A stretch of DNA of 64,000 bases, taken from NCBI RefSeq assembly GCF_014201735.1, contig NZ_JACHFE010000002.1, positions 186,001 to 250,000 of the forward strand, given 5' to 3'. The translations under genes were made by a program, and so were the position numbers. The DNA is from Marinobacter oulmenensis. Its GTDB lineage: Bacteria > Pseudomonadota > Gammaproteobacteria > Pseudomonadales > Oleiphilaceae. A model generated the notes under the pieces. That model ran no database searches. It worked only from the letters and a program-made list of their open reading frames with translations, and was not told the origin of the DNA. Positions 1-64,000 of this stretch are shown here, in pieces; the first letter of the stretch is position 1; every line of letters starts with the position of its first letter.

Positions 1-1
1 A

Positions 2-367
2 ATGAATACAATCAAACTGCTCATTGCCGGCCTGTTGTCTGCGATGCCCGCTCTGGCCATGGCGCAGGACGCTGGTGCTGCCGGCGGTATGGGTGTCATG
101 GGGCAGGTGATTTTCTTCGCCGGCTTTATCCTGATTTTCTACTTCCTGATCTGGCGCCCCCAGTCCAAGCGGGCAAAAGAGCACAAAGCGCTGATGTCCG
201 GCCTGAACAAGGGCGATGAAATCGTGACCTCTGGTGGCGTTGTCGGCCGCATCACCAAAGTGACCGACGATTTCATCGTTCTGGAAGTCGCTGACAACGT
301 TGAAATGAAGGTTCAGAAAGTCGCGGTTGCCGCCGCCCTGCCAAAAGGCACGCTGAAGGATATCTGA
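2..367 (+). CDS. yajC: Preprotein translocase accessory subunit YajC
   Basis: A 121-residue inner-membrane protein of the SecDF-YajC complex that assists SecYEG-dependent export. The N-terminus (about residues 1-22) is hydrophobic with an Ala-Met-Ala-Gln end, like a signal sequence. The main membrane span is about residues 33-50 and is followed by the family motif WRPQSKR and a basic cytosolic tail with the conserved GDEIVTSGGVVG stretch. The first ATG is at base 2, so its ribosome binding site and any upstream gene (typically tgt) lie outside the window. It precedes secD and secF, the usual order, but a terminator-like hairpin separates it from secD. Identification is secure; the exact start cannot be tested here. 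Confidence 0.95.
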   Translation: MNTIKLLIAGLLSAMPALAMAQDAGAAGGMGVMGQVIFFAGFILIFYFLIWRPQSKRAKEHKALMSGLNKGDEIVTSGGVVGRITKVTDDFIVLEVADNVEMKVQKVAVAAALPKGTLKDI

Positions 368-378
368 GCTGGTTCTGT

Positions 379-409
379 ACGGGCGCGCCATGCGCCCGTT
401 GGTTTTTTT
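379..409 (+). terminator. Intrinsic terminator-like hairpin between yajC and secD
   Basis: A perfect 8-bp stem (379-386 with 392-399), a 5-nt loop and seven T residues at 403-409. It lies just after the yajC stop and 49 bases before the secD start, so it may attenuate read-through into secDF. Confidence 0.6.
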
Positions 410-457
410 ACTGGCTGAAAATTATGGCCGGCTGCTCTACCGGCTCAAAGGAATCCC

Positions 458-2332
458 ATGCTGAACAAGTATCCTCTCTGGAAAAACCTGATCATCGTGT
501 GCGCACTGGTCATCGGGTTTATCTATGCCTTACCGAATTTTTTCCCGGACGATTACGCCATTCAGATTACCGGTGCCCGCGGCGGCACAGAAGTGGACCA
601 GCGGGTGCTGGATCGGGCCCTTGGCAAGCTGGATGAGCTCAATATTGAAGTGAAATCGAGCGAAGTCGAGCAGCGGGATGCGCTGATTCGTCTGACCAGT
701 TCCGAAGACCAGTTGCGTGCCCGTCCTGCGGTACAGGACGCGCTCGGAGATCGCTATCTGGTGGCGCTCAACATGGCACCGTCGACCCCGGACTGGCTTC
801 AGAGCCTGGGCGCCGGGCCCATGAAGCTGGGCCTTGACCTGCGCGGCGGCGTTCACTTTCTGCTGGAAGTGGATATGGAAACGGCTCTGAACCAGCGCCT
901 TGAGGCCCTTTCGGGCCAGATCAAGCGGGATCTGCGGGAAGAGAGGGTGCGCTATCGCGGTGGTGATATTGAGGACGGTCGCAACATCGTGCTCAGTTTC
1001 CGCGACGAGGAAGCGCGGGCTGAGGCTTTCAGCCTGATTCGTGACCAGTACAACCAGTTCCTGCTGGACGAGACCAGCGAAGAAGGACAGTTTTTCCTGA
1101 CCCTGTCGCTGTCCGAGGCGGAGGTCAAGAGTATTCAGGAATATGCCCTTGAGCAGAACCTGACCACCATCCGTAACCGGGTGAATGAGCTGGGCGTCGC
1201 CGAACCGCTGGTACAGCGCCAGGGCACTGATCGCATCATTGTCGAATTGCCGGGCGTGCAGGACACCGCACAGGCCAAGCGGGTTCTGGGTTCTACCGCC
1301 AATCTGGAGTTCCGGATGGAGGCCCGCCAGGATGCGTCATCCTCGGAAACCGAGGAATATCAGTTCCGGGATAATCCCCAGCGCAGCGCGCGGCTGGAGC
1401 GGGACGTGATTGCCACGGGGAATAACGTGGCCAATGCCCAGCAGGCCTTTGACGAAGCCGGTCAGCCGCAGGTGAATATCACCATGGACTCGGTCGGTGG
1501 TGATCTGATGAACCGGGCCACCCGCAACAGCATCGGCCGGCGCATGGCGGTTCTGTTCATCGAATACGGCACGGAAACCGAGACCCGTGAAGTGGACGGG
1601 CAGATGCAGGAAGTTGAACGCCGTACAGTGGATAAAGGCATTATCAGCCTGGCAACCGTGCAGTCCGCTCTGGGAAGCAGCTTCCGGATCACCGGTCTGG
1701 ATTCCATTCCCGAAGCGTCCGAGCTGGCCCTGCTGCTGCGTGCCGGTGCCCTGGCCGCTCCCATGTACTTTGTGCAGGAGCGCACCATCGGGCCCAGCCT
1801 GGGTCAGAAAAACATCGACGCCGGTCTGATGTCCGTGATCTTCGGTTTTGCGCTGGTGCTGTTGTATATGCTGGTGTTCTACCGTGGCTTTGGTCTTATC
1901 GCCAATGTCGGCCTTGTGCTGAACCTGATGCTGCTGATTGCCTGTATGTCGATCCTGTCGGCAACCCTGACGCTACCAGGTATTGCGGGTATTGTGCTGA
2001 CCGTCGGTATGGCCGTGGATGCGAACGTCCTGATATTTGAGCGGATAAAAGAGGAGCTGCGCGCCGGCGTGCCGCCGCAACTGGCCATCAACTCGGGTTA
2101 CGGTCGGGCCTTTGTGTCCATTTTCGACGCCAACATTACCACCCTGCTGGTGGCCGTGATCCTGTTCGCCATGGGTAGCGGGCCAGTCAAGGGGTTCGCC
2201 GTCACTCTGTGTATCGGCATCCTGACCTCCATGTTCTCCGGCCTGATGGTCAGCCGTAGCATCGTGAACCTTGTTTACGGTGGTCGCCGGATCGAGAAAC
2301 TGTCAATCGGGGGGAAGCTGTCTAATGGCTGA
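458..2332 (+). CDS. secD: Protein translocase subunit SecD
   Basis: A 624-residue RND-like membrane protein that uses the proton motive force to finish preprotein translocation. There is an N-terminal membrane span (about residues 9-27), then a large periplasmic domain with the KLGLDLRGGVHFLLEVD motif, and five C-terminal membrane spans from about residue 450. The conserved GMAVDANVLIFERIKEEL segment in the C-terminal half carries the Asp-Asn pair typical of proton-coupled SecD. The length is normal for gammaproteobacteria. The start ATG follows an AAAGGAA ribosome binding site. The stop overlaps the secF start by 8 bases, indicating translational coupling. Confidence 0.97.
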   Translation: MLNKYPLWKNLIIVCALVIGFIYALPNFFPDDYAIQITGARGGTEVDQRVLDRALGKLDELNIEVKSSEVEQRDALIRLTSSEDQLRARPAVQDALGDRYLVALNMAPSTPDWLQSLGAGPMKLGLDLRGGVHFLLEVDMETALNQRLEALSGQIKRDLREERVRYRGGDIEDGRNIVLSFRDEEARAEAFSLIRDQYNQFLLDETSEEGQFFLTLSLSEAEVKSIQEYALEQNLTTIRNRVNELGVAEPLVQRQGTDRIIVELPGVQDTAQAKRVLGSTANLEFRMEARQDASSSETEEYQFRDNPQRSARLERDVIATGNNVANAQQAFDEAGQPQVNITMDSVGGDLMNRATRNSIGRRMAVLFIEYGTETETREVDGQMQEVERRTVDKGIISLATVQSALGSSFRITGLDSIPEASELALLLRAGALAAPMYFVQERTIGPSLGQKNIDAGLMSVIFGFALVLLYMLVFYRGFGLIANVGLVLNLMLLIACMSILSATLTLPGIAGIVLTVGMAVDANVLIFERIKEELRAGVPPQLAINSGYGRAFVSIFDANITTLLVAVILFAMGSGPVKGFAVTLCIGILTSMFSGLMVSRSIVNLVYGGRRIEKLSIGGKLSNG

Positions 2333-3281
2333 TATGGAAAAGAAACCGTTTGACTTCATGGGCCTGCGGAAAATCGCATCGGTCATTTCCATTGCCCTGG
2401 TGGTTGTCTCCATCGCGTTACTGGCCGTTCGGGGGCTCAACTTCGGTATGGATTTTACCGGGGGTACGTCGGTAGAGCTTGAGTATGTTCAGGCCCCGAA
2501 CCTGGATGAGATCCGCGGTAAGCTGGATGAGTCCGGGTATGAGAACTTCGCCGTTCAGAATTTCGGCTCAGACACTACGGTACTGATCCGTCTGGCCGAG
2601 GCCGACAATGACAAGCTGGCCCGGGAAGTGACGGCAGCGCTGTCGGAGTCGGGCCAGGAACTGGAACTGGTCAGTTCCGAATTCGTCGGTTCCCAGGTGG
2701 GTGAGCAACTGAAGGAGGACAGTGGTCTCGGGCTGCTGCTTGCGCTGGCTGTGGTGCTGATCTACGTTGGCATGCGCTTCCAGTTCAAGTTTGGTATTGC
2801 CTCGGTGGTGCCGCTGGCTCATGACGTCATCATTGTGCTCGGGGTGTTTGCCCTGTTCCAGTGGACCTTCGATCTGACCGTGTTGGCGGCTCTGCTCGCG
2901 GTGATCGGTTATTCCCTGAACGATACCATCGTGGTTGCCGACCGGATCCGGGAGAACTTCCGGAAAATCCGTGTGGGCGAGCCCTGGGATATCATCAATG
3001 AATCCATCCACGAGACGATCACCCGGACCATCAATACCTCCGGTACCACCCTGGTGGTGCTGATGGCGTTGTATCTGTTTGGTGGTGAAGCCATCAACAA
3101 CTTTGCCATTGCCCTGATCATTGGTGTGGTTGTGGGGACCTACTCATCCATCTATGTGGCCGCCAACATGTTGATGGCGCTCGGCGTCAGCCGTGAGGAC
3201 CTGATGGTGCCGGCGAAAGAGGGCGCCCAGGGTGAAGAGGGTGAGGAAGAGCAGCCACCCGAGTGGCTGAACCGGATGTAA
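2325..3281 (+). CDS. secF: Protein translocase subunit SecF
   Basis: A 318-residue partner of SecD. The first membrane span is at about residues 15-35, followed by the FGMDFTGGTSVELEY motif, a small periplasmic domain, and five C-terminal spans with the family motif SLNDTIVVADRIREN. I start it at the ATG inside the secD end (MADMEKKPFDF), which gives an 8-base overlap. An in-frame upstream start at 2271 would add 18 residues from within secD and is unlikely. The acidic C-terminus (GEEGEEEQPPEW) is cytosolic. The gene ends at a strong bidirectional terminator shared with the convergent suhB-like gene. Confidence 0.96.
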   Translation: MADMEKKPFDFMGLRKIASVISIALVVVSIALLAVRGLNFGMDFTGGTSVELEYVQAPNLDEIRGKLDESGYENFAVQNFGSDTTVLIRLAEADNDKLAREVTAALSESGQELELVSSEFVGSQVGEQLKEDSGLGLLLALAVVLIYVGMRFQFKFGIASVVPLAHDVIIVLGVFALFQWTFDLTVLAALLAVIGYSLNDTIVVADRIRENFRKIRVGEPWDIINESIHETITRTINTSGTTLVVLMALYLFGGEAINNFAIALIIGVVVGTYSSIYVAANMLMALGVSREDLMVPAKEGAQGEEGEEEQPPEWLNRM

Positions 3282-3309
3282 CGGCCTCTCTGATCTTTGC
3301 ATCAGGCAT

Positions 3310-3339
3310 AAAAAAACCGCCGGAAACGGCGGTTTTTTT
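3310..3339. terminator. Bidirectional intrinsic terminator, secF / suhB-like
   Basis: A run of A (3310-3316), the stem CCGCCG (3317-3322), a GAAA tetraloop, CGGCGG (3327-3332) and seven T. The A and T runs make it functional in both directions between two convergent genes. Confidence 0.9.
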
Positions 3340-3359
3340 GTATCTGTATAAAGCGTAAA

Positions 3360-4172
3360 TCAGTGAGTCAGGCGGCCCCGGAAGGGGTGCAGTACCTTGA
3401 GCACTTCCCGGAACAGCTTCGGGTTGGCGACCACCAGTTGCTTCGCGTTGGCGGCGGATGGGTTGCCAACGATATCGCCGGTCAGGGCGCCGGATTCCAT
3501 GGCCAGGGTAGCGCCCAGGTCCAGGTCGACCGGTTCCGGGCGGAAGATCACCGCGGCGTCCAGCAGTCCGGAGGATGCCCGGGCGATATCCAGAACGGGG
3601 CAGCCAGAGCTGCGGAACATGGCCGTTTCGCTGGCCAGGGTGGCGGCCATTTCGCCCCAGAGCATGGGGTTGTCGCTGCCGCGTGCCTGATCAAGAATAT
3701 TGCTGGCGAGTGCCGACTTGCCGAGCAGTTTGACCTCGGAAACGCGCACCCGGCGGCTGTTCAGTGCCGCGCCGTGCCCCCGGCTGGCAGAGTATTCCTC
3801 GCCGGTCACCGGGTTGATGACCAGCAGGTTTTCTGCCCGGTTCTGTCGCTTTTGCATCAGTGCCAGGGCGAATTCCGGGATACCACGGACAAAGTTTTCG
3901 CGCCCCAGAACGGGAAAGATATGCCAGGTTTTCTCGATGCTGTCGGCATTCGCCTGGCCCATCGGCACGATGGTGTGGTCCTTGTAGGCCTTTTCAAGCT
4001 GCTCGGTGAAATTGTCGTAGATCGACTTTTCCACGCGCTCGAGTTGCTGGTGGCGCTCCGCGTCATCCCTGGTGTTGGCGTCCTGACGCTCAAAATGTGC
4101 CTTTAGGTAGTCTGCTCCCTGGCGGGCAACGCGCAGGGCCATCTTGATTGCTGGTTGCATCTGAGTGTTCAT
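3360..4172 (-). CDS. SuhB-like inositol monophosphatase family protein, catalytic motif lost
   Basis: A 270-residue member of the IMPase/SuhB family, in the place where suhB sits in Pseudomonas (divergent from trmJ-cysE-iscR). The fold-level features are recognisable: the YSASRGHGAALNSRRVRVSE stretch at about residues 127-146, the C-terminal GNPSAANAKQLVVANPKLF region and overall length. However, the family metal and active-site motif D-P-x-D-G-[ST] is replaced at residues 85-94 by I-F-P-V-L-G-R-E-N-F. The expected acidic GEE segment reads MGQANA (71-76). Only one Asp of the second motif (D216 in VDLDLG) remains. The frame is open throughout, so this is not a frameshift. Phosphatase activity is therefore unlikely. 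A non-enzymatic role like that of E. coli SuhB in rRNA antitermination is my inference. No good Shine-Dalgarno is visible before the start. Confidence 0.85.
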   Translation of the reverse strand: MNTQMQPAIKMALRVARQGADYLKAHFERQDANTRDDAERHQQLERVEKSIYDNFTEQLEKAYKDHTIVPMGQANADSIEKTWHIFPVLGRENFVRGIPEFALALMQKRQNRAENLLVINPVTGEEYSASRGHGAALNSRRVRVSEVKLLGKSALASNILDQARGSDNPMLWGEMAATLASETAMFRSSGCPVLDIARASSGLLDAAVIFRPEPVDLDLGATLAMESGALTGDIVGNPSAANAKQLVVANPKLFREVLKVLHPFRGRLTH

Positions 4173-4351
4173 TATCCGGGTGTGTTAAGGCCGGCCATCA
4201 TAACAAAAGATGATCGCCCTTGTACGTTTTTCGGCTCAGGAAAAGCACGGACAGGCCCGGTTTTAGGGGATTTCCGCAGAGCCCCGAAGCGGTTGTTTCT
4301 GCTATCATTGCGTCCTTATTCCCCAATCGTTGACCCACAGGCCCAATTGTC

Positions 4352-5224
4352 ATGCATAAGCCCGCTCTCCCGGTGGAGGAAACCGATACCTACCAGGACC
4401 AGATCCGTATTGTGCTGGTGGAGACTTCGCATTCCGGTAATATCGGCGCGGTTGCCCGGGCCATGAAGAACATGGGGCTGGGCAACCTGTGGCTGGTCAA
4501 TCCGGCCTCGTTTCCTGATGAGGCATCCTACGCCCGTTCAGCAGGGGCTTCCGATGTTCTGGATCGGGCACAGGTGGTGTCGTCACTGGACGAGGCCCTG
4601 GCGGATTGTGTGCTGGTTATGGGAACCAGCGCCCGTGGTCGAAAAGTCCCCTGGCCGGTCACCGCGCCACCGGAAGCGGCGGCCAGGGCGGCTCAGTATG
4701 CCCATCAGGGGCGGGTGGCCATGGTGTTCGGCCGGGAAAGCAACGGGCTGTCCAATGACGAACTGCAGCGTTGCCATTATCACATTCACGTGCCGTCGAA
4801 CCCGGAATACAGCTCCCTGAACCTGGCGATGGCGGTGCAGGTCATCTGTTATGAATTGCGGATGCATTACCTGCGCAGCCTTGAAGAAGGGGAGTCCCGT
4901 CCTCACCTTGGCTCCATGGTCAGACCCGGCGACCCGGGCTGGGATGTCCCTCCGGCGAGTGTGGGTGATGTGGAGGGCTTCTTCGGGCATCTGGAGTCAG
5001 TGCTCGAGGCGGTGGAGTTCCATCGGCGCAGTAACCCGCGACAGCTGATGCCCCGGTTGCGCCGCCTGTTTCAGCGTGCGCACATGGATCAGATGGAAAT
5101 CAATATCCTGCGCGGGGTTCTGACATCTGTAGAGAAAGCGGTCGAGGCCCGTGACGGGGTCGGGCCGGATAAAGCCACTGCGGCCGATGCCGCGGATGAG
5201 GGGCAGGACAAAGATCATGTTTGA
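4352..5224 (+). CDS. trmJ: tRNA (cytidine/uridine-2'-O-)-methyltransferase TrmJ
   Basis: A 290-residue SPOUT-class methyltransferase that 2'-O-methylates position 32 of tRNAs using S-adenosylmethionine. It has the N-terminal motif [20 protein letters not shown], the knot motif [14 protein letters not shown] and the SLNLAMAVQ segment that forms the cofactor pocket. The C-terminal extension (after about residue 165) is longer than in E. coli and ends in an acidic low-complexity tail. The first of two neighbouring starts is used; the protein begins [10 protein letters not shown]. The stop overlaps cysE by 8 bases, so the two are translationally coupled. Confidence 0.93.
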
Positions 5225-6002
5225 ACGTTTGAAGGAAGACATTAGCAGCGTATTCCACCGTGATCCGGCGGCACGAAATACCTTTGAGGTGCTGACCAAT
5301 TACCCGGGGCTGCACGCGCTCCTGTTTCATCGCCTGTCGCATCGCATCTGGAATATGGGCTTGAAGTGGCTTGCCCGCACGCTCTCAACACTGGCCCGCT
5401 GGTTTACCGGCATCGAGATTCACCCGGGGGCGACCATTGGCCGTCGCTTTTTTATTGATCACGGCATGGGCGTTGTTATCGGCGAAACCACCATTATCGG
5501 AGACGACGTGACGCTCTACCAGGGCGTGACCCTGGGTGGTACCAGCTGGAACAAAGGCAAGCGTCATCCAACCATTGGTGACGGTGTGGTCGTGGGAGCT
5601 GGCGCCAAGATTCTCGGGCCTTTCGAGGTTGGTGAGGGCGCCAAGATCGGGTCCAACTCGGTGGTTACCAAAGCGGTGCCGGCCGGTGCAACGGTTGTCG
5701 GCATTCCGGGGCGGGTCATTGTCAAACGCCGCCAGGAAGACGAGGTTCGTCGCAAGGAAATGGAAGAACGCATGGGCTTCGATGCCTACGGCGTCACCGA
5801 GGAAATGCCGGATCCGGTGGCCCGGGCCATGCGTTCCCTGCTGGATCACATGCACGCGGTCGACGATCGCATCGAAAACATGTGCAAGGCGCTGAAGAAG
5901 GTGAACAGCGACTATCAGAACGGCGAGCTTCCGCCACTGCATGATGAGGATTTTGAGTGCGTCAGGGAGGAAGAAGAGGGCGAAGATCGCCAGAAGGGGT
6001 GA
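5217..6002 (+). CDS. cysE: Serine O-acetyltransferase
   Basis: A 261-residue enzyme making O-acetylserine from serine and acetyl-CoA, the first step of cysteine synthesis. A helical N-terminal domain is followed by a left-handed beta-helix of hexapeptide repeats (about residues 65-170). These include [20 protein letters not shown] with the catalytic His-Asp environment, and [20 protein letters not shown]. The C-terminal region after about residue 180 is a charged, probably helical tail extending beyond the catalytic core. The ATG at 5217 ([13 protein letters not shown]) matches the family N-terminus and overlaps trmJ. Its cysteine product feeds IscS two genes downstream. Confidence 0.95.
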
Positions 6003-6035
6003 ATACTTGACTGTTTTAGTGGGTCAATTCATACT
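6003..6035 (+). promoter_or_regulatory. iscR promoter with IscR type-1-like operator
   Basis: A -35 TTGACT (6007-6012), a 17-bp spacer and a -10 CATACT (6030-6035). Overlapping the -35 is a sequence at 6003-6027 that begins ATACTTGACT and continues GTTTTAGTGGG. It matches the palindromic type-1 IscR consensus (left arm ATACYYGACT, right arm AGTCRRGTAT) at all but about four positions. The placement predicts autorepression by [2Fe-2S]-IscR. Confidence 0.7.
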
Positions 6036-6079
6036 GGCCCTGCTATTTTCAATCCAATCCCTCCGTCGGGGCTGAAGCC

Positions 6080-6580
6080 ATGAAACTGACGACCAAAGGC
6101 CGATATGCCGTCACAGCAATGCTGGACCTGGCGCTGCATGCGACCGAGGGTCCGGTCAGTCTTGCTGACATTTCAGCCCGGCAGGAAATCTCCCTTTCCT
6201 ATCTGGAACAGCTGTTCTCCCGGTTAAGGCGCCACAAGCTGGTGGTCAGCGTGCGCGGGCCAGGTGGTGGTTACCGTCTGAGTCGTGGCGCCGATGAACT
6301 GTTTGTGGCCGAGGTGGTGGATGCAGTCAGTGAATCGCTGGACACCACCCGGTGTGGCAATAAAGGTGACTGTCAGAATGGCGAAAAATGCCTGACCCAT
6401 CACCTGTGGTCCGATCTCAGTGACCGGATCCATCAGTTCCTCAGCGAAATCAGTCTCGGCGACCTGATGCGCAAGCATGAGATCCGTCAGGTGGCTGACC
6501 GTCAGAACAGCAAGCAGTCAGACGTGGATTCCGAGGCGATCAACACCCGCCGTCTGACAGAAGACCAGGCTACGGCCTGA
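6080..6580 (+). CDS. iscR: Rrf2-family Fe-S transcriptional regulator IscR
   Basis: A 166-residue regulator that senses Fe-S status through a [2Fe-2S] cluster. The winged-helix domain covers residues 1-80 ([42 protein letters not shown]). The cluster ligands are all present: Cys92, Cys98, Cys104 and His107, numbered as in E. coli IscR. The C-terminal tail after about 140 is variable and polar. An IscR type-1-like site overlaps its promoter. It is followed by iscS only; the rest of the isc operon is missing from this locus. Confidence 0.95.
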
Positions 6581-6605
6581 TAACCCACAGCTCCTAGATC
6601 AGGTA

Positions 6606-7757
6606 ATGATGAACAAGCCCGTATATCTGGATTATGCGGCCACCACGCCCGTGGACCCGGTTGTCGCTCAGGAAATGAGCCGATATCTGACCGGTGACGG
6701 GGTGTTTGGTAATCCCGCATCCCGCTCCCATGGTTTTGGCTGGCAGGCCGAAGCGGCTGTTGAAGGTGCCCGGCGGCAGGTCGCGGATCTTATTGGCGCT
6801 GACCCCAGGGAGATCGTCTGGACGTCAGGAGCCACGGAATCCGACAATCTGGCGATCAAGGGTGTGGCGGCCATGCACAGGCAGCCTCACATCATCACGT
6901 CGGAGGTCGAGCACAAGGCGGTGATCGACACCTGTGTCTGGCTTGAGCGCCAGGGCGTTGAGGTGACCTGGCTCAAGCCGGATGCCGAAGGCCGGGTCTC
7001 CCTGGTGTCGGTGGCGGATGCGCTGCGCGAAAACACCGTGCTGGTCAGCCTGATGCTGGTGAACAATGAACTGGGCTGTATCAACGATATTGCTGCCATC
7101 GGTGCCCTGTTGCGCGAGCGTGGGGTGTTGCTGCATGTGGATGCCGCCCAGGGGGCCGGTAAGCTGCCGATGGACGTTGCAGCCATGAACGTGGACCTGC
7201 TGTCGTTGTCGGGCCACAAGGTCTACGGTCCCAAGGGTGTCGGCGCGCTGTATGTTCGGCGGTCCCCGGAAGTGCGGCTCGAAGCCCAGATGCATGGCGG
7301 CGGGCATGAGCGAGGCATGCGCTCCGGTACCTTGCCGACGCACCAGATCGTCGGCATGGGCCAGGCGTTTGCCCTGGCCGGAGAACAGCTCGATGCCGAA
7401 GTCGAACGTCTCGAATCCCTTCGCAAGCGCTTTCTGGCAGGCCTGGATGCGTTATCCGGGGTCCATTTCAACGGGAGCCGGGATCAGCGGGTTCCGGGCA
7501 TTCTCAACCTCGCGTTTGAGGGTGTTGAGGCCGAGTCGTTGATGCTGGGGTTGCGCAATCTTGCCGTGTCGTCGGGGTCAGCCTGTGCCTCGGCAACCAT
7601 GGATCCGTCCTATGTGCTCAAGGGCATAGGCCTGGATGATGAGTTGGCTCATCGGTCCCTCCGGTTCTCGTTTGGCCGCTATACCACGGAAGAGGAAATC
7701 GATTTCGCCTGCCAGCAGATTAGCGAGGCCGTGACGCGACTTCGTGCCCTGCGGTAG
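6606..7757 (+). CDS. iscS: Cysteine desulfurase IscS, lacking the C-terminal IscU-docking tail
   Basis: A PLP enzyme that takes sulfur from cysteine for Fe-S clusters, tRNA thiolation and thiamine. Seen here: the N-terminal [11 protein letters not shown], the [13 protein letters not shown] and EHKAVIDTC motifs, the PLP lysine in SGHK (K205), and the active-site loop SSGSACAS with Cys327. It is 383 residues if started at 6606 (ATG ATG; 6609 is equally possible). E. coli IscS has 404, and the missing part is the C-terminal tail that contacts IscU; this protein stops right after RLRALR. The next gene is ndk rather than iscU. The likely retained roles are tRNA 2-thiolation and general sulfur supply. 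Confidence 0.93.
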
Positions 7758-7783
7758 GCAGTGATCGCCTGACTGCGTATAAT
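7755..7783 (+). promoter_or_regulatory. Sigma70 promoter for ndk
   Basis: TAGGCA (7755-7760), a 17-bp spacer and a perfect TATAAT (7778-7783), overlapping the end of iscS and 46 bases before ndk. Confidence 0.6.
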
Positions 7784-7828
7784 TGTCAGCCCTGAGTTTA
7801 CCAACACCAAACAATTGGAGAAAACAAC

Positions 7829-8257
7829 ATGGCAACTGAGCGCACGCTCTCCATTATCAAGCCCGACGCTGTGGCCAAGAATGTTATCGGCGAAATCTAC
7901 AGCCGCTTCGAAAAGGCCGACCTGAAAATCGTTGCCGCCAAGATGATGCATCTGACCCAGGAGCAGGCGGAAGGTTTCTATGCCGAGCACAAGGAACGTC
8001 CGTTCTTCAACGATCTGGTCGCCTTCATGACTTCCGGTCCGGTTGTCGTTCAGGTGCTCGAGGGCGAAGGCGCCATTGGCAAGAACCGTGACCTGATGGG
8101 TGCGACCAACCCGAAAGAGGCGGAAGCCGGCACCATCCGTGCAGACTTTGCTTCCACCATTGATGCCAACGCCGTTCACGGTTCCGATTCAGCGGCTTCC
8201 GCTGAGCGGGAAGTGGCCTACTTCTTTAATGACGACGAAATCTGCCCGCGCAACTGA
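7829..8257 (+). CDS. ndk: Nucleoside diphosphate kinase
   Basis: A 142-residue cytosolic kinase that balances NTP and dNTP pools by phosphotransfer from ATP. The family signatures are intact: N-terminal [12 protein letters not shown], and the active-site histidine in NAVHGSDS. The length is standard. A clear TTGGAGAA ribosome binding site precedes the ATG, and it has its own promoter. In many gammaproteobacteria ndk follows the isc cluster, which supports the view that iscU to iscX have been lost from between iscS and ndk. Confidence 0.97.
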
Positions 8258-8267
8258 TAGCGCTGGC

Positions 8268-8291
8268 GCGGGGGCGGTTAAACGCCTCCGC
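8268..8291 (+). other. GC-rich hairpin in the ndk-rlmN gap
   Basis: A 9-bp stem with one mismatch (8268-8276 with 8283-8291) and a 6-nt loop, without a T run. It could be an mRNA-stabilising or weak Rho-dependent element. Confidence 0.35.
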
Positions 8292-8317
8292 ATTGGTTAT
8301 CTGATCGAGGTTGTTAC

Positions 8318-9430
8318 ATGACAGACGCTGATACAAAAACCAATCTCCTGGGAATGCCCAAGTCCAAGCTGGAGGCGTTCTTTGAGGCGATGGGAGAGAA
8401 GCGTTTCCGCGCACAGCAGGTGCTCCAGTGGGTGCATCAGTGGGGCGTTGACGACTTCGATCAAATGACCAATATGAGCAAGGCGCTGCGTGAGAAACTC
8501 AAGCGTGTTGCGGAGATTCGCGGGCCGGAGGTTATCTTCGATGAAACCTCGAAGGACGGCACCCGCAAATGGGTCATGCGAATGGACAACGGGAACAGCG
8601 TGGAGACGGTGCTGATCCCGGATGGCGAGCGTGGCACCCTGTGCGTTTCCTCCCAGATCGGCTGCAGTCTCGACTGTACGTTCTGCTCAACCGGCAAGCG
8701 GGGCTTCAACCGTAACCTGACCGCCGCGGAAATCATTGGTCAGGTCTGGGTCGCTCGCAAGGCGTTCATGCCCTATGAGCCCAATGCTGACCGCCCGATT
8801 ACCAACGTGGTGATGATGGGGATGGGCGAACCGCTACTGAATTTTGATAATGTCGTGGATGCCATGAACCTGATGATGGAGGATCTTGCCTATGGCATTT
8901 CCAAGCGTCGGGTGACGGTAAGTACGTCCGGTGTGGTTCCGGCGCTGGACCGTTTGGCAGAAGTTACCGATGTTTCACTGGCCATTTCCCTGCACGCCCC
9001 GAATGATGAGTTGCGTAATGATCTGGTACCGTTGAACCGGAAATACCCGATTGCCGAATTGCTTGCAGCAACCCAGCGCTACATGGGGCGCCTGCCTGAC
9101 AAGCGTAAGGCGACGATTGAGTACACCGTCATTGAGGGCGTCAACGACCAGCCGGAACACGCAAGGGAACTGGCCGTTCTGCTCAGGAATCTGCCCTGCA
9201 AGATCAACCTGATTCCGTTCAATCCGTTCCCGGAAAGTGATTTCCGTCGACCGAGTATGAATGCCACCCGCCGGTTCCAGAACGTGCTCAACGAAGCAGG
9301 CTATGTTACAACGATCCGGACCACCCGCGGCGACGACATCGATGCCGCCTGCGGTCAACTGGTGGGTCGGGTCGAGGACCGGACCCGCAGGAGTCAGCGC
9401 TACATCTCGGTACAGCAGGTCGCACCCTGA
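8318..9430 (+). CDS. rlmN: Dual-specificity 23S rRNA (A2503-C2)/tRNA (A37-C2) methyltransferase RlmN
   Basis: A 370-residue radical-SAM enzyme that methylates C2 of A2503 in 23S rRNA and A37 in some tRNAs. The [4Fe-4S] motif is C-x3-C-x2-C in [22 protein letters not shown] and SLHAPND follow, and the C-terminal methyl-carrying cysteine lies in DIDAACGQL. The length matches the family (about 370-380). As an Fe-S enzyme it depends on cluster supply, relevant next to a reduced isc locus. It lies in the conserved ndk-rlmN-pilF-rodZ-ispG order. Confidence 0.96.
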
Positions 9431-9480
9431 GCTCCGGCCTCGTTACTAAACAAGGTGTTTTGATGGTAAAGGAACAATCC

Positions 9481-10266
9481 ATGAAACTGGCTGCGGTTGC
9501 CATGCTCCTGATTGGCATGGTGTTGTCCGGTTGCGTGACAACAACGGATGGCCGGTTTACCCGGGATGTGGATCCTGAGAAGGCGCAGCAGAAATACGTC
9601 AAACTGGCGACAGCCTACGTGGGTCAGGGGAACCTCGAACGGGCCCGCCATCATCTCGACCGTGCTTTGGAAATTAACGATGACAGTGCTCCGGCTCTGG
9701 CTGTTCAGGGGCTCATTTTTAATGTCGAAGGTGAGGACGAGCTGGCTGAGCGCAGCTATCGCCGGGCGGTTTCGGTGGACAGCGGTTACACCAGAGCCCA
9801 CGTGTACTACGGCGCATTTCTGTACTCGAAACGGCGCTTCGAGGAAGCCCGGGACCAGTTCCGGGCGGCGGCCCGCGATACTGATTATGACGACCGTGGG
9901 GGTGTCTTCTTCAATCTGGGCATGACCGAGGAGCGACTTGGTAACCCGGAAGCGGCTGAGCAGGCCTATCAGCGCGCAGTCGAGATCACCCGGGGCGATG
10001 CCCGGGCCCTGTTGGCACTTTCCACGGTGCTTGTCGAGCAGGAGAAGTATTCCCGCGCCTCCCGCTATTACAGCCGACTGCAGAACCTGATACAGCGCAG
10101 TCCGAATTTCAGTCATTCTTCCGAAAGCCTTTACACCGGTTTGCGGATTGCCCGGCATTTCGGCGACCGGGATCAGGCTGCCAGTATGGCACTGATGCTT
10201 AAAAACCAGTTTCCGGAATCCGTTGAGTATCAACAATACAAGGTGTTGATTGACAATGACCGATGA
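9481..10266 (+). CDS. pilF: Type IV pilus biogenesis lipoprotein PilF (PilW)
   Basis: An outer-membrane pilotin lipoprotein needed for multimerisation and localisation of the PilQ secretin. It begins with a short lipoprotein signal (MKLAAVAMLLIGMVLSGC, lipobox LSGC) and is followed by TPR repeats from about residue 45 to 200. I chose the ATG at 9481 because AAGGA lies 8 bases upstream and the signal peptide is complete. An ATG at 9463, also with a plausible site, would add six residues. The stop overlaps rodZ by 11 bases. Confidence 0.9.
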   Translation: MKLAAVAMLLIGMVLSGCVTTTDGRFTRDVDPEKAQQKYVKLATAYVGQGNLERARHHLDRALEINDDSAPALAVQGLIFNVEGEDELAERSYRRAVSVDSGYTRAHVYYGAFLYSKRRFEEARDQFRAAARDTDYDDRGGVFFNLGMTEERLGNPEAAEQAYQRAVEITRGDARALLALSTVLVEQEKYSRASRYYSRLQNLIQRSPNFSHSSESLYTGLRIARHFGDRDQAASMALMLKNQFPESVEYQQYKVLIDNDR

Positions 10267-11335
10267 GGAACAGTCCAGATCAGCCCCGGCGAAACCCGTT
10301 GGGCGTCAGCTAAGACAGGCCAGGGAGCAACTCGGTCTGAGTGTGGAGGCGATTGCCGACCATCAGCACCTTCGCTCCTCGATTATCCAGGCCATTGAGG
10401 CCGGGGATTACACCAAGGTTGATACGGAACTGTTTCTCAAAGGGTATGTCCGCTCCTATGCGGTTCAGGTCGGCCTGGATGCGGATGCGGTTATCCGGGA
10501 TCTTGATGCTGAACTGGAACCGATCCGTGAGGAGCGTGAACGGGAGCATCAGGCCGATCCGCTGATCGATATCGAACGACGCAAGCGGCGCAAGCGCCAG
10601 ATTGCCAAAGCGGTCATTGTGGCGATTCTGCTTGGCGTCGCCGGTGCGCTGGCGTTCAACTATCTGGAAACAGAGGGGCGGGGCGCATCGGCTCCGACAC
10701 TGGAAAACAGTGAAGCGCCTACGAACGACGGCGATGGAAGTCCGGGACCGGAAGACGGGGACGCTGGAGAGTCGGCTACCCGGAGTCAAGATGTGCAGCC
10801 GGAATCTTTGACTGCGACACCGGCCGGAACGCCGGATGACGGCGCATCATTCGCCACCGTGGACGACGAAACCACCGCTGCCGATGGCGCGCAGACACAG
10901 GCGGATGCGTCGGGCCCGGTACCTCCAGAAGAGCCAGCTCCTAGCCCTGAGCCCGATGCGCTGCTGGGTGACTCTTCAGCCGTTGCGCAGACTGACCCTG
11001 AAGTGCCGGCGCAGCCGGAGAGTGAGTCGTTTTCAGCCGTTGTGGACAACGACATTGCGGAAACAACCGAAGCTGCCAGTGCCGCTGGCGAGGCCAGTCT
11101 TACCATGACCTTCAGTGCCAACTGTTGGGTCCAGATAAGCGATGCTGAGGGCAACCGGCTGGTGAGCGCCCTGCGGGGGCCTGGCGATGAGCTGAATGTA
11201 TCCGGGCCTGCGCCCTTCAGTCTTGTGGTCGGTGCAATGAGCGCTGTGGATACCCTGGAGTTCCGGGGGCAGCCGGTCGATCTTGGTGGTTTCCGTGTTG
11301 TAAATGACAGGGCCGAGTTCACCCTCGAGCCCTGA
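10256..11335 (+). CDS. rodZ: Cytoskeleton protein RodZ (HTH and DUF4115)
   Basis: A 359-residue bitopic membrane protein that links the MreB cytoskeleton to the cell-wall elongation machinery. Residues 15-85 form a Cro/CI-type helix-turn-helix (RQLRQAREQLGLSVEAIADH). A basic patch ERRKRRKRQIAKA precedes a single membrane span at about 118-135. A long acidic Ala/Pro/Glu/Asp-rich periplasmic linker (about 140-275) leads to the C-terminal DUF4115 domain (LTMTFSANCWVQISDAEGNR). The start ATG at 10256 lies within the pilF end. The linker is low-complexity and probably disordered. Confidence 0.93.
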   Translation: MTDEEQSRSAPAKPVGRQLRQAREQLGLSVEAIADHQHLRSSIIQAIEAGDYTKVDTELFLKGYVRSYAVQVGLDADAVIRDLDAELEPIREEREREHQADPLIDIERRKRRKRQIAKAVIVAILLGVAGALAFNYLETEGRGASAPTLENSEAPTNDGDGSPGPEDGDAGESATRSQDVQPESLTATPAGTPDDGASFATVDDETTAADGAQTQADASGPVPPEEPAPSPEPDALLGDSSAVAQTDPEVPAQPESESFSAVVDNDIAETTEAASAAGEASLTMTFSANCWVQISDAEGNRLVSALRGPGDELNVSGPAPFSLVVGAMSAVDTLEFRGQPVDLGGFRVVNDRAEFTLEP

Positions 11336-11370
11336 TAATGAGTGCCGGATAGAATTGTTGGTTCCTTTCC

Positions 11371-12489
11371 ATGAAGCATGAATCTCCGATAAAGAGACGT
11401 GAATCCCGCCGGATCATGGTGGGTAATGTTCCCGTTGGTGGCGGCGCGCCGATAGCCGTCCAGAGCATGACCAATACCGATACCTGCGATGTCGAGGCCA
11501 CTGTGGGGCAGATTCAGGCCCTGCAGGCTGCCGGCGCTGATATCGTACGTGTCTCGGTACCCAGCATGGATGCGGCGGAAGCCTTCGGCCGAATCCGGGA
11601 ACGGGTCTCCGTGCCGCTGGTTTCCGATATCCATTTTGATTACAAGATTGCCCTGCGTGTGGCTGAACTGGGCGTGGACTGCCTGCGAATCAATCCGGGC
11701 AACATCGGCCGGGACGACCGCGTCAGTGCGGTGATCAGTGCGGCCCGTGATCGCGATATTCCGATTCGGATCGGCGTGAATGCCGGTTCTTTGGAGAAGA
11801 GTCTCCAGCGTAAGTACGGTGAGCCAACACCGGAAGCACTGGTCGAGTCGGCCATGCGCCATATCGATATCCTGGATCGCCACGATTTCCAGGATTTCAA
11901 GGTGAGCCTCAAAGCCTCCGATGTTTTTATGACCGTGGCGGCGTATCGCCAGATCGCCTCCCAGATTGAGCAGCCGCTGCACCTTGGGATAACCGAGGCC
12001 GGCGGCTTCCGGTCCGGCACCGTCAAATCGTCCGTCGGGCTGGGCATGCTGCTGATGGAGGGCATCGGTGACACCATCCGGGTTTCCCTGGCGGCGGACC
12101 CGGTGCAGGAAATCAAGGTGGGGTTCGATATCCTCAAGAGCCTGCGGTTGCGCAGTCGGGGTATCAACTTCATTGCCTGTCCGAGTTGTTCCCGGCAGAA
12201 CTTTGATGTCATCCAGACCATGAATGATCTGGAAGCCCGTCTGGACGATGTCAACACGTCCATGGATGTGGCCATCATCGGGTGCATTGTCAACGGTCCC
12301 GGTGAAGCCAAAGAAGCGGACCTCGGGCTCACTGGCGGCAGCCCGAAAAACCTGCTGTACATGGATGGCAAACCGAATCAGAAGCTGGACAATGCGTCGC
12401 TAACGGACGATCTGGAGCGGCTTATCCGGGAAGAAATCGAAAAACGCAAAAAGCAGGAAGAGGCTGTCATCGCCCGCTCTGCCGATTGA
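11371..12489 (+). CDS. ispG: 4-hydroxy-3-methylbut-2-enyl diphosphate synthase (flavodoxin) IspG
   Basis: A 372-residue Fe-S enzyme converting methylerythritol cyclodiphosphate to HMBPP in the MEP isoprenoid pathway. The N-terminal TIM-barrel begins with [20 protein letters not shown]. The cluster ligands lie in ACPSCSRQ and [10 protein letters not shown]. The length is typical. It sits between rodZ and hisS in the conserved gammaproteobacterial order. Its [4Fe-4S] cluster must be supplied by a non-IscU route if iscU is absent from the genome. Confidence 0.96.
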
Positions 12490-12529
12490 GTTTTCAAGAA
12501 CCTTTCAGACAGTAAATCAGGGGCCTAAT

Positions 12530-13804
12530 TTGGCTAAGATCAAGGCAATCCGGGGGATGAACGATATCCTCCCGGACCAGACAGCCGTCTGGCAGTATGT
12601 GGAATCCAGGGTAAGAAATGTACTGGGCCAGTATGGTTACCAGGAAATCCGTATGCCGATTGTCGAGCATACCGAGCTGTTCAAACGCTCGATTGGCGAA
12701 GTGACCGACATCGTCGAAAAGGAAATGTACACCTTTGACGACCGTAATGGTGACAGCCTGACTCTCCGCCCGGAGGGCACTGCCTGCTGCGTGCGCGCTG
12801 CGGAAGAGCATGGTCTGCTATTCAATCAGACCCGCCGCCTCTGGTACACCGGCCCCATGTTCCGGCATGAGCGCCCCCAGAAAGGCCGTTACCGCCAGTT
12901 CCACCAGGTGGGCGTTGAGTGTTTCGGCATGTCCGGACCCGACATCGATGCCGAACTGCTGATCCTGACCGCCAGGCTCTGGAAAGCCCTTGGCCTGGAA
13001 GGCCATGCCCGACTGGAAATCAACTCCATTGGTACCAGTGAATCACGTAGGGTCTACCGTGAGGCCCTGGTTGTCTACCTGGAGCAGTACCGTGATCGTC
13101 TCGACGAAGACAGCAAGCGGCGCCTGAGCACCAATCCGCTGCGGATTCTCGACAGCAAGGATCCGGAAACCCGCCAGGTCCTCAGCGACGCGCCGGTGCT
13201 GGATGACTATCTGGATGAGGAATCCCGGACTCACTTCGAACAGCTCAAAGCACTGCTGGATGCGGCCGGGATTGACTACACCATCAACCCGGCCCTGGTG
13301 CGCGGGCTCGATTACTACGGCAAGACCGTGTTCGAGTGGATCACGGACAGTCTTGGTGCCCAGGGCACCATCTGCGCGGGTGGTCGTTACGATGGTCTGG
13401 TTGAACAACTGGGTGGCAAGCCAACCGATGCCGTTGGTTTCGCTATGGGCCTGGAGCGACTGATTCTCCTGCTGGAGACGCTTGAGCTGATCCCGGCGGA
13501 TGTGAATAATGCCGCAGACGTATACGTAACGGCGATGGGTGACCAGGCGGTTGCGCCAGCGCTGGCGATCGCCGAAAAACTGCGGGCTGCGTTGCCGAAG
13601 GCGGTGGTTGTCAGCCATTGTGGTGGCGGCAGTTTCAAGAGTCAGATGAAAAAAGCCGACCGAAGTGGGGCCCGTTATGCTCTCATCGTTGGCGAACAGG
13701 AAATAGCAGACGGTACCGTTGGTTTGAAGCCGCTGCGGGACGATGAGCCGCAGCAGGAAGTCGGCCAGGATGAACTGGCATCGGTACTTGCGAACAAGCT
13801 GTAA
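12530..13804 (+). CDS. hisS: Histidine--tRNA ligase
   Basis: A 424-residue class II aminoacyl-tRNA synthetase. It begins [15 protein letters not shown] and carries motif 2 ([16 protein letters not shown]), the histidine-specific segments [15 protein letters not shown] and CAGGRYDGL, and a C-terminal anticodon-binding domain from about residue 330. The start is a TTG at 12530 with AGGGG about 7 bases upstream. No ATG lies closer that would keep the conserved N-terminus. It is probably cotranscribed with ispG and followed closely by yfgM. Confidence 0.95.
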
Positions 13805-13852
13805 TATACGACCTCAAGTCGTTGTTACCATTCATTATTAACAGGAGTGTTC

Positions 13853-14500
13853 ATGGCTGAGTTGCGCACCGAAGAAGAACAGGTCCAGGCGATCAAGGAT
13901 TGGTGGAAGAAGAATGGCAGCTCGCTGCTCATTGGTATCGGTGCCGCCCTGGCAATCGTTTTCGGTTGGCAGGCCTGGCAGAACTATCAGGCCCAGGAAC
14001 GGGCAGAAGCCGCCAACCAGTTCGCCAACCTCATGAATGCCTACTCGGCCGGAGACGATCAGGAAACGGTTGCGTTTGTCGCCGAGGAACTGCGGAACCA
14101 ACATGCAGACAGCGCCTATGCCATCTATGGCAATGTCGTACTGGCCCGTCAGCAGATGATGACAGGTGATGACCCGCAGGCGGCTGCTGACTCTCTGTCC
14201 TGGGCGCTGGAAAAAGCCGCAGACTATCCGGCGCTGACCCGTGTTATCCGTAACCGTCTGGCTCGTGCCCAGTTTGCAGCGGGGGATAACGAGGCGGCTC
14301 TGGCGACCCTGGACGGTGCTGGCGATTCAGACGCGTTCGATGCCATCTACTCGGAACTGCGCGGTGATATCCTGCTGGCAATGGGAAATCGTGACGGTGC
14401 CCGGGAGGCTTATCTCGCCGCCCGTGATCAGACCCGGCAGGGACGCAACGGCGTTCTGGAAATCAAGCTGGCAGACCTGGGCGTTGGGGGTGACGCATGA
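13853..14500 (+). CDS. yfgM: YfgM-like ancillary SecYEG translocon subunit
   Basis: A 215-residue inner-membrane protein with a short cytosolic N-terminus (RTEEEQVQAIKDWWKKNG), one membrane span at about residues 24-42 and a periplasmic TPR-like helical domain. In E. coli YfgM pairs with PpiD at the Sec translocon. The ATG at 13853 follows AGGAG with good spacing. The GTG six bases upstream is inside the ribosome binding region and was rejected. The stop overlaps the bamB start by 4 bases. Confidence 0.9.
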   Translation: MAELRTEEEQVQAIKDWWKKNGSSLLIGIGAALAIVFGWQAWQNYQAQERAEAANQFANLMNAYSAGDDQETVAFVAEELRNQHADSAYAIYGNVVLARQQMMTGDDPQAAADSLSWALEKAADYPALTRVIRNRLARAQFAAGDNEAALATLDGAGDSDAFDAIYSELRGDILLAMGNRDGAREAYLAARDQTRQGRNGVLEIKLADLGVGGDA

Positions 14501-15669
14501 GGCTGGCAAAACGTACAGGTTGTATTGCCCGTGGAGCGTTGTTGGCGGCGGGCATGCTGGCCCTGGCCGGTTGTAGCTCGACCGAGCCCTTCGAACAGCC
14601 GGCTCCGGTTCCGGATATCCGTGGTAATGTAGATATCGATGATGTCTGGACGACGTCGATCGGGGATGGTCTCGATGGCGAGCTTCTGCAACTTTCTCCG
14701 GTATACGCTGGCGATACCATTTATGCGGTGTCTGCCGATGGCGTGGTGGCCTCGGTGCGCTCCGAGGATGGCGACATGGTCTGGGAAAAGGACCTCGATA
14801 CTCGTCTGTTCGCCGGCCCCGGTGTCGATGGTGAGCATCTTTATGTGGTCACCCGCGAAGCCGAGTTGATCGCTCTGTCGAACACCGACGGTACCGAACT
14901 GTGGCGCATTGAGCTGCCCACTGAGGCCCTGGCTTCACCCCAGTCCAACGGCAATCTCGTTGCCGTGCAGACGATTGATGGCCGCATGCTGGCGTTTGAC
15001 GCCAGCAATGGTGATCAACTGTGGCAATACGAGGCGCAGGTGCCGGTTCTGACCATGCGGTCCAGTGCCACGCCTCTGGTGGGTGGCGATGTAGTCATTG
15101 GATCTTTTGCCAATGGGCGGGTCATGGCGCTGTCGGCCTCCGACGGCCAGCCCCTGTGGCAGTATCAGGTTGGTCAGCCCAGCGGTCGTACCGAACTGGA
15201 ACGCCTGGTCGACATCGGCGGCCAGCCTCTGGTCCTGGACCGGGCGCTAATGGTGGTAGGCTATCAGGGCAAGCTTGCGCTGATTGAAATCCGTTCCGGC
15301 CAGGAAATCTGGAGCCGTCCCGCCTCCAGTCTGTATTCTCCGGCAGTGGGCGACGGCCGCATCTTCCTTTCCGCCGCCAATGGTGACGTTCTGGCGCTCC
15401 GGGGCAGTGACCGTCGTGAGCTGTGGGTTCAGGACAGCCTCTCCTGGCGCCGGTTGACCGGACCCGCAGTGGTTGGTGATTACCTGGTGGTCGGTGATTA
15501 TGAGGGCTACTTGCATGTCCTGTCTGCTGAGGACGGTACTCTGGTCGGGCAGTGGCAGTTTGACAGTGACGGTATTCGCGCACCGATACGAGTGATCGAA
15601 GGTGATAAACTGCTGGTTTATGGCAACAGCGGTGATCTGGCGGTTCTGGAATTGCAACCGGACGACTAA
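14497..15669 (+). CDS. bamB: Outer membrane protein assembly factor BamB
   Basis: A 390-residue lipoprotein of the BAM complex that inserts beta-barrel proteins into the outer membrane. It has a signal peptide with lipobox LAGC at about residue 26, then an eight-bladed PQQ-like beta-propeller with repeated motifs such as GDMVWEKDLDTRLF, GTELWRIELP and GDQLWQYEAQ. It overlaps yfgM by ATGA and precedes der, the common order. A hairpin terminator with a weak T run follows. Confidence 0.95.
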   Translation: MRLAKRTGCIARGALLAAGMLALAGCSSTEPFEQPAPVPDIRGNVDIDDVWTTSIGDGLDGELLQLSPVYAGDTIYAVSADGVVASVRSEDGDMVWEKDLDTRLFAGPGVDGEHLYVVTREAELIALSNTDGTELWRIELPTEALASPQSNGNLVAVQTIDGRMLAFDASNGDQLWQYEAQVPVLTMRSSATPLVGGDVVIGSFANGRVMALSASDGQPLWQYQVGQPSGRTELERLVDIGGQPLVLDRALMVVGYQGKLALIEIRSGQEIWSRPASSLYSPAVGDGRIFLSAANGDVLALRGSDRRELWVQDSLSWRRLTGPAVVGDYLVVGDYEGYLHVLSAEDGTLVGQWQFDSDGIRAPIRVIEGDKLLVYGNSGDLAVLELQPDD

Positions 15670-15697
15670 GCGCCAGCCTCCTTAAATTCTGATGATG

Positions 15698-15722
15698 ACC
15701 CGGCCCTGAAAGGCCGGGTTTC
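15698..15722 (+). terminator. Terminator-like hairpin after bamB
   Basis: An 8-bp stem (15698-15705 with 15712-15719) and a 6-nt loop, followed by only a short T run. It lies between bamB and der and is probably partial. Confidence 0.5.
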
Positions 15723-15746
15723 CGTTTATTTGCGTAGCAGACCACT

Positions 15747-17168
15747 ATGACCCCAGTTATTGCCCTCGTCGGACGACCCAATGTGGGTAAATCCACCCTG
15801 TTCAACCAGATGACCCGGAGCCGCGATGCCCTGGTGGCCGATTTTCCGGGCCTCACCAGGGACCGGAAATACGGCGAAGGTCACTACGAAGGGCAGAAGT
15901 TCATCGTCATTGATACTGGCGGCCTGACCGGTGACGAGGCCGGTATTGATGCAGAGATGGCCCATCAGTCCATGCAGGCGGTGGAAGAGGCCGATATTGT
16001 TCTTTTCCTGGTGGATGGCCGGGCAGGGCTGACCCCCGGGGACGAAATGATCGCGGATCACCTTCGCCGTTCCGGTAAGCGTGCACACCTGGTGGTCAAC
16101 AAGACCGATGGCCAGGATCCCGACGTGGCCGCGGCGGACTTCTATAGTCTGGGGTTTGAATCCACCTTCCTGGTGGCTGCAGCCCACAATCGTGGTATCC
16201 GGTCACTGCTTGAGGCCTTGCTGCCGGAACCGGAGAATCCGGATGAGGAAGACCGGGCAGAGCGCTATCCGGGAATCCGGATCGGCATCGTCGGTCGTCC
16301 CAACGTTGGCAAGTCTACGCTGGTTAACCGCATGCTCGGTGAGGACCGGGTGGTGGTGTACGACATGCCTGGCACCACCCGTGACAGCGTCTACATTCCC
16401 TACGAGCGCCACGGCCACGAATACACTCTGATTGATACCGCCGGGGTTCGTCGACGGAAAAATGTCCACGAAGCCGTTGAGAAGTTCTCGATCATCAAGA
16501 CCCTGCAGGCCATTGACGATGCCCACGTGGTGATTCTGGTGATCGATGCCCGGGACGGGCTGGTGGATCAGGATCTGCACCTGATTGGCTTTGTTCTGGA
16601 CGCCGGTCGTTCGCTGGTGATTGCGATCAACAAGTGGGACGGCATGGATCCAGAGGATCGCGCCCGCGTGAAGGAGCAGGTGGCGCGGCGGCTGGACTTT
16701 CTTGATTACGCCGACAAATACTTCATCTCGGCACTGCATGGCACCGGCGTAGGCTCCATGTACGAATCGGTTCAGGCCTGTTACCAGTCCGCCATGGCCA
16801 AGTGGCCGACCAACCGGCTGACGGCTATCCTGCAGGATGCCGTTGCCCAGCATCAGCCGCCCATGGTGCAGGGCCGTCGGATCAAGCTGCGTTATGCCCA
16901 CCAGGGTGGTTCCAAACCGCCGGTGATCGTAGTGCATGGCAACCAGGTGGACTCTTTGCCTGGCGCCTACAAACGGTACCTGGAAAACACCTTCAGGAAA
17001 GTGCTGCAGGTGGTGGGCTCACCGATCCGGTTTGAATTCCGTGCCAGTGAAAACCCCTACGCGGGCAAGACTGAGCGGCTTACCCCCCGACAAAAGGTCA
17101 AGCGGGACAACGACCTGAAGAAAGGCCGTCGTATCCGCAAGACCCGCCAGAAAAGCGTCAAGCGCTAA
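15747..17168 (+). CDS. der: Ribosome biogenesis GTPase Der (EngA)
   Basis: A 473-residue protein with two tandem GTPase domains and a C-terminal KH-like domain, acting in 50S subunit assembly. The G1 motifs are [14 protein letters not shown] near residue 8 and [14 protein letters not shown] near residue 185. G3/G4 motifs are DTGG with NKTD, and DTAG with NKWD. The KH domain spans about 355-440 and ends in a Lys/Arg-rich tail. The last 11 bases overlap convergently with the 3' end of pta, and no intrinsic terminator separates them. Confidence 0.97.
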
Positions 17169-19299
17169 CGTTACTGGCCTGAACTGCGGTGAGGGCGATG
17201 GTGAAGACTATGTCTTCGACCAGCGCGCCGCGGGACAGGTCGTTAACGGGTTTTCTCAGACCCTGAAGCATTGGCCCGACGCTGACCACATTGGCGCTGC
17301 GCTGCACCGCCTTGTAGGTGGTGTTGCCGGTGTTCAGGTCCGGAAAAACGAAGACGGTGGCCCGGCCTGCAACCTTGCTGCCGGGGGCCTTGGATTTGCC
17401 GACACTCTCAATCGCCGCCGCATCGTATTGCAGGGGGCCATCAATCAGCAGGTCCGGACGGCGCTCCCGGGCGATCCGGGTGGCTTCCCGGACTTTCTCA
17501 ACTTCCCTTCCGCTGCCGGATTCTCCGGTACTGTAACTGATCATCGCCACGATGGGTTCGATGCCAAAGGCCTCCGCCGACTCCGCGCTCTGGATGGCAA
17601 TGTCCGCCAGTTCCTGGGCATTGGGGTCTGGATTAATGGCGCAGTCGCCATAGACCAGCACCTGCTGGGGCATCAGCATAAAGAACACCGATGACACCAC
17701 TTTTGCGCCATCGCGGGTCTTGATCAACTGGAGGGCAGGGCGGACGGTATTGGCGGTGGTGTGAATGGCGCCGGACACCAGCCCGTCGGCTTCATCCATG
17801 GCGACCATCATCGTGCCCAGTACCACATTGTCTTCTAGCTGGGCCTCCGCCATCTGGGGTGTCAGCCCCTTGTGGCTACGCAGTGAAACCATGGCTTCAA
17901 CATAACGCTGACGAACGTCGGACGGGATAATGATTTCCATATCCTCCGGGACCGACGAACCAATTGATGTCGCCACAGACCGGATTTCGTGCGGATCGCC
18001 GATCAGCACACAACGGGCGAGTTTGCGCTCATGGCAGATAAGCGCCGCCTGGATGGTGCGCGGTTCATTGCCTTCAGGCAGAACAATGCGTTTGTTCGCA
18101 GCCCTTGCCCGCTGGGACAGTTGATAGCGGAAGGCCGGTGGGGACAGGCGGCTCTGGCGCTGGACCTTAAGATGTTCCTGGAGCCAGCCGGTATCAATGC
18201 GCCGGGCGATCCACTCCATGGTCTGTTCGATCCGTTCCGGATCGTCGATGGGAATGCCGGCTGACAGGTTGGCGAGCAGATGGGCCGTCTCATAGGTGTT
18301 GGTATCGGAGGTCAACACCGGCAGCCCGGTATCCAGGGCCCGGCGACAGAGTTTCACGACGCGCGGATCGGGCATCAGGTTTCCGGTCAGCATCAGTCCG
18401 GCCAGAGGCACGCCATTGAGAGCGGCCAGCGCGGTGGTAACGACGATGTCTTCGCGGTCACCCGGTGTCACCATCAGAGTGCCGGGGCGCAGGGTATCGG
18501 TCATGTTGCGGATGCTGCGGGCGCACACCGATACCCGCTGTACTCTGCGGGTCTGCATATCCCCCTCGTGCAGTACCGGCACGTCCAGCTCCCGGGCCAC
18601 ATCCGACACCCTGGGGGCGAGCAGTCCCGGCTGCCAGGGAATCTGGGCCAGCAGATGGAAGCGGCCGGAAGTGAACACCCGGCAGTCCCGGTGGTACTCG
18701 ACCGTACAGTCGTTGTTATCATGCCAGTGGTCCAGCGCCAGGCCGGTGCGTTCGGGCTCGCCGACCTTGTTCAGGATGACGCCAATGACGTCCGGATCAG
18801 AGGGCGCGGCAAACAGGCGGGCGGAGAAATCCAGTTCGTCATCCAGCTCACTGGCAGCGCAGGCCCGGGGGGTGCTCACCAGAATCACCTCCGAACCCAG
18901 GTTACGTGCCACTTCAATGTTGAGGCGGGCGATATAGGCTTCGCTCTGGTCGAGCACCAGTCCTTCAATGATAACGACATCAACATCCCGGGCCACCTTC
19001 TGGTATTCGCCAACGACGTTCTCCATGAGCAGATCGGCTTTACCCCGATTGAGCAGTTGCTGGGCCTTCTTGAGGGGGATGGGCTCTGGAGGTTCCAGGT
19101 GGCTGCGGGCGCGGACAAAGGCCACAGAGGCGTCCTGCCCATGATTGTGCAGGGCCTCTCCCTGATGGACCGCCTGACTGAACGGTTTGTAGAATCCGAC
19201 ACTGACGCCCTCGCGTTCCAGTGCACGAAGCAAGCCCAAGCAGACCGAGGTCAGTCCTGAGTCGAGGGAAGTAGGGGCGATAAAAAGACTTTTGGCCAT
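17158..19299 (-). CDS. pta: Phosphate acetyltransferase (long form)
   Basis: A 713-residue enzyme converting acetyl-CoA and phosphate to acetyl phosphate. This is the long Pta: an N-terminal P-loop-like dethiobiotin-synthetase-type domain (residues 1-190), a DRTGG domain (about 210-330) and the catalytic PTA_PTB domain (about 385-710) with [16 protein letters not shown] and [15 protein letters not shown]. It lies 31 bases downstream of ackA on the same strand, forming the acetate overflow/activation pair. Acetyl phosphate can also feed response regulators. Its end overlaps der by 11 bases. Confidence 0.96.
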
Positions 19300-19330
19300 A
19301 GGGTCCGGTTATTCCTCTGGGTGGCAGTCG

Positions 19331-20515
19331 TCAGTTGTGGGCGCGAAGGTTCGCCTCGCGGGCGATGACCAGCTCTTCGTTGGTCGGGATGACCAGCACG
19401 GGATAGTTTGACTCGGGGCTTTCGATTCGCCCGTCACTGATCCGGCCATGATGATGGTTAAGCTCTTCATCCAGCCGCACTCCCAGAAGCTTCAGGTGGG
19501 ACGCAGTCTGGCTGCGCACGCGGGCGCTGTTTTCGCCGATACCGCCGGTGAATACCAGCGCGTCCAGGCGGTCGAGGGAGGAGGTCATGGCGCCAATGTA
19601 GCGGGCCAGGCGGAAACAGAAAACATCGATTGCCAGGCGGGAGGGCTCATGCCCGTGATCGGCAAGTTCGCAGAGTGTTCTCATGTCATTGGTCTGCCCC
19701 GAAAGGCCGAGAAGGCCACTATCGTAATTCAGCATGTGGTGGGCGTCAGCGGCGCTGATGCCTCGGGCAGCCAGGAAATCGAACAGTCCCGGGTCTACGT
19801 CGCCGCTTCGGGTGCCCATAACCAGGCCTTCGAGCGGGGTGAGCCCCATGCTGGTATCGACACTCAGACCATCGCGGATGGCTGTGATGCTGCAGCCGTT
19901 ACCCAGGTGGGCGGATATGATGGAGGTTGTTGCCGGCGTTTGATTGAGCCGGTTTGCAGCTTCCTGAACCATGAAACTGTGGCTGGTGCCGTGGAACCCA
20001 TAACGGCGAATGCTCCAGTCGGTGTAGCACTGTTCCGGAAGCGCATAGCGATAGGCTCTGGGCGGCAGGGTCAGATGAAATGCCGTGTCAAAAACCACCA
20101 CGTGGGGAATATCCGGGAATAGCTCCCGCATGGCCCGGATGCCTTCCAGGTTAACGGGATTATGCAGCGGAGCCAGCTCGGCACAGGCTTCAATGGCCGT
20201 CATGGTGTCGTCGGAAACCAGGGTGGATTCCCGGAAGGTTTCTCCACCATGGACCACCCGATGACCGATGGCCTTCGGGGGCTGCGACATGTAACCGGAT
20301 TCATTGAACGCCTTGACCAGTGAGGCCAGAGCCTGGCCGTGATCGGCGCCCGTGGGCAACGGCACCGGGGCTTCCTGGCCGGCAATATGGGCAAAGGCGT
20401 CGGGGTTATTCAGTCGCTCAGCCAGTGCGGAGGCGATTTTTTTGAACTGTTGGTCAAACAGGGCCAGTTTGAGTGAGGAACTGCCACAGTTTACGACCAG
20501 TATGGTATCTGTCAT
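19331..20515 (-). CDS. ackA: Acetate kinase
   Basis: A 394-residue enzyme interconverting acetate plus ATP and acetyl phosphate. It has the N-terminal ILVVNCGSSSLKLALFD, the histidine region HRVVHGGE, SAHLGNGCSITAI and the C-terminal FTGGIGENSARVR adenosine-site motif. The length is normal. It lies between the GGDEF/EAL gene (33 bases upstream) and pta (31 bases downstream), all on the minus strand, so the three could share a transcript. I see no convincing promoter in the short gap before it. Confidence 0.96.
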   Translation of the reverse strand: MTDTILVVNCGSSSLKLALFDQQFKKIASALAERLNNPDAFAHIAGQEAPVPLPTGADHGQALASLVKAFNESGYMSQPPKAIGHRVVHGGETFRESTLVSDDTMTAIEACAELAPLHNPVNLEGIRAMRELFPDIPHVVVFDTAFHLTLPPRAYRYALPEQCYTDWSIRRYGFHGTSHSFMVQEAANRLNQTPATTSIISAHLGNGCSITAIRDGLSVDTSMGLTPLEGLVMGTRSGDVDPGLFDFLAARGISAADAHHMLNYDSGLLGLSGQTNDMRTLCELADHGHEPSRLAIDVFCFRLARYIGAMTSSLDRLDALVFTGGIGENSARVRSQTASHLKLLGVRLDEELNHHHGRISDGRIESPESNYPVLVIPTNEELVIAREANLRAHN

Positions 20516-20548
20516 GGATATGAGGTTCTGCCTTTTGGGTGATCGGGC

Positions 20549-22957
20549 TCAGCGTTTGCCGGTTCTCAGCCAGTCCATGAATGCGCTCTCCGGCAAGGGG
20601 CGGCTGTAGTAGTAACCCTGGGAAAAGTCACATTGTTCGGTCTGGAGGAAGTAGGTCTGGGCCTCTTCCTCGACGCCTTCCGCCACCACATTCAGTCCAA
20701 GGCTGTGGGCCATATTGATAATGGCTCGCACCAGGGAGCTGTCATCGGTTTCGGTGAGAACGTCCTGAATAAACGATTTGTCGATTTTAAGGGTGTCAAA
20801 GGGATAGCTCTTGAGGTAACTCAAAGCGGAATACCCGGTACCGAAATCATCCACCGACAGTCGCACGCCATAGTGGTCCAGTTGACGGAGGATCTCGGCG
20901 GTTTCAATGGTGTTGTCCAGAATCAGCCTTTCGGTAATTTCCAGCTCCAGCAGGCTTGCATTGAGCCCGGTGATCTCAAGTGCCCGCTTGACGGTATTGG
21001 TGAACCCGGGGTCCCGGAACTGCCGGGGCGATACGTTGACAGCGACTCCCACGTCGAACCCGCCCAGCTCCCGCCACCGGCTGGCCGCCCGACAGGCTTC
21101 GCCGATGACCCACTCACCGATGCTGGTAATCATCCCGGTTTCCTCTGCCAGGGGAATGAATCGATCGGGCATGACCAGGCCAAGGGTCGGGTTGTTCCAG
21201 CGAATCAGGGCTTCGGCTGTAACCGCCTGACCAGAGGCCGTATCCACAATAGGCTGGAAATAAAGCTCAAACTCACCGAGTTCAAGCGCTTTGCGCATCA
21301 GCGATTCCATCTGGAGCCGTTCATGGGAGATTTCTCCCATTTCGGGGGTGAATCTGGCGTAGGCGCTTTTGCCATTGCGTTTGGCTTCGTACATGGCAGC
21401 GTCGGCATGCTGCAGCAGTGTGCCGCTGTCGTCCGAGTCGGTAGGGAAGGTGGCGATGCCAATGCTGGTGGTGACGAAGACTTCCTGGCCGCTGAGCAGG
21501 AAGGGGCTGGCGAAGGTCTCGAGAATGCGGTCTGCAACCTGGCCAGGGGCCTCTGGGCCGGTCATTCCGGGCAGGATGACCAGAAACTCATCGCCACCCA
21601 GGCGGGCAACAGTACTGGTGCCCCGTAAGCAACTGGATACCCGGCGGGCCGCTTCCACCAGCAGGGTGTCGCCGGCATCGTGTCCCAGGGTGTCATTTAT
21701 GTGTTTGAAGTTGTCCAGGTCCAGGAACATGACGCCGACCTGATTCTCCTCGCGGCGGGCCTGGGCCAGTGCCAGCTTGAGCCGGTCCATGGCCAGCATG
21801 CGGTTGGGCAGACCGGTCAGGATGTCATAGTTGGCCTGACGCAGGAGTTGCTGCTCGTAGCGTTTCCGGATGCTGATATCTTCACCGAGAATGAGGTAAC
21901 CGGTAATGTCTCCGTTTACGTCCTTGATTGGCGTGACCACCAGTTGTTCCCAGTAGCGCTCACCGTTGCGCCGGACATTATTGACTTCACCCTGCCAGAC
22001 TCCAACCCGCTGAACCTGGAGTCTGACTGACTGCCAGAGTTGCTGGGCCTGGCGATTCTCCAGTCCCTGTTCAATGATGCTGGATGTGTGACGCCCGATG
22101 ATGTCTTTCGGTGCATACCCTGTTAACTGGCTGAACTTGCGGTTGGCATATTCCACTTTCCAGTGGCGGTCACAGATCAGGACCGAGGATGGGCTCTGGT
22201 CAATGGCCTTGGAGAACTTCAGGATTTCATCCGCATCCTTTTCCCGTCGTTCCATGTCCTCGTTCAGGCGCTCGCGCATGCCGTTGATGGCTTCCGTGAC
22301 CATGCCCAGTTCATCGTGGCGGTTGGATGGCGTGTCCGGCCGGTCGAGACGCAGTGGCCGGGACAGGTTGGTCAGGGTCAGATCCCGGGTGTAATCAGCC
22401 ATCGCTGTCAGGTGGCGGGTGATCAGATGCCGGAAGATCCAGAGAATCAGGACAGCGACAATAAAAACGGTGAAGAATTGAGTGCCCACGATAAACCCCA
22501 GACGCCGGTGCAAATCGCTGTAGACCCGCTCCAGATCAGCGGTGATGGTTAACTCGCCGAGGGGAATAGGGCGATCTCCGTTGTGGGTTAGCTTGAAACT
22601 ATGTACCAGCGTGTCAGAGTGCCGGGGCCGCTCCCCCATCACCAGTTCCGAGTCCGGTTCGATCTTTAAGCGCAAATGGTCGATATCCGGCATGCTGAGG
22701 ATGCCCTCCATCTGGGTCTGCAGCGACTGCTGGTCCAGGGCCCAGAGGCTGCGGGTCAGGCTGGAGCCGTACCCGGACTCGATAACCTGCATGCGTTCCT
22801 CAATCTGATCAAGATCGGTGCGATAGTCCGAATAAATCTGGATGCCGGATGCCAACAGGGTGAATGCCGAGCTGAAGAGCAGAATCCACGCCAGGAGCCT
22901 GAAAGACAGGGGGGAGGCCTTGCGAAACTGTTTCAGGCGGGAGGTAAAGTCTGGCAT
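20549..22957 (-). CDS. Membrane-bound PAS-GGDEF-EAL cyclic-di-GMP enzyme
   Basis: An 802-residue predicted inner-membrane signalling protein. Two membrane spans (about 19-40 and 154-176) flank a periplasmic sensor region, followed by a HAMP-like segment (about 177-235), a PAS domain with PAC (about 245-370), a GGDEF domain (about 375-540; LGGDEF at 453-458) and an EAL domain (about 550-800). The GGDEF signature is intact, but the inhibitory RxxD site reads RGTS. The EAL catalytic residues look complete: AEALIRW, VNVSPRQF, LEITERL, DDFGTGYS, KIDKSF, AEGVEEE. It is probably a phosphodiesterase, possibly bifunctional. It lies directly upstream of ackA-pta. Confidence 0.92.
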   Translation of the reverse strand: MPDFTSRLKQFRKASPLSFRLLAWILLFSSAFTLLASGIQIYSDYRTDLDQIEERMQVIESGYGSSLTRSLWALDQQSLQTQMEGILSMPDIDHLRLKIEPDSELVMGERPRHSDTLVHSFKLTHNGDRPIPLGELTITADLERVYSDLHRRLGFIVGTQFFTVFIVAVLILWIFRHLITRHLTAMADYTRDLTLTNLSRPLRLDRPDTPSNRHDELGMVTEAINGMRERLNEDMERREKDADEILKFSKAIDQSPSSVLICDRHWKVEYANRKFSQLTGYAPKDIIGRHTSSIIEQGLENRQAQQLWQSVRLQVQRVGVWQGEVNNVRRNGERYWEQLVVTPIKDVNGDITGYLILGEDISIRKRYEQQLLRQANYDILTGLPNRMLAMDRLKLALAQARREENQVGVMFLDLDNFKHINDTLGHDAGDTLLVEAARRVSSCLRGTSTVARLGGDEFLVILPGMTGPEAPGQVADRILETFASPFLLSGQEVFVTTSIGIATFPTDSDDSGTLLQHADAAMYEAKRNGKSAYARFTPEMGEISHERLQMESLMRKALELGEFELYFQPIVDTASGQAVTAEALIRWNNPTLGLVMPDRFIPLAEETGMITSIGEWVIGEACRAASRWRELGGFDVGVAVNVSPRQFRDPGFTNTVKRALEITGLNASLLELEITERLILDNTIETAEILRQLDHYGVRLSVDDFGTGYSALSYLKSYPFDTLKIDKSFIQDVLTETDDSSLVRAIINMAHSLGLNVVAEGVEEEAQTYFLQTEQCDFSQGYYYSRPLPESAFMDWLRTGKR

Positions 22958-23123
22958 GTCATGCGTGGACCGAAACGGAAAAGGTTGAAGGCAGCGAGTT
23001 TGGCTCGGGCGTCTTTTTTTGAACTATAGCAGTAGATGAGGGGGAGTGTCCCGCTCCATATAACTAACCGTCAAGACAGGACTTTACGTTGAAATTTTCA
23101 ATTATTGCAAGCCAGTAATGTGC

Positions 23124-23165
23124 TTGATGTAGATCAATAACGGGCTTCAGGTGACGGCGTAATCT
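23124..23165 (+). promoter_or_regulatory. Anr/FNR-dependent class II promoter of the CcoM-like gene
   Basis: A perfect FNR/Anr box, TTGAT-N4-ATCAA, at 23124-23137. A -10-like TAATCT at 23160-23165 predicts transcription starting near 23172, placing the box centre (23130.5) at about -41.5, the class II activator position. A strong AGGAG ribosome binding site at 23192-23196 follows. Confidence 0.75.
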
Positions 23166-23204
23166 GAGTTCAGTCAAATTTGATGAGAGACAGGAGAATA
23201 CGCC

Positions 23205-23354
23205 ATGTATATGGACGCGGTTGTGATAGCCGGGATTCTAACAGTGCTGCTGATGGTTGCTTTCTTTGTGGGCGTGGGCATCTTTGTGATGAAAGACCAG
23301 AAAACCCATGGTGGTAAAAACACCAAAAACAACCACGGAGGTAACGGCCACTAG
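23205..23354 (+). CDS. ccoM: CcoM-like small cbb3-oxidase-associated membrane peptide
   Basis: A 49-residue peptide: a short N-terminus (MYMDAVVIAG), one hydrophobic span at about residues 5-28 (ILTVLLMVAFFVGVGIFV), then MKDQK and a hydrophilic tail rich in Gly, Asn, His and Lys. The pattern VVIAG-x-LTV-x-LMVAFF-x-G-x-G-x-F followed by a Lys-Asp pair resembles Pseudomonas CcoM, the small stabilising subunit of cbb3 cytochrome oxidase; this is from memory, not a search. An AGGAG site lies 8 bases before the ATG. The perfect Anr box upstream fits low-oxygen expression. The His/Gly-rich tail looks longer than expected. The ccoNOP genes are not in this window. Confidence 0.75.
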   Translation: MYMDAVVIAGILTVLLMVAFFVGVGIFVMKDQKTHGGKNTKNNHGGNGH

Positions 23355-23378
23355 CGTGGTCGTTTCTCAAGGCAAAAA

Positions 23379-23454
23379 TGGCGTCCCCTAGGGGGTTCGA
23401 ACCCCTGTTGCCGCCGTGAAAGGGCGGAGTCCTAGGCCACTAGACGAAGGGGAC
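23379..23454 (-). tRNA. tRNA-Glu (anticodon TTC)
   Basis: A 76-nt cloverleaf on the minus strand with acceptor stem GTCCCCT/AGGGGAC, D-loop TAGTGGCCTAGGA, anticodon loop CTTTCAC (TTC), T-arm GGTTCGAACCC and encoded 3' CCA. Confidence 0.97.
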
Positions 23455-23483
23455 GCATCGCTTGCCTCGTCGAGGTGGCGCGT

Positions 23484-23512
23484 ATATTAAGTACGGGCTC
23501 CGCCCCTGTCAA
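23484..23512 (-). promoter_or_regulatory. Promoter of tRNA-Glu
   Basis: On the minus strand: a perfect -35 TTGACA (23507-23512), a 17-bp spacer and a -10 TAATAT (23484-23489), about 30 bases before the tRNA 5' end. Confidence 0.8.
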
Positions 23513-23531
23513 CGGTTCCATTCAAAAAAAT

Positions 23532-24437
23532 TCAATAATTCAGTGCTTCTCTCAGTGCGGGCTCCAGAGTCCGGTACTGGAACCTGAATCCTTCCTCTTC
23601 CAGGCGTGCAGGCACGGCCCTCTGCCCGGTCAGCAGAAGCCTGGCCATCTCCCCAAGTGCCAACTTCAGAGCCATTGACGGTGCAGGCAAGAATGCCGGC
23701 CGATGAAGAACTTTGGCCAGGGTCTGTGTGAACTCCTGATTGGTGACCGGCGCCGGGCTGACCATATTGTAGGCGCCTTTAGCGGATTCCGTGTTGATCA
23801 TCCAGAGCAGGGCGGCGACCACGTCGCTACGATGGACCCAGGGCATGTATTGGCGCCCGGAGCCGAGGCGGCCGCCCAGACCAAACCGGAAGGGCGGTAT
23901 CATTTGCTGTAAAAAGCCGCCATTACGGCCAACAACCAGACCGGTCCGGCTGATACACACGCGGACACCCAGTGGTTCCGCATCCAGTGCTGCGTTCTCC
24001 CAGTCCCGGCACAGCTGGTGGGTGAATTCCGGAACCGGTGAGGTTGATTCAGTGACCGTCTGGTCCCCCTGATCCCCGTAATAACCAACCGCTGAGCCGG
24101 AGACCAGCACCGAAGGGGCTCTGCCCCAGGTTTTCATGACGTTGACCAGTTGCCCGGTTGTTCCGGTCCGGCTTTCAGTCAGTGCCCGTTTACGGGCTTC
24201 AGTCCAGCGCTTTTCCGCAATGCCTTCCCCTGCCAGGTTGATGACCGCGTCAAAACCTCCATGGTTCTTGAGTTCGTTAAGGTCATTAACGACCGCTACC
24301 CGTCCGCAGACCGCGCGGACGGCATCGGGAGACTGGCGGCTTAGAATCGTCAGGGTGCTGTCCCGGGACAGGAGTGCCCGGCACAGATCCCTGCCGATGA
24401 AGCCAGTGCCGCCGGTGATCAGGATTTGCTGTGCCAT
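23532..24437 (-). CDS. TIGR01777-family NAD(P)-dependent epimerase/dehydratase
   Basis: A 301-residue short-chain-dehydrogenase-like protein of the YfcH/SulA type. The N-terminal Rossmann motif ILITGGTGFIGRDLCRAL binds the dinucleotide. The family segments NLAGEGIAEKRWTEARK and SGSAVGYYGDQGD (with the Tyr of the active site) follow. A C-terminal DUF1731 domain starts near residue 245 (PAPSMALKLALGEMA). The substrate is unknown. It lies 15 bases downstream of the CbiX-like gene on the same strand and upstream of tRNA-Glu, whose promoter sits just past its stop. Confidence 0.88.
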   Translation of the reverse strand: MAQQILITGGTGFIGRDLCRALLSRDSTLTILSRQSPDAVRAVCGRVAVVNDLNELKNHGGFDAVINLAGEGIAEKRWTEARKRALTESRTGTTGQLVNVMKTWGRAPSVLVSGSAVGYYGDQGDQTVTESTSPVPEFTHQLCRDWENAALDAEPLGVRVCISRTGLVVGRNGGFLQQMIPPFRFGLGGRLGSGRQYMPWVHRSDVVAALLWMINTESAKGAYNMVSPAPVTNQEFTQTLAKVLHRPAFLPAPSMALKLALGEMARLLLTGQRAVPARLEEEGFRFQYRTLEPALREALNY

Positions 24438-24452
24438 CGCTTGCTCCTTTCT

Positions 24453-24842
24453 CTAACCGCTCGCGTTTTCGGTGCCGGTTTCCAGCTCTTCCGTGACAAC
24501 ATCCCGTATCGCGTACCCGAGCCTCGGGTTCTTGCCGATCGGGTCCGCCAGGCGGATGACAACGCCGAACCTGGCCTCAAGATCGGCAATCATGCCGGGC
24601 ACGTCCTTGCGCAGGTGCCGCCCGGCGGCCAGGAACAGCGGAACCACGGTGAACTGTTCAATGCCGTTCTGCTTGCCGGTGCCTACAACGTCCTCAAGTG
24701 TTGGGGATGCCAGCTCCATATAGGCAATGGCGGAGCCTTCAACGGATTCGAGGGTTGGCGCGGCAAGTTGTTCAAAGGTGTCGCACCAGCGTTGGTCGCT
24801 GCTACCGTGGGCCAGCAGAATGATCCGGTGAGGTTGGTTCAT
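24453..24842 (-). CDS. CbiX/SirB-type sirohydrochlorin chelatase-like protein
   Basis: A 129-residue single-domain member of the CbiX family, which inserts metal (cobalt or iron) into sirohydrochlorin. It carries the N-terminal ILLAHGSSDQRWCDTF with the first ligand histidine, MELASPTLEDV, and PLFLAAGRHLRKDVPG with the second conserved histidine. The short length corresponds to the CbiX-S half-size type, which works as a homodimer. No cobalamin or siroheme genes are adjacent, so the physiological metal cannot be decided here. It is cotranscribed with the downstream epimerase gene. Confidence 0.82.
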   Translation of the reverse strand: MNQPHRIILLAHGSSDQRWCDTFEQLAAPTLESVEGSAIAYMELASPTLEDVVGTGKQNGIEQFTVVPLFLAAGRHLRKDVPGMIADLEARFGVVIRLADPIGKNPRLGYAIRDVVTEELETGTENASG

Positions 24843-24928
24843 GGTAAATCCTGTCTCTGGGTTAGCCTGGTTGTTGTCACTGAACTATGTACGATAATGC
24901 ACTCACCAATGTATCAGGGAGCCTATAG

Positions 24929-25531
24929 ATGTTCGATTGGAAAGAGCTTCTGGATTTCTGGTTTGGCCCGCTGGATGAACGGGGGCTGCCGGATAAAGAA
25001 CATCGCGACCGATGGTTCCGGTCGGATCGCCGGTTTGATCAGGAGATCCGGCGTCGGTTCCTGTCGCTGGTCATGTTTGCCTCAGAAGAGGGGCTGGATC
25101 ACTGGCGTAAAGAGCCGGGCGGTGCCCTGGCAGAGATCCTTCTTCTGGATCAGTTTACCCGCAATATATACCGGGGCGGGGCACTGGCGTTTGCCAGCGA
25201 CACCCTGGCGCGGCAACGGGTGAGGTCAGCCATGGCCCAGGGACAGGATCTGGCGCTGCCGGCAGTGCAGCGGGCGTTTCTTTACATGCCTCTGCAACAC
25301 TCGGAAAGGCTGGAAGACCAGGACCTGGCAGTTGAGTGCTACGAGCAACTGGCAGCCAGCCACGACGGGTTGCTGGGCGACTTTCTGGGGAGCTTTTTGC
25401 AGTCAGCGAAGGATCACCGGGACATCATTGTCCGTTTCGGGCGGTTTCCCCATCGCAACAGGGCGCTGGGCCGGCCATCAACCGTAGAAGAAAAAAGTTA
25501 TCTGGAGAATGGGGCGCGTTTCGGTCAGTAA
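24929..25531 (+). CDS. DUF924 family protein
   Basis: A 200-residue, all-helical protein of the DUF924 family, whose biochemical role is unknown. Family features seen are the N-terminal LLDFWFGPLDERG, DRWFRSDRRFDQEIRRRF, LLLDQFTRNIYRG and FLYMPLQHSERLEDQ; the C-terminal FGRFPHRNRALGR is also characteristic. The length matches the family. An AGGGAG ribosome binding site precedes the ATG. It stands alone between the CbiX-like gene, which is divergent, and tRNA-Gly. Confidence 0.88.
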   Translation: MFDWKELLDFWFGPLDERGLPDKEHRDRWFRSDRRFDQEIRRRFLSLVMFASEEGLDHWRKEPGGALAEILLLDQFTRNIYRGGALAFASDTLARQRVRSAMAQGQDLALPAVQRAFLYMPLQHSERLEDQDLAVECYEQLAASHDGLLGDFLGSFLQSAKDHRDIIVRFGRFPHRNRALGRPSTVEEKSYLENGARFGQ

Positions 25532-25559
25532 GGGTTTCAGAAAAATTTCCACCGGGTTA

Positions 25560-25587
25560 TTGACGACCGCAAAGTTATCAGTAGAAT
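25560..25587 (+). promoter_or_regulatory. Promoter of tRNA-Gly
   Basis: TTGACG (25560-25565), a 16-bp spacer and TAGAAT (25582-25587), with a GC-rich stretch after it as in stable-RNA promoters. A small leader hairpin (25600-25605 with 25610-25615) lies before the tRNA. Confidence 0.75.
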
Positions 25588-25625
25588 ACGCAGCCGTTGA
25601 GAGGGAACGCCCTCTTAAACGACAA

Positions 25626-25701
25626 GCGGGAATAGCTCAGTTGGTAGAGCACAACCTTGCCAAGGTTGGGGTCGCGAGTTCGAATCTCGTTTCCCGCTCC
25701 A
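25626..25701 (+). tRNA. tRNA-Gly (anticodon GCC)
   Basis: A 76-nt cloverleaf: acceptor GCGGGAA/TTCCCGC, D-arm GCTCAGTTGGTAGAGC, anticodon stem-loop with GCC in CTTGCCAAG, T-arm GAGTTCGAATCTC and encoded CCA. Confidence 0.97.
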
Positions 25702-25708
25702 GATTTCG

Positions 25709-25736
25709 AAAACCCGGCCATGTGCCGGGTTTTTTT
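25709..25736 (+). terminator. Intrinsic terminator after tRNA-Gly
   Basis: An AAAACCCGGC / GCCGGGTTTT stem (25709-25718 with 25724-25733), a 5-nt loop and a T run to 25736. Confidence 0.9.
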
Positions 25737-25828
25737 ATGTCTGTCTCCGGTAAGCCGCCGACGCAGCTCGGTCGGTCAGTTATACTCGGCATCCGATCCG
25801 TCGATACTTTTCAAAGGACAGGTGCTGC

Positions 25829-26626
25829 ATGCAGGTGCTCTCTCTTTTTTTCTATCCGGTTAAATCCCTGGGCGGGATCCGTGTGGACACGCTTGAGCTT
25901 GATGAGTTCGGCCCCACCGGAGATCGTCGGTGGATGATCATCGACGACCAGAACCGGTTTGTGACCCAACGCCGCCTGCCAGCATTGGCGCGGGTTTCGA
26001 CGGCGTATTCAGACGGACAGGTGGCCATCAACATCCCAGGCGAAGGCGAGTTCTCCCTGCAGCCGGGCACCAAGCGCCTGGAAGTGCAGGTATGGCGGGA
26101 TCAGGTGACGGCGCTGGCAGGGGGCGAAGACGCCGCCTCAGCGCTGTCCCGTTTCTGTGACATGCCCCTGCGCCTGGTGTACATGCCCGACGACAGTTTC
26201 CGGCGCGTCGACCCTGAGAGGGTCCCTGAGAAGCGTCGGGTTGGCTTTGCTGATGGCTTTCCTTTTCTGGTGGTCAATGAAGCCTCCCTGGATGAGCTGA
26301 ACACACGACTGGAATCGCCGGTCGATATACGCCGGTTTCGTCCCAACATCGTGGTTAAAGGGGCTGCCCCGTGGGATGAGGATGAGTGGCGGTCGCTCAG
26401 GATCGGCGACAGACGGTTCGATCTGGCAAAGCCCTGTTCCCGGTGCGTGATGACCACCGTAGATCCGGAGACGGGCGTCAAGGATTCGGGTACTCAGCCC
26501 CTGAAAATGCTGGCTTCCTACCGCAAGACCAAGGACGGCGTCATTTTTGGACAGAATGCCGTGCATGATGGGCCTGGTCAGGTCTCGGTAGGGGATATGG
26601 TTTCCGTTCTGCAAGAGGAGTCCTGA
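25829..26626 (+). CDS. MOSC domain-containing protein (YcbX/mARC-like)
   Basis: A 265-residue protein with an N-terminal MOSC beta-barrel (LFFYPVKSLGGIRVDTLEL, GPTGDRRWMIID) and a C-terminal MOSC domain. The conserved cysteine segment KPCSRCVMTTVDPETG is expected to hold a molybdenum cofactor, as in YcbX and mARC reductases of N-hydroxylated compounds. Unlike E. coli YcbX it has no C-terminal 2Fe-2S ferredoxin domain, so the electron donor would be a separate protein. It is followed within 6 bases by uup, which starts with GTG. Confidence 0.88.
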   Translation: MQVLSLFFYPVKSLGGIRVDTLELDEFGPTGDRRWMIIDDQNRFVTQRRLPALARVSTAYSDGQVAINIPGEGEFSLQPGTKRLEVQVWRDQVTALAGGEDAASALSRFCDMPLRLVYMPDDSFRRVDPERVPEKRRVGFADGFPFLVVNEASLDELNTRLESPVDIRRFRPNIVVKGAAPWDEDEWRSLRIGDRRFDLAKPCSRCVMTTVDPETGVKDSGTQPLKMLASYRKTKDGVIFGQNAVHDGPGQVSVGDMVSVLQEES

Positions 26627-26631
26627 TCAAG

Positions 26632-28578
26632 GTGCCATTGTTAACTCTGGACAGGTTGTCCCTGGCCTTCGGTATGCATCCACTTCTGGATGAGGCGTCC
26701 CTTAACCTGGAGCCCGGCGAGCGCGTGTGTCTGCTCGGTCGGAACGGGGAGGGCAAATCCACGCTTCTGAAAATTGTCAGCGGCGATGTCACGCCCGACG
26801 GTGGCCTGGTCCGCCTGGACGAGGGCGCGACGCTCTCGGTTTTGCCCCAGACCCTTCCCTCCGACGATACACGCACGGCCTACGATGTGGTTTCCTCTGC
26901 CTTCCCGGAGACCGGCGAACTGCTGGCGGAATTTCACCGGCTGTCGCAGCAGGCGGACGAAGCCAGCCTGGATCGCATGATGAAGGTTCAGGAGCGGCTC
27001 GAGGCACTGGATGGCTGGTTACTGGATCAGCGCGTCAATACCGTTCTTGAGCAATACGGCATTGACCCTGATACACCATTGAACAGGCTTTCCGGCGGTT
27101 GGCAGCGCCGGGTCCTGCTGGCCCGTGCTCTGGTTGTGGATCCGGACATTCTTCTTCTCGACGAGCCGACGAACCACCTGGATGTGCCGGCCATCGCCTG
27201 GCTGGAGGAAGCGCTGGGCCAGTTTCGTGGTGCCATGCTGTTTGTCAGTCACGATCGGGCGTTCATTCGCCGGATGGCCACCCGCGTGGTTGAGCTGGAT
27301 CGTGGCCAACTGGTCAGCTTTGCCGCCAGTTACGATAAATACCTGGAGCTGAAAGAGAAGGCCCTGGAGGAAGAAGAGCGCCAGAATGCCCTGTTCGACA
27401 AAAAGCTCAAACAGGAAGAGGCCTGGATCCGGCAGGGGATCAAAGCCCGTCGAACCCGGAATATGGGGCGTGTCCGTGCCCTGAAGGCCATGCGTGAGGA
27501 GCATCGTCAGCGGCGGGTGCGCGGTGGCACCGCCAGTTTTGCGGTGGAAGAAGCTGACAGGTCCGGCAAGCTGGTGGCAGAGGCCACCGACGCTGGTTTC
27601 CGTTATCCGGATGGTCAGCCCATCATCAAGGACATGAACCTGACAGTCCTGCGCGGTGACAAGATTGGGCTGGTGGGTGAGAACGGCACCGGCAAAACCA
27701 CCCTTGTGCGCCTTCTGTTGGGGGACCTGGCACCCACAGATGGCAATATCCGGCTTGGCACCAACCTCCAGGTTGCCTATTTTGATCAGCTTCGGGGGGA
27801 GCTGGATCTGGACCGGAACGCCGTGGACAACCTCGCCGAGGGCCGTGAATTTATCGATATCAACGGTCAGAGTCGCCATGTCCTGGGGTATCTGCAGGAA
27901 TTTCTGTTCACGCCGGAGCGTGCACGCTCTCCGGTGACGGTCTTTTCAGGCGGTGAGCGCGCCCGGCTCCTGCTGGCAAAACTGTTCAGCAAGCCGGCCA
28001 ACATCCTGGTGCTGGATGAGCCAACCAACGATCTGGATGTCGAAACGCTGGAACTGCTCGAAGAGCAGCTTTCGGAATTTCGGGGAACGGTGATCCTGAT
28101 CAGTCACGACCGGGAATTTCTCGATAATGTGGTAACCGACACCATTTTCCTTGACGGTTCAGGCAAAGTCAGGGAGTTCGTCGGTGGCTATTCCGACTGG
28201 CGCCGGCAGGGTGGGCGGTTCCCATCCGAAGTGACCGGCGCCCGCCCGGATCGCCAGGATCGCGAGTCTGCAAGCCGCAAAGAGCAGAAAGAACAGAAAC
28301 CTGGCACGGAGACCTCGGACCGGAAAGCCGCAAAAGGAGCCGGCAAGCCGGTGAAGCTCAGCTACAAGCTCAAAAGAGAGCTTGAGCAGTTGCCGGGTCA
28401 GATCGAGGCGCTTGAGCAGGAAGTCGAGCAGTTGCAGGAGCGGATTTCGGCACCGGACTTTTATGCCGGTCCTCAGGATGAGGTTGCCCGGACTCTGGAG
28501 CAGCTCCAGGCCGCAGAAGCCCGGCTTGAAGAAACAATTGAGCGATGGATGGAATTGGAGGAGCAGGCAGGGCAATGA
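26632..28578 (+). CDS. uup: ABC-F ATP-binding protein Uup
   Basis: A 648-residue ribosome-associated ABC-F ATPase. Two nucleotide-binding domains are present: Walker A LGRNGEGKSTLLKI (about residue 37) with LSGGWQRRVLLARAL and LLLDEPTNHLDV, and a second Walker A VGENGTGKTTLV (about 350) with FSGGERARLLLAKLF and LVLDEPTNDLDV. The interdomain linker is basic and helical, and the C-terminal coiled coil (about 570-645) is typical of Uup. The start is GTG at 26632, with an AGGAG about 11 bases upstream. The stop overlaps the next gene by 4 bases. Confidence 0.94.
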   Translation: MPLLTLDRLSLAFGMHPLLDEASLNLEPGERVCLLGRNGEGKSTLLKIVSGDVTPDGGLVRLDEGATLSVLPQTLPSDDTRTAYDVVSSAFPETGELLAEFHRLSQQADEASLDRMMKVQERLEALDGWLLDQRVNTVLEQYGIDPDTPLNRLSGGWQRRVLLARALVVDPDILLLDEPTNHLDVPAIAWLEEALGQFRGAMLFVSHDRAFIRRMATRVVELDRGQLVSFAASYDKYLELKEKALEEEERQNALFDKKLKQEEAWIRQGIKARRTRNMGRVRALKAMREEHRQRRVRGGTASFAVEEADRSGKLVAEATDAGFRYPDGQPIIKDMNLTVLRGDKIGLVGENGTGKTTLVRLLLGDLAPTDGNIRLGTNLQVAYFDQLRGELDLDRNAVDNLAEGREFIDINGQSRHVLGYLQEFLFTPERARSPVTVFSGGERARLLLAKLFSKPANILVLDEPTNDLDVETLELLEEQLSEFRGTVILISHDREFLDNVVTDTIFLDGSGKVREFVGGYSDWRRQGGRFPSEVTGARPDRQDRESASRKEQKEQKPGTETSDRKAAKGAGKPVKLSYKLKRELEQLPGQIEALEQEVEQLQERISAPDFYAGPQDEVARTLEQLQAAEARLEETIERWMELEEQAGQ

Positions 28579-29243
28579 GCGTCCAGTACAATTTCCGTTA
28601 CGAGGATGGCCGGGAGGTTGATTTCCGGGTTACAGATGCCCCAGCAAAACTGCCCCAGGGACAGGCTATTCCGACATGGGTGAATCTGGACTACTGCCAG
28701 TGCTCGAACTGTCCCCTGAACACCTCGGAGCATGTGCACTGCCCGGCTGCTGTTGCCATCGTGCCGGTGATTCAGGCGTTTCAGGCGGAAGATGCCTACC
28801 AGAAGGTGGACGTGACCGTTACCGATGAGCGCCGGTCCTACCACAAGAACACCACGCTGGAAGAGTCGCTGCGTTCGCTGCTTGGCCTGAAGCTGGCAAC
28901 CAGTGGCTGCCCTCTGCTGTCGCAGCTCAAACCCATGGCAAAACACCACCTGCCGTTCGCCAGCACGGACGAATTCATTATGCGCAGTGTGGAATCCTAT
29001 CTGCTGGAGCAGCTGTTTGCCCGGCGGGAGGGCAGAACGCCCGACTGGGACCTGAAGGGACTGGTGGAGCGCAATCAGCAGTTGCAGCTGGTTAATCAGG
29101 CGCTTTGGCAGCGCATACACGCAGAGTGCCGGGGAGACAGTAACCTCAAGGTTCTGCTGAGCTTTTTCTCGATGGCATCGAGTGTGTCGATCTCGCTGGA
29201 GAGCCAGTTGCGAAAGCTGCAGAGTAGCGTGCTGTCGGAATAG
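28575..29243 (+). CDS. Conserved hypothetical protein with an N-terminal cysteine cluster
   Basis: A 222-residue protein I cannot assign to a characterised family; it resembles annotated domain-of-unknown-function proteins of gammaproteobacteria. Residues 41-56 contain C-x-C-x2-C-x9-C (Cys41, 43, 46, 56) with a nearby His54, and a further Cys112 lies in TSGCPLL. This could bind Zn or an Fe-S cluster. The rest is predicted mostly helical, without a signal peptide or membrane span. The ATG overlaps the uup stop (ATGA), so it is translationally coupled to uup. A perfect 11-bp hairpin follows the stop. Confidence 0.85.
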   Translation: MSVQYNFRYEDGREVDFRVTDAPAKLPQGQAIPTWVNLDYCQCSNCPLNTSEHVHCPAAVAIVPVIQAFQAEDAYQKVDVTVTDERRSYHKNTTLEESLRSLLGLKLATSGCPLLSQLKPMAKHHLPFASTDEFIMRSVESYLLEQLFARREGRTPDWDLKGLVERNQQLQLVNQALWQRIHAECRGDSNLKVLLSFFSMASSVSISLESQLRKLQSSVLSE

Positions 29244-29246
29244 GGA

Positions 29247-29273
29247 GATCGGGGGAGGAGGGCTCCCCCGATC
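29247..29273. terminator. Strong hairpin between the cysteine-cluster gene and the convergent usp gene
   Basis: A perfect 11-bp GC-rich stem (29247-29257 with 29263-29273) and a 5-nt loop, without a T run on either strand. It is a likely 3'-end structure for both converging transcripts. Confidence 0.5.
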
Positions 29274-29288
29274 AGTTTGAGTTGGCGG

Positions 29289-29720
29289 TCAGTGGATGCG
29301 CACCGCCATCACGTCACACTCGGTACCATGAAGCACGCCGTTGGCGGTGGATCCCAACAGCAGCTGGAAGCCTTTGCGGCCGTGGCTGCCGACGATGACC
29401 AGATCCACCTTGTGCTCTTTCACCAGGCGATGTATCTCGGATTCCGGCCGGCCAACGGTGACCACCTGATTGGCGCTGGAGACGTTGTACTTCTCACCAT
29501 ACTTGGCCAGTTGCTCACGCGCAGCTTTGTCCAACTGGTCCTGCAGTTCGGTCAGATCCATCGGAATATCACCGCCATACGCGTAACCGACCGGCTCCAC
29601 CACGTGTACCAGCAGCAATTCGGATTTGAATGCCTCGGCAAGGGATTTAGCCTTTTCAAGAACCTGGGGGGCTTCCTCGGTCAGGTCGATGGCGACCAGC
29701 ATTTTGTCATAGGTGGGCAT
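29289..29720 (-). CDS. Universal stress protein (UspA family)
   Basis: A 143-residue cytosolic Usp-domain protein. It begins YDKMLVAIDLTEEAPQVLEKA and ends with the ATP-binding-type motif VIVGSHGRKGFQLLLGSTANGVLH (G-2x-G-9x-G[ST]), so it probably binds ATP. The segment DLTELQDQLDKAAREQL and the length fit the UspA class. An AGGAG lies 9 bases before the ATG. It is divergent from fadBA across a 338-base regulatory region. Confidence 0.93.
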   Translation of the reverse strand: MPTYDKMLVAIDLTEEAPQVLEKAKSLAEAFKSELLLVHVVEPVGYAYGGDIPMDLTELQDQLDKAAREQLAKYGEKYNVSSANQVVTVGRPESEIHRLVKEHKVDLVIVGSHGRKGFQLLLGSTANGVLHGTECDVMAVRIH

Positions 29721-30058
29721 GGGGTTAGCTCCTTTGTGCTTTCGGAATATTCCTAGGATAGTACTGACACGGTATCGGGAAAAGTCCCGTCACATTCTGA
29801 CGGGGGTCAACCCCAAAGGGAAGATGCACGGGGGAAATCCTTTTACTCGTCTTTGCTGCACCACTATGCTGTGACTCAGAAATAAATTGACAAACGACCG
29901 ATTTTTTTTCATCGTGTCACCTCTCGATTCAAACGACTGTATGAATTTTTTGGATCGGATGATCGGGCAGTGACCGAAATCTCGCTGCAGCGACTTCGCC
30001 GGCCTTGTATCCGGCCGGCCACTGTCAGCAGTTCCAAACACAGACTGGAGATCAGTTG
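29721..30058. other. usp-fadB intergenic regulatory region
   Basis: 338 bases without a gene. It holds a 7-bp hairpin (29786-29792 with 29798-29804), a TTGACA -35-like element (29887-29892) whose -10 is poor, a PsrA-like palindrome (29927-29946), and a GC-rich hairpin in the fadB leader (29998-30004 with 30013-30019). Confidence 0.6.
29927..29946 (+). promoter_or_regulatory. PsrA-like operator upstream of fadBA
   Basis: A 20-bp imperfect palindrome: ATTCAAAC, 4-base spacer GACT, then GTATGAAT, with 7 of 8 arm positions complementary. Its core CAAAC-N4-GTATG differs at one base from the PsrA pattern CAAAC-N(2-4)-GTTTG, known to control fadBA in Pseudomonas. Binding here is inferred. Confidence 0.5.
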
Positions 30059-32206
30059 ATGATTTACGAAGGTAAAGCCATCACGGTTAAAGAGATCGAA
30101 GGCGGGATCGCTCAGTTGAACTTTGACTTGCAGGGCGAGTCGGTAAACAAGTTCAACCGTCTCACCCTCGAAGAGCTGGGCGCGGCAACGGAAAAGCTGG
30201 GAGCCCGCGAGGACCTCAAAGGGCTGGTGTTTACCAGTTCCAAGGACAGCTTCATTGTCGGTGCGGACATCACCGAGTTTACCAAACTGTTCGCGGGTCC
30301 CGAGGATGAGCTGATTGCCAATAGCCTGAATGCCAACGCCATTTTCAATGCTATTGAAGATCTGCCGTTCCCGACCGTCAGTGCCATTAATGGCATCGCG
30401 CTCGGTGGGGGGCTGGAAATGTGTCTGGCTACCGACTACCGCCTGATGGCTCCCAAGGCCAAGATTGGGCTGCCGGAAGTCAAACTGGGGATCTTCCCGG
30501 GCTTCGGCGGGACCGTTCGTCTGTCCCGACTGGTCGGTGTTGACTACGCCGTTGAGTGGATCTGTGGCGGTACAGAAAACCGTGCGGACGCGGCCCTGAA
30601 AGTCGGTGCTGTTGATTCCATTATCGAAGCCGACAAACTGGTTGAAGCTGCGGTTGCGCTGATCAATGAATGCAACGCCGGCAAGCTGGATTACAAGGCC
30701 CGGCGCGAAGAGAAGAAAGGCAAGATCAAGCTCAATGCCATGGAAAGCATGATGGCATTCGAGATTTCCAAGGCCTTTGTCGCCGGCAAAGCGGGCAAGA
30801 ACTATCCGGCGCCCGTTGAGGCCATCAAGGTCATGCAGAAACACGCTGGCCTGACCCGTGACAAGGCGGTGGAAGTGGAAGCCAAAGGTTTTGCCAAGAT
30901 GGCCAAGACCAACGTGGCTGCCTGTCTCGTTGGCCTGTTCCTGAACGACCAGGCGCTCAAGAAGAAAGCCAGTGCCTGGGAGAAAGAGGCGGCTGATGTC
31001 AATCTGGCCGCGGTTCTGGGCGCAGGTATCATGGGCGGCGGTGTTGCTTTCCAGTCGGCCCTCAAAGGCACACCCATCCTGATGAAAGACATTAACCAGG
31101 ATGGTATCAAGCTGGGCCTGAACGAAGCCAAGAAGCTGCTGTCCAAGCGCATCTCCAAGGGCAAGATGGACGCCGACAAGATGGGCGATGTCCTCAACAA
31201 CATTACCCCGACCCTTAACTACGGTGATTTCAAGAACGTAGACCTGGTTGTTGAAGCAGTTGTTGAAAACCCGAAAGTCAAAGATGCGGTGCTTCGCGAA
31301 ACTGAGGATACGGTACGTGAAGACACCATCCTGACGTCCAACACCTCGACCATCTCTATCAACAAGCTGGCCGAGAACCTCAAGCGTCCGGAAAACTTCT
31401 GTGGCATGCACTTCTTCAACCCGGTACACATGATGCCGCTGGTCGAGGTGATCCGGGGTGAAAAGACCTCTGATCGTGCAATTGCTACGACGGTCGCCTA
31501 CGCCAAGGCGATGGGCAAGACCCCGATTGTGGTCAACGACTGTCCGGGCTTCCTGGTGAACCGGGTCCTGTTCCCGTACTTTGGCGGCTTTGCGGCCCTG
31601 CTGCGTGACGGCGCCGATTTCCAGAAGATCGACAAGGTCATGGAGAAATTCGGTTGGCCCATGGGCCCGGCCTACCTGCTGGATGTGGTCGGCATGGATA
31701 CCGCCAAGCACGCCAATGAAGTAATGGCTGAAGGTTTCCCTGAGCGCATGAAGGCTGATTTCAAATCCGCCATCGATGTGATGTTCGAGAACGAGCGTTA
31801 CGGCCAGAAGAACGACAAGGGCTTCTACCGTTACGAGGAAGACCGTAAGGGCAAGCCGAAGAAGGTCGTTGATGAGCAGACCTACGAGCTGATCAAACCG
31901 GTTGTGGCAGACCAGAAAGACTTCGAAGAGGAAGACATCATCGCCCGCATGATGATCCCTCTGTGTCTGGAAACCGTCCGGTGTCTGGAAGACAACATCG
32001 TTGAGGCTCCGGCCGATGCGGACATGGGCCTGATCTACGGCATCGGTTTCCCGCCGTTCCGTGGTGGTGCCCTGCGCTACATCGACGATATGGGCGTCGA
32101 CAAGTTCGTCGAACTTGCAGACAAGTATGCAGATCTGGGTCCGCTTTATCACCCGACCGAGAAGCTGCGTGAAATGGCCAAGAATGGCGAAAAATTCTTC
32201 GGCTAA
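30059..32206 (+). CDS. fadB: Fatty acid oxidation complex subunit alpha FadB
   Basis: A 715-residue multifunctional enzyme of beta-oxidation: enoyl-CoA hydratase/isomerase N-terminal domain (about 1-190; [35 protein letters not shown]) and 3-hydroxyacyl-CoA dehydrogenase C-terminal domains (about 310-715; NAD motif [17 protein letters not shown] and [19 protein letters not shown]). The ATG at 30059 follows GGAG with 8-base spacing and gives the standard 715-residue form. Earlier in-frame starts lack a site. It forms an operon with fadA, 33 bases downstream, under a PsrA-like operator. Confidence 0.96.
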
Positions 32207-32212
32207 CCCTGA

Positions 32213-33415
<1,203 letters not shown>

Positions 33416-33447
33416 GACACCTTCGTCCTGAACGGATGAAGTGAATC

Positions 33448-33480
33448 ACAGAGCCCGGCACCATGCCGGGCTCTGTCGTT
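33448..33480 (+). terminator. fadBA terminator hairpin
   Basis: A perfect 12-bp stem (33448-33459 with 33465-33476) and a 5-nt loop, with a short CGTTT tail. The stem is strong but the T run weak. Confidence 0.65.
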
Positions 33481-33693
33481 TCGGGAATCGGGAAAGGGCG
33501 TGGCTGTGGGTCGGGCACGTTGAAAAATGCCGGGTGGAACCAAAGAATGGGTTGTGTTGCCAAAGCTGACCCTGTAAAACAGTGAGCCTGTATGTAATGG
33601 CAACCTCCGGTTTTCCAGTTGCCTGATTTTTATGCCAGTTTACGTTTTGTCCAACGAGTGAACGATTGGTCAACAAGGATATAGAACTCCGTT

Positions 33694-36336
33694 ATGGGTA
33701 AAAGTCTCGTTATCGTCGAGTCACCAGCGAAAGCCAAAACCATTAACAAGTATCTCGGTTCCGACTACATCGTGAAGTCGAGTGTTGGCCATATTCGCGA
33801 TCTTCCGGTCAGTGGCAGTGGCTCCAAATCCGATCCCAAGGAACGGGCACGACAGGCCGCTGTCACCCGCAAAATGAGCCCTGAAGAAAAGGCGGAGCAC
33901 AAAAAGCGCAAGGCAAAAGAGCAACTGGTGGCCCGGATGGGCGTGGACCCGGAGCTTGACTGGCAGGCGAACTACGAGGTGCTGCCCGGCAAGGAAAAGG
34001 TGGTCAGTGAGCTCAAACGTCTGGCGAAGTCGGCTGACCATATCTATCTGGCGACGGATTTGGACCGCGAAGGGGAGGCAATCGCCTGGCACCTGCAGGA
34101 AACCATTGGCGGAGAGCCCGACAAATACCGTCGGGTTGTCTTTAACGAGATTACCAAGCGGGCCATTCAGGAAGCCTTCAAGGACCCGGGACAACTGGAT
34201 GGCAACCGCGTCAACGCCCAGCAGGCCCGACGCTTTCTGGACCGTGTTGTGGGTTACATGGTGTCACCGCTGTTGTGGTCCAAGATCGCCCGGGGCCTTT
34301 CCGCCGGTCGGGTTCAGTCGGTTGCCGTTCGCCTGATTGTTGAGCGTGAGCGGGAGATCCGGGCATTTGTGCCCGAAGAGTTCTGGCAGATGCACGCAGA
34401 CCTGGCACCTGCGAAGGCCGATGATGCGGTCCGGTTTGAGGTTGCCCGCTATAATGGCCAGGCTTACCGGCCCACCAGCGAGTCCCAGAGCAATGAGCAT
34501 CTGGCGCGTCTGCGTGAAGGTGCCTTTGAGGTCGCCAAGCGTGAAGACAAGCCTACCCGGTCGCGGCCCTCGGCACCTTTCATTACCTCGACACTGCAGC
34601 AGGCGGCGAGTAACCGCATGGGCTTCAGTGTCAAGAAAACCATGATGCTGGCCCAACGTCTGTACGAAGCTGGCTTTATCACCTACATGCGTACCGACTC
34701 GACGAACCTGAGCCAGGACGCCATCGCCAGTTGCCGTGACTTTGTCCAGAAGCAGTTTGGTGAGCGCTACCTGCCGGAAAAACCCAGGGTTTACGGTAGT
34801 CGTGAAGGGGCCCAGGAAGCTCACGAAGCCATTCGCCCGACCGATGTCGGTCGTCGTCCAACGGACATCAGTGGCCTCGAAAAAGACGCTGAGAAGCTCT
34901 ACGACCTGATCTGGCGTCAGTTTATCGCCTGCCAGATGGCGGATGCGGAGTTTTTGAGTACGTCCATTACCGTCGCCAACGGTGACTATGAGCTGCGCAC
35001 CCGCGGACGGATCATCAAGTTCGAAGGTTTCCTCAAGGCCGCTCCTTCCTCGTCCAAGAAAGACGAGGATGTCGCGCTGCCCGACATTCAGGTCGGTGAT
35101 GCCCTCGACCTCAAAAAGCTCGACCCGAGCCAGCATTTCACCAAGCCGGCGCCTCGCTACACTGAGGCAAGCCTGGTCAAGGAGCTGGAGAAGCAGGGGA
35201 TTGGTCGTCCCTCCACCTACGCGTCCATCATCTCCACCATCCAGGATCGTGGTTACGTCAAACTCCAGAACCGCCGGTTCTATGCCGAAAAGATGGGGGA
35301 AATCGTCACCGAGCGTCTCGCGGAGTCCTTCCCGAACCTGATGGATTACGACTTTACCGCGCGGCTGGAGGACGAACTGGATGATATCGCCGAAGGGGAT
35401 ATCGACTGGAAGAAGGTCCTGAACGATTTCTACGAGCGCTTCCGCAACCAGTTGGATAGCGCTGAAAAGGCCGAAGACGGCATGCGCGCGAACACGCCGA
35501 CGGAGACCGATATACCCTGTCCGTCCTGCGGGCGGAACATGCAGATCCGTGTGGCCAGTACCGGTGTTTTTCTGGGGTGCTCGGGCTACTCGCTGCCGCC
35601 CAAGGAGCGTTGCAAGACCACGATCAACCTGACTCCGGGTGACGAAGTGGTCAGCGCCGAAGAAGACGTTGAAGGCGAGGGCGAAACCCGGCTGCTGCGC
35701 AAGAAGCGGCGTTGTCCCAAATGTGGCACCGCCATGGACAGCTACCTGATTGACGAGAAGCGCAAGCTGCACGTGTGTGGTAACAACCCGGACTGCTCCG
35801 GCTATGAGGTGGAGCAGGGCACTTTCCGGATCAAGGGCTATGATGGCCCGACACTGGAGTGTGACAAGTGCGGCTCGGAAATGCAGCTGAAAACCGGCCG
35901 TTTCGGCAAGTATTTCGGTTGTACCAACACTGAGTGCAAGAATACCCGTAAGCTTTTGCGCAATGGCGAACCGGCGCCGCCCAAGATGGACCCGGTGCCC
36001 ATGCCGGAACTGCAGTGTCAGAAAGTGGATGACACCTACGTTCTGCGGGATGGGGCTTCCGGGCTGTTCCTCGCGGCGAGCAAGTTTCCCAAGAACCGGG
36101 AGACCCGTCCGCCGCTGGTGCTGGAAATCAAACCGCACCGCAAGGAAATTGATCCCAAGTACGACTACCTGATGGACGCGCCGGAGCGGGATCCGGAGGG
36201 GAATCCGACGGTCATCCGGTACAGTCGAAAGACCAAGGAACAGTACGTCATGTCGGAGAAAAACGGCAAGGCGACGGGCTGGTCGGCCTGGTATCAGGAC
36301 GGTCGCTGGGTGCCGAAGGAGAAGGGCAGCAAGTAG
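33694..36336 (+). CDS. topA: DNA topoisomerase I
   Basis: An 880-residue type IA topoisomerase relaxing negative supercoils. The TOPRIM domain begins [20 protein letters not shown] and contains the acidic DLDREGEA motif. The active-site tyrosine lies in [12 protein letters not shown]. The C-terminal part has several zinc-ribbon Cys4 motifs ([27 protein letters not shown]), then a basic, non-zinc ribbon domain ending at KEKGSK. The length matches Pseudomonas topA. A 278-base gap precedes it; I find no clear sigma70 promoter there. A bidirectional terminator follows. Confidence 0.97.
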
Positions 36337-36352
36337 TCTGTCGGTAAGGAGC

Positions 36353-36387
36353 GAAAAAGGGTGCGGCGCAGGCCGCGCCCTTTTTTT
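36353..36387. terminator. Bidirectional terminator, topA / hydroxyisobutyrate dehydrogenase-like gene
   Basis: An A-run before GGGTGCGGC (36359-36367), loop GCAG, GCCGCGCCC (36372-36380, one wobble pair), then seven T. Confidence 0.85.
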
Positions 36388-36396
36388 ATGGGTGCC

Positions 36397-37266
36397 TTAT
36401 TTCTTGCGAAGGCGCTGGATCAGTGATGAGGTGTCCCAACGGCGCCCGCCCATGTCCTGGACGTCGCCATAGAACTGGTCCACCAGAGCGGCCACCGGTA
36501 GCTTGGCGCCGTTTCGCCGGGCCTCATCCAGGCAAATGCCCAGATCCTTGCGCATCCAGTCGACGGCAAAACCGTGGTCAAACTCGCCGGCAATCATGGT
36601 GCCGGAGCGGTTTTCCATCTGCCATGACTGGGCGGCGCCCTTGGAAATCACGTCGACCACCCGGCTTACATCAAGGTCCGCCTGCTCGGCGAAATGCAGG
36701 GCTTCTGACAGTCCCTGGACCAATCCCGCAATGGCAATCTGATTGACCATCTTGGTTTTCTGCCCGCTACCGGCAGGCCCCATCAGTGTCACGGCCCGGC
36801 CATAGCAGTCCATGACCGGCCGTGCCTTGTCGAAATCGGCGTCATTGCCGCCGCACATGATGGTGAGGGCGCCGTTTTCAGCCCCCTGCTGACCACCGGA
36901 AATGGGCGCGTCAATAAAGCCCTGCCCGCGTTCACCGGCCAGGGCAGCCAGTCGCTCCGCGACACCAGCTGAAGCGGTGGTATGGTCGATCAGGATCGCT
37001 GTGGGCGGGGCGTTGGCGATGATGCCGTCTTCGGCCGCGAAAACGGCATCCAGGTCGCGGTCCGCGCCGACGCACGTCATTACGAAATCCGCGTCTTTCA
37101 CTGCATCGGCAATGGTGTTGCAGGCCTCGCCGTTGTGCTTCTTGGCCCAGTCTGTCGCCTTTTGGGTGGTGCGGTTCCAGACCGTGACGTTATGGCTGGC
37201 GCCAGCAAGATGACCGGCCATGGGATAGCCCATGACGCCTAGTCCTATGAATGCAATGTTTGCCAT
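36397..37266 (-). CDS. 3-hydroxyisobutyrate dehydrogenase-family NAD(P)-dependent oxidoreductase
   Basis: A 289-residue beta-hydroxyacid dehydrogenase. The N-terminal dinucleotide motif is IAFIGLGVMGYPMAGHLA. The family substrate-binding motif appears as DAPISGGQQGAENGAL, and the catalytic lysine lies in GSGQKTKMVNQI (about Lys170). The C-terminal helical domain contains DHGFAVDWMRKDLGI. The true substrate (3-hydroxyisobutyrate, tartronate semialdehyde or succinic semialdehyde) cannot be told from sequence. A GGGAG site precedes the ATG. It follows gltA on the same strand but is separated by a strong terminator. Confidence 0.87.
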   Translation of the reverse strand: MANIAFIGLGVMGYPMAGHLAGASHNVTVWNRTTQKATDWAKKHNGEACNTIADAVKDADFVMTCVGADRDLDAVFAAEDGIIANAPPTAILIDHTTASAGVAERLAALAGERGQGFIDAPISGGQQGAENGALTIMCGGNDADFDKARPVMDCYGRAVTLMGPAGSGQKTKMVNQIAIAGLVQGLSEALHFAEQADLDVSRVVDVISKGAAQSWQMENRSGTMIAGEFDHGFAVDWMRKDLGICLDEARRNGAKLPVAALVDQFYGDVQDMGGRRWDTSSLIQRLRKK

Positions 37267-37327
37267 CGTGTGCTCCCTGTATTCGGTGTCTTGGTTGTTG
37301 TCATTGTATTGCGTTTTCCATGATACG

Positions 37328-37357
37328 AAAAAAGCCGCTGATTTCAGCGGCTTTTTT
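37328..37357. terminator. Intrinsic terminator after gltA
   Basis: Six A, GCCGCTGA (37334-37341), a 2-base centre, TCAGCGGC (37344-37351) and six T. It is symmetrical and placed to stop minus-strand gltA transcription. Confidence 0.9.
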
Positions 37358-37383
37358 CGGGGTGCAGGGAAAGAGCAGGGCGA

Positions 37384-38661
37384 TTACTCGTCGCCCGGGT
37401 AATCCCGCTGCGGAGAACCGGTGTACAGCTGCCGTGGGCGGCCGATCCGGTAATTGCCACTGACCATTTCGTTCCAGTGAGAGAACCAGCCAATGGTCCG
37501 GGACATGGCGAAAATCACTGTGAACATGGAGGTCGGAATGCCGATGGCCTTGAGAATAATGCCAGAGTAGAAGTCCACGTTCGGGTAGAGTTTGCGCTCC
37601 ACGAAGTACTCGTCTTCCAGGGCGATTTTCTCGAGGCGCTGGGCGATCTTCAGCAGCGGATCGTTTTCCAGGCCCAGTTCCTGAAGAACCTCATGGGCGG
37701 TTTCGCTCATGACTTTAGCGCGCGGGTCGAAATTCTTGTAGACCCGGTGGCCAAATCCCATCAGACGGAACGGATCGTCCTTGTCTTTGGCCTTGGCGAT
37801 GAATTGCTCGATGTTGGCCTCATCACCGATCTCAGCCAGCATGTCCAGTACCGCTTCGTTGGCGCCGCCGTGAGCGGGGCCCCAGAGCGCCGCGATGCCG
37901 GAAGCGATACAGGCGTAGGGGTTAGCGCCGGTGGAGCCAGCCAGGCGAACCGTGGAGGTGGAGGCGTTCTGCTCGTGGTCCGCGTGCAGGATGAAGATCT
38001 TGTCCATGGCCTTGGCCAGGATCGGGTTCGGCTTGTACTCCTCGCAAGGCACGCCAAACATCATCTGCAGGAAGTTTTCGGCGTAGGACAGATCGTTGCG
38101 CGGGTAAACGAACGGCTGACCGACGGAATACTTATAGCACCAGGCGGCAATCGTTGGCATCTTGGCGATCAGCCGATGGCCGGTGATTTCACGCTGGGTC
38201 GGGTCGTTGACGTTCATCTGGTCGTGATAGAACGCGGACAGGGCGCCAACAACGCCACACATGATGGCCATCGGATGCGCGTCACGGCGGAAACCGTTGA
38301 AGAAATTGCGCATCTGGTCGTGCAGCATGGTGTGGTTTTTAATGGTGTCGTGGAACTGCTTGTTCTCTTCTTTGCTCGGCAGTTCGCCCTTCAGGAGCAG
38401 GTAGCAGACTTCGAGGAAATCGGAATTCTCGGCGAGTTGGTCAATCGGGTAGCCCCGGTGCAACAGCACGCCCTTTGCGCCATCGATGTAGGTGATGGCA
38501 GACTCGCACGCCGCTGTGGAAACGAATCCCGGGTCATAAGTGAAAACGCCTTCCTGTACCAGGCCGCGTACGTCAATAACGTCAGGGCCGACGGTGCCGG
38601 AATAAACCGGTAGCTCAATGGACTTATCTCCCACCGAGAGCGTGGCTTTCCTGTCGGTCAT
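37384..38661 (-). CDS. gltA: Citrate synthase (type I, GltA)
   Basis: A 425-residue enzyme condensing oxaloacetate and acetyl-CoA, the entry to the TCA cycle. It is the hexameric gram-negative type with the N-terminal region [20 protein letters not shown]. The catalytic motifs are [18 protein letters not shown] and [15 protein letters not shown], with a C-terminal Asp region [11 protein letters not shown] start it at MTDRKATLS because AGGAG lies directly upstream; an in-frame upstream extension of 17 residues is unlikely. It is divergent from sdhC, with a clear sigma70 promoter. Confidence 0.96.
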
Positions 38662-38751
38662 GGTGCTCTCCTGTTTGATTAGCTGTATCAGCTTTTCGAC
38701 ATGATGTATCAATGCGCCGGAAAGGGCGTATTATTGCAAATCCGGCGGCAA

Positions 38752-38779
38752 AATATAGGGCGTCAGCTTTTTTTGTCAA
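38752..38779 (-). promoter_or_regulatory. gltA promoter
   Basis: On the minus strand: a perfect TTGACA (38774-38779), a 16-bp spacer and TATATT (38752-38757). This predicts a leader of about 85 bases before gltA. Confidence 0.75.
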
Positions 38780-38931
38780 TGCAAAGGGGGTGAAAAGAGC
38801 GAGTCTAGCATTATCTGTAAATCAGGGATATCCCGAATGTTGGCCGTTATAGAGCGTAATCGCGTTTGTCAATACGCCATAAAGAGGGTGAGAGAGCTGG
38901 TGCGGCAACGCTTGGCGGGCAACTTGCCCGT

Positions 38932-38960
38932 TTGTAATTATAAGGGCCACTCCTTATAAT
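38932..38960 (+). promoter_or_regulatory. sdhCDAB promoter with perfect 9-bp dyad
   Basis: TTGTAA (38932-38937), a 17-bp spacer and a perfect TATAAT (38955-38960). The -10 is the right arm of an inverted repeat ATTATAAGG-N6-CCTTATAAT (38937-38960); the left arm gives a TATAAT on the opposite strand. Confidence 0.7.
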
Positions 38961-39143
38961 CCTTAGCCCGGAATCGGGGATGCACGTCTGTGCGGGCTTG
39001 GATTCAGCGCGCCAACTGAGGTGTCATCCACCCTCCTGAACCAATCGGTTGTCGGTATCGTACCGATTCTCCGAAGCAAACATACCAACCATCCGCCACC
39101 GTCCTGACGGTCCCGCGGAACCAAGAGAGAGTGTGAGAGCGCT

Positions 39144-39518
39144 GTGAATAGCAAACGACCAGTAAATCTCGATCTCGGCAAGTTCCATTTCCCGCTGCCA
39201 GCCATTACGTCGATCCTGCATCGCATCAGTGGCATCATCATTTTTGTTGGTGTTGCTTTTCTGTTGTACGGCCTGGATCTCTCCCTTTCCGGAGAAGATG
39301 GCTTCAATCGGGTAAGTGAACTGCTGGACAGCTTCCTTGCCAAGCTGATCATCTGGGGCATCCTGTCTGCTCTGCTTTATCACCTGGTTGCAGGTATCAA
39401 GCACCTGTTCATGGATATGGGCATTGGTGAAGATCTCCAGAGTGGCCGCCTCGCCGCGAAAATCACCATTGCGGTTTCCATTGTTCTCATCCTTCTGGCA
39501 GGAGTCTGGGTATGGTAA
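39144..39518 (+). CDS. sdhC: Succinate dehydrogenase cytochrome b556 subunit SdhC
   Basis: A 124-residue membrane anchor of complex II with three membrane spans (about 27-50, 65-90, 103-124). The N-terminal NSKRPVNLDLGKFHFPLPAITSILHRISG holds the quinone/heme-region Ser and Arg typical of SdhC, and the heme histidine lies in LYHLVAGIKHLFMDMG. The start codon is GTG with a weak upstream GAGAG. The stop overlaps the sdhD ATG by 7 bases. Confidence 0.94.
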   Translation: MNSKRPVNLDLGKFHFPLPAITSILHRISGIIIFVGVAFLLYGLDLSLSGEDGFNRVSELLDSFLAKLIIWGILSALLYHLVAGIKHLFMDMGIGEDLQSGRLAAKITIAVSIVLILLAGVWVW

Positions 39519-39856
39519 GCAGCGTTACAAACCTCGGCCGCAGCGGTGTGTTCGATTGGCTCATTCAGCGAGTCACCGCCTATGTGCTGGCCCTCTACAC
39601 AATCTTTCTTCTGGGGTTCATGTTGACCACTGACGTTAACTACGAGACCTGGAGCGGCCTCTTTCAACAGACCTGGTTCCGCATCTTCAGCCTGCTGGCG
39701 CTGATCTCGCTCGGGGCGCATGCCTGGGTTGGGCTGTGGACGGTTACGACCGACTATATCAAGCCGATGGCGCCGCGTTTCCTGGTCCAGGCGGCCTGCG
39801 GTCTGGCCATGTTTGTTTATCTGGTCTGGGGCATTCAGATTTTTTGGGGGCTTTAA
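39512..39856 (+). CDS. sdhD: Succinate dehydrogenase membrane anchor subunit SdhD
   Basis: A 114-residue second membrane anchor with three spans and the motif FDWLIQRVTAYVLALYTIFL near the N-terminus, which carries the quinone-site arginine. The heme histidine is in ISLGAHAWVGLWTVTTDY. It overlaps sdhC by 7 bases and is followed 3 bases later by sdhA, so the four sdh genes form one tightly coupled operon. Confidence 0.94.
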   Translation: MVSSVTNLGRSGVFDWLIQRVTAYVLALYTIFLLGFMLTTDVNYETWSGLFQQTWFRIFSLLALISLGAHAWVGLWTVTTDYIKPMAPRFLVQAACGLAMFVYLVWGIQIFWGL

Positions 39857-39859
39857 TCG

Positions 39860-41632
39860 ATGGCTAACATCAAAACCATGTCTTACGACGCGATTGTTAT
39901 CGGTGGTGGTGGTGCCGGCATGCGGGCCGCGCTCCAGCTGACCGAATCCGGTCTCAATACCGCGTGTATTACCAAAGTATTTCCGACCCGGTCGCACACC
40001 GTTTCCGCCCAGGGCGGTATCACCTGTGCGATCGCAAGCGCCGATCCTGACGATGACTGGCGCTGGCACATGTACGATACCGTCAAGGGCTCTGATTACA
40101 TCGGTGACCAGGACGCTATCGAGTATATGTGTTCTGTTGGCCCCCAGGCTGTTTTCGAGCTGGAACACATGGGCCTGCCTTTTTCCCGTACCGAGCAGGG
40201 CCGTATCTATCAGCGTCCGTTTGGTGGTCAGTCCAAAGGTCCGGACAATCCCACTCAGGCCGCTCGTACCTGTGCCGCCGCTGACCGTACCGGTCATGCC
40301 CTGCTGCACACCCTGTATCAGGCCAACCTGAAGGGCGGCACCTCGTTCCTCAACGAGTGGTACGCAGTCGATCTGGTCAAGAACGGCAAGGGCGAAGTGG
40401 TTGGTGTTGTCGCTATCGAAATCGAAACCGGCGATGTCTGCTACGTCAAGGCCAAGGCCACGGTACTGGCCACTGGCGGTGCCGGTCGTATCTACGCCTC
40501 CACCACCAATGCCCTGATCAACACCGGTGACGGCATCGGCATGGCGCTGCGCGCCGGCTTCCCGGTTCAGGATATGGAAATGTGGCAGTTCCACCCGACC
40601 GGTATTCACGGTGCGGGTACCCTGGTTACCGAAGGCTGTCGGGGTGAGGGCGGTTATCTGATCAACGCCGAGGGCGAGCGCTTTATGGAGCGTTACGCGC
40701 CGAACGCCAAAGATCTGGCCGGCCGTGACGTTGTTGCCCGTTCCATGGTTATCGAGATTCTGGAAGGTCGTGGCTGTGGCCCCGACAAGGATCACGTGCT
40801 GCTGAAGCTGGACCACCTGGGTGAAGAAACCCTGAACCTGCGTCTGCCAGGCATCTGTGAACTGTCCCGCACCTTCGCGCACGTGGATCCGGTCAAAGAG
40901 CCGATCCCCGTAGTTCCGACCTGTCACTACATGATGGGCGGTCTGCCGACCAATGTTGGTGGTCAGGCTCTGACTCAGGACGAGAACGGAAACGACAAGC
41001 CGATTCCGGGTCTGTTCGCCTGCGGTGAGGCGGCCTGCGTATCTGTGCATGGTGCTAACCGCCTGGGCGGCAACTCCCTGCTGGATCTGGTGGTCTTCGG
41101 TCGTGCCGCTGGTCTGCACATTGAAGAGCAGCTGCGTGGCGGTTTTGAGGTGGACGAAGCGTCCGAGGAAGATATCAAGCGCGCCATGGCCCGTCTGGAT
41201 CGCCTCAACAGTGCAACCGAGGGTGAAAGCGTGGCAGAAGTCCGCAAGGATCTGCAGGCCTGCATGCAGCTGTACTTCGGTGTATTCCGGGACGGCAAGA
41301 GCATGGAAGAGGGTCTGCAGAAGCTGGAAGCCATTGGCGAGCGTGTTCGTAACACCAAACTGGCTGACACCAGCAATGCCTTCAACACCGCCCGTATCGA
41401 AGCGCTCGAGCTTGAGAATCTCTACGAAGTGGCGATGGCGACTGCCGTGTCCGCCGCTGAGCGGAAGGAAAGCCGTGGTGCTCACGCCCGTAACGACTTT
41501 ACCGAGCGTGACGACGAGAACTGGCTGAAGCACTCTATGTACTTCCCGCTGGAAAAACGTGTTGGTAAGCGTGACGTGAACTTCGCACCGAAAACGGTTC
41601 CGACGTTCGAGCCTAAAGTCCGGACTTACTAA
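39860..41632 (+). CDS. sdhA: Succinate dehydrogenase flavoprotein subunit SdhA
   Basis: A 590-residue FAD subunit of complex II oxidising succinate to fumarate. It has the N-terminal dinucleotide motif [18 protein letters not shown], the covalent FAD histidine in [11 protein letters not shown], the substrate region [11 protein letters not shown], and [19 protein letters not shown]. The C-terminal helical domain ends FEPKVRTY. The length is standard. Confidence 0.97.
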
Positions 41633-41646
41633 GGGGGATAGAGAAG

Positions 41647-42351
41647 ATGTTGGTAAGCCTGTACCGCTATAACCCGGAAACCGATAAAGCCCCTTACATG
41701 CAGGACGTAGAGGTCGAGATTCCGGAAGGCAAGGATTTGATGGTTCTTGATGTGTTGAATCTCATCAAGGAAAAGGATCCCTCGGTGGCCTATCGTCGCT
41801 CCTGTCGTGAAGGTGTTTGTGGCTCTGATGGCATGAACATGAACGGCAAGAACGGTCTGGCCTGTATCACACCGGTGTCGGACGTGGCCAAGGACAACAA
41901 GATTGTTCTGCGCCCGCTGCCGGGCCTGCCGGTGATCCGTGATCTGGTGGTGGACATGAATATGTTCTATCGTCAGTACGAGAAGGTCACGCCACACCTG
42001 ATCAACAACAACCCGGAGCCGGCCATTGAACGCCTGCAGTCTCCGGAAGACCGGGAAAAGCTGGACGGCCTGTACGAGTGTATTCTCTGTGCCTGCTGTT
42101 CAACGGCCTGCCCGTCTTTCTGGTGGAATCCGGACAAGTTTATCGGGCCCGCTGGCCTGCTTCAGGCCTACCGGTTCCTGGCGGACAGCCGGGATACCGC
42201 GCAGGCCGAGCGTCTGGCCAGCTTGGACGACCCGTTCAGTGTGTTCCGCTGCCGTGGCATCATGAACTGCGTCAGCGTCTGCCCGAAAGGGCTGAACCCG
42301 ACCCGTGCGATCGGTCATATCCGCAACCTGCTGCTGCAGCGCGCAACCTGA
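41647..42351 (+). CDS. sdhB: Succinate dehydrogenase iron-sulfur subunit SdhB
   Basis: A 234-residue subunit carrying three Fe-S clusters. The [2Fe-2S] ligands lie in RRSCREGVCGSDGMNMNG and the following Cys. The [4Fe-4S] motif is CILCACCSTACPSFW, and the [3Fe-4S] region is CRGIMNCVSVCPKGLNP. The length is normal. A hairpin without a T run follows, so some transcription may continue into sucA. Confidence 0.97.
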   Translation: MLVSLYRYNPETDKAPYMQDVEVEIPEGKDLMVLDVLNLIKEKDPSVAYRRSCREGVCGSDGMNMNGKNGLACITPVSDVAKDNKIVLRPLPGLPVIRDLVVDMNMFYRQYEKVTPHLINNNPEPAIERLQSPEDREKLDGLYECILCACCSTACPSFWWNPDKFIGPAGLLQAYRFLADSRDTAQAERLASLDDPFSVFRCRGIMNCVSVCPKGLNPTRAIGHIRNLLLQRAT

Positions 42352-42667
42352 TCAATCTGTGGTCACTGGCCTGTGCCGGTAACGGACACTGGCACCCTTA
42401 GCCTTGGAAGGCCCCGCCACGCGCGGGGCCTTCAACCAAAGGCTTATAGGCAAAAGTCTTAATGGAGTGCAGAATCTAGGCCGCTGTGTCGGGGCTTTCT
42501 GAGTTACCGGGGCAGTGCTGCCGAGTATAAAAAAATCACTGGGGACGGAAGGCATCCTCGTCGGTGCATTGGTCAAATTCAGATCGTAATAGTTCGTATT
42601 GACGATGAATGGCCCTGCAGTCGACCATACCGGCTCCCCCGCACCAGCCCAAGGTGAGCTATTCAAA
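42352..42667. other. sdhB-sucA intergenic leader
   Basis: 316 bases without a gene. It holds a perfect 11-bp hairpin (42407-42417 with 42423-42433) without a T run, a weak promoter candidate (TTACCG 42504-42509, TATAAA 42526-42531) and a GGCAG-TG-CTGCC repeat at 42511-42522. The position is that of the Pseudomonas sucA-II RNA motif, which I cannot confirm by eye. Confidence 0.5.
42407..42433 (+). other. GC-rich hairpin after sdhB
   Basis: A perfect 11-bp stem and 5-nt loop just after the sdhB stop, without a T run. It is more likely an mRNA 3'-end stabiliser or attenuation site than a full terminator, keeping sdh and suc levels separable. Confidence 0.5.
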
Positions 42668-45502
42668 ATGCACGAAAGCATCATGGAGCAGTTGTGGCAG
42701 ACGTCCCACCTACAGGGTGGAAATCTTGCCTACGTTGAACAGCTTTTTGAGACCTACCTAACAGACCCCAATGCAATTCCTGAAGAGTGGCGGAGCTATT
42801 TCGACAAGCTCCCCGGCGTTGATGGCCGTGCCGGCCCCGACGTTGATCACTCGGCCATTCGCGAACAGTTCGAGCATATCTCCCGAAATCAGCGTCATTA
42901 CGGATCCGGCGTTCCGGCCGCAGCCACCTCCGGTGCTGACAAGAAACAGATTCGCGTAATGAGCCTGATCAACGCCTTTCGCTTCCGTGGTCATCAGGAA
43001 GCGGGGCTTGATCCGCTGGGCGTCTGGCAGCGTCAGCCAGTCGAAGATCTGGATCCGTCCTTCCATGAACTGACCGATTCCGATCTCGATCTGGAATTCC
43101 AGACCGGTTCCCTGAACTTCGGCTCCGAGACCATGAAGCTGCGCGACATTGTCGACGGGCTTCGTCAAACGTATTGCTCCAGCGTTGGCGCCGAATACAT
43201 GCACGTGGTGGATACCCGCATCAAGCGCTGGTTCCAGCGTCGCATGGAGCCGGTACGCTCGCGCCCGGAATACGAACCCACCACCCGCAAACATCTGCTT
43301 GAACGCCTGACCGCTGCGGAAGGGCTGGAGAAATACCTGGGTTCCCGCTACCCCGGCGTCAAGCGTTTTGGTCTTGAGGGCGGCGAAACCCTGATCCCGT
43401 GTCTGGACGAACTGATCCAGCGAGCAGGATCCTATGGCGCCAAAGAGATTGTTCTGGGTATGGCCCACCGTGGCCGCCTGAACGTTCTGGTGAATACGCT
43501 GGGTAAAAACCCGAAGGAACTGTTCGACGAGTTTGAAGGCAAGAAGCTCGCCGATTCCGGTTCCGGTGACGTTAAATATCACCAGGGCTTTTCTTCCAAC
43601 GTCATGACCCCGGGCGGCGAAGTCCACCTGGCCATGGCGTTCAACCCGTCGCATCTGGAGATCGTATCGCCGGTTGTGGAAGGCTCTGTGCGAGCCCGCC
43701 AGGATCGCCGTGGCGACAGCGACGGTACCCAGGTGCTGCCGATCGTGATGCACGGCGATGCGGCCTTTGCCGGTCAGGGCGTGGTCATGGAAACCTTCCA
43801 GGCCTCCCAGACCCGTGGCTACGGTGTCGGCGGTACCGTTCACATCGTGATCAACAACCAGGTCGGTTTCACCACCAGCAAGCAGGAAGATGCGCGCTCC
43901 ACCGAGTACTGCACCGACATCGCGAAGATGGTCCAGGCGCCGATCCTGCACGTTAATGCGGATGACCCGGAAGCGGTCATGTTCGTCACCCAGATGGCCA
44001 TGGATTACCGCAACGAGTTCAAGCGGGACGTGGTGATCGATCTGGTCTGCTACCGTCGTCGTGGCCATAACGAGGCCGACGAGCCGGCAGCCACCCAACC
44101 GCAGATGTACGATAAAATCCGCAAGCTCAAGACCACCCGTGGCCTGTATGCGGAGCAGCTCGTTTCTGCCGGCGTCATGACCGACGAAGAAGCCAAACAC
44201 ATGGAGAACGAGTACCGCGATGCGCTCGACAAGGGTGAGCACGTGGTCAAGTCGTTGGTCAAGGAACCGAACACCGACCTCTATGTGGACTGGACCCCAT
44301 ACCTGGGGCACGAGTGGACTGCCAAGTGCAAAACCAGTGTGGCGCTAAAGACCATTCAGGCGCTGGGTAAGAAGCTGACCCACGTACCCGAAGGCTTCAG
44401 CATCCAGCGTCAGGTTTCCAAGATCGTCAACGACCGTGAGAAGATGACGGCCGGGGCGCTGGCACTGAACTGGGGCTATGGCGAGATGATGGCTTACGCC
44501 ACACTGCTGAACGAAGGCCATCCGGTCCGGATCACCGGTCAGGACGTGGGACGTGGTACCTTCTCCCACCGTCACGCGGTGCTGCACAACCAGAAAGACG
44601 GGGCCACGCACATCTCGCTGCAGGAGTTGTCGGATGACCAGCCGAACTTCGATATCTATGACTCTTTCCTTTCCGAAGAAGCGGTCATGGCGTTCGAATA
44701 CGGTTATGCGACCACGCAGCCCAAGTCGCTGATTGTCTGGGAGGCGCAGTTTGGTGACTTCGCCAATGGCGCCCAGGTGGTGATTGACCAGTTCCTGACC
44801 AGCGGTGAGCACAAATGGGGGCGTCTGTGTGGCCTGACGCTGCTGCTGCCTCATGGCTACGAAGGCCAGGGGCCGGAACACAGCTCTGCCCGTCTTGAAC
44901 GGTTTTTGCAGTTGAGCGCCCAGCACAACATACAGGTATGCGTGCCGACCACGCCGTCGCAGGTCTTCCATATGCTGCGTCGTCAGGTGAAACGGCCGCT
45001 GCGTAAGCCGCTGATTGCGATTACGCCGAAGAGTCTGCTTCGCCACAAGGAGGCGATTTCCGGCCTGGACGACCTGACCACCGGTACCTTCAAAACGGTA
45101 TTGCCTGAGAAAGAACCGTCAGATCCCAAGAAAGTCACCCGCCTGATCCTTTGCAGCGGTAAGGTCTACTATGATCTGCTGGAGAAGAAGAAGGCGGATG
45201 AAAGGGACGATGTGGCGATTGTCCGGATTGAGCAGCTGTACCCGTTCCCGGCTGATGACCTGGACGAGCTGCTTGCTCAGTACACCAAGCTCAAGGACGT
45301 TGTCTGGTGTCAGGAAGAGCCGATGAACCAGGGCGCCTGGTACTGCAGTCAGCATCACATGCGTCATGCCCTGCAGCGCCTGAATTCCAGGCTTAACCTT
45401 GTGTACGCGGGTCGCGACGCTTCTGCTGCACCCGCCTGCGGCCATATGTCCGTGCACGTGCAGGAACAAAAGAAACTGGTTAACGATGCGTTCGAAATCT
45501 GA
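42668..45502 (+). CDS. sucA: 2-oxoglutarate dehydrogenase E1 component SucA
   Basis: A 944-residue thiamine diphosphate enzyme decarboxylating 2-oxoglutarate. The N-terminus (MHESIMEQLWQTSHLQGGN) aligns in style with E. coli SucA and is used for E2 contact. The ThDP region contains MAHRGRLNVLVNTLGK and VMHGDAAFAGQGVVMET; the C-terminal half carries TFSHRHAVLHNQKDG. I start at 42668 because AAGGTGAG lies 9 bases upstream. Earlier in-frame starts (42605, 42599) would add an unlike, Pro-rich extension. It is followed by sucB and lpd. Confidence 0.95.
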   Translation: MHESIMEQLWQTSHLQGGNLAYVEQLFETYLTDPNAIPEEWRSYFDKLPGVDGRAGPDVDHSAIREQFEHISRNQRHYGSGVPAAATSGADKKQIRVMSLINAFRFRGHQEAGLDPLGVWQRQPVEDLDPSFHELTDSDLDLEFQTGSLNFGSETMKLRDIVDGLRQTYCSSVGAEYMHVVDTRIKRWFQRRMEPVRSRPEYEPTTRKHLLERLTAAEGLEKYLGSRYPGVKRFGLEGGETLIPCLDELIQRAGSYGAKEIVLGMAHRGRLNVLVNTLGKNPKELFDEFEGKKLADSGSGDVKYHQGFSSNVMTPGGEVHLAMAFNPSHLEIVSPVVEGSVRARQDRRGDSDGTQVLPIVMHGDAAFAGQGVVMETFQASQTRGYGVGGTVHIVINNQVGFTTSKQEDARSTEYCTDIAKMVQAPILHVNADDPEAVMFVTQMAMDYRNEFKRDVVIDLVCYRRRGHNEADEPAATQPQMYDKIRKLKTTRGLYAEQLVSAGVMTDEEAKHMENEYRDALDKGEHVVKSLVKEPNTDLYVDWTPYLGHEWTAKCKTSVALKTIQALGKKLTHVPEGFSIQRQVSKIVNDREKMTAGALALNWGYGEMMAYATLLNEGHPVRITGQDVGRGTFSHRHAVLHNQKDGATHISLQELSDDQPNFDIYDSFLSEEAVMAFEYGYATTQPKSLIVWEAQFGDFANGAQVVIDQFLTSGEHKWGRLCGLTLLLPHGYEGQGPEHSSARLERFLQLSAQHNIQVCVPTTPSQVFHMLRRQVKRPLRKPLIAITPKSLLRHKEAISGLDDLTTGTFKTVLPEKEPSDPKKVTRLILCSGKVYYDLLEKKKADERDDVAIVRIEQLYPFPADDLDELLAQYTKLKDVVWCQEEPMNQGAWYCSQHHMRHALQRLNSRLNLVYAGRDASAAPACGHMSVHVQEQKKLVNDAFEI

Positions 45503-45527
45503 CGAGCTACCGAACTAAGGATTTATA

Positions 45528-46757
45528 ATGTCAACAGAGATTAAAGCCCCAGTATTTCCGGAGTCGGTTGCCGAAGGCACCGTCGCAACCTGGCACAAGC
45601 AGCCGGGGGAAGCCTGTTCACGTGATGAACTGATCGTGGACATTGAAACCGACAAAGTCGTTCTTGAAGTGGTTGCACCCGCTGACGGCGTCATCGAGGA
45701 AATCGTCAAGAACGAAGGCGATACCGTCGAAAGCGGCGAAGTGGTTGGTACCTTCAAGGAAGGCGCGGCTGGCGAATCCAAGCCCGCGGAATCCAAGTCC
45801 GAGGGTGAGGCGGAAAAGAAGTCCGAAGAACCCAAGGAAGAAGCCAAGTCTGAGGGTGGCTCCGGTGAAGCGATTCTGAGCCCGGCCGCTCGCAAGCTGG
45901 CTGAGGAAAAGGGCATCGACCCGAATGCCGTCAAGGGGACCGGCAAAGATGGCCGCGTCACCAAGGAAGACGTGCAGAAACACGCCGATGGCAGCCAGTC
46001 TTCCGGCGCTGCCAAGCCGAGCGCGCCCATGCCTGAAGTCAATGTAGAGCAGGGTGAACGCCCGGAGAAGCGGGTACCGATGACCCGCCTGCGTGCCAGC
46101 ATTGCCAAGCGTCTGGTGAACGCTCAGCAGGACGCCGCCATGCTGACCACCTTCAACGAAGTCAACATGAAGCCGATCATGGAGCTGCGCAAGCAGTACA
46201 AAGAGAGCTTCGAGAAGCGCCACGGCGTCAAGCTGGGCTTCATGTCGTTCTTCGCCAAAGCGGCAACCGAAGCGCTCAAGCGTTTCCCGGCCGTGAACGC
46301 CTCCATTGATGGCAATGACATGGTTTACCATGGTTACCAGGACATTGGCGTGGCCGTTTCCACCGACCGTGGTCTGGTTGTGCCGGTTCTGCGTGACACC
46401 GATTCCATGGGCCTGGCCGACATCGAGAAGGGCATCATCGACTACGGAACCAAAGCCAAACAGGGCAAACTGGGCATTGAAGAGATGACCGGCGGTACCT
46501 TCACCATTACCAATGGTGGTATCTTTGGTTCGCTGATCTCCACGCCGATCCTGAACCCGCCGCAGACGGCCATCCTGGGTATGCACAAGATCCAGGAGCG
46601 CCCGATGGCGGTGAACGGACAGGTCGAGATCCTGCCGATGATGTACCTGGCGCTGTCATATGATCATCGTATGATCGATGGCAAGGAAGCGGTTCAGTTC
46701 CTGGTGGCTATCAAGGAAATGCTGGAAGACCCGGCACGTATCCTGCTGGACGTGTGA
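45528..46757 (+). CDS. sucB: Dihydrolipoyllysine succinyltransferase (E2) SucB
   Basis: A 409-residue core of the 2-oxoglutarate dehydrogenase complex. There is one lipoyl domain (residues 1-80; lipoylated lysine in ETDKVVLEV, about Lys43), an Ala/Glu/Lys-rich flexible linker (about 85-115), a peripheral subunit-binding domain (about 118-155; [15 protein letters not shown]) and the catalytic domain (about 185-409) with the His-Asp motif [19 protein letters not shown] site precedes it. Confidence 0.96.
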
Positions 46758-46789
46758 ACCGACCTTTAACGAATCACAGAACGGGATAA

Positions 46790-48235
<1,446 letters not shown>

Positions 48236-48250
48236 CGCACGGAAGGAAGT

Positions 48251-48272
48251 GGGGCGCCAGGCTTGGCGCCCC
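48251..48272 (+). other. Hairpin after lpd
   Basis: A perfect 9-bp stem (48251-48259 with 48264-48272) and 4-nt loop, without a T run; likely a processing or partial termination site. Confidence 0.45.
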
Positions 48273-48314
48273 TCTGCCATCTGGGGCAGCGGTTTTCCGG
48301 ATGCGTCACAAGAA

Positions 48315-48356
48315 AGGCCGATTGTTTAACGGCCTGACTGTCTGAATTCGCGAATT
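48315..48356 (+). promoter_or_regulatory. Structured sucC leader with AATTCGCGAATT palindrome
   Basis: A 6-bp hairpin (AGGCCG 48315-48320 with CGGCCT 48330-48335) followed by a 12-base perfect palindrome at 48345-48356, within the 194-base gap before sucC. It may be an operator or part of a cis-acting RNA like the Pseudomonas sucC motif. Confidence 0.35.
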
Positions 48357-48429
48357 GTCACCGCCAGCGGTGTCAGGCGGGTTCTGTTCCGTATGTGGTT
48401 ATCCTCCATCAATTGACGGGAAATTAACT

Positions 48430-49596
48430 ATGAATTTGCACGAATATCAGGGCAAGCAGCTGTTCGCTGAATACGGCCTGCCCGTATCCAAAGGCATTGC
48501 CTGCGATACACCCAAAGAAGCCGTAGCGGCGGCAGATGAAATCGGTGGTGACGGCTGGGTGGTCAAGGCCCAGGTGCATGCCGGTGGCCGTGGTAAGGCC
48601 GGCGGTGTCAAGCTGGTCAAGAGCAAAGACGATATCCGTGACTTCGCAGAGAAGTGGCTGGGTCAGAACCTGGTGACCTACCAGACTGATGAGAATGGCC
48701 AGCCGGTCAGCAAGATCCTGGTTGAATCCCTGACCGACATCGCCGAAGAACTCTACCTGGGCGCGGTTGTAGACCGTGGTACCCGTCGGATTGTCTTCAT
48801 GGCCTCCACCGAAGGCGGTGTCGAGATCGAGAAGGTAGCGGAAGAAACACCTGAAAAGATCCTGAAGGCGGAAGTGGATCCGCTGGTCGGCGCGCAGCCG
48901 TACCAGGGCCGCGAGCTGGCATTTAAACTGGGTCTGGAAGGCAAGCAGATCGGACAGTTCACCAAGATCTTCCTGGGTCTGGCCAAGCTGTTTGAAGAAT
49001 GTGACCTGGCGCTGGTTGAGATCAACCCGCTGGTGATCACGCCGGCTGGCGACCTGCACTGCCTGGACGCCAAAGTTGGTGTGGACGGCAACGCCCTGTA
49101 TCGCCAGAAGAAAATCCACGAGATGCACGATCCCTCCCAGGAAGATTCCCGGGAAGCCGAAGCGGCCAAGTGGGAACTGAACTACGTGGCTCTGGAAGGC
49201 AACATCGGCTGCATGGTCAATGGTGCCGGCCTGGCCATGGGTACCATGGACATCATCAAGCTCTCCGGCGGCCAGCCGGCGAACTTCCTGGACGTCGGTG
49301 GCGGTGCCACCAAGGAACGTGTTTCCGAGGCGTTCAAGATCATCCTGTCTGACGACAACGTTCAGGCCGTACTGGTCAACATCTTTGGCGGTATCGTTCG
49401 TTGCGACATGATTGCCGAAGGCATCATCGGTGCGGTCAAGGAAGTGGGCGTCAAGGTTCCTGTGGTGGTTCGCCTGGAAGGCAACAATGCCGAACTGGGT
49501 ACCAAGGTTCTGGAAGAAAGCGGTCTGAATATCATCGCCGCAACCAGCCTGTCCAATGCTGCAGAACAGGTCGTTAAAGCCGCGGGGGGTAAATAA
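48430..49596 (+). CDS. sucC: Succinate--CoA ligase (ADP-forming) beta subunit SucC
   Basis: A 388-residue subunit containing the ATP-grasp nucleotide site and part of the active site. It starts [19 protein letters not shown], the canonical N-terminus, which sets the ATG at 48430. [18 protein letters not shown] and the C-terminal [12 protein letters not shown] and [16 protein letters not shown] motifs are intact. It overlaps sucD by one base (TAATG). Confidence 0.97.
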
Positions 49597-50468
49597 TGAG
49601 CATCCTGATTAACAAAGACACCAAGGTAATCTGCCAGGGCTTTACCGGCGCGCAGGGCACCTTCCACTCTGAGCAGGCTATTGCCTACGGCACCAAGATG
49701 GTGGGTGGCGTGAGCCCCGGTAAGGGCGGCACCGAGCATCTGGGCCTGCCGGTATTCAACACCGTCCGTGACGCCGTTGAAAAAACCGGTGCTGAAGCCA
49801 CCGTTATCTACGTTCCTGCGCCTTTCTGTAAGGATGCCATCATTGAAGCGGCGGATGCCGGTATTCAACTGATCGTCTGCATCACCGAAGGCATCCCGAC
49901 CATCGATATGCTGTACGCAAAAGAGTATGTCGATCGCAAGGGCGTGACCATGATCGGCCCCAACTGCCCGGGCCTGATTACTCCGGACGAGTGCAAGATC
50001 GGTATCATGCCGGGCCATATCCACAAGAAGGGTAAGGTTGGCATCGTATCCCGCTCCGGCACCCTGACCTACGAAGCGGTCAAGCAGACCACAGACTTCG
50101 GTTACGGTCAGTCCACCTGTGTCGGTATCGGCGGTGACCCGATCCCGGGCTCCAACTTCATCGACATCCTGAAGATGCTTCAGGAAGATCCCGAAACCGA
50201 AGCGATCGTCATGATCGGTGAGATTGGTGGTACCGCCGAGGAAGAGGCTGCGGCCTTCATCAAGGAAAACGTGACCAAGCCGGTGGTTTCCTACATCGCC
50301 GGTGTTACCGCACCTCCGGGCAAGCGTATGGGCCATGCCGGCGCCATCATTTCCGGTGGTAAGGGGACTGCAGACGAGAAGTTCGCGGCCCTGAACGACG
50401 CGGGCGTCACCACCGTTCGCAGCCTGGCCGAGATCGGCAAGGCACTGAAGGAAGCGACTGGCTGGTAA
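49596..50468 (+). CDS. sucD: Succinate--CoA ligase (ADP-forming) alpha subunit SucD
   Basis: A 290-residue subunit with the N-terminal CoA-binding Rossmann fold ([20 protein letters not shown]) and the phosphohistidine in [18 protein letters not shown] (about His245). The length is normal. It is translationally coupled to sucC and followed by a strong terminator that ends the TCA supercluster. Confidence 0.97.
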
Positions 50469-50484
50469 GCCGTTCGCACGCCTC

Positions 50485-50519
50485 AAAACCCCCGGAGTCC
50501 TCAGGGCTCCGGGGGTTTT
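50485..50519 (+). terminator. Terminator after sucCD
   Basis: A 13-bp AAAACCCCCGGAG / CTCCGGGGGTTTT stem (50485-50497 with 50507-50519), further closed by TCC/GGG around a TCA loop; the T run is in the descending arm. Confidence 0.85.
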
Positions 50520-50551
50520 GTGTTTCTGGGCCAGCTTTTTCGGTCCTTTTC

Positions 50552-50580
50552 TTAACGCGGGCCGGTGTTCAGACTATAAT
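50552..50580 (+). promoter_or_regulatory. trpS promoter
   Basis: TTAACG (50552-50557), a 17-bp spacer and a perfect TATAAT (50575-50580), about 80 bases before trpS. Confidence 0.65.
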
Positions 50581-50661
50581 GCCCGGTCAGCCAGATTTCC
50601 CGTATGCCAGCAAGGGCAGGGCGATCCGGTATTCTGTTCACAGAAAGAAGGAGTTTGTGCT

Positions 50662-51876
50662 TTGAGTTCTGTCGATTCCCAGCAACGGGTTTTGTCCGGT
50701 ATGCGTCCGACCGGCAAGCTTCACCTCGGCCACTACCACGGTGTGCTGAAGAACTGGGTGAAACTCCAGCACGAATACGAGTGCTTCTTCTTCGTTGCGG
50801 ACTGGCATGCGTTGACCACGCAGTATGACGATCCTTCGGGGATTGAACAGAGTGTCTGGGACATGGTGATCGACTGGCTGGCAGCCGGTGTGAACCCGGG
50901 CTCCTCGACGCTGTTCATCCAGTCTCAGGTGCCGGAACACGCGGAGCTTCACCTGTTATTGTCGATGATCACGCCGCTGGGCTGGCTCGAGCGTATTCCC
51001 ACCTACAAGGATCAGCAGGAAAAGCTTCGGGAGAAAGATCTGGCGACCTATGGTTTCCTGGGCTACCCGTTGCTGCAGACGGCGGACATCCTGATGTACC
51101 GGGCCGGCAAGGTGCCTGTGGGGGCGGATCAGGTATCCCACGTGGAGATCACCCGGGAAATTGCGCGCCGTTTTAACCATATCTATGGTCGTGAGCCCGG
51201 CTTTGAAGAGCAGGCGGAAGCGGCGGTTGTCAAAATGGGCAAGAAGAACGCCAAGCTTTACCGCAACCTGCGCAAGCGTTACCAGGAAGAGGGTGACGCC
51301 GAAGCGCTGGAAACCGCCCGGGCTCTGCTCAAGGAGCAGCAGAACATTTCCCTGGGGGATCGCGAACGCCTGTATGGCTATATCGAAGGCGGCGGCAAGG
51401 TGATTCTGCCGGAACCTCAGCCGTTGCTGACACCGGAATCCAAGATGCCCGGCCTGGACGGACAGAAAATGTCCAAGTCCTATCACAACTACATTGGTCT
51501 GCGTGAGGAACCGGACAGTGTTGTCCAGAAAATCCGGACCATGCAGACCGATCCCCAGCGGGTACGGCGTACCGATGCCGGTGACCCGGAAAAATGCCCG
51601 GTCTGGGGCATGCATCAGGTGTATTCCGATGAGCAGACCTGTGACTGGGTGCAGAGTGGCTGTCGTACCGCAGGCATCGGCTGTCTGGACTGCAAGAAGC
51701 CGTTGATGGACGCCATCATTGAGGAGCAGCGGCCTCTGCACGAACGGGCCCGGGAATATGAAAACAATCCGGACCTGGTGCATTCGATATTGCAGGAAGG
51801 ACGTGAGCAGGCCCGTGATGCTGCGCGTGATACCCTGGAGGAAGTTCGCGCCGCCATGGGGCTGGGCTACTGGTAA
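50662..51876 (+). CDS. trpS: Tryptophan--tRNA ligase
   Basis: A 404-residue class I aminoacyl-tRNA synthetase. The HIGH-type motif is KLHLGHYHGVLK and the KMSKS motif is intact (GQKMSKSYHNY). It is longer than the E. coli form (334) owing to an insertion before KMSKS (roughly residues 190-260, rich in Lys, Glu and Arg), as in Pseudomonas-type TrpS. The start is a TTG at 50662, chosen because GAAGGAG lies 8 bases upstream; farther in-frame starts would read through the promoter. It is cotranscribed with scpA. Confidence 0.92.
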   Translation: MSSVDSQQRVLSGMRPTGKLHLGHYHGVLKNWVKLQHEYECFFFVADWHALTTQYDDPSGIEQSVWDMVIDWLAAGVNPGSSTLFIQSQVPEHAELHLLLSMITPLGWLERIPTYKDQQEKLREKDLATYGFLGYPLLQTADILMYRAGKVPVGADQVSHVEITREIARRFNHIYGREPGFEEQAEAAVVKMGKKNAKLYRNLRKRYQEEGDAEALETARALLKEQQNISLGDRERLYGYIEGGGKVILPEPQPLLTPESKMPGLDGQKMSKSYHNYIGLREEPDSVVQKIRTMQTDPQRVRRTDAGDPEKCPVWGMHQVYSDEQTCDWVQSGCRTAGIGCLDCKKPLMDAIIEEQRPLHERAREYENNPDLVHSILQEGREQARDAARDTLEEVRAAMGLGYW

Positions 51877-51888
51877 GCGCGCCAGTCA

Positions 51889-52743
51889 ATGACGGGCAGG
51901 GTCGGGATCGACATGACGGAAGACACCACGGAAGCCCCGGAAACGCCAGTGGAAGGCTTTGGCGAGCAGCAGCCACTGGCGCTGGTCGAAGGCAAGCCGC
52001 TGGTGGACATGCCCAAGGATCTGTACATCCCGCCCGACGCCCTGGCGGTCTTTCTGGAGGCGTTTGAAGGGCCGCTCGATCTGCTCCTGTATCTGATCCG
52101 TCGCCAGAACATGGATATCCTGGATATCGACGTCAGTGAGATCACACGCCAGTACATGGATTACATTGCCGCGGTCGAGGCGATGCGGTTCGAGCTGGCC
52201 GCTGAGTATCTGGTGATGGCGGCAACCCTGGCTGAAATCAAATCCCGCATGCTGCTGCCCCGTCAGGAATCCGACGATGACGAGGAAGTGGACCCCCGGG
52301 CCGAGTTGATCCGTCGTCTGCAGCAATACGAACGGTTCAAGAAGGCGGCCGAGGATATCGACGCACTGCCGCGCCAGGAAAGGGACACCTTCGGTGGTTC
52401 GGCCGCCCTGCCGGAGCTGCCATCGTCCCAGCCTCATCCTGATGTTGAAATGAAAGAGCTGCTGCAGGCGCTTCAGGGCGTGCTTCAGCGGGCGGACCTC
52501 TTTACCAGTCATCATGTGGAGCGGGAGAAGTTGTCTACCCGTGAACGCATGTCCCAGATTCTGGCTGCACTGGAGGGAGATCAGTTTGTCGGCTTTGAAA
52601 GTCTGTTCACACCGGAAGAAGGACGTCTTGGTGTGGTGGTTACCTTTATCGCCACACTGGAACTGATCAAGGAACAACTGATTGAAATCGTCCAGGCGGA
52701 GGTTCTCGGCCCTATTCATGTTCGGGCTAGGGCCACAGGCTAG
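51889..52743 (+). CDS. scpA: Segregation and condensation protein A
   Basis: A 284-residue kleisin that bridges the heads of the SMC dimer. The family signature FEGPLDLLLYLIRRQNMDILDID lies near residues 58-80, with EYLVMAATLAEIKSRMLLP after it; the C-terminal winged-helix region includes TFIATLELIKEQLIEIVQ. The N-terminus is acidic and variable. The start could also be the ATG at 51913 (MTEDTTEAPE); neither has a strong ribosome binding site. It lies 12 bases after trpS and 9 before scpB. Confidence 0.92.
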   Translation: MTGRVGIDMTEDTTEAPETPVEGFGEQQPLALVEGKPLVDMPKDLYIPPDALAVFLEAFEGPLDLLLYLIRRQNMDILDIDVSEITRQYMDYIAAVEAMRFELAAEYLVMAATLAEIKSRMLLPRQESDDDEEVDPRAELIRRLQQYERFKKAAEDIDALPRQERDTFGGSAALPELPSSQPHPDVEMKELLQALQGVLQRADLFTSHHVEREKLSTRERMSQILAALEGDQFVGFESLFTPEEGRLGVVVTFIATLELIKEQLIEIVQAEVLGPIHVRARATG

Positions 52744-52752
52744 GAATTGGAT

Positions 52753-53367
52753 ATGAATGACGACCAACTGAAAAACCTGAGAGCCATCGTGGAGGCGGCG
52801 CTTCTGGCTGCCGCCAGACCGCTGTCGGTGGATCAGCTCCGGGAACTGTTTAGCGAGGAGGAGCGCCCGCCACGCCAGATCATGGAGGATGTTCTTGTCA
52901 TGCTGGACGAGGCCTGCGAGGGCAGGGGTTTTGAACTGCGTAAGGTGGCCAGTGGTTACCGTCTCCAGGTCCGGCAGGCCTTCGCACCCTGGGTTGGGCG
53001 GCTCTTTGAGGACCGGCCACAACGGTACTCCCGCGCGCTGTTGGAAACGCTCGCGCTGATCGCTTATCGCCAACCCATTACCCGTGGGGAAATTGAGGAA
53101 ATCCGGGGTGTCACGGTAAGCAGCAATATCATTCGCACGCTGGTTGAGCGAGAGTGGGTGCGCGTCGTCGGCCACCGGGACGTGCCGGGGCGGCCCGCGA
53201 TGTACGCAACCACCCGCCAGTTTCTGGACTATTTCAACCTCAAGGGGCTGGATGAGCTGCCGCCTCTGCAGGAGATCCGGGATCTCGAGGAAATTGGCCG
53301 TGAGATCGAAAAAGACATGCAGGGTGATATCGAATTCGAGTCATCCGACGACAACACCATTCACTGA
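52753..53367 (+). CDS. scpB: Segregation and condensation protein B
   Basis: A 204-residue winged-helix protein that binds ScpA and regulates SMC ATPase. It contains VEAALLAAARPLSVDQLRELF, LIAYRQPITRGEIEEIRGV and GRPAMYATTRQFLDYFNL, all typical. The ATG at 52753 follows AGGA at 7 bases; the TTG six bases upstream was rejected. The C-terminal tail is acidic. Confidence 0.94.
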   Translation: MNDDQLKNLRAIVEAALLAAARPLSVDQLRELFSEEERPPRQIMEDVLVMLDEACEGRGFELRKVASGYRLQVRQAFAPWVGRLFEDRPQRYSRALLETLALIAYRQPITRGEIEEIRGVTVSSNIIRTLVEREWVRVVGHRDVPGRPAMYATTRQFLDYFNLKGLDELPPLQEIRDLEEIGREIEKDMQGDIEFESSDDNTIH

Positions 53368-53400
53368 TTTTATTCATCAGGCTTCAGCAAGGATTTAACC

Positions 53401-54357
53401 ATGGCGTCACCCAGACCCGACAAAACCCGGACAACCGGTGATTCATCCGGACCGGAGCGCATTCAGAAGCTTCTGGCCCGGGCCGGCGTTGGGTCCCGTA
53501 GGGAAATCGAGGGCTGGATGGAGGCTGGACGCCTGCTGGTCAATGGTCAGCCAGCACAGCCCGGCCAGAAAGCCACCACCTCGGACCGGTTTGAGCTCGA
53601 TGGCCGTGTCCTGGACGCCGGCCCCGCAGCTGAGGTGGTCCGCAGGGTTCTGATCTACAACAAACCGGAAGGCGAAGTCACCAGTCGCAAGGATCCGGAA
53701 GGACGGCCCACGGTGTTCGACCGGCTGCCTCGGCTGAAGGATCAACGCTGGATTGCCATCGGGCGTCTGGATATCAATACCACCGGTCTGGTGCTCTTTA
53801 CCACCGATGGCGAACTGGCCAACCGCCTGATGCACCCGTCCGGCGAGATCGACCGGGAATATGCGGTCCGGATTTTCGGGGAAGTGGACGACGCCATGCT
53901 CGAACGTCTGCAGGAAGGCGTGTTGCTGGAAGACGGCACCGCACGCTTCTCGGATCTCAGCCCCGCCGGGGGCAGCGGTATGAATCGCTGGTTCCATGTC
54001 ACCCTGATGGAGGGACGGAATCGTGAGGTACGTCGTCTCTGGGAATCCCAGGGGGTGAGGGTGAGCCGCCTGAAGCGAGTCCGTTATGGCCCAATCCTGC
54101 TGCCCAGCCGGCTGACTCAGGGCAAATGGGAAGAGCTTGATCAGAAGTCTGTGGATGCGCTGAGCCGGGAAGTGGGACTTACCCCGGTGGCAATCCCTGG
54201 CAAGACGCCTGACGAGAAAGCGGCCCATGAGCGAAAGCGGCGTAAAAAAGGCGTTAAACCCTCCTCACGCCGGAGTTGGCAGGTCAGTGATTCTGCGCCA
54301 TCGAAAAGCCAGGCCGGGAAAGGGCCGAAGCGCTCCCCCTTGAAACGGCGCGGCTGA
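53401..54357 (+). CDS. rluB: 23S rRNA pseudouridine(2605) synthase RluB
   Basis: A 318-residue RsuA/RluB-family pseudouridine synthase. There is an N-terminal S4 domain (ERIQKLLARAGVGSRREIE) and a catalytic domain with the aspartate in IGRLDINTTGLVLFTTDG; EGRNREVRRLWESQG is conserved. The C-terminal tail after about 265 is Lys/Arg/Ser-rich. It follows scpB in the usual Pseudomonas order. No clear terminator separates it from the convergent GGDEF gene. Confidence 0.93.
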   Translation: MASPRPDKTRTTGDSSGPERIQKLLARAGVGSRREIEGWMEAGRLLVNGQPAQPGQKATTSDRFELDGRVLDAGPAAEVVRRVLIYNKPEGEVTSRKDPEGRPTVFDRLPRLKDQRWIAIGRLDINTTGLVLFTTDGELANRLMHPSGEIDREYAVRIFGEVDDAMLERLQEGVLLEDGTARFSDLSPAGGSGMNRWFHVTLMEGRNREVRRLWESQGVRVSRLKRVRYGPILLPSRLTQGKWEELDQKSVDALSREVGLTPVAIPGKTPDEKAAHERKRRKKGVKPSSRRSWQVSDSAPSKSQAGKGPKRSPLKRRG

Positions 54358-54375
54358 TCCCGTCACGCTCCTGTT

Positions 54376-55353
54376 TCAAGAGATCATCGCAAAGGTGCGG
54401 GTGCAGTTTCTGCCCTGTGCCTTTGCCCTATAAAGGGCCTCGTCAGCCCGGATCAGCCACTGCTCCGGATTTTCATCCGACAGGTGGACGGCAACTCCGC
54501 AGCTGGCGGTGACCCCTACGGGCTCGTCTCCACCGTCCACCCTGATGCGGCTAATGGCATCCCGTGCACGATCCGCCACTTCCCTGGCTTCCTCAAGGCT
54601 GGTGTGCGGCAGCAGTATGGCAAACTCTTCCCCACCAAAGCGGTAGACGGTGTCGGATGTCCGGATGGATCGCTCAAGCTGCTCGGCTGTACGGGCAAGA
54701 ATGTGATCACCGACCACGTGTCCGTGGCTATCGTTGATCTGCTTGAAGTGATCAAGGTCGCACAGGACCAGGCTCCACTCGGTGCCGTGCCGGCCGGACA
54801 GGGCAGCGGCCCGCACCAGATCCTCATCCATGGCGCGCTTGTTGCCAATGGCAGTCAGGGAGTCAGTCAGGGCCGCCTGTTCTATGGCAATGAACTGGCA
54901 GGAATTGCGAATGGGGCAGATGGCTGCCGCAATGACCATTTCAAAACCGCTTAGCTCTTCGTCACTGAACTTCTGGCGGCGGTGAAAAGTCAGGGTGCCG
55001 TAGTAGTGTCCGTCCAGGTTCAGGGCGTATTCACAGCGGTGTGGTCCGCCCATCCCGGTGGAGAAGACGAAATCCTGACGGGCAATGCGATGCCGGTAGT
55101 TCATGGCGTCAAAAGGAATGACCCCTTGAATTTCCTCAACCAGAATACCCAGTTGCGTCTCCAGTGACAGGGTGGTGGATAACCGCCTGGCCAGCCGCGT
55201 CAGCAGGTCGGGGCTGCTATTCCAATCCTGGAAGGATTGCTTCAGGGCGGCCAGGCGGGCCGGGCGGGAAGCTGCGGACTGAATGGAAGTCAGGTTTTTT
55301 ACCACGGGGTCACTCTGTTGCTCGGGTATGTGTATGGTTTGTATATGCACCAA
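54376..55353 (-). CDS. Soluble GGDEF-domain diguanylate cyclase
   Basis: A 325-residue cytosolic protein. The N-terminal part (about 40-150) looks GAF-like, and the GGDEF domain covers about 160-322. The active-site loop reads FGGEEF (a functional variant), and an RTSD inhibitory I-site lies exactly five residues before it, so active and product-inhibited synthesis of c-di-GMP is likely. The start shown is a TTG; the GTG one codon later is equally possible and no good ribosome binding site is visible. It is divergent from smc. Confidence 0.86.
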   Translation of the reverse strand: MVHIQTIHIPEQQSDPVVKNLTSIQSAASRPARLAALKQSFQDWNSSPDLLTRLARRLSTTLSLETQLGILVEEIQGVIPFDAMNYRHRIARQDFVFSTGMGGPHRCEYALNLDGHYYGTLTFHRRQKFSDEELSGFEMVIAAAICPIRNSCQFIAIEQAALTDSLTAIGNKRAMDEDLVRAAALSGRHGTEWSLVLCDLDHFKQINDSHGHVVGDHILARTAEQLERSIRTSDTVYRFGGEEFAILLPHTSLEEAREVADRARDAISRIRVDGGDEPVGVTASCGVAVHLSDENPEQWLIRADEALYRAKAQGRNCTRTFAMIS

Positions 55354-55370
55354 AAATGCCAGGACTAAAT

Positions 55371-55393
55371 TAACCCTGATTTACAAAGGGTTA
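55371..55393. promoter_or_regulatory. Inverted repeat in the GGDEF-smc divergent region
   Basis: TAACCCT (55371-55377) and AGGGTTA (55387-55393), 9 bases apart and about 20 bases upstream of the GGDEF start. It may be an operator; the regulator is unknown. Confidence 0.3.
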
Positions 55394-55608
55394 TATGTGG
55401 CAATTCCAGTTATGCTTAAAGTTTTACCGCTTGAAAACGGGTGTGCGTCATTTTTCCGGCAGCCGGTTGCCGGACAGGCACCCTTCCATGGCAAATTCCT
55501 GTCAGAGGGGTGGGTCCGAATGGTGGCTGTGGTAAACTCCTGCGGTCCTACCGAAGTGGTCAATAAAGGGAATGCGAAAGACAATGCAATTTGAGGGAAG
55601 CGCCTGAC

Positions 55609-58600
55609 ATGCGGCTTAAGTCGATCAAACTGGCCGGATTCAAATCCTTTGTTGACCCCACCACCGTGCCTTTTCCATCCAACATGACCGCCGTAGTCGG
55701 TCCCAATGGCTGTGGCAAATCCAATATCATCGATGCCGTGCGCTGGGTAATGGGCGAAAGCTCCGCCAAATATCTGCGCGGTGAATCCATGACTGACGTT
55801 ATTTTCAACGGCTCCAGTGCCCGCAAACCGGTCGGTCAGGCATCCATCGAACTGGTGTTTGACAACAGCGATGGCTCAGCGCCCGGTGAGTTCGCCCGCT
55901 TCAACGAAATTTCCGTCAAACGCCGCGTTTCCCGGGAAGGGCAATCGGACTACTTCATGAATGGCGCGAAATGCCGTCGCCGGGATATCACCGATCTCTT
56001 TCTGGGCACCGGGCTCGGCCCGCGCAGTTACGCCATTATCGAGCAGGGGATGATTTCCCGACTGATCGAAGCGAAGCCCGAAGAGCTGCGGGTCTACATC
56101 GAGGAGGCGGCCGGGATCTCCAAGTACAAGGAGCGCCGCCGGGAAACCGAAAACCGCATACGGCGCACCCAGGAAAACCTGGATCGCCTGACCGATCTCC
56201 GTGATGAACTGGGCCGGCAACTTGAGCATCTGGAACGTCAGGCGGCGGCTGCCGAGAAGTATCGCAACTACAAACAGGAAGAAAGGCTCAAGAAAGCCGA
56301 GTTGACCGTGCTCCGTTGGCAGGGGCTGGACCGCGACCTGCAGCAGCGGCGTGAAACCATTCGGGAAACGGAGCTGGAACTTGAGCGGTTACTGACCGAA
56401 AGGGTCAGCCTTGAAACCGCCCTCGAGCGTCTGCGGGACGATCACCACGAGCGCACCGAACATTTCAATCGTGCCCAGGCCCGCTATTACGAAGCGGGTG
56501 CGGATATTGCCCGGATCGAACAGAGCCTCGAACATCAGCGGGAGCGCAGCCGGCAGACCGCCGCGGAGTTGGACCAGGGGCTGGCCAATCAGCGTGAACT
56601 GAGCCGTGAACTGGAGCAGGACGAGGACAAGCTTGCCGCGCTTGAGGAAGAGCTGGCCATGGTCGGGCCGGAGCAGGAAGCCCTGGCTATCCGGTCCGAG
56701 GAATCCGGTGAACGCCTGCAACAGGCGGAAGAGGCCATGGCTGACTGGCAACAGCGCTGGGACCAGTTCAGCGCCCAGTCATCAGAGGCACGGCGGCAGG
56801 CGGAACTGGCCCAGTCGCGTATCCGGTCACTGGAAGATGCCATTGAGCAACTCAATACCCGTGAGCGCAAACTCCGGGAAGAACGGGAACAACTGGAGAG
56901 CCAGCTGGACCGGGAAGAACTCGATGAGCTGCTGGAGGAACAGGCAACCCTGGAGCTTCAGCGTGATGAGGCGGATGAACAGATTGCCTCACTGCAGGAC
57001 GATGTCGCGGATCAGCGCCACCGGATGAAAGAAGCTGAACAGGCCGTGTCAGAGTCCCAGCAACGGGTCCACAGCCTGAGAGCGTCGCTTGAATCCCAGC
57101 AATCCATGCTCGAAGAGCAGCTGGGTGCGCAGAATTCCGGACTTCAGTCCTGGCTGGAGCAGCAGGGACTGGCGGATATGCCGAGAATCGCGGCGTCCCT
57201 GAGTATTGAGGATGGCTGGGAGTTTGCCGTCGAACAGGTGATCGGACGTTTCACTCAGGGTCTCTCATTGCCGGGAATGGACGGGCTGGAGGAGGCTCTG
57301 GAGCAGGCGCCGCGTGGGCTTGCGCTGGTTCAGGGACAGTCCGGAGGGGACAGCAGCGCTAAAGGTCTGGCCGCCAAGGTGGCCGGTGTTCCAGCGCTGC
57401 AGTCTTTGCTCAACGGGGTCGACACCGCGAACAGTCTGTCGGAGGCGCTGGAGCGCCGGGCTTCCCTGGCCCCCCAGGACAGTCTGATCACTCCGGAAGG
57501 CATCTGGGTATCGCGGGACTGGATACTGATGCCGGATGCTGATGCCAGTCATACCGGGGTGATCGAACGGCAGAAAAAAGTTCGGGCGCTGGAGTCGGAA
57601 CTTGAACAGGCGGAAGCCGAACTGGAGACGGCGACCAGACACCAGGAGCAGGGTCAGGAGGCCTATGAGCGGGCTGAAGCTGCCCGGGAGGATGTTCAGG
57701 GGCAGAAGGCCGGTGTCGAAAGGGAACTGGCTTCTCTGGCTTCGAGGGTCAGTGGCCTGAAGGCAAGGGCCGAGCAGATCGAAGCCCGCCTCGGGCGGAT
57801 CCGCGAGGACATCGATGATGTTGCCGGCGAACTCGTCGAGCAGAAGGAAACACTGCAGGAAGTCCGGGAAGAGTGGGACATCGCCCTGGCATCCAGTGAG
57901 GACCACGAGGAAGAAAGAGAGCGGTTGCTCGAAGAACGCGACCGACGTCGCGAGGATCTTGATAACGTCCGCCAGGAAGCCCGCCACGAGCGTGATCACG
58001 CGCATCAGCTCCAGCTGCAGATGCAGACCCTGCAGAGCCAGAGGGACGCCCTGAACCAGACCCTGGAACGCAGCCGGCTTCAGAAGGAGCGTCTGGATGA
58101 GCGTCTGGACATCCTCCGTGAAGCTCGCGAAAGCGCGGAAGAGCCCATCGAGGACCTGCAGATGCAGCTCGAGGGGCTTCTTGATCGTCGCCTGGCCGAA
58201 GAAGAAAAACTCGGATCGGCCCGGGATGCATTGGAGGAAATCGATCATGACGTCAGGGATCGTGAACAGGGCCGCAGCAGGGTTGATCACACACTGCAGG
58301 AGGTTCGCTCCCGCCTCGAAAAGCTCAAGATGGAGTCCCAGGCGCTTGAAATCCGGTCAACAAACCATCTGGAGCAGCTTGAAGGCCTGGAAACCAGTCT
58401 GAAAGCGGTGCTCGAAACGCTGCCGGAAGACGCGGATGAAGAAACCTGGGCGAGGGAAGTCGAAAAGATCGGCAATCGGATTCAGCGTCTCGGAGCCATC
58501 AACCTCGCTGCCATTGACGAATTCCAGGTCCAGAAAGAGCGCAAGACCTATCTGGATGAGCAGTACGATGACCTGGTTGAGGCTCTGGAGACCCTCGAGA

Positions 58601-59103
58601 ACGCCATCCGCAAGATTGATCGCGAAACCCGTCAGCGTTTCAAGGAAACGTTTGATCAGGTCAATGGTGGGTTGCAGGCACTGTTTCCCAAGGTGTTTGG
58701 CGGGGGCAATGCCAACCTGGAACTGACAGGCGAAGATCTGCTTGAAACCGGCGTGGCGATCATGGCCCGTCCACCGGGCAAAAAGAACAGCACCATCCAT
58801 TTGCTGTCTGGTGGTGAGAAAGCGTTGACGGCAATCGCGCTCGTGTTCTCGATTTTCCAGCTCAATCCCGCGCCTTTCTGTATGCTTGATGAGGTGGATG
58901 CGCCTCTGGACGACGCCAATGTGGGCCGGTATGCCAACATGGTCCGCGAGATGTCGAAACAGGTGCAGTTCATCTACATTACCCACAACAAGATCGCCAT
59001 GGAAATGGCGGATCAGTTGATGGGTGTGACCATGCACGAGCCCGGTTGCTCCCGGCTGGTTTCCGTGGATGTCGATGAAGCTGCGGCGCTGGCTGAGGCA
59101 TGA
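55609..59103 (+). CDS. smc: Chromosome partition protein SMC
   Basis: A 1164-residue condensin ATPase. The N-terminal Walker A is VGPNGCGKSNIIDAVRW (about residue 30). Two long coiled coils flank a hinge (about 505-660). The C-terminal head contains the signature LLSGGEKALTAIALVF and Walker B CMLDEVDAPLDDANV. The ATG at 55609 is preceded by GAGGGAAG; an upstream TTG adds six residues and is less likely. ScpA and ScpB, its partners, lie about 3 kb upstream on the same strand. It is followed by zipA and ligA. Confidence 0.96.
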   Translation: MRLKSIKLAGFKSFVDPTTVPFPSNMTAVVGPNGCGKSNIIDAVRWVMGESSAKYLRGESMTDVIFNGSSARKPVGQASIELVFDNSDGSAPGEFARFNEISVKRRVSREGQSDYFMNGAKCRRRDITDLFLGTGLGPRSYAIIEQGMISRLIEAKPEELRVYIEEAAGISKYKERRRETENRIRRTQENLDRLTDLRDELGRQLEHLERQAAAAEKYRNYKQEERLKKAELTVLRWQGLDRDLQQRRETIRETELELERLLTERVSLETALERLRDDHHERTEHFNRAQARYYEAGADIARIEQSLEHQRERSRQTAAELDQGLANQRELSRELEQDEDKLAALEEELAMVGPEQEALAIRSEESGERLQQAEEAMADWQQRWDQFSAQSSEARRQAELAQSRIRSLEDAIEQLNTRERKLREEREQLESQLDREELDELLEEQATLELQRDEADEQIASLQDDVADQRHRMKEAEQAVSESQQRVHSLRASLESQQSMLEEQLGAQNSGLQSWLEQQGLADMPRIAASLSIEDGWEFAVEQVIGRFTQGLSLPGMDGLEEALEQAPRGLALVQGQSGGDSSAKGLAAKVAGVPALQSLLNGVDTANSLSEALERRASLAPQDSLITPEGIWVSRDWILMPDADASHTGVIERQKKVRALESELEQAEAELETATRHQEQGQEAYERAEAAREDVQGQKAGVERELASLASRVSGLKARAEQIEARLGRIREDIDDVAGELVEQKETLQEVREEWDIALASSEDHEEERERLLEERDRRREDLDNVRQEARHERDHAHQLQLQMQTLQSQRDALNQTLERSRLQKERLDERLDILREARESAEEPIEDLQMQLEGLLDRRLAEEEKLGSARDALEEIDHDVRDREQGRSRVDHTLQEVRSRLEKLKMESQALEIRSTNHLEQLEGLETSLKAVLETLPEDADEETWAREVEKIGNRIQRLGAINLAAIDEFQVQKERKTYLDEQYDDLVEALETLENAIRKIDRETRQRFKETFDQVNGGLQALFPKVFGGGNANLELTGEDLLETGVAIMARPPGKKNSTIHLLSGGEKALTAIALVFSIFQLNPAPFCMLDEVDAPLDDANVGRYANMVREMSKQVQFIYITHNKIAMEMADQLMGVTMHEPGCSRLVSVDVDEAAALAEA

Positions 59104-59214
59104 CCCGGAGGATGCCGCATGACAAAAAAGCCATCTCCGCCCGGGCGCGTTGTATTCCCCCGGAGCATTTCTTAGAGTATCACCGTTTAACACTGTAAAC
59201 AGGACCGTCGTTAT

Positions 59215-60186
59215 ATGTCGCTTAGGGAATGGTTAATCGCCATCGGTGCCCTGGTTATCCTTGGTATTGTGATTGATGGAATCCGGCGTATGCGCCGGGC
59301 CCGGAAGGAGTCCATGGCCATATCCTCGAGTATGGGCGCGGATGATCTGTCGGAATCGCCACTGGATGACGATTACAATCCCGAATTGCCCAATGGCGGC
59401 GCCCGCACCATTTCCCGGGGCACCCTGGAAGAGCGGGGCTACGTGACACCGGAGGCCGGCACCTCGGTGCAACCGGAGCCGTCTCCTGAAGCGTTTTCCA
59501 GTGCCGATGAGGACGTTACGCCGGAAACCGGATGGGGTGCGGCAGACGACCCTGAGGAGCCGGAATCCGGACCGGTACAGTCTGAGCCCCATCCGGAGCC
59601 GGTTGAGCCATCCGGCGACCAGCATGCAGCGAACTCCATTAGGGAGGCGCAGGAACCGCCTGTCATTACCACGGAGGTGGAGCAGGATACCGCCCGTCGT
59701 GACAGGGCTGAGAAGCCGGGCAATCAGCCACTGGCCGGTGCCAATCGTCCGGAGGCCCGGGAAGTGGTGGTGATCAACGTACTGGCGCGTCCGGATGAAC
59801 AGTTTGAAGGCAGTGCCCTGAAAAAACTGTTTGAAGCCTGTGGGCTGGAACACGGCGACATGGATATCTATCACCGGCACGAAGGAACGGATACCCACAC
59901 CCCCGTTCAGTTCAGTGTTGCCAGTGCGGTCGAACCGGGAACCTTTCGGCCCTCCGACATGCCTGGCCTGAAAACCCCCGGGATCAGTTTCTTCATGAGT
60001 CTTCCGGGGCCCACGAATGCTATGCAGGCTTTTGACTTCATGCTAGAAACGGCCCAGTGCGTGGTTCGCAACCTCGGGGGCGAACTCAAGGATGAACGTC
60101 GCAGTGTCATGACCCCCCAGACCATCGAACACTGCCGTCAGCAAATCCGCGAGTTTGAACGAAAGCAGCGTTCACAGCGTCCCTAA
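59215..60186 (+). CDS. zipA: Cell division protein ZipA
   Basis: A 323-residue bitopic inner-membrane protein tethering FtsZ to the membrane. The N-terminal span is at about residues 5-22 (LIAIGALVILGIVIDGI), then a basic stretch, a long acidic Pro/Glu-rich linker (about 40-180) and the C-terminal FtsZ-binding domain (about 183-315; VVVINVLARPDEQFEGSALK, FFMSLPGPTNAMQAFDFML). It lies between smc and ligA, as in Pseudomonas. Confidence 0.94.
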   Translation: MSLREWLIAIGALVILGIVIDGIRRMRRARKESMAISSSMGADDLSESPLDDDYNPELPNGGARTISRGTLEERGYVTPEAGTSVQPEPSPEAFSSADEDVTPETGWGAADDPEEPESGPVQSEPHPEPVEPSGDQHAANSIREAQEPPVITTEVEQDTARRDRAEKPGNQPLAGANRPEAREVVVINVLARPDEQFEGSALKKLFEACGLEHGDMDIYHRHEGTDTHTPVQFSVASAVEPGTFRPSDMPGLKTPGISFFMSLPGPTNAMQAFDFMLETAQCVVRNLGGELKDERRSVMTPQTIEHCRQQIREFERKQRSQRP

Positions 60187-62244
<2,058 letters not shown>

Positions 62245-62245
62245 G

Positions 62246-62878
62246 TCAGACCGCGCCTTCCTGCCGGCTGACGTTGGCGTAGAGTTTCAGATAATCCGTG
62301 CTGGTGACAATGCCGGTCGGTTTGCCGGTGGTATCAACCACCAGTGCGGCGTTCAGCTGGTGGGCCAGCATCAGCCGGGCCAGTTGGTGGGCATCGGTTT
62401 CCGGTGACGCGGTAAGAAAGGCGGGCAGCTCGATGTGCACGAGGGATTGGTTCATGCTGGCGGAGGTGTTCTCATGCAGCCAACTGAGCAGCCAGCGAAG
62501 GTCCAGCAGCCCCGCGACGTTGTTCTCCGCCAGAATCACCAGGTGATGGACACCACTGTCCTCCATCAATCCCAGTGCTTCACCGACCGTGGCGGTGGCC
62601 GGGGCTGTGTAAATGGCCGGAGAACTGATCTCCGATACCGGTAGATAGACTCGCTCCTCGGGTCGTTCCCCGGCGGCGGCACCATATTCCTGCAATGCTT
62701 TCTGACGGCTGCCGCTATGAGCGGCCTGCTGGAACTCCGCGTCGGTTGCTTCACTGTGGCTGGCGGAAATGGGGCCGGCCTCGGTCAATTCGGTTACATC
62801 CCCCACACGGCGATTGCGAAATACTTCCGGCAATCGCGTGCCGACCGGTCGGCCCGGCTCACTGACATGGATCGACAT
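62246..62878 (-). CDS. CBS-domain pair protein
   Basis: A 210-residue cytosolic protein with a probable CBS pair at about residues 82-203 (VSEISSPAIYTAPATATVGEALGLM, LARLMLAHQLNAALVVDTTG, GIVTSTDYLKLY). CBS pairs typically sense adenine nucleotides. The N-terminal 75 residues are polar and unlike known domains. No catalytic domain is attached, so it may act as a regulatory subunit; the partner is unknown. An AGAGGTG site precedes the ATG. It is convergent with ligA with a 1-base gap. Confidence 0.82.
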   Translation of the reverse strand: MSIHVSEPGRPVGTRLPEVFRNRRVGDVTELTEAGPISASHSEATDAEFQQAAHSGSRQKALQEYGAAAGERPEERVYLPVSEISSPAIYTAPATATVGEALGLMEDSGVHHLVILAENNVAGLLDLRWLLSWLHENTSASMNQSLVHIELPAFLTASPETDAHQLARLMLAHQLNAALVVDTTGKPTGIVTSTDYLKLYANVSRQEGAV

Positions 62879-62982
62879 TGCACACCTCTATGGATCATGG
62901 CCTGGAAATCCTGCCGGGCCTCTTTCTTATTAACGGCAAGGCTCCGATTTCCTTCATACCCTAGTTGGTGGCAGGCGGCAAG

Positions 62983-64000
62983 TTACTTTGGGTAGAGTCG
63001 ATTCGGTTGCACCCGCCTGCACAGGTGCGCGGGAAGGCAGGATGGCTGACCGGTCAGGCAGTCAGCAAGGTGCTCTGCCAGCAGGGGAGCCCAGGCAAGC
63101 CCTTTGCTGCCAAACCCTCCGAGCAGATAAAGACCCGGCGGGCCAGACCCTCCTGCGCCGCTCAGGGGACCGGCGGCAGGCTGGTAGTCGTGGGTTGTGC
63201 AGCGGAAGGAGACCCGACCGGTCAATGTGTCTGGCTGCACTGTGTCATCGCCGACGACTGCAGGCAGCATTTGCCGGAGTTCCTGCAGGTTATGGCGGTG
63301 GCTTTCCGGCGTTTCCGACGGGTTGTCGTCGTGTAGATCAAAGGTTGCTCCGGTGACTGCGTGGTCGCCATGGGCGGGGTTCAGGTACTTGGTCCCGGAA
63401 ATGACAATGTCAGGAAGATTGAAGCGGGCGGCCGGCAGGCTGGATATCTGGCCCCGGATATTCTTGAGCCTGAGCCGGTCGCCTTCGGGCAGCAACGATG
63501 CACTTTGATGGCCGCCAGCCACCACCAGTCGGAGAGTTCTGATGGGCTCGCCCTGATCATGATGGACCAGCCAGTGTTCGCCCTGTCTTTCAATGTGGCT
63601 GACCTGGTGGCCAAACCGGCGCTCAATGTTGTCGTGCTGGGCCAGGGTGCGACAGGCTCTGGCTGGCTCCAGCCAGCCAGAACCGGGAAACCACAGCCCG
63701 TCGGATTCCACGGGCAGGCCGGCCAGTTCCGAGGCCTGCTCGGGGTTAACGGGCTTCAACAGCTGTTCCGGATACCGGTTACGGGCCAGAAAACGGCGTT
63801 GCCGGTCCGCCTCTTGTTCCGTGGTTGCCAGTTGCAGCAGTCCCGTCGGATGCCAGAACTGCCCCTGCCAGGGTTGATAGAATCGCTGACTGAACGCCAG
63901 GGCGGTGGCAGAAAGTTCGGTCTGGGCGTTGTACTCAATGCCCAGCTTGACGTACAGCGCCCCCTGGGGATTGCCTGATGCTTCTTCGCCCGGCTCCCGG
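62983..64000 (-). CDS. mnmC: Partial MnmC, FAD-dependent oxidoreductase (C-terminal) domain
   Basis: The C-terminal about 339 residues of the bifunctional tRNA 5-methylaminomethyl-2-thiouridine biosynthesis protein; the gene continues past the right edge. The frame is open to base 64000 and reads EEASGNPQGALYVKLG near the edge, a characteristic MnmC segment. The C-terminal FAD motif is GLYLLGGFGSKGLAWAPLLAE. This domain oxidatively removes the carboxymethyl group from cmnm5 at the wobble position, in a pathway with IscS-dependent 2-thiolation. An internal TTG at 63757-63759 is not the true start. Confidence 0.9.
   Translation of the reverse strand, partial: REPGEEASGNPQGALYVKLGIEYNAQTELSATALAFSQRFYQPWQGQFWHPTGLLQLATTEQEADRQRRFLARNRYPEQLLKPVNPEQASELAGLPVESDGLWFPGSGWLEPARACRTLAQHDNIERRFGHQVSHIERQGEHWLVHHDQGEPIRTLRLVVAGGHQSASLLPEGDRLRLKNIRGQISSLPAARFNLPDIVISGTKYLNPAHGDHAVTGATFDLHDDNPSETPESHRHNLQELRQMLPAVVGDDTVQPDTLTGRVSFRCTTHDYQPAAGPLSGAGGSGPPGLYLLGGFGSKGLAWAPLLAEHLADCLTGQPSCLPAHLCRRVQPNRLYPK

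Follow-up and report, generated by a model that had tools for sequence, protein, structure and literature searches.

The closest described system is the SuhB protein of Escherichia coli (b2533), which is both a Nus factor and an inositol monophosphatase (IMPase). In the available part of Huang et al. 2019 (PMC6614801), this protein binds the AR2 domain of NusA, and the K251A/L254A substitutions weaken that binding from 94 nM to 141 uM. The available parts of that paper and of Singh et al. 2016 (PMC4807359) describe the IMPase activity as dispensable for the function of suhB in E. coli; according to the latter, the growth defect that follows suhB loss is not seen with IMPase-defective mutants, and E. 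coli shows no clear requirement for IMPase activity. This agrees with the activity-independent role of E. coli SuhB that had been invoked in an earlier note on the DNA studied here. The expression of suhB is also autoregulated through BoxA, whose consensus is given as GYTCTTTAANA in the accessible part of Baniulyte et al. 2017 (PMC5725501). A second relevant system is the SuhB of Pseudomonas aeruginosa (8WDQ, 8WIP), which was crystallised with inositol-1-phosphate and which keeps the DPLDGT motif. As for a naturally inactive SuhB, no report of one came up in searches of an open-access library (subscription papers being outside their scope), and the available parts of PMC4503921 and PMC5516325 are not about such a protein.

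We analysed a stretch of 64,000 nucleotides from Marinobacter oulmenensis, which we will call the window. The order of the genes at the locus of interest is yajC-secD-secF, then suhB on the (-) strand, then trmJ, cysE, iscR, iscS and ndk, where the names of suhB's neighbours are those that we presume from recognising the window sequences; TrmJ, CysE, IscR, SecF and SecD served as probes. The gene secF is the listed open reading frame at 2271..3281 (+), and trmJ, found by neighbour search and comparison with E. coli, lies at 4352..5224 (+), so that it is divergent from suhB. In E. coli (NC_000913), suhB also adjoins trmJ in divergent orientation. The position of suhB next to trmJ-cysE-iscR is indeed the one that the earlier note had reported. 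Further along (6606-7829), ndk comes directly after iscS, and the iscU-iscA-hscBA-fdx genes, which come after iscS in E. coli, are absent here; IscU (PF01592) gave no match in any of the 6 genomes of Marinobacter's family that were tested, and it is present in a genome of another family (G350). Elsewhere in the window, at 23169-23371, a PhrS small RNA (RF01673, 95.6 bits) adjoins a tRNA-Glu gene.

The gene at 3360..4172 (-) is open throughout its 270 codons. Its product scores 59.5 bits against PF00459 (cut-off 27), and it matches E. coli SuhB over its length (E about 3e-26). Among solved structures, its best sequence match is P. aeruginosa SuhB, which is aligned with residues 4-264 (E 2.2e-35); with the A1 profile, the same protein comes a close second (E 5.8e-44) to another P. 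aeruginosa SuhB chain. The NCBIfam model NF008027 (inositol-1-monophosphatase) is the top-scoring of the four NCBIfam models matched, with a score of 104.4 bits that is far below its curated cut-off of 332. A paralogue was considered and ruled out, since the gene has the suhB position and no family model fits it better than that of SuhB. Judged from sequence and position, the gene is the positional orthologue of suhB. The claim on the fold is based on the sequence since AlphaFold yielded a weak model (pLDDT 64.6, pTM 0.49), and Foldseek with this model ranked SuhB chains first with a TM of only about 0.4. ATG 4160 (MQPAI..., 266 aa) is a more likely translation start than ATG 4172, because the latter codon is not conserved (ATG in 54, ACG in 21 and TTG in 3 of 78 Marinobacter-clade leaders), because a TAG separates it from the next ATG in three loci (L173, L074 and L175), and because ATG 4160 is common to other genera as a start. 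Thus, of the gene limits first proposed, the open frame stands but the upstream start probably does not.

We take the metal ligands of E. coli SuhB to be E67, D84, D87 and D212. In the alignment of the window protein with E. coli SuhB, the first three are replaced (E67 by M, D84 by F and D87 by L), T89 is replaced by R, and D212 is kept. More precisely, MGQANA (residues 71-76, 3945..3962, (-)) replaces the acidic E67-E68 motif, FPVLGR (residues 86-91, 3900..3917, (-)) stands in place of the metal-binding DPLDGT of E. coli (D84-T89), and D216 (codon 3525..3527, (-)), which corresponds to D212, is the sole ligand left. The residues that the earlier note had read from the window alone were found to be correct. 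The SuhB of the window is probably unable to bind the catalytic Mg2+ ions and, as far as the alignment can tell, it would be devoid of phosphatase activity.

Our preferred explanation, to which we assign a probability of roughly 0.8, is that the SuhB orthologue has turned into a pseudophosphatase that persists as a Nus factor for rRNA antitermination. The protein keeps the IMPase sequence framework together with the NusA-AR2 contact residues, and, like its E. coli counterpart, it would bind the AR2 domain of NusA and the leader RNA that carries boxA. In doing so it would aid NusB and NusE in joining the RNA polymerase complex, counter Rho and support rRNA folding. Several elements of the host are consistent with this retained Nus function, which we infer. 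NusA in the Marinobacter genome (G000) aligns with residues 1-495 of E. coli NusA, AR2 (427-495) included. A consensus boxA, CGCTCTTTAACAAG, is found in the rRNA leader about 153 bases upstream of the 16S start motif. In SuhB itself, R255..L258 (3399..3410, (-)) corresponds to E. coli K251/L254, the NusA-AR2 contact described in the available part of PMC6614801, and the window protein has R and L there, K to R being conservative. A K or R occupies position 251 in all 97 genus sequences that have a letter at this site and in 71 of the 72 lost sequences from outside the genus; position 254 is L in all 97 genus sequences with a letter and in 35 of these 72 (V in 17, I in 8). This conservation evidence covers one contact pair, K251/L254. 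Weighing against the preferred explanation are this modest retention of L254 outside the genus, the chance-level BoxA of the Marinobacter suhB leader, the absence of R184, the comparatively high dN/dS of suhB, the weak structure model and the frameshifted copy of one genus genome. The earlier proposal was that selection keeps a Nus or scaffold role and has dropped the chemistry: the loss of the site and the constraint on the gene are borne out, and the Nus role is consistent with the AR2 domain, the boxA and K251. Marinobacter SuhB therefore resembles that of E. coli in its divergent position beside trmJ, its full-length alignment, its K251/L254-type contact, and the presence of an rrn boxA and of NusA-AR2 in its genome; it differs from it by the absence of the metal site and of a consensus BoxA in the suhB leader. 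As a side observation, in two genomes where the SuhB site is lost (L329 and L330, from G374 and G248), NusA is 51% and 41% identical to that of E. coli, the range in the other 26 genomes searched being 59-67%, and a co-divergence of NusA and SuhB is possible in these two.

The suhB leader itself (4174..4210, (-)) is strongly conserved in Marinobacter, and its alignment displays an extended -10-like element, TTTTGTTATGAT, and CCTTAACACACCCGGAT, which is not a consensus BoxA. The sequence CCTTcACACACCCGGATAA comes directly after the extended -10-like box, and a shorter conserved element, CCTTcACACA, is also found in this leader. BoxA-like sites in the suhB leader of Marinobacter were no more frequent than chance would give (they occur in 3 of the 98 sequences of the genus at p<=0.02, none of them strict), and the idea of using them as Marinobacter support for a Nus role was dropped on that ground. 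Outside the genus, such sites (p<=0.02, within 120 bases) were found upstream of 25 of the 72 lost genes (4 strict) and of 11 of the 45 intact ones (2 strict), and the strict BoxA upstream of lost suhB belong to four genomes of two families (f23 and f31). The BoxA regulatory link thus outlives the loss of the site in other lineages, which is not seen in Marinobacter.

In the genus search, SuhB was matched in 124 of 124 genomes and a full-length orthologue was found in 121. The three exceptions are a frameshifted copy (G001), a copy truncated where its contig stops (G063) and a genome, 82% complete, with a distant paralogue only (G076). The frameshifted suhB (L176), made of two overlapping pieces in different frames, is the sole broken copy of the genus search, and it may reflect either a sequencing error or a real loss. 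We read 98 distinct genus sequences (the window's included) rather than all 121, of which 96 are gap-free at the four ligand sites, and none of the 98 has an intact site. Among the 96, position 84 is always F, position 87 is L in 86, M in 8 and I in 2, and position 212 is D in 87 and E in 9. No acidic substitution restores the site at positions 67, 84 or 87 in the genus, which rules out that the ligands were swapped there for other acids. The site is also lost in all 38 distinct sequences of the family's 15 other genera, Tamilnaduibacter included; chance or the misalignment of a single sequence is ruled out, as the pattern holds genus- and family-wide. The lineage-wide pseudo-SuhB envisaged at the outset thus turned out to be wider than proposed, encompassing all 16 genera of the family as well as losses elsewhere.

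The uniformity of the genus pocket is what speaks for another reading, in which SuhB would be neofunctionalised, its pocket rebuilt for another ligand or partner, with a role other than, or beyond, rRNA antitermination. Besides the fixed F84, residues W79, H80, F82, P83 and G86 (266-aa numbering) are invariant in 31 aligned genus sequences, in contrast with the variable positions 34, 38, 67 and 68, and the chance-level BoxA of the Marinobacter leader goes in the same direction. However, the 72 lost sequences outside the genus display 49 different four-ligand combinations, a diversity that loss explains better than a single new site would, and the other conserved positions and NusA-AR2 are common to intact lineages. 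We consider neofunctionalisation unlikely.

The pseudophosphatase reading gains from the distribution of these losses. Among 215 distinct TrmJ-linked orthologues, the number of ligands kept is four in 45, three in no sequence, two in 11, one in 116 and zero in 43; two rows among the 170 lost ones (two ligands or fewer) are cut or broken. In the Pseudomonadales, a TrmJ-linked orthologue was read in 36 families, many of them represented by just one or two sequences, and the site is intact throughout in 27, lost throughout in 7 and in a mixed state in 2 (f34 and f39), so that losses occur in eight families besides Marinobacter's own. Since the sampling is uneven, with regions partly picked as divergent-looking, these proportions should not be taken as frequencies. 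We placed the states on a tree of concatenated TrmJ, IscR, CysE, SecF and SecD (87 rows, 30 of them with less than half of the columns, obtained by a quick method with no bootstrap). On this tree, the state of the site changes at least 10 times, and several losses look independent for this reason. In particular, the lost g82 is nested with good support in the otherwise intact f34, and the lost groups f1, f32, f31, f23 and f5/f6/f33 fall apart from one another, the placements of L127, L275 and L276 being doubtful. The replacements at the four sites also differ from one lost sequence to another. One ancestral loss with later regain at that locus seems less likely. Outside the order, 184 genomes were searched with E. 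coli SuhB, two of which gave no match; we looked only at the 12 whose matches were weakest, and 3 of the 12 (G398, G412 and G505) have a TrmJ- or SecF-linked SuhB without a complete site, with one (L370), two (L360) and three (L359) ligands missing, respectively; an intact paralogue in a genome could mask further losses. One of these three genomes is of 1.1 Mb.

What the lost proteins have kept is also informative. Fifty-five positions are invariant in intact orthologues, namely nine of the catalytic site and metal shell, a set that was chosen from family knowledge after viewing the conservation table, and 46 others. In the 72 gap-free lost sequences outside the genus, the median retention is 0.08 for the catalytic nine and 0.71 for the other 46. 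P3, W81, R139, R141, E222 and G224 are kept in all 72; R184 is not kept. Because nearly all lost sequences keep them, P3, W81, G130/G132, N136, R139, R141, E222, G224 and K/R251 may belong to the non-catalytic framework or to interfaces. A residual or altered phosphatase, using other residues or another metal arrangement, could be read from position 212, which is acidic in all 96 genus sequences and in 50 of the 72 other lost ones. Yet K34, D38, E67, E68, D84, D87 and T89 are each kept in only 3-25% of the lost sequences outside the genus, the genus has F at 84 and L, M or I at 87, and a lone acidic residue at 212 may be structural, all of which makes this possibility very unlikely.

The median pairwise dN/dS of suhB over 79 Marinobacter-clade loci is 0.10. 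Of the five neighbours compared with it, only SecF has a higher value (0.11), the others having 0.08 (SecD), 0.06 (IscR), 0.05 (TrmJ) and 0.03 (CysE); pairs were limited to dS 0.05-1.2 (88 to 817 pairs by gene) and neighbour frames were taken from stop to stop, so the values are rough. The gene is clearly constrained by purifying selection, though less tightly than most of these six. The lone frameshifted copy could suggest a decaying pseudogene heading for loss, but this is barely credible given the full-length matches in nearly all genus genomes, the low dN/dS, and the open frames and constraint across the whole family. A pseudoenzyme combines lost catalytic residues with purifying selection, and the SuhB of the window shows both; the intact frame that the earlier note had stressed is confirmed, with constraint upon it.

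One may wonder whether another enzyme stands in for the lost activity. The earlier note had suggested a search for a second, catalytically intact IMPase in the genome, and such a gene was found: two further PF00459 genes have complete motifs, L001 (WIVDPIDGT, WD) and L002 (CysQ by NCBIfam). Across the tree rows with a count (16 of the 87 had none and were dropped), the mean number of other PF00459 genes is 2.03 in 29 lost genomes vs 1.10 in 42 intact ones (p 1.6e-4, uncorrected for kinship). The well-supported independent lost/intact pairs number only 4, with a median p of 0.5 in the sign test. Moreover, genome G204 has a single PF00459 match, and this match is almost certainly the lost SuhB of that genome (L278), as another search likewise gives just one match there. 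Obligate compensation by an extra IMPase was rejected on these two grounds, and the loss of the SuhB site seems to come without the need for a spare IMPase.

What is new here is an apparently enzyme-dead form of a known Nus factor that is natural, found throughout a family, and recurrent. It is reminiscent of the laboratory-made IMPase-defective mutants of E. coli, in which, according to the available part of PMC4807359, activity is lost without the suhB growth defect, with the difference that the loss in Marinobacter is natural, family-wide and recurrent. The pocket of the Marinobacter family, with F84, L/M87, R89 and an almost fixed W-H-[IV]-F-P-x-[LMI]-G, leads us to a bolder and rather doubtful conjecture: the SuhB phosphatase would often be discarded in Gammaproteobacteria as its essential job is purely architectural, and in this family the emptied pocket would have been rebuilt as a new contact within the antitermination complex. 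In practical terms, genes of this kind are probably misannotated when they are labelled inositol-1-monophosphatase. The relevance of the phosphatase to the role of SuhB in ribosome synthesis has so far been judged, in the portions of the literature available, from E. coli mutants, and its family-wide and recurrent natural loss amounts to an evolutionary separation-of-function experiment.
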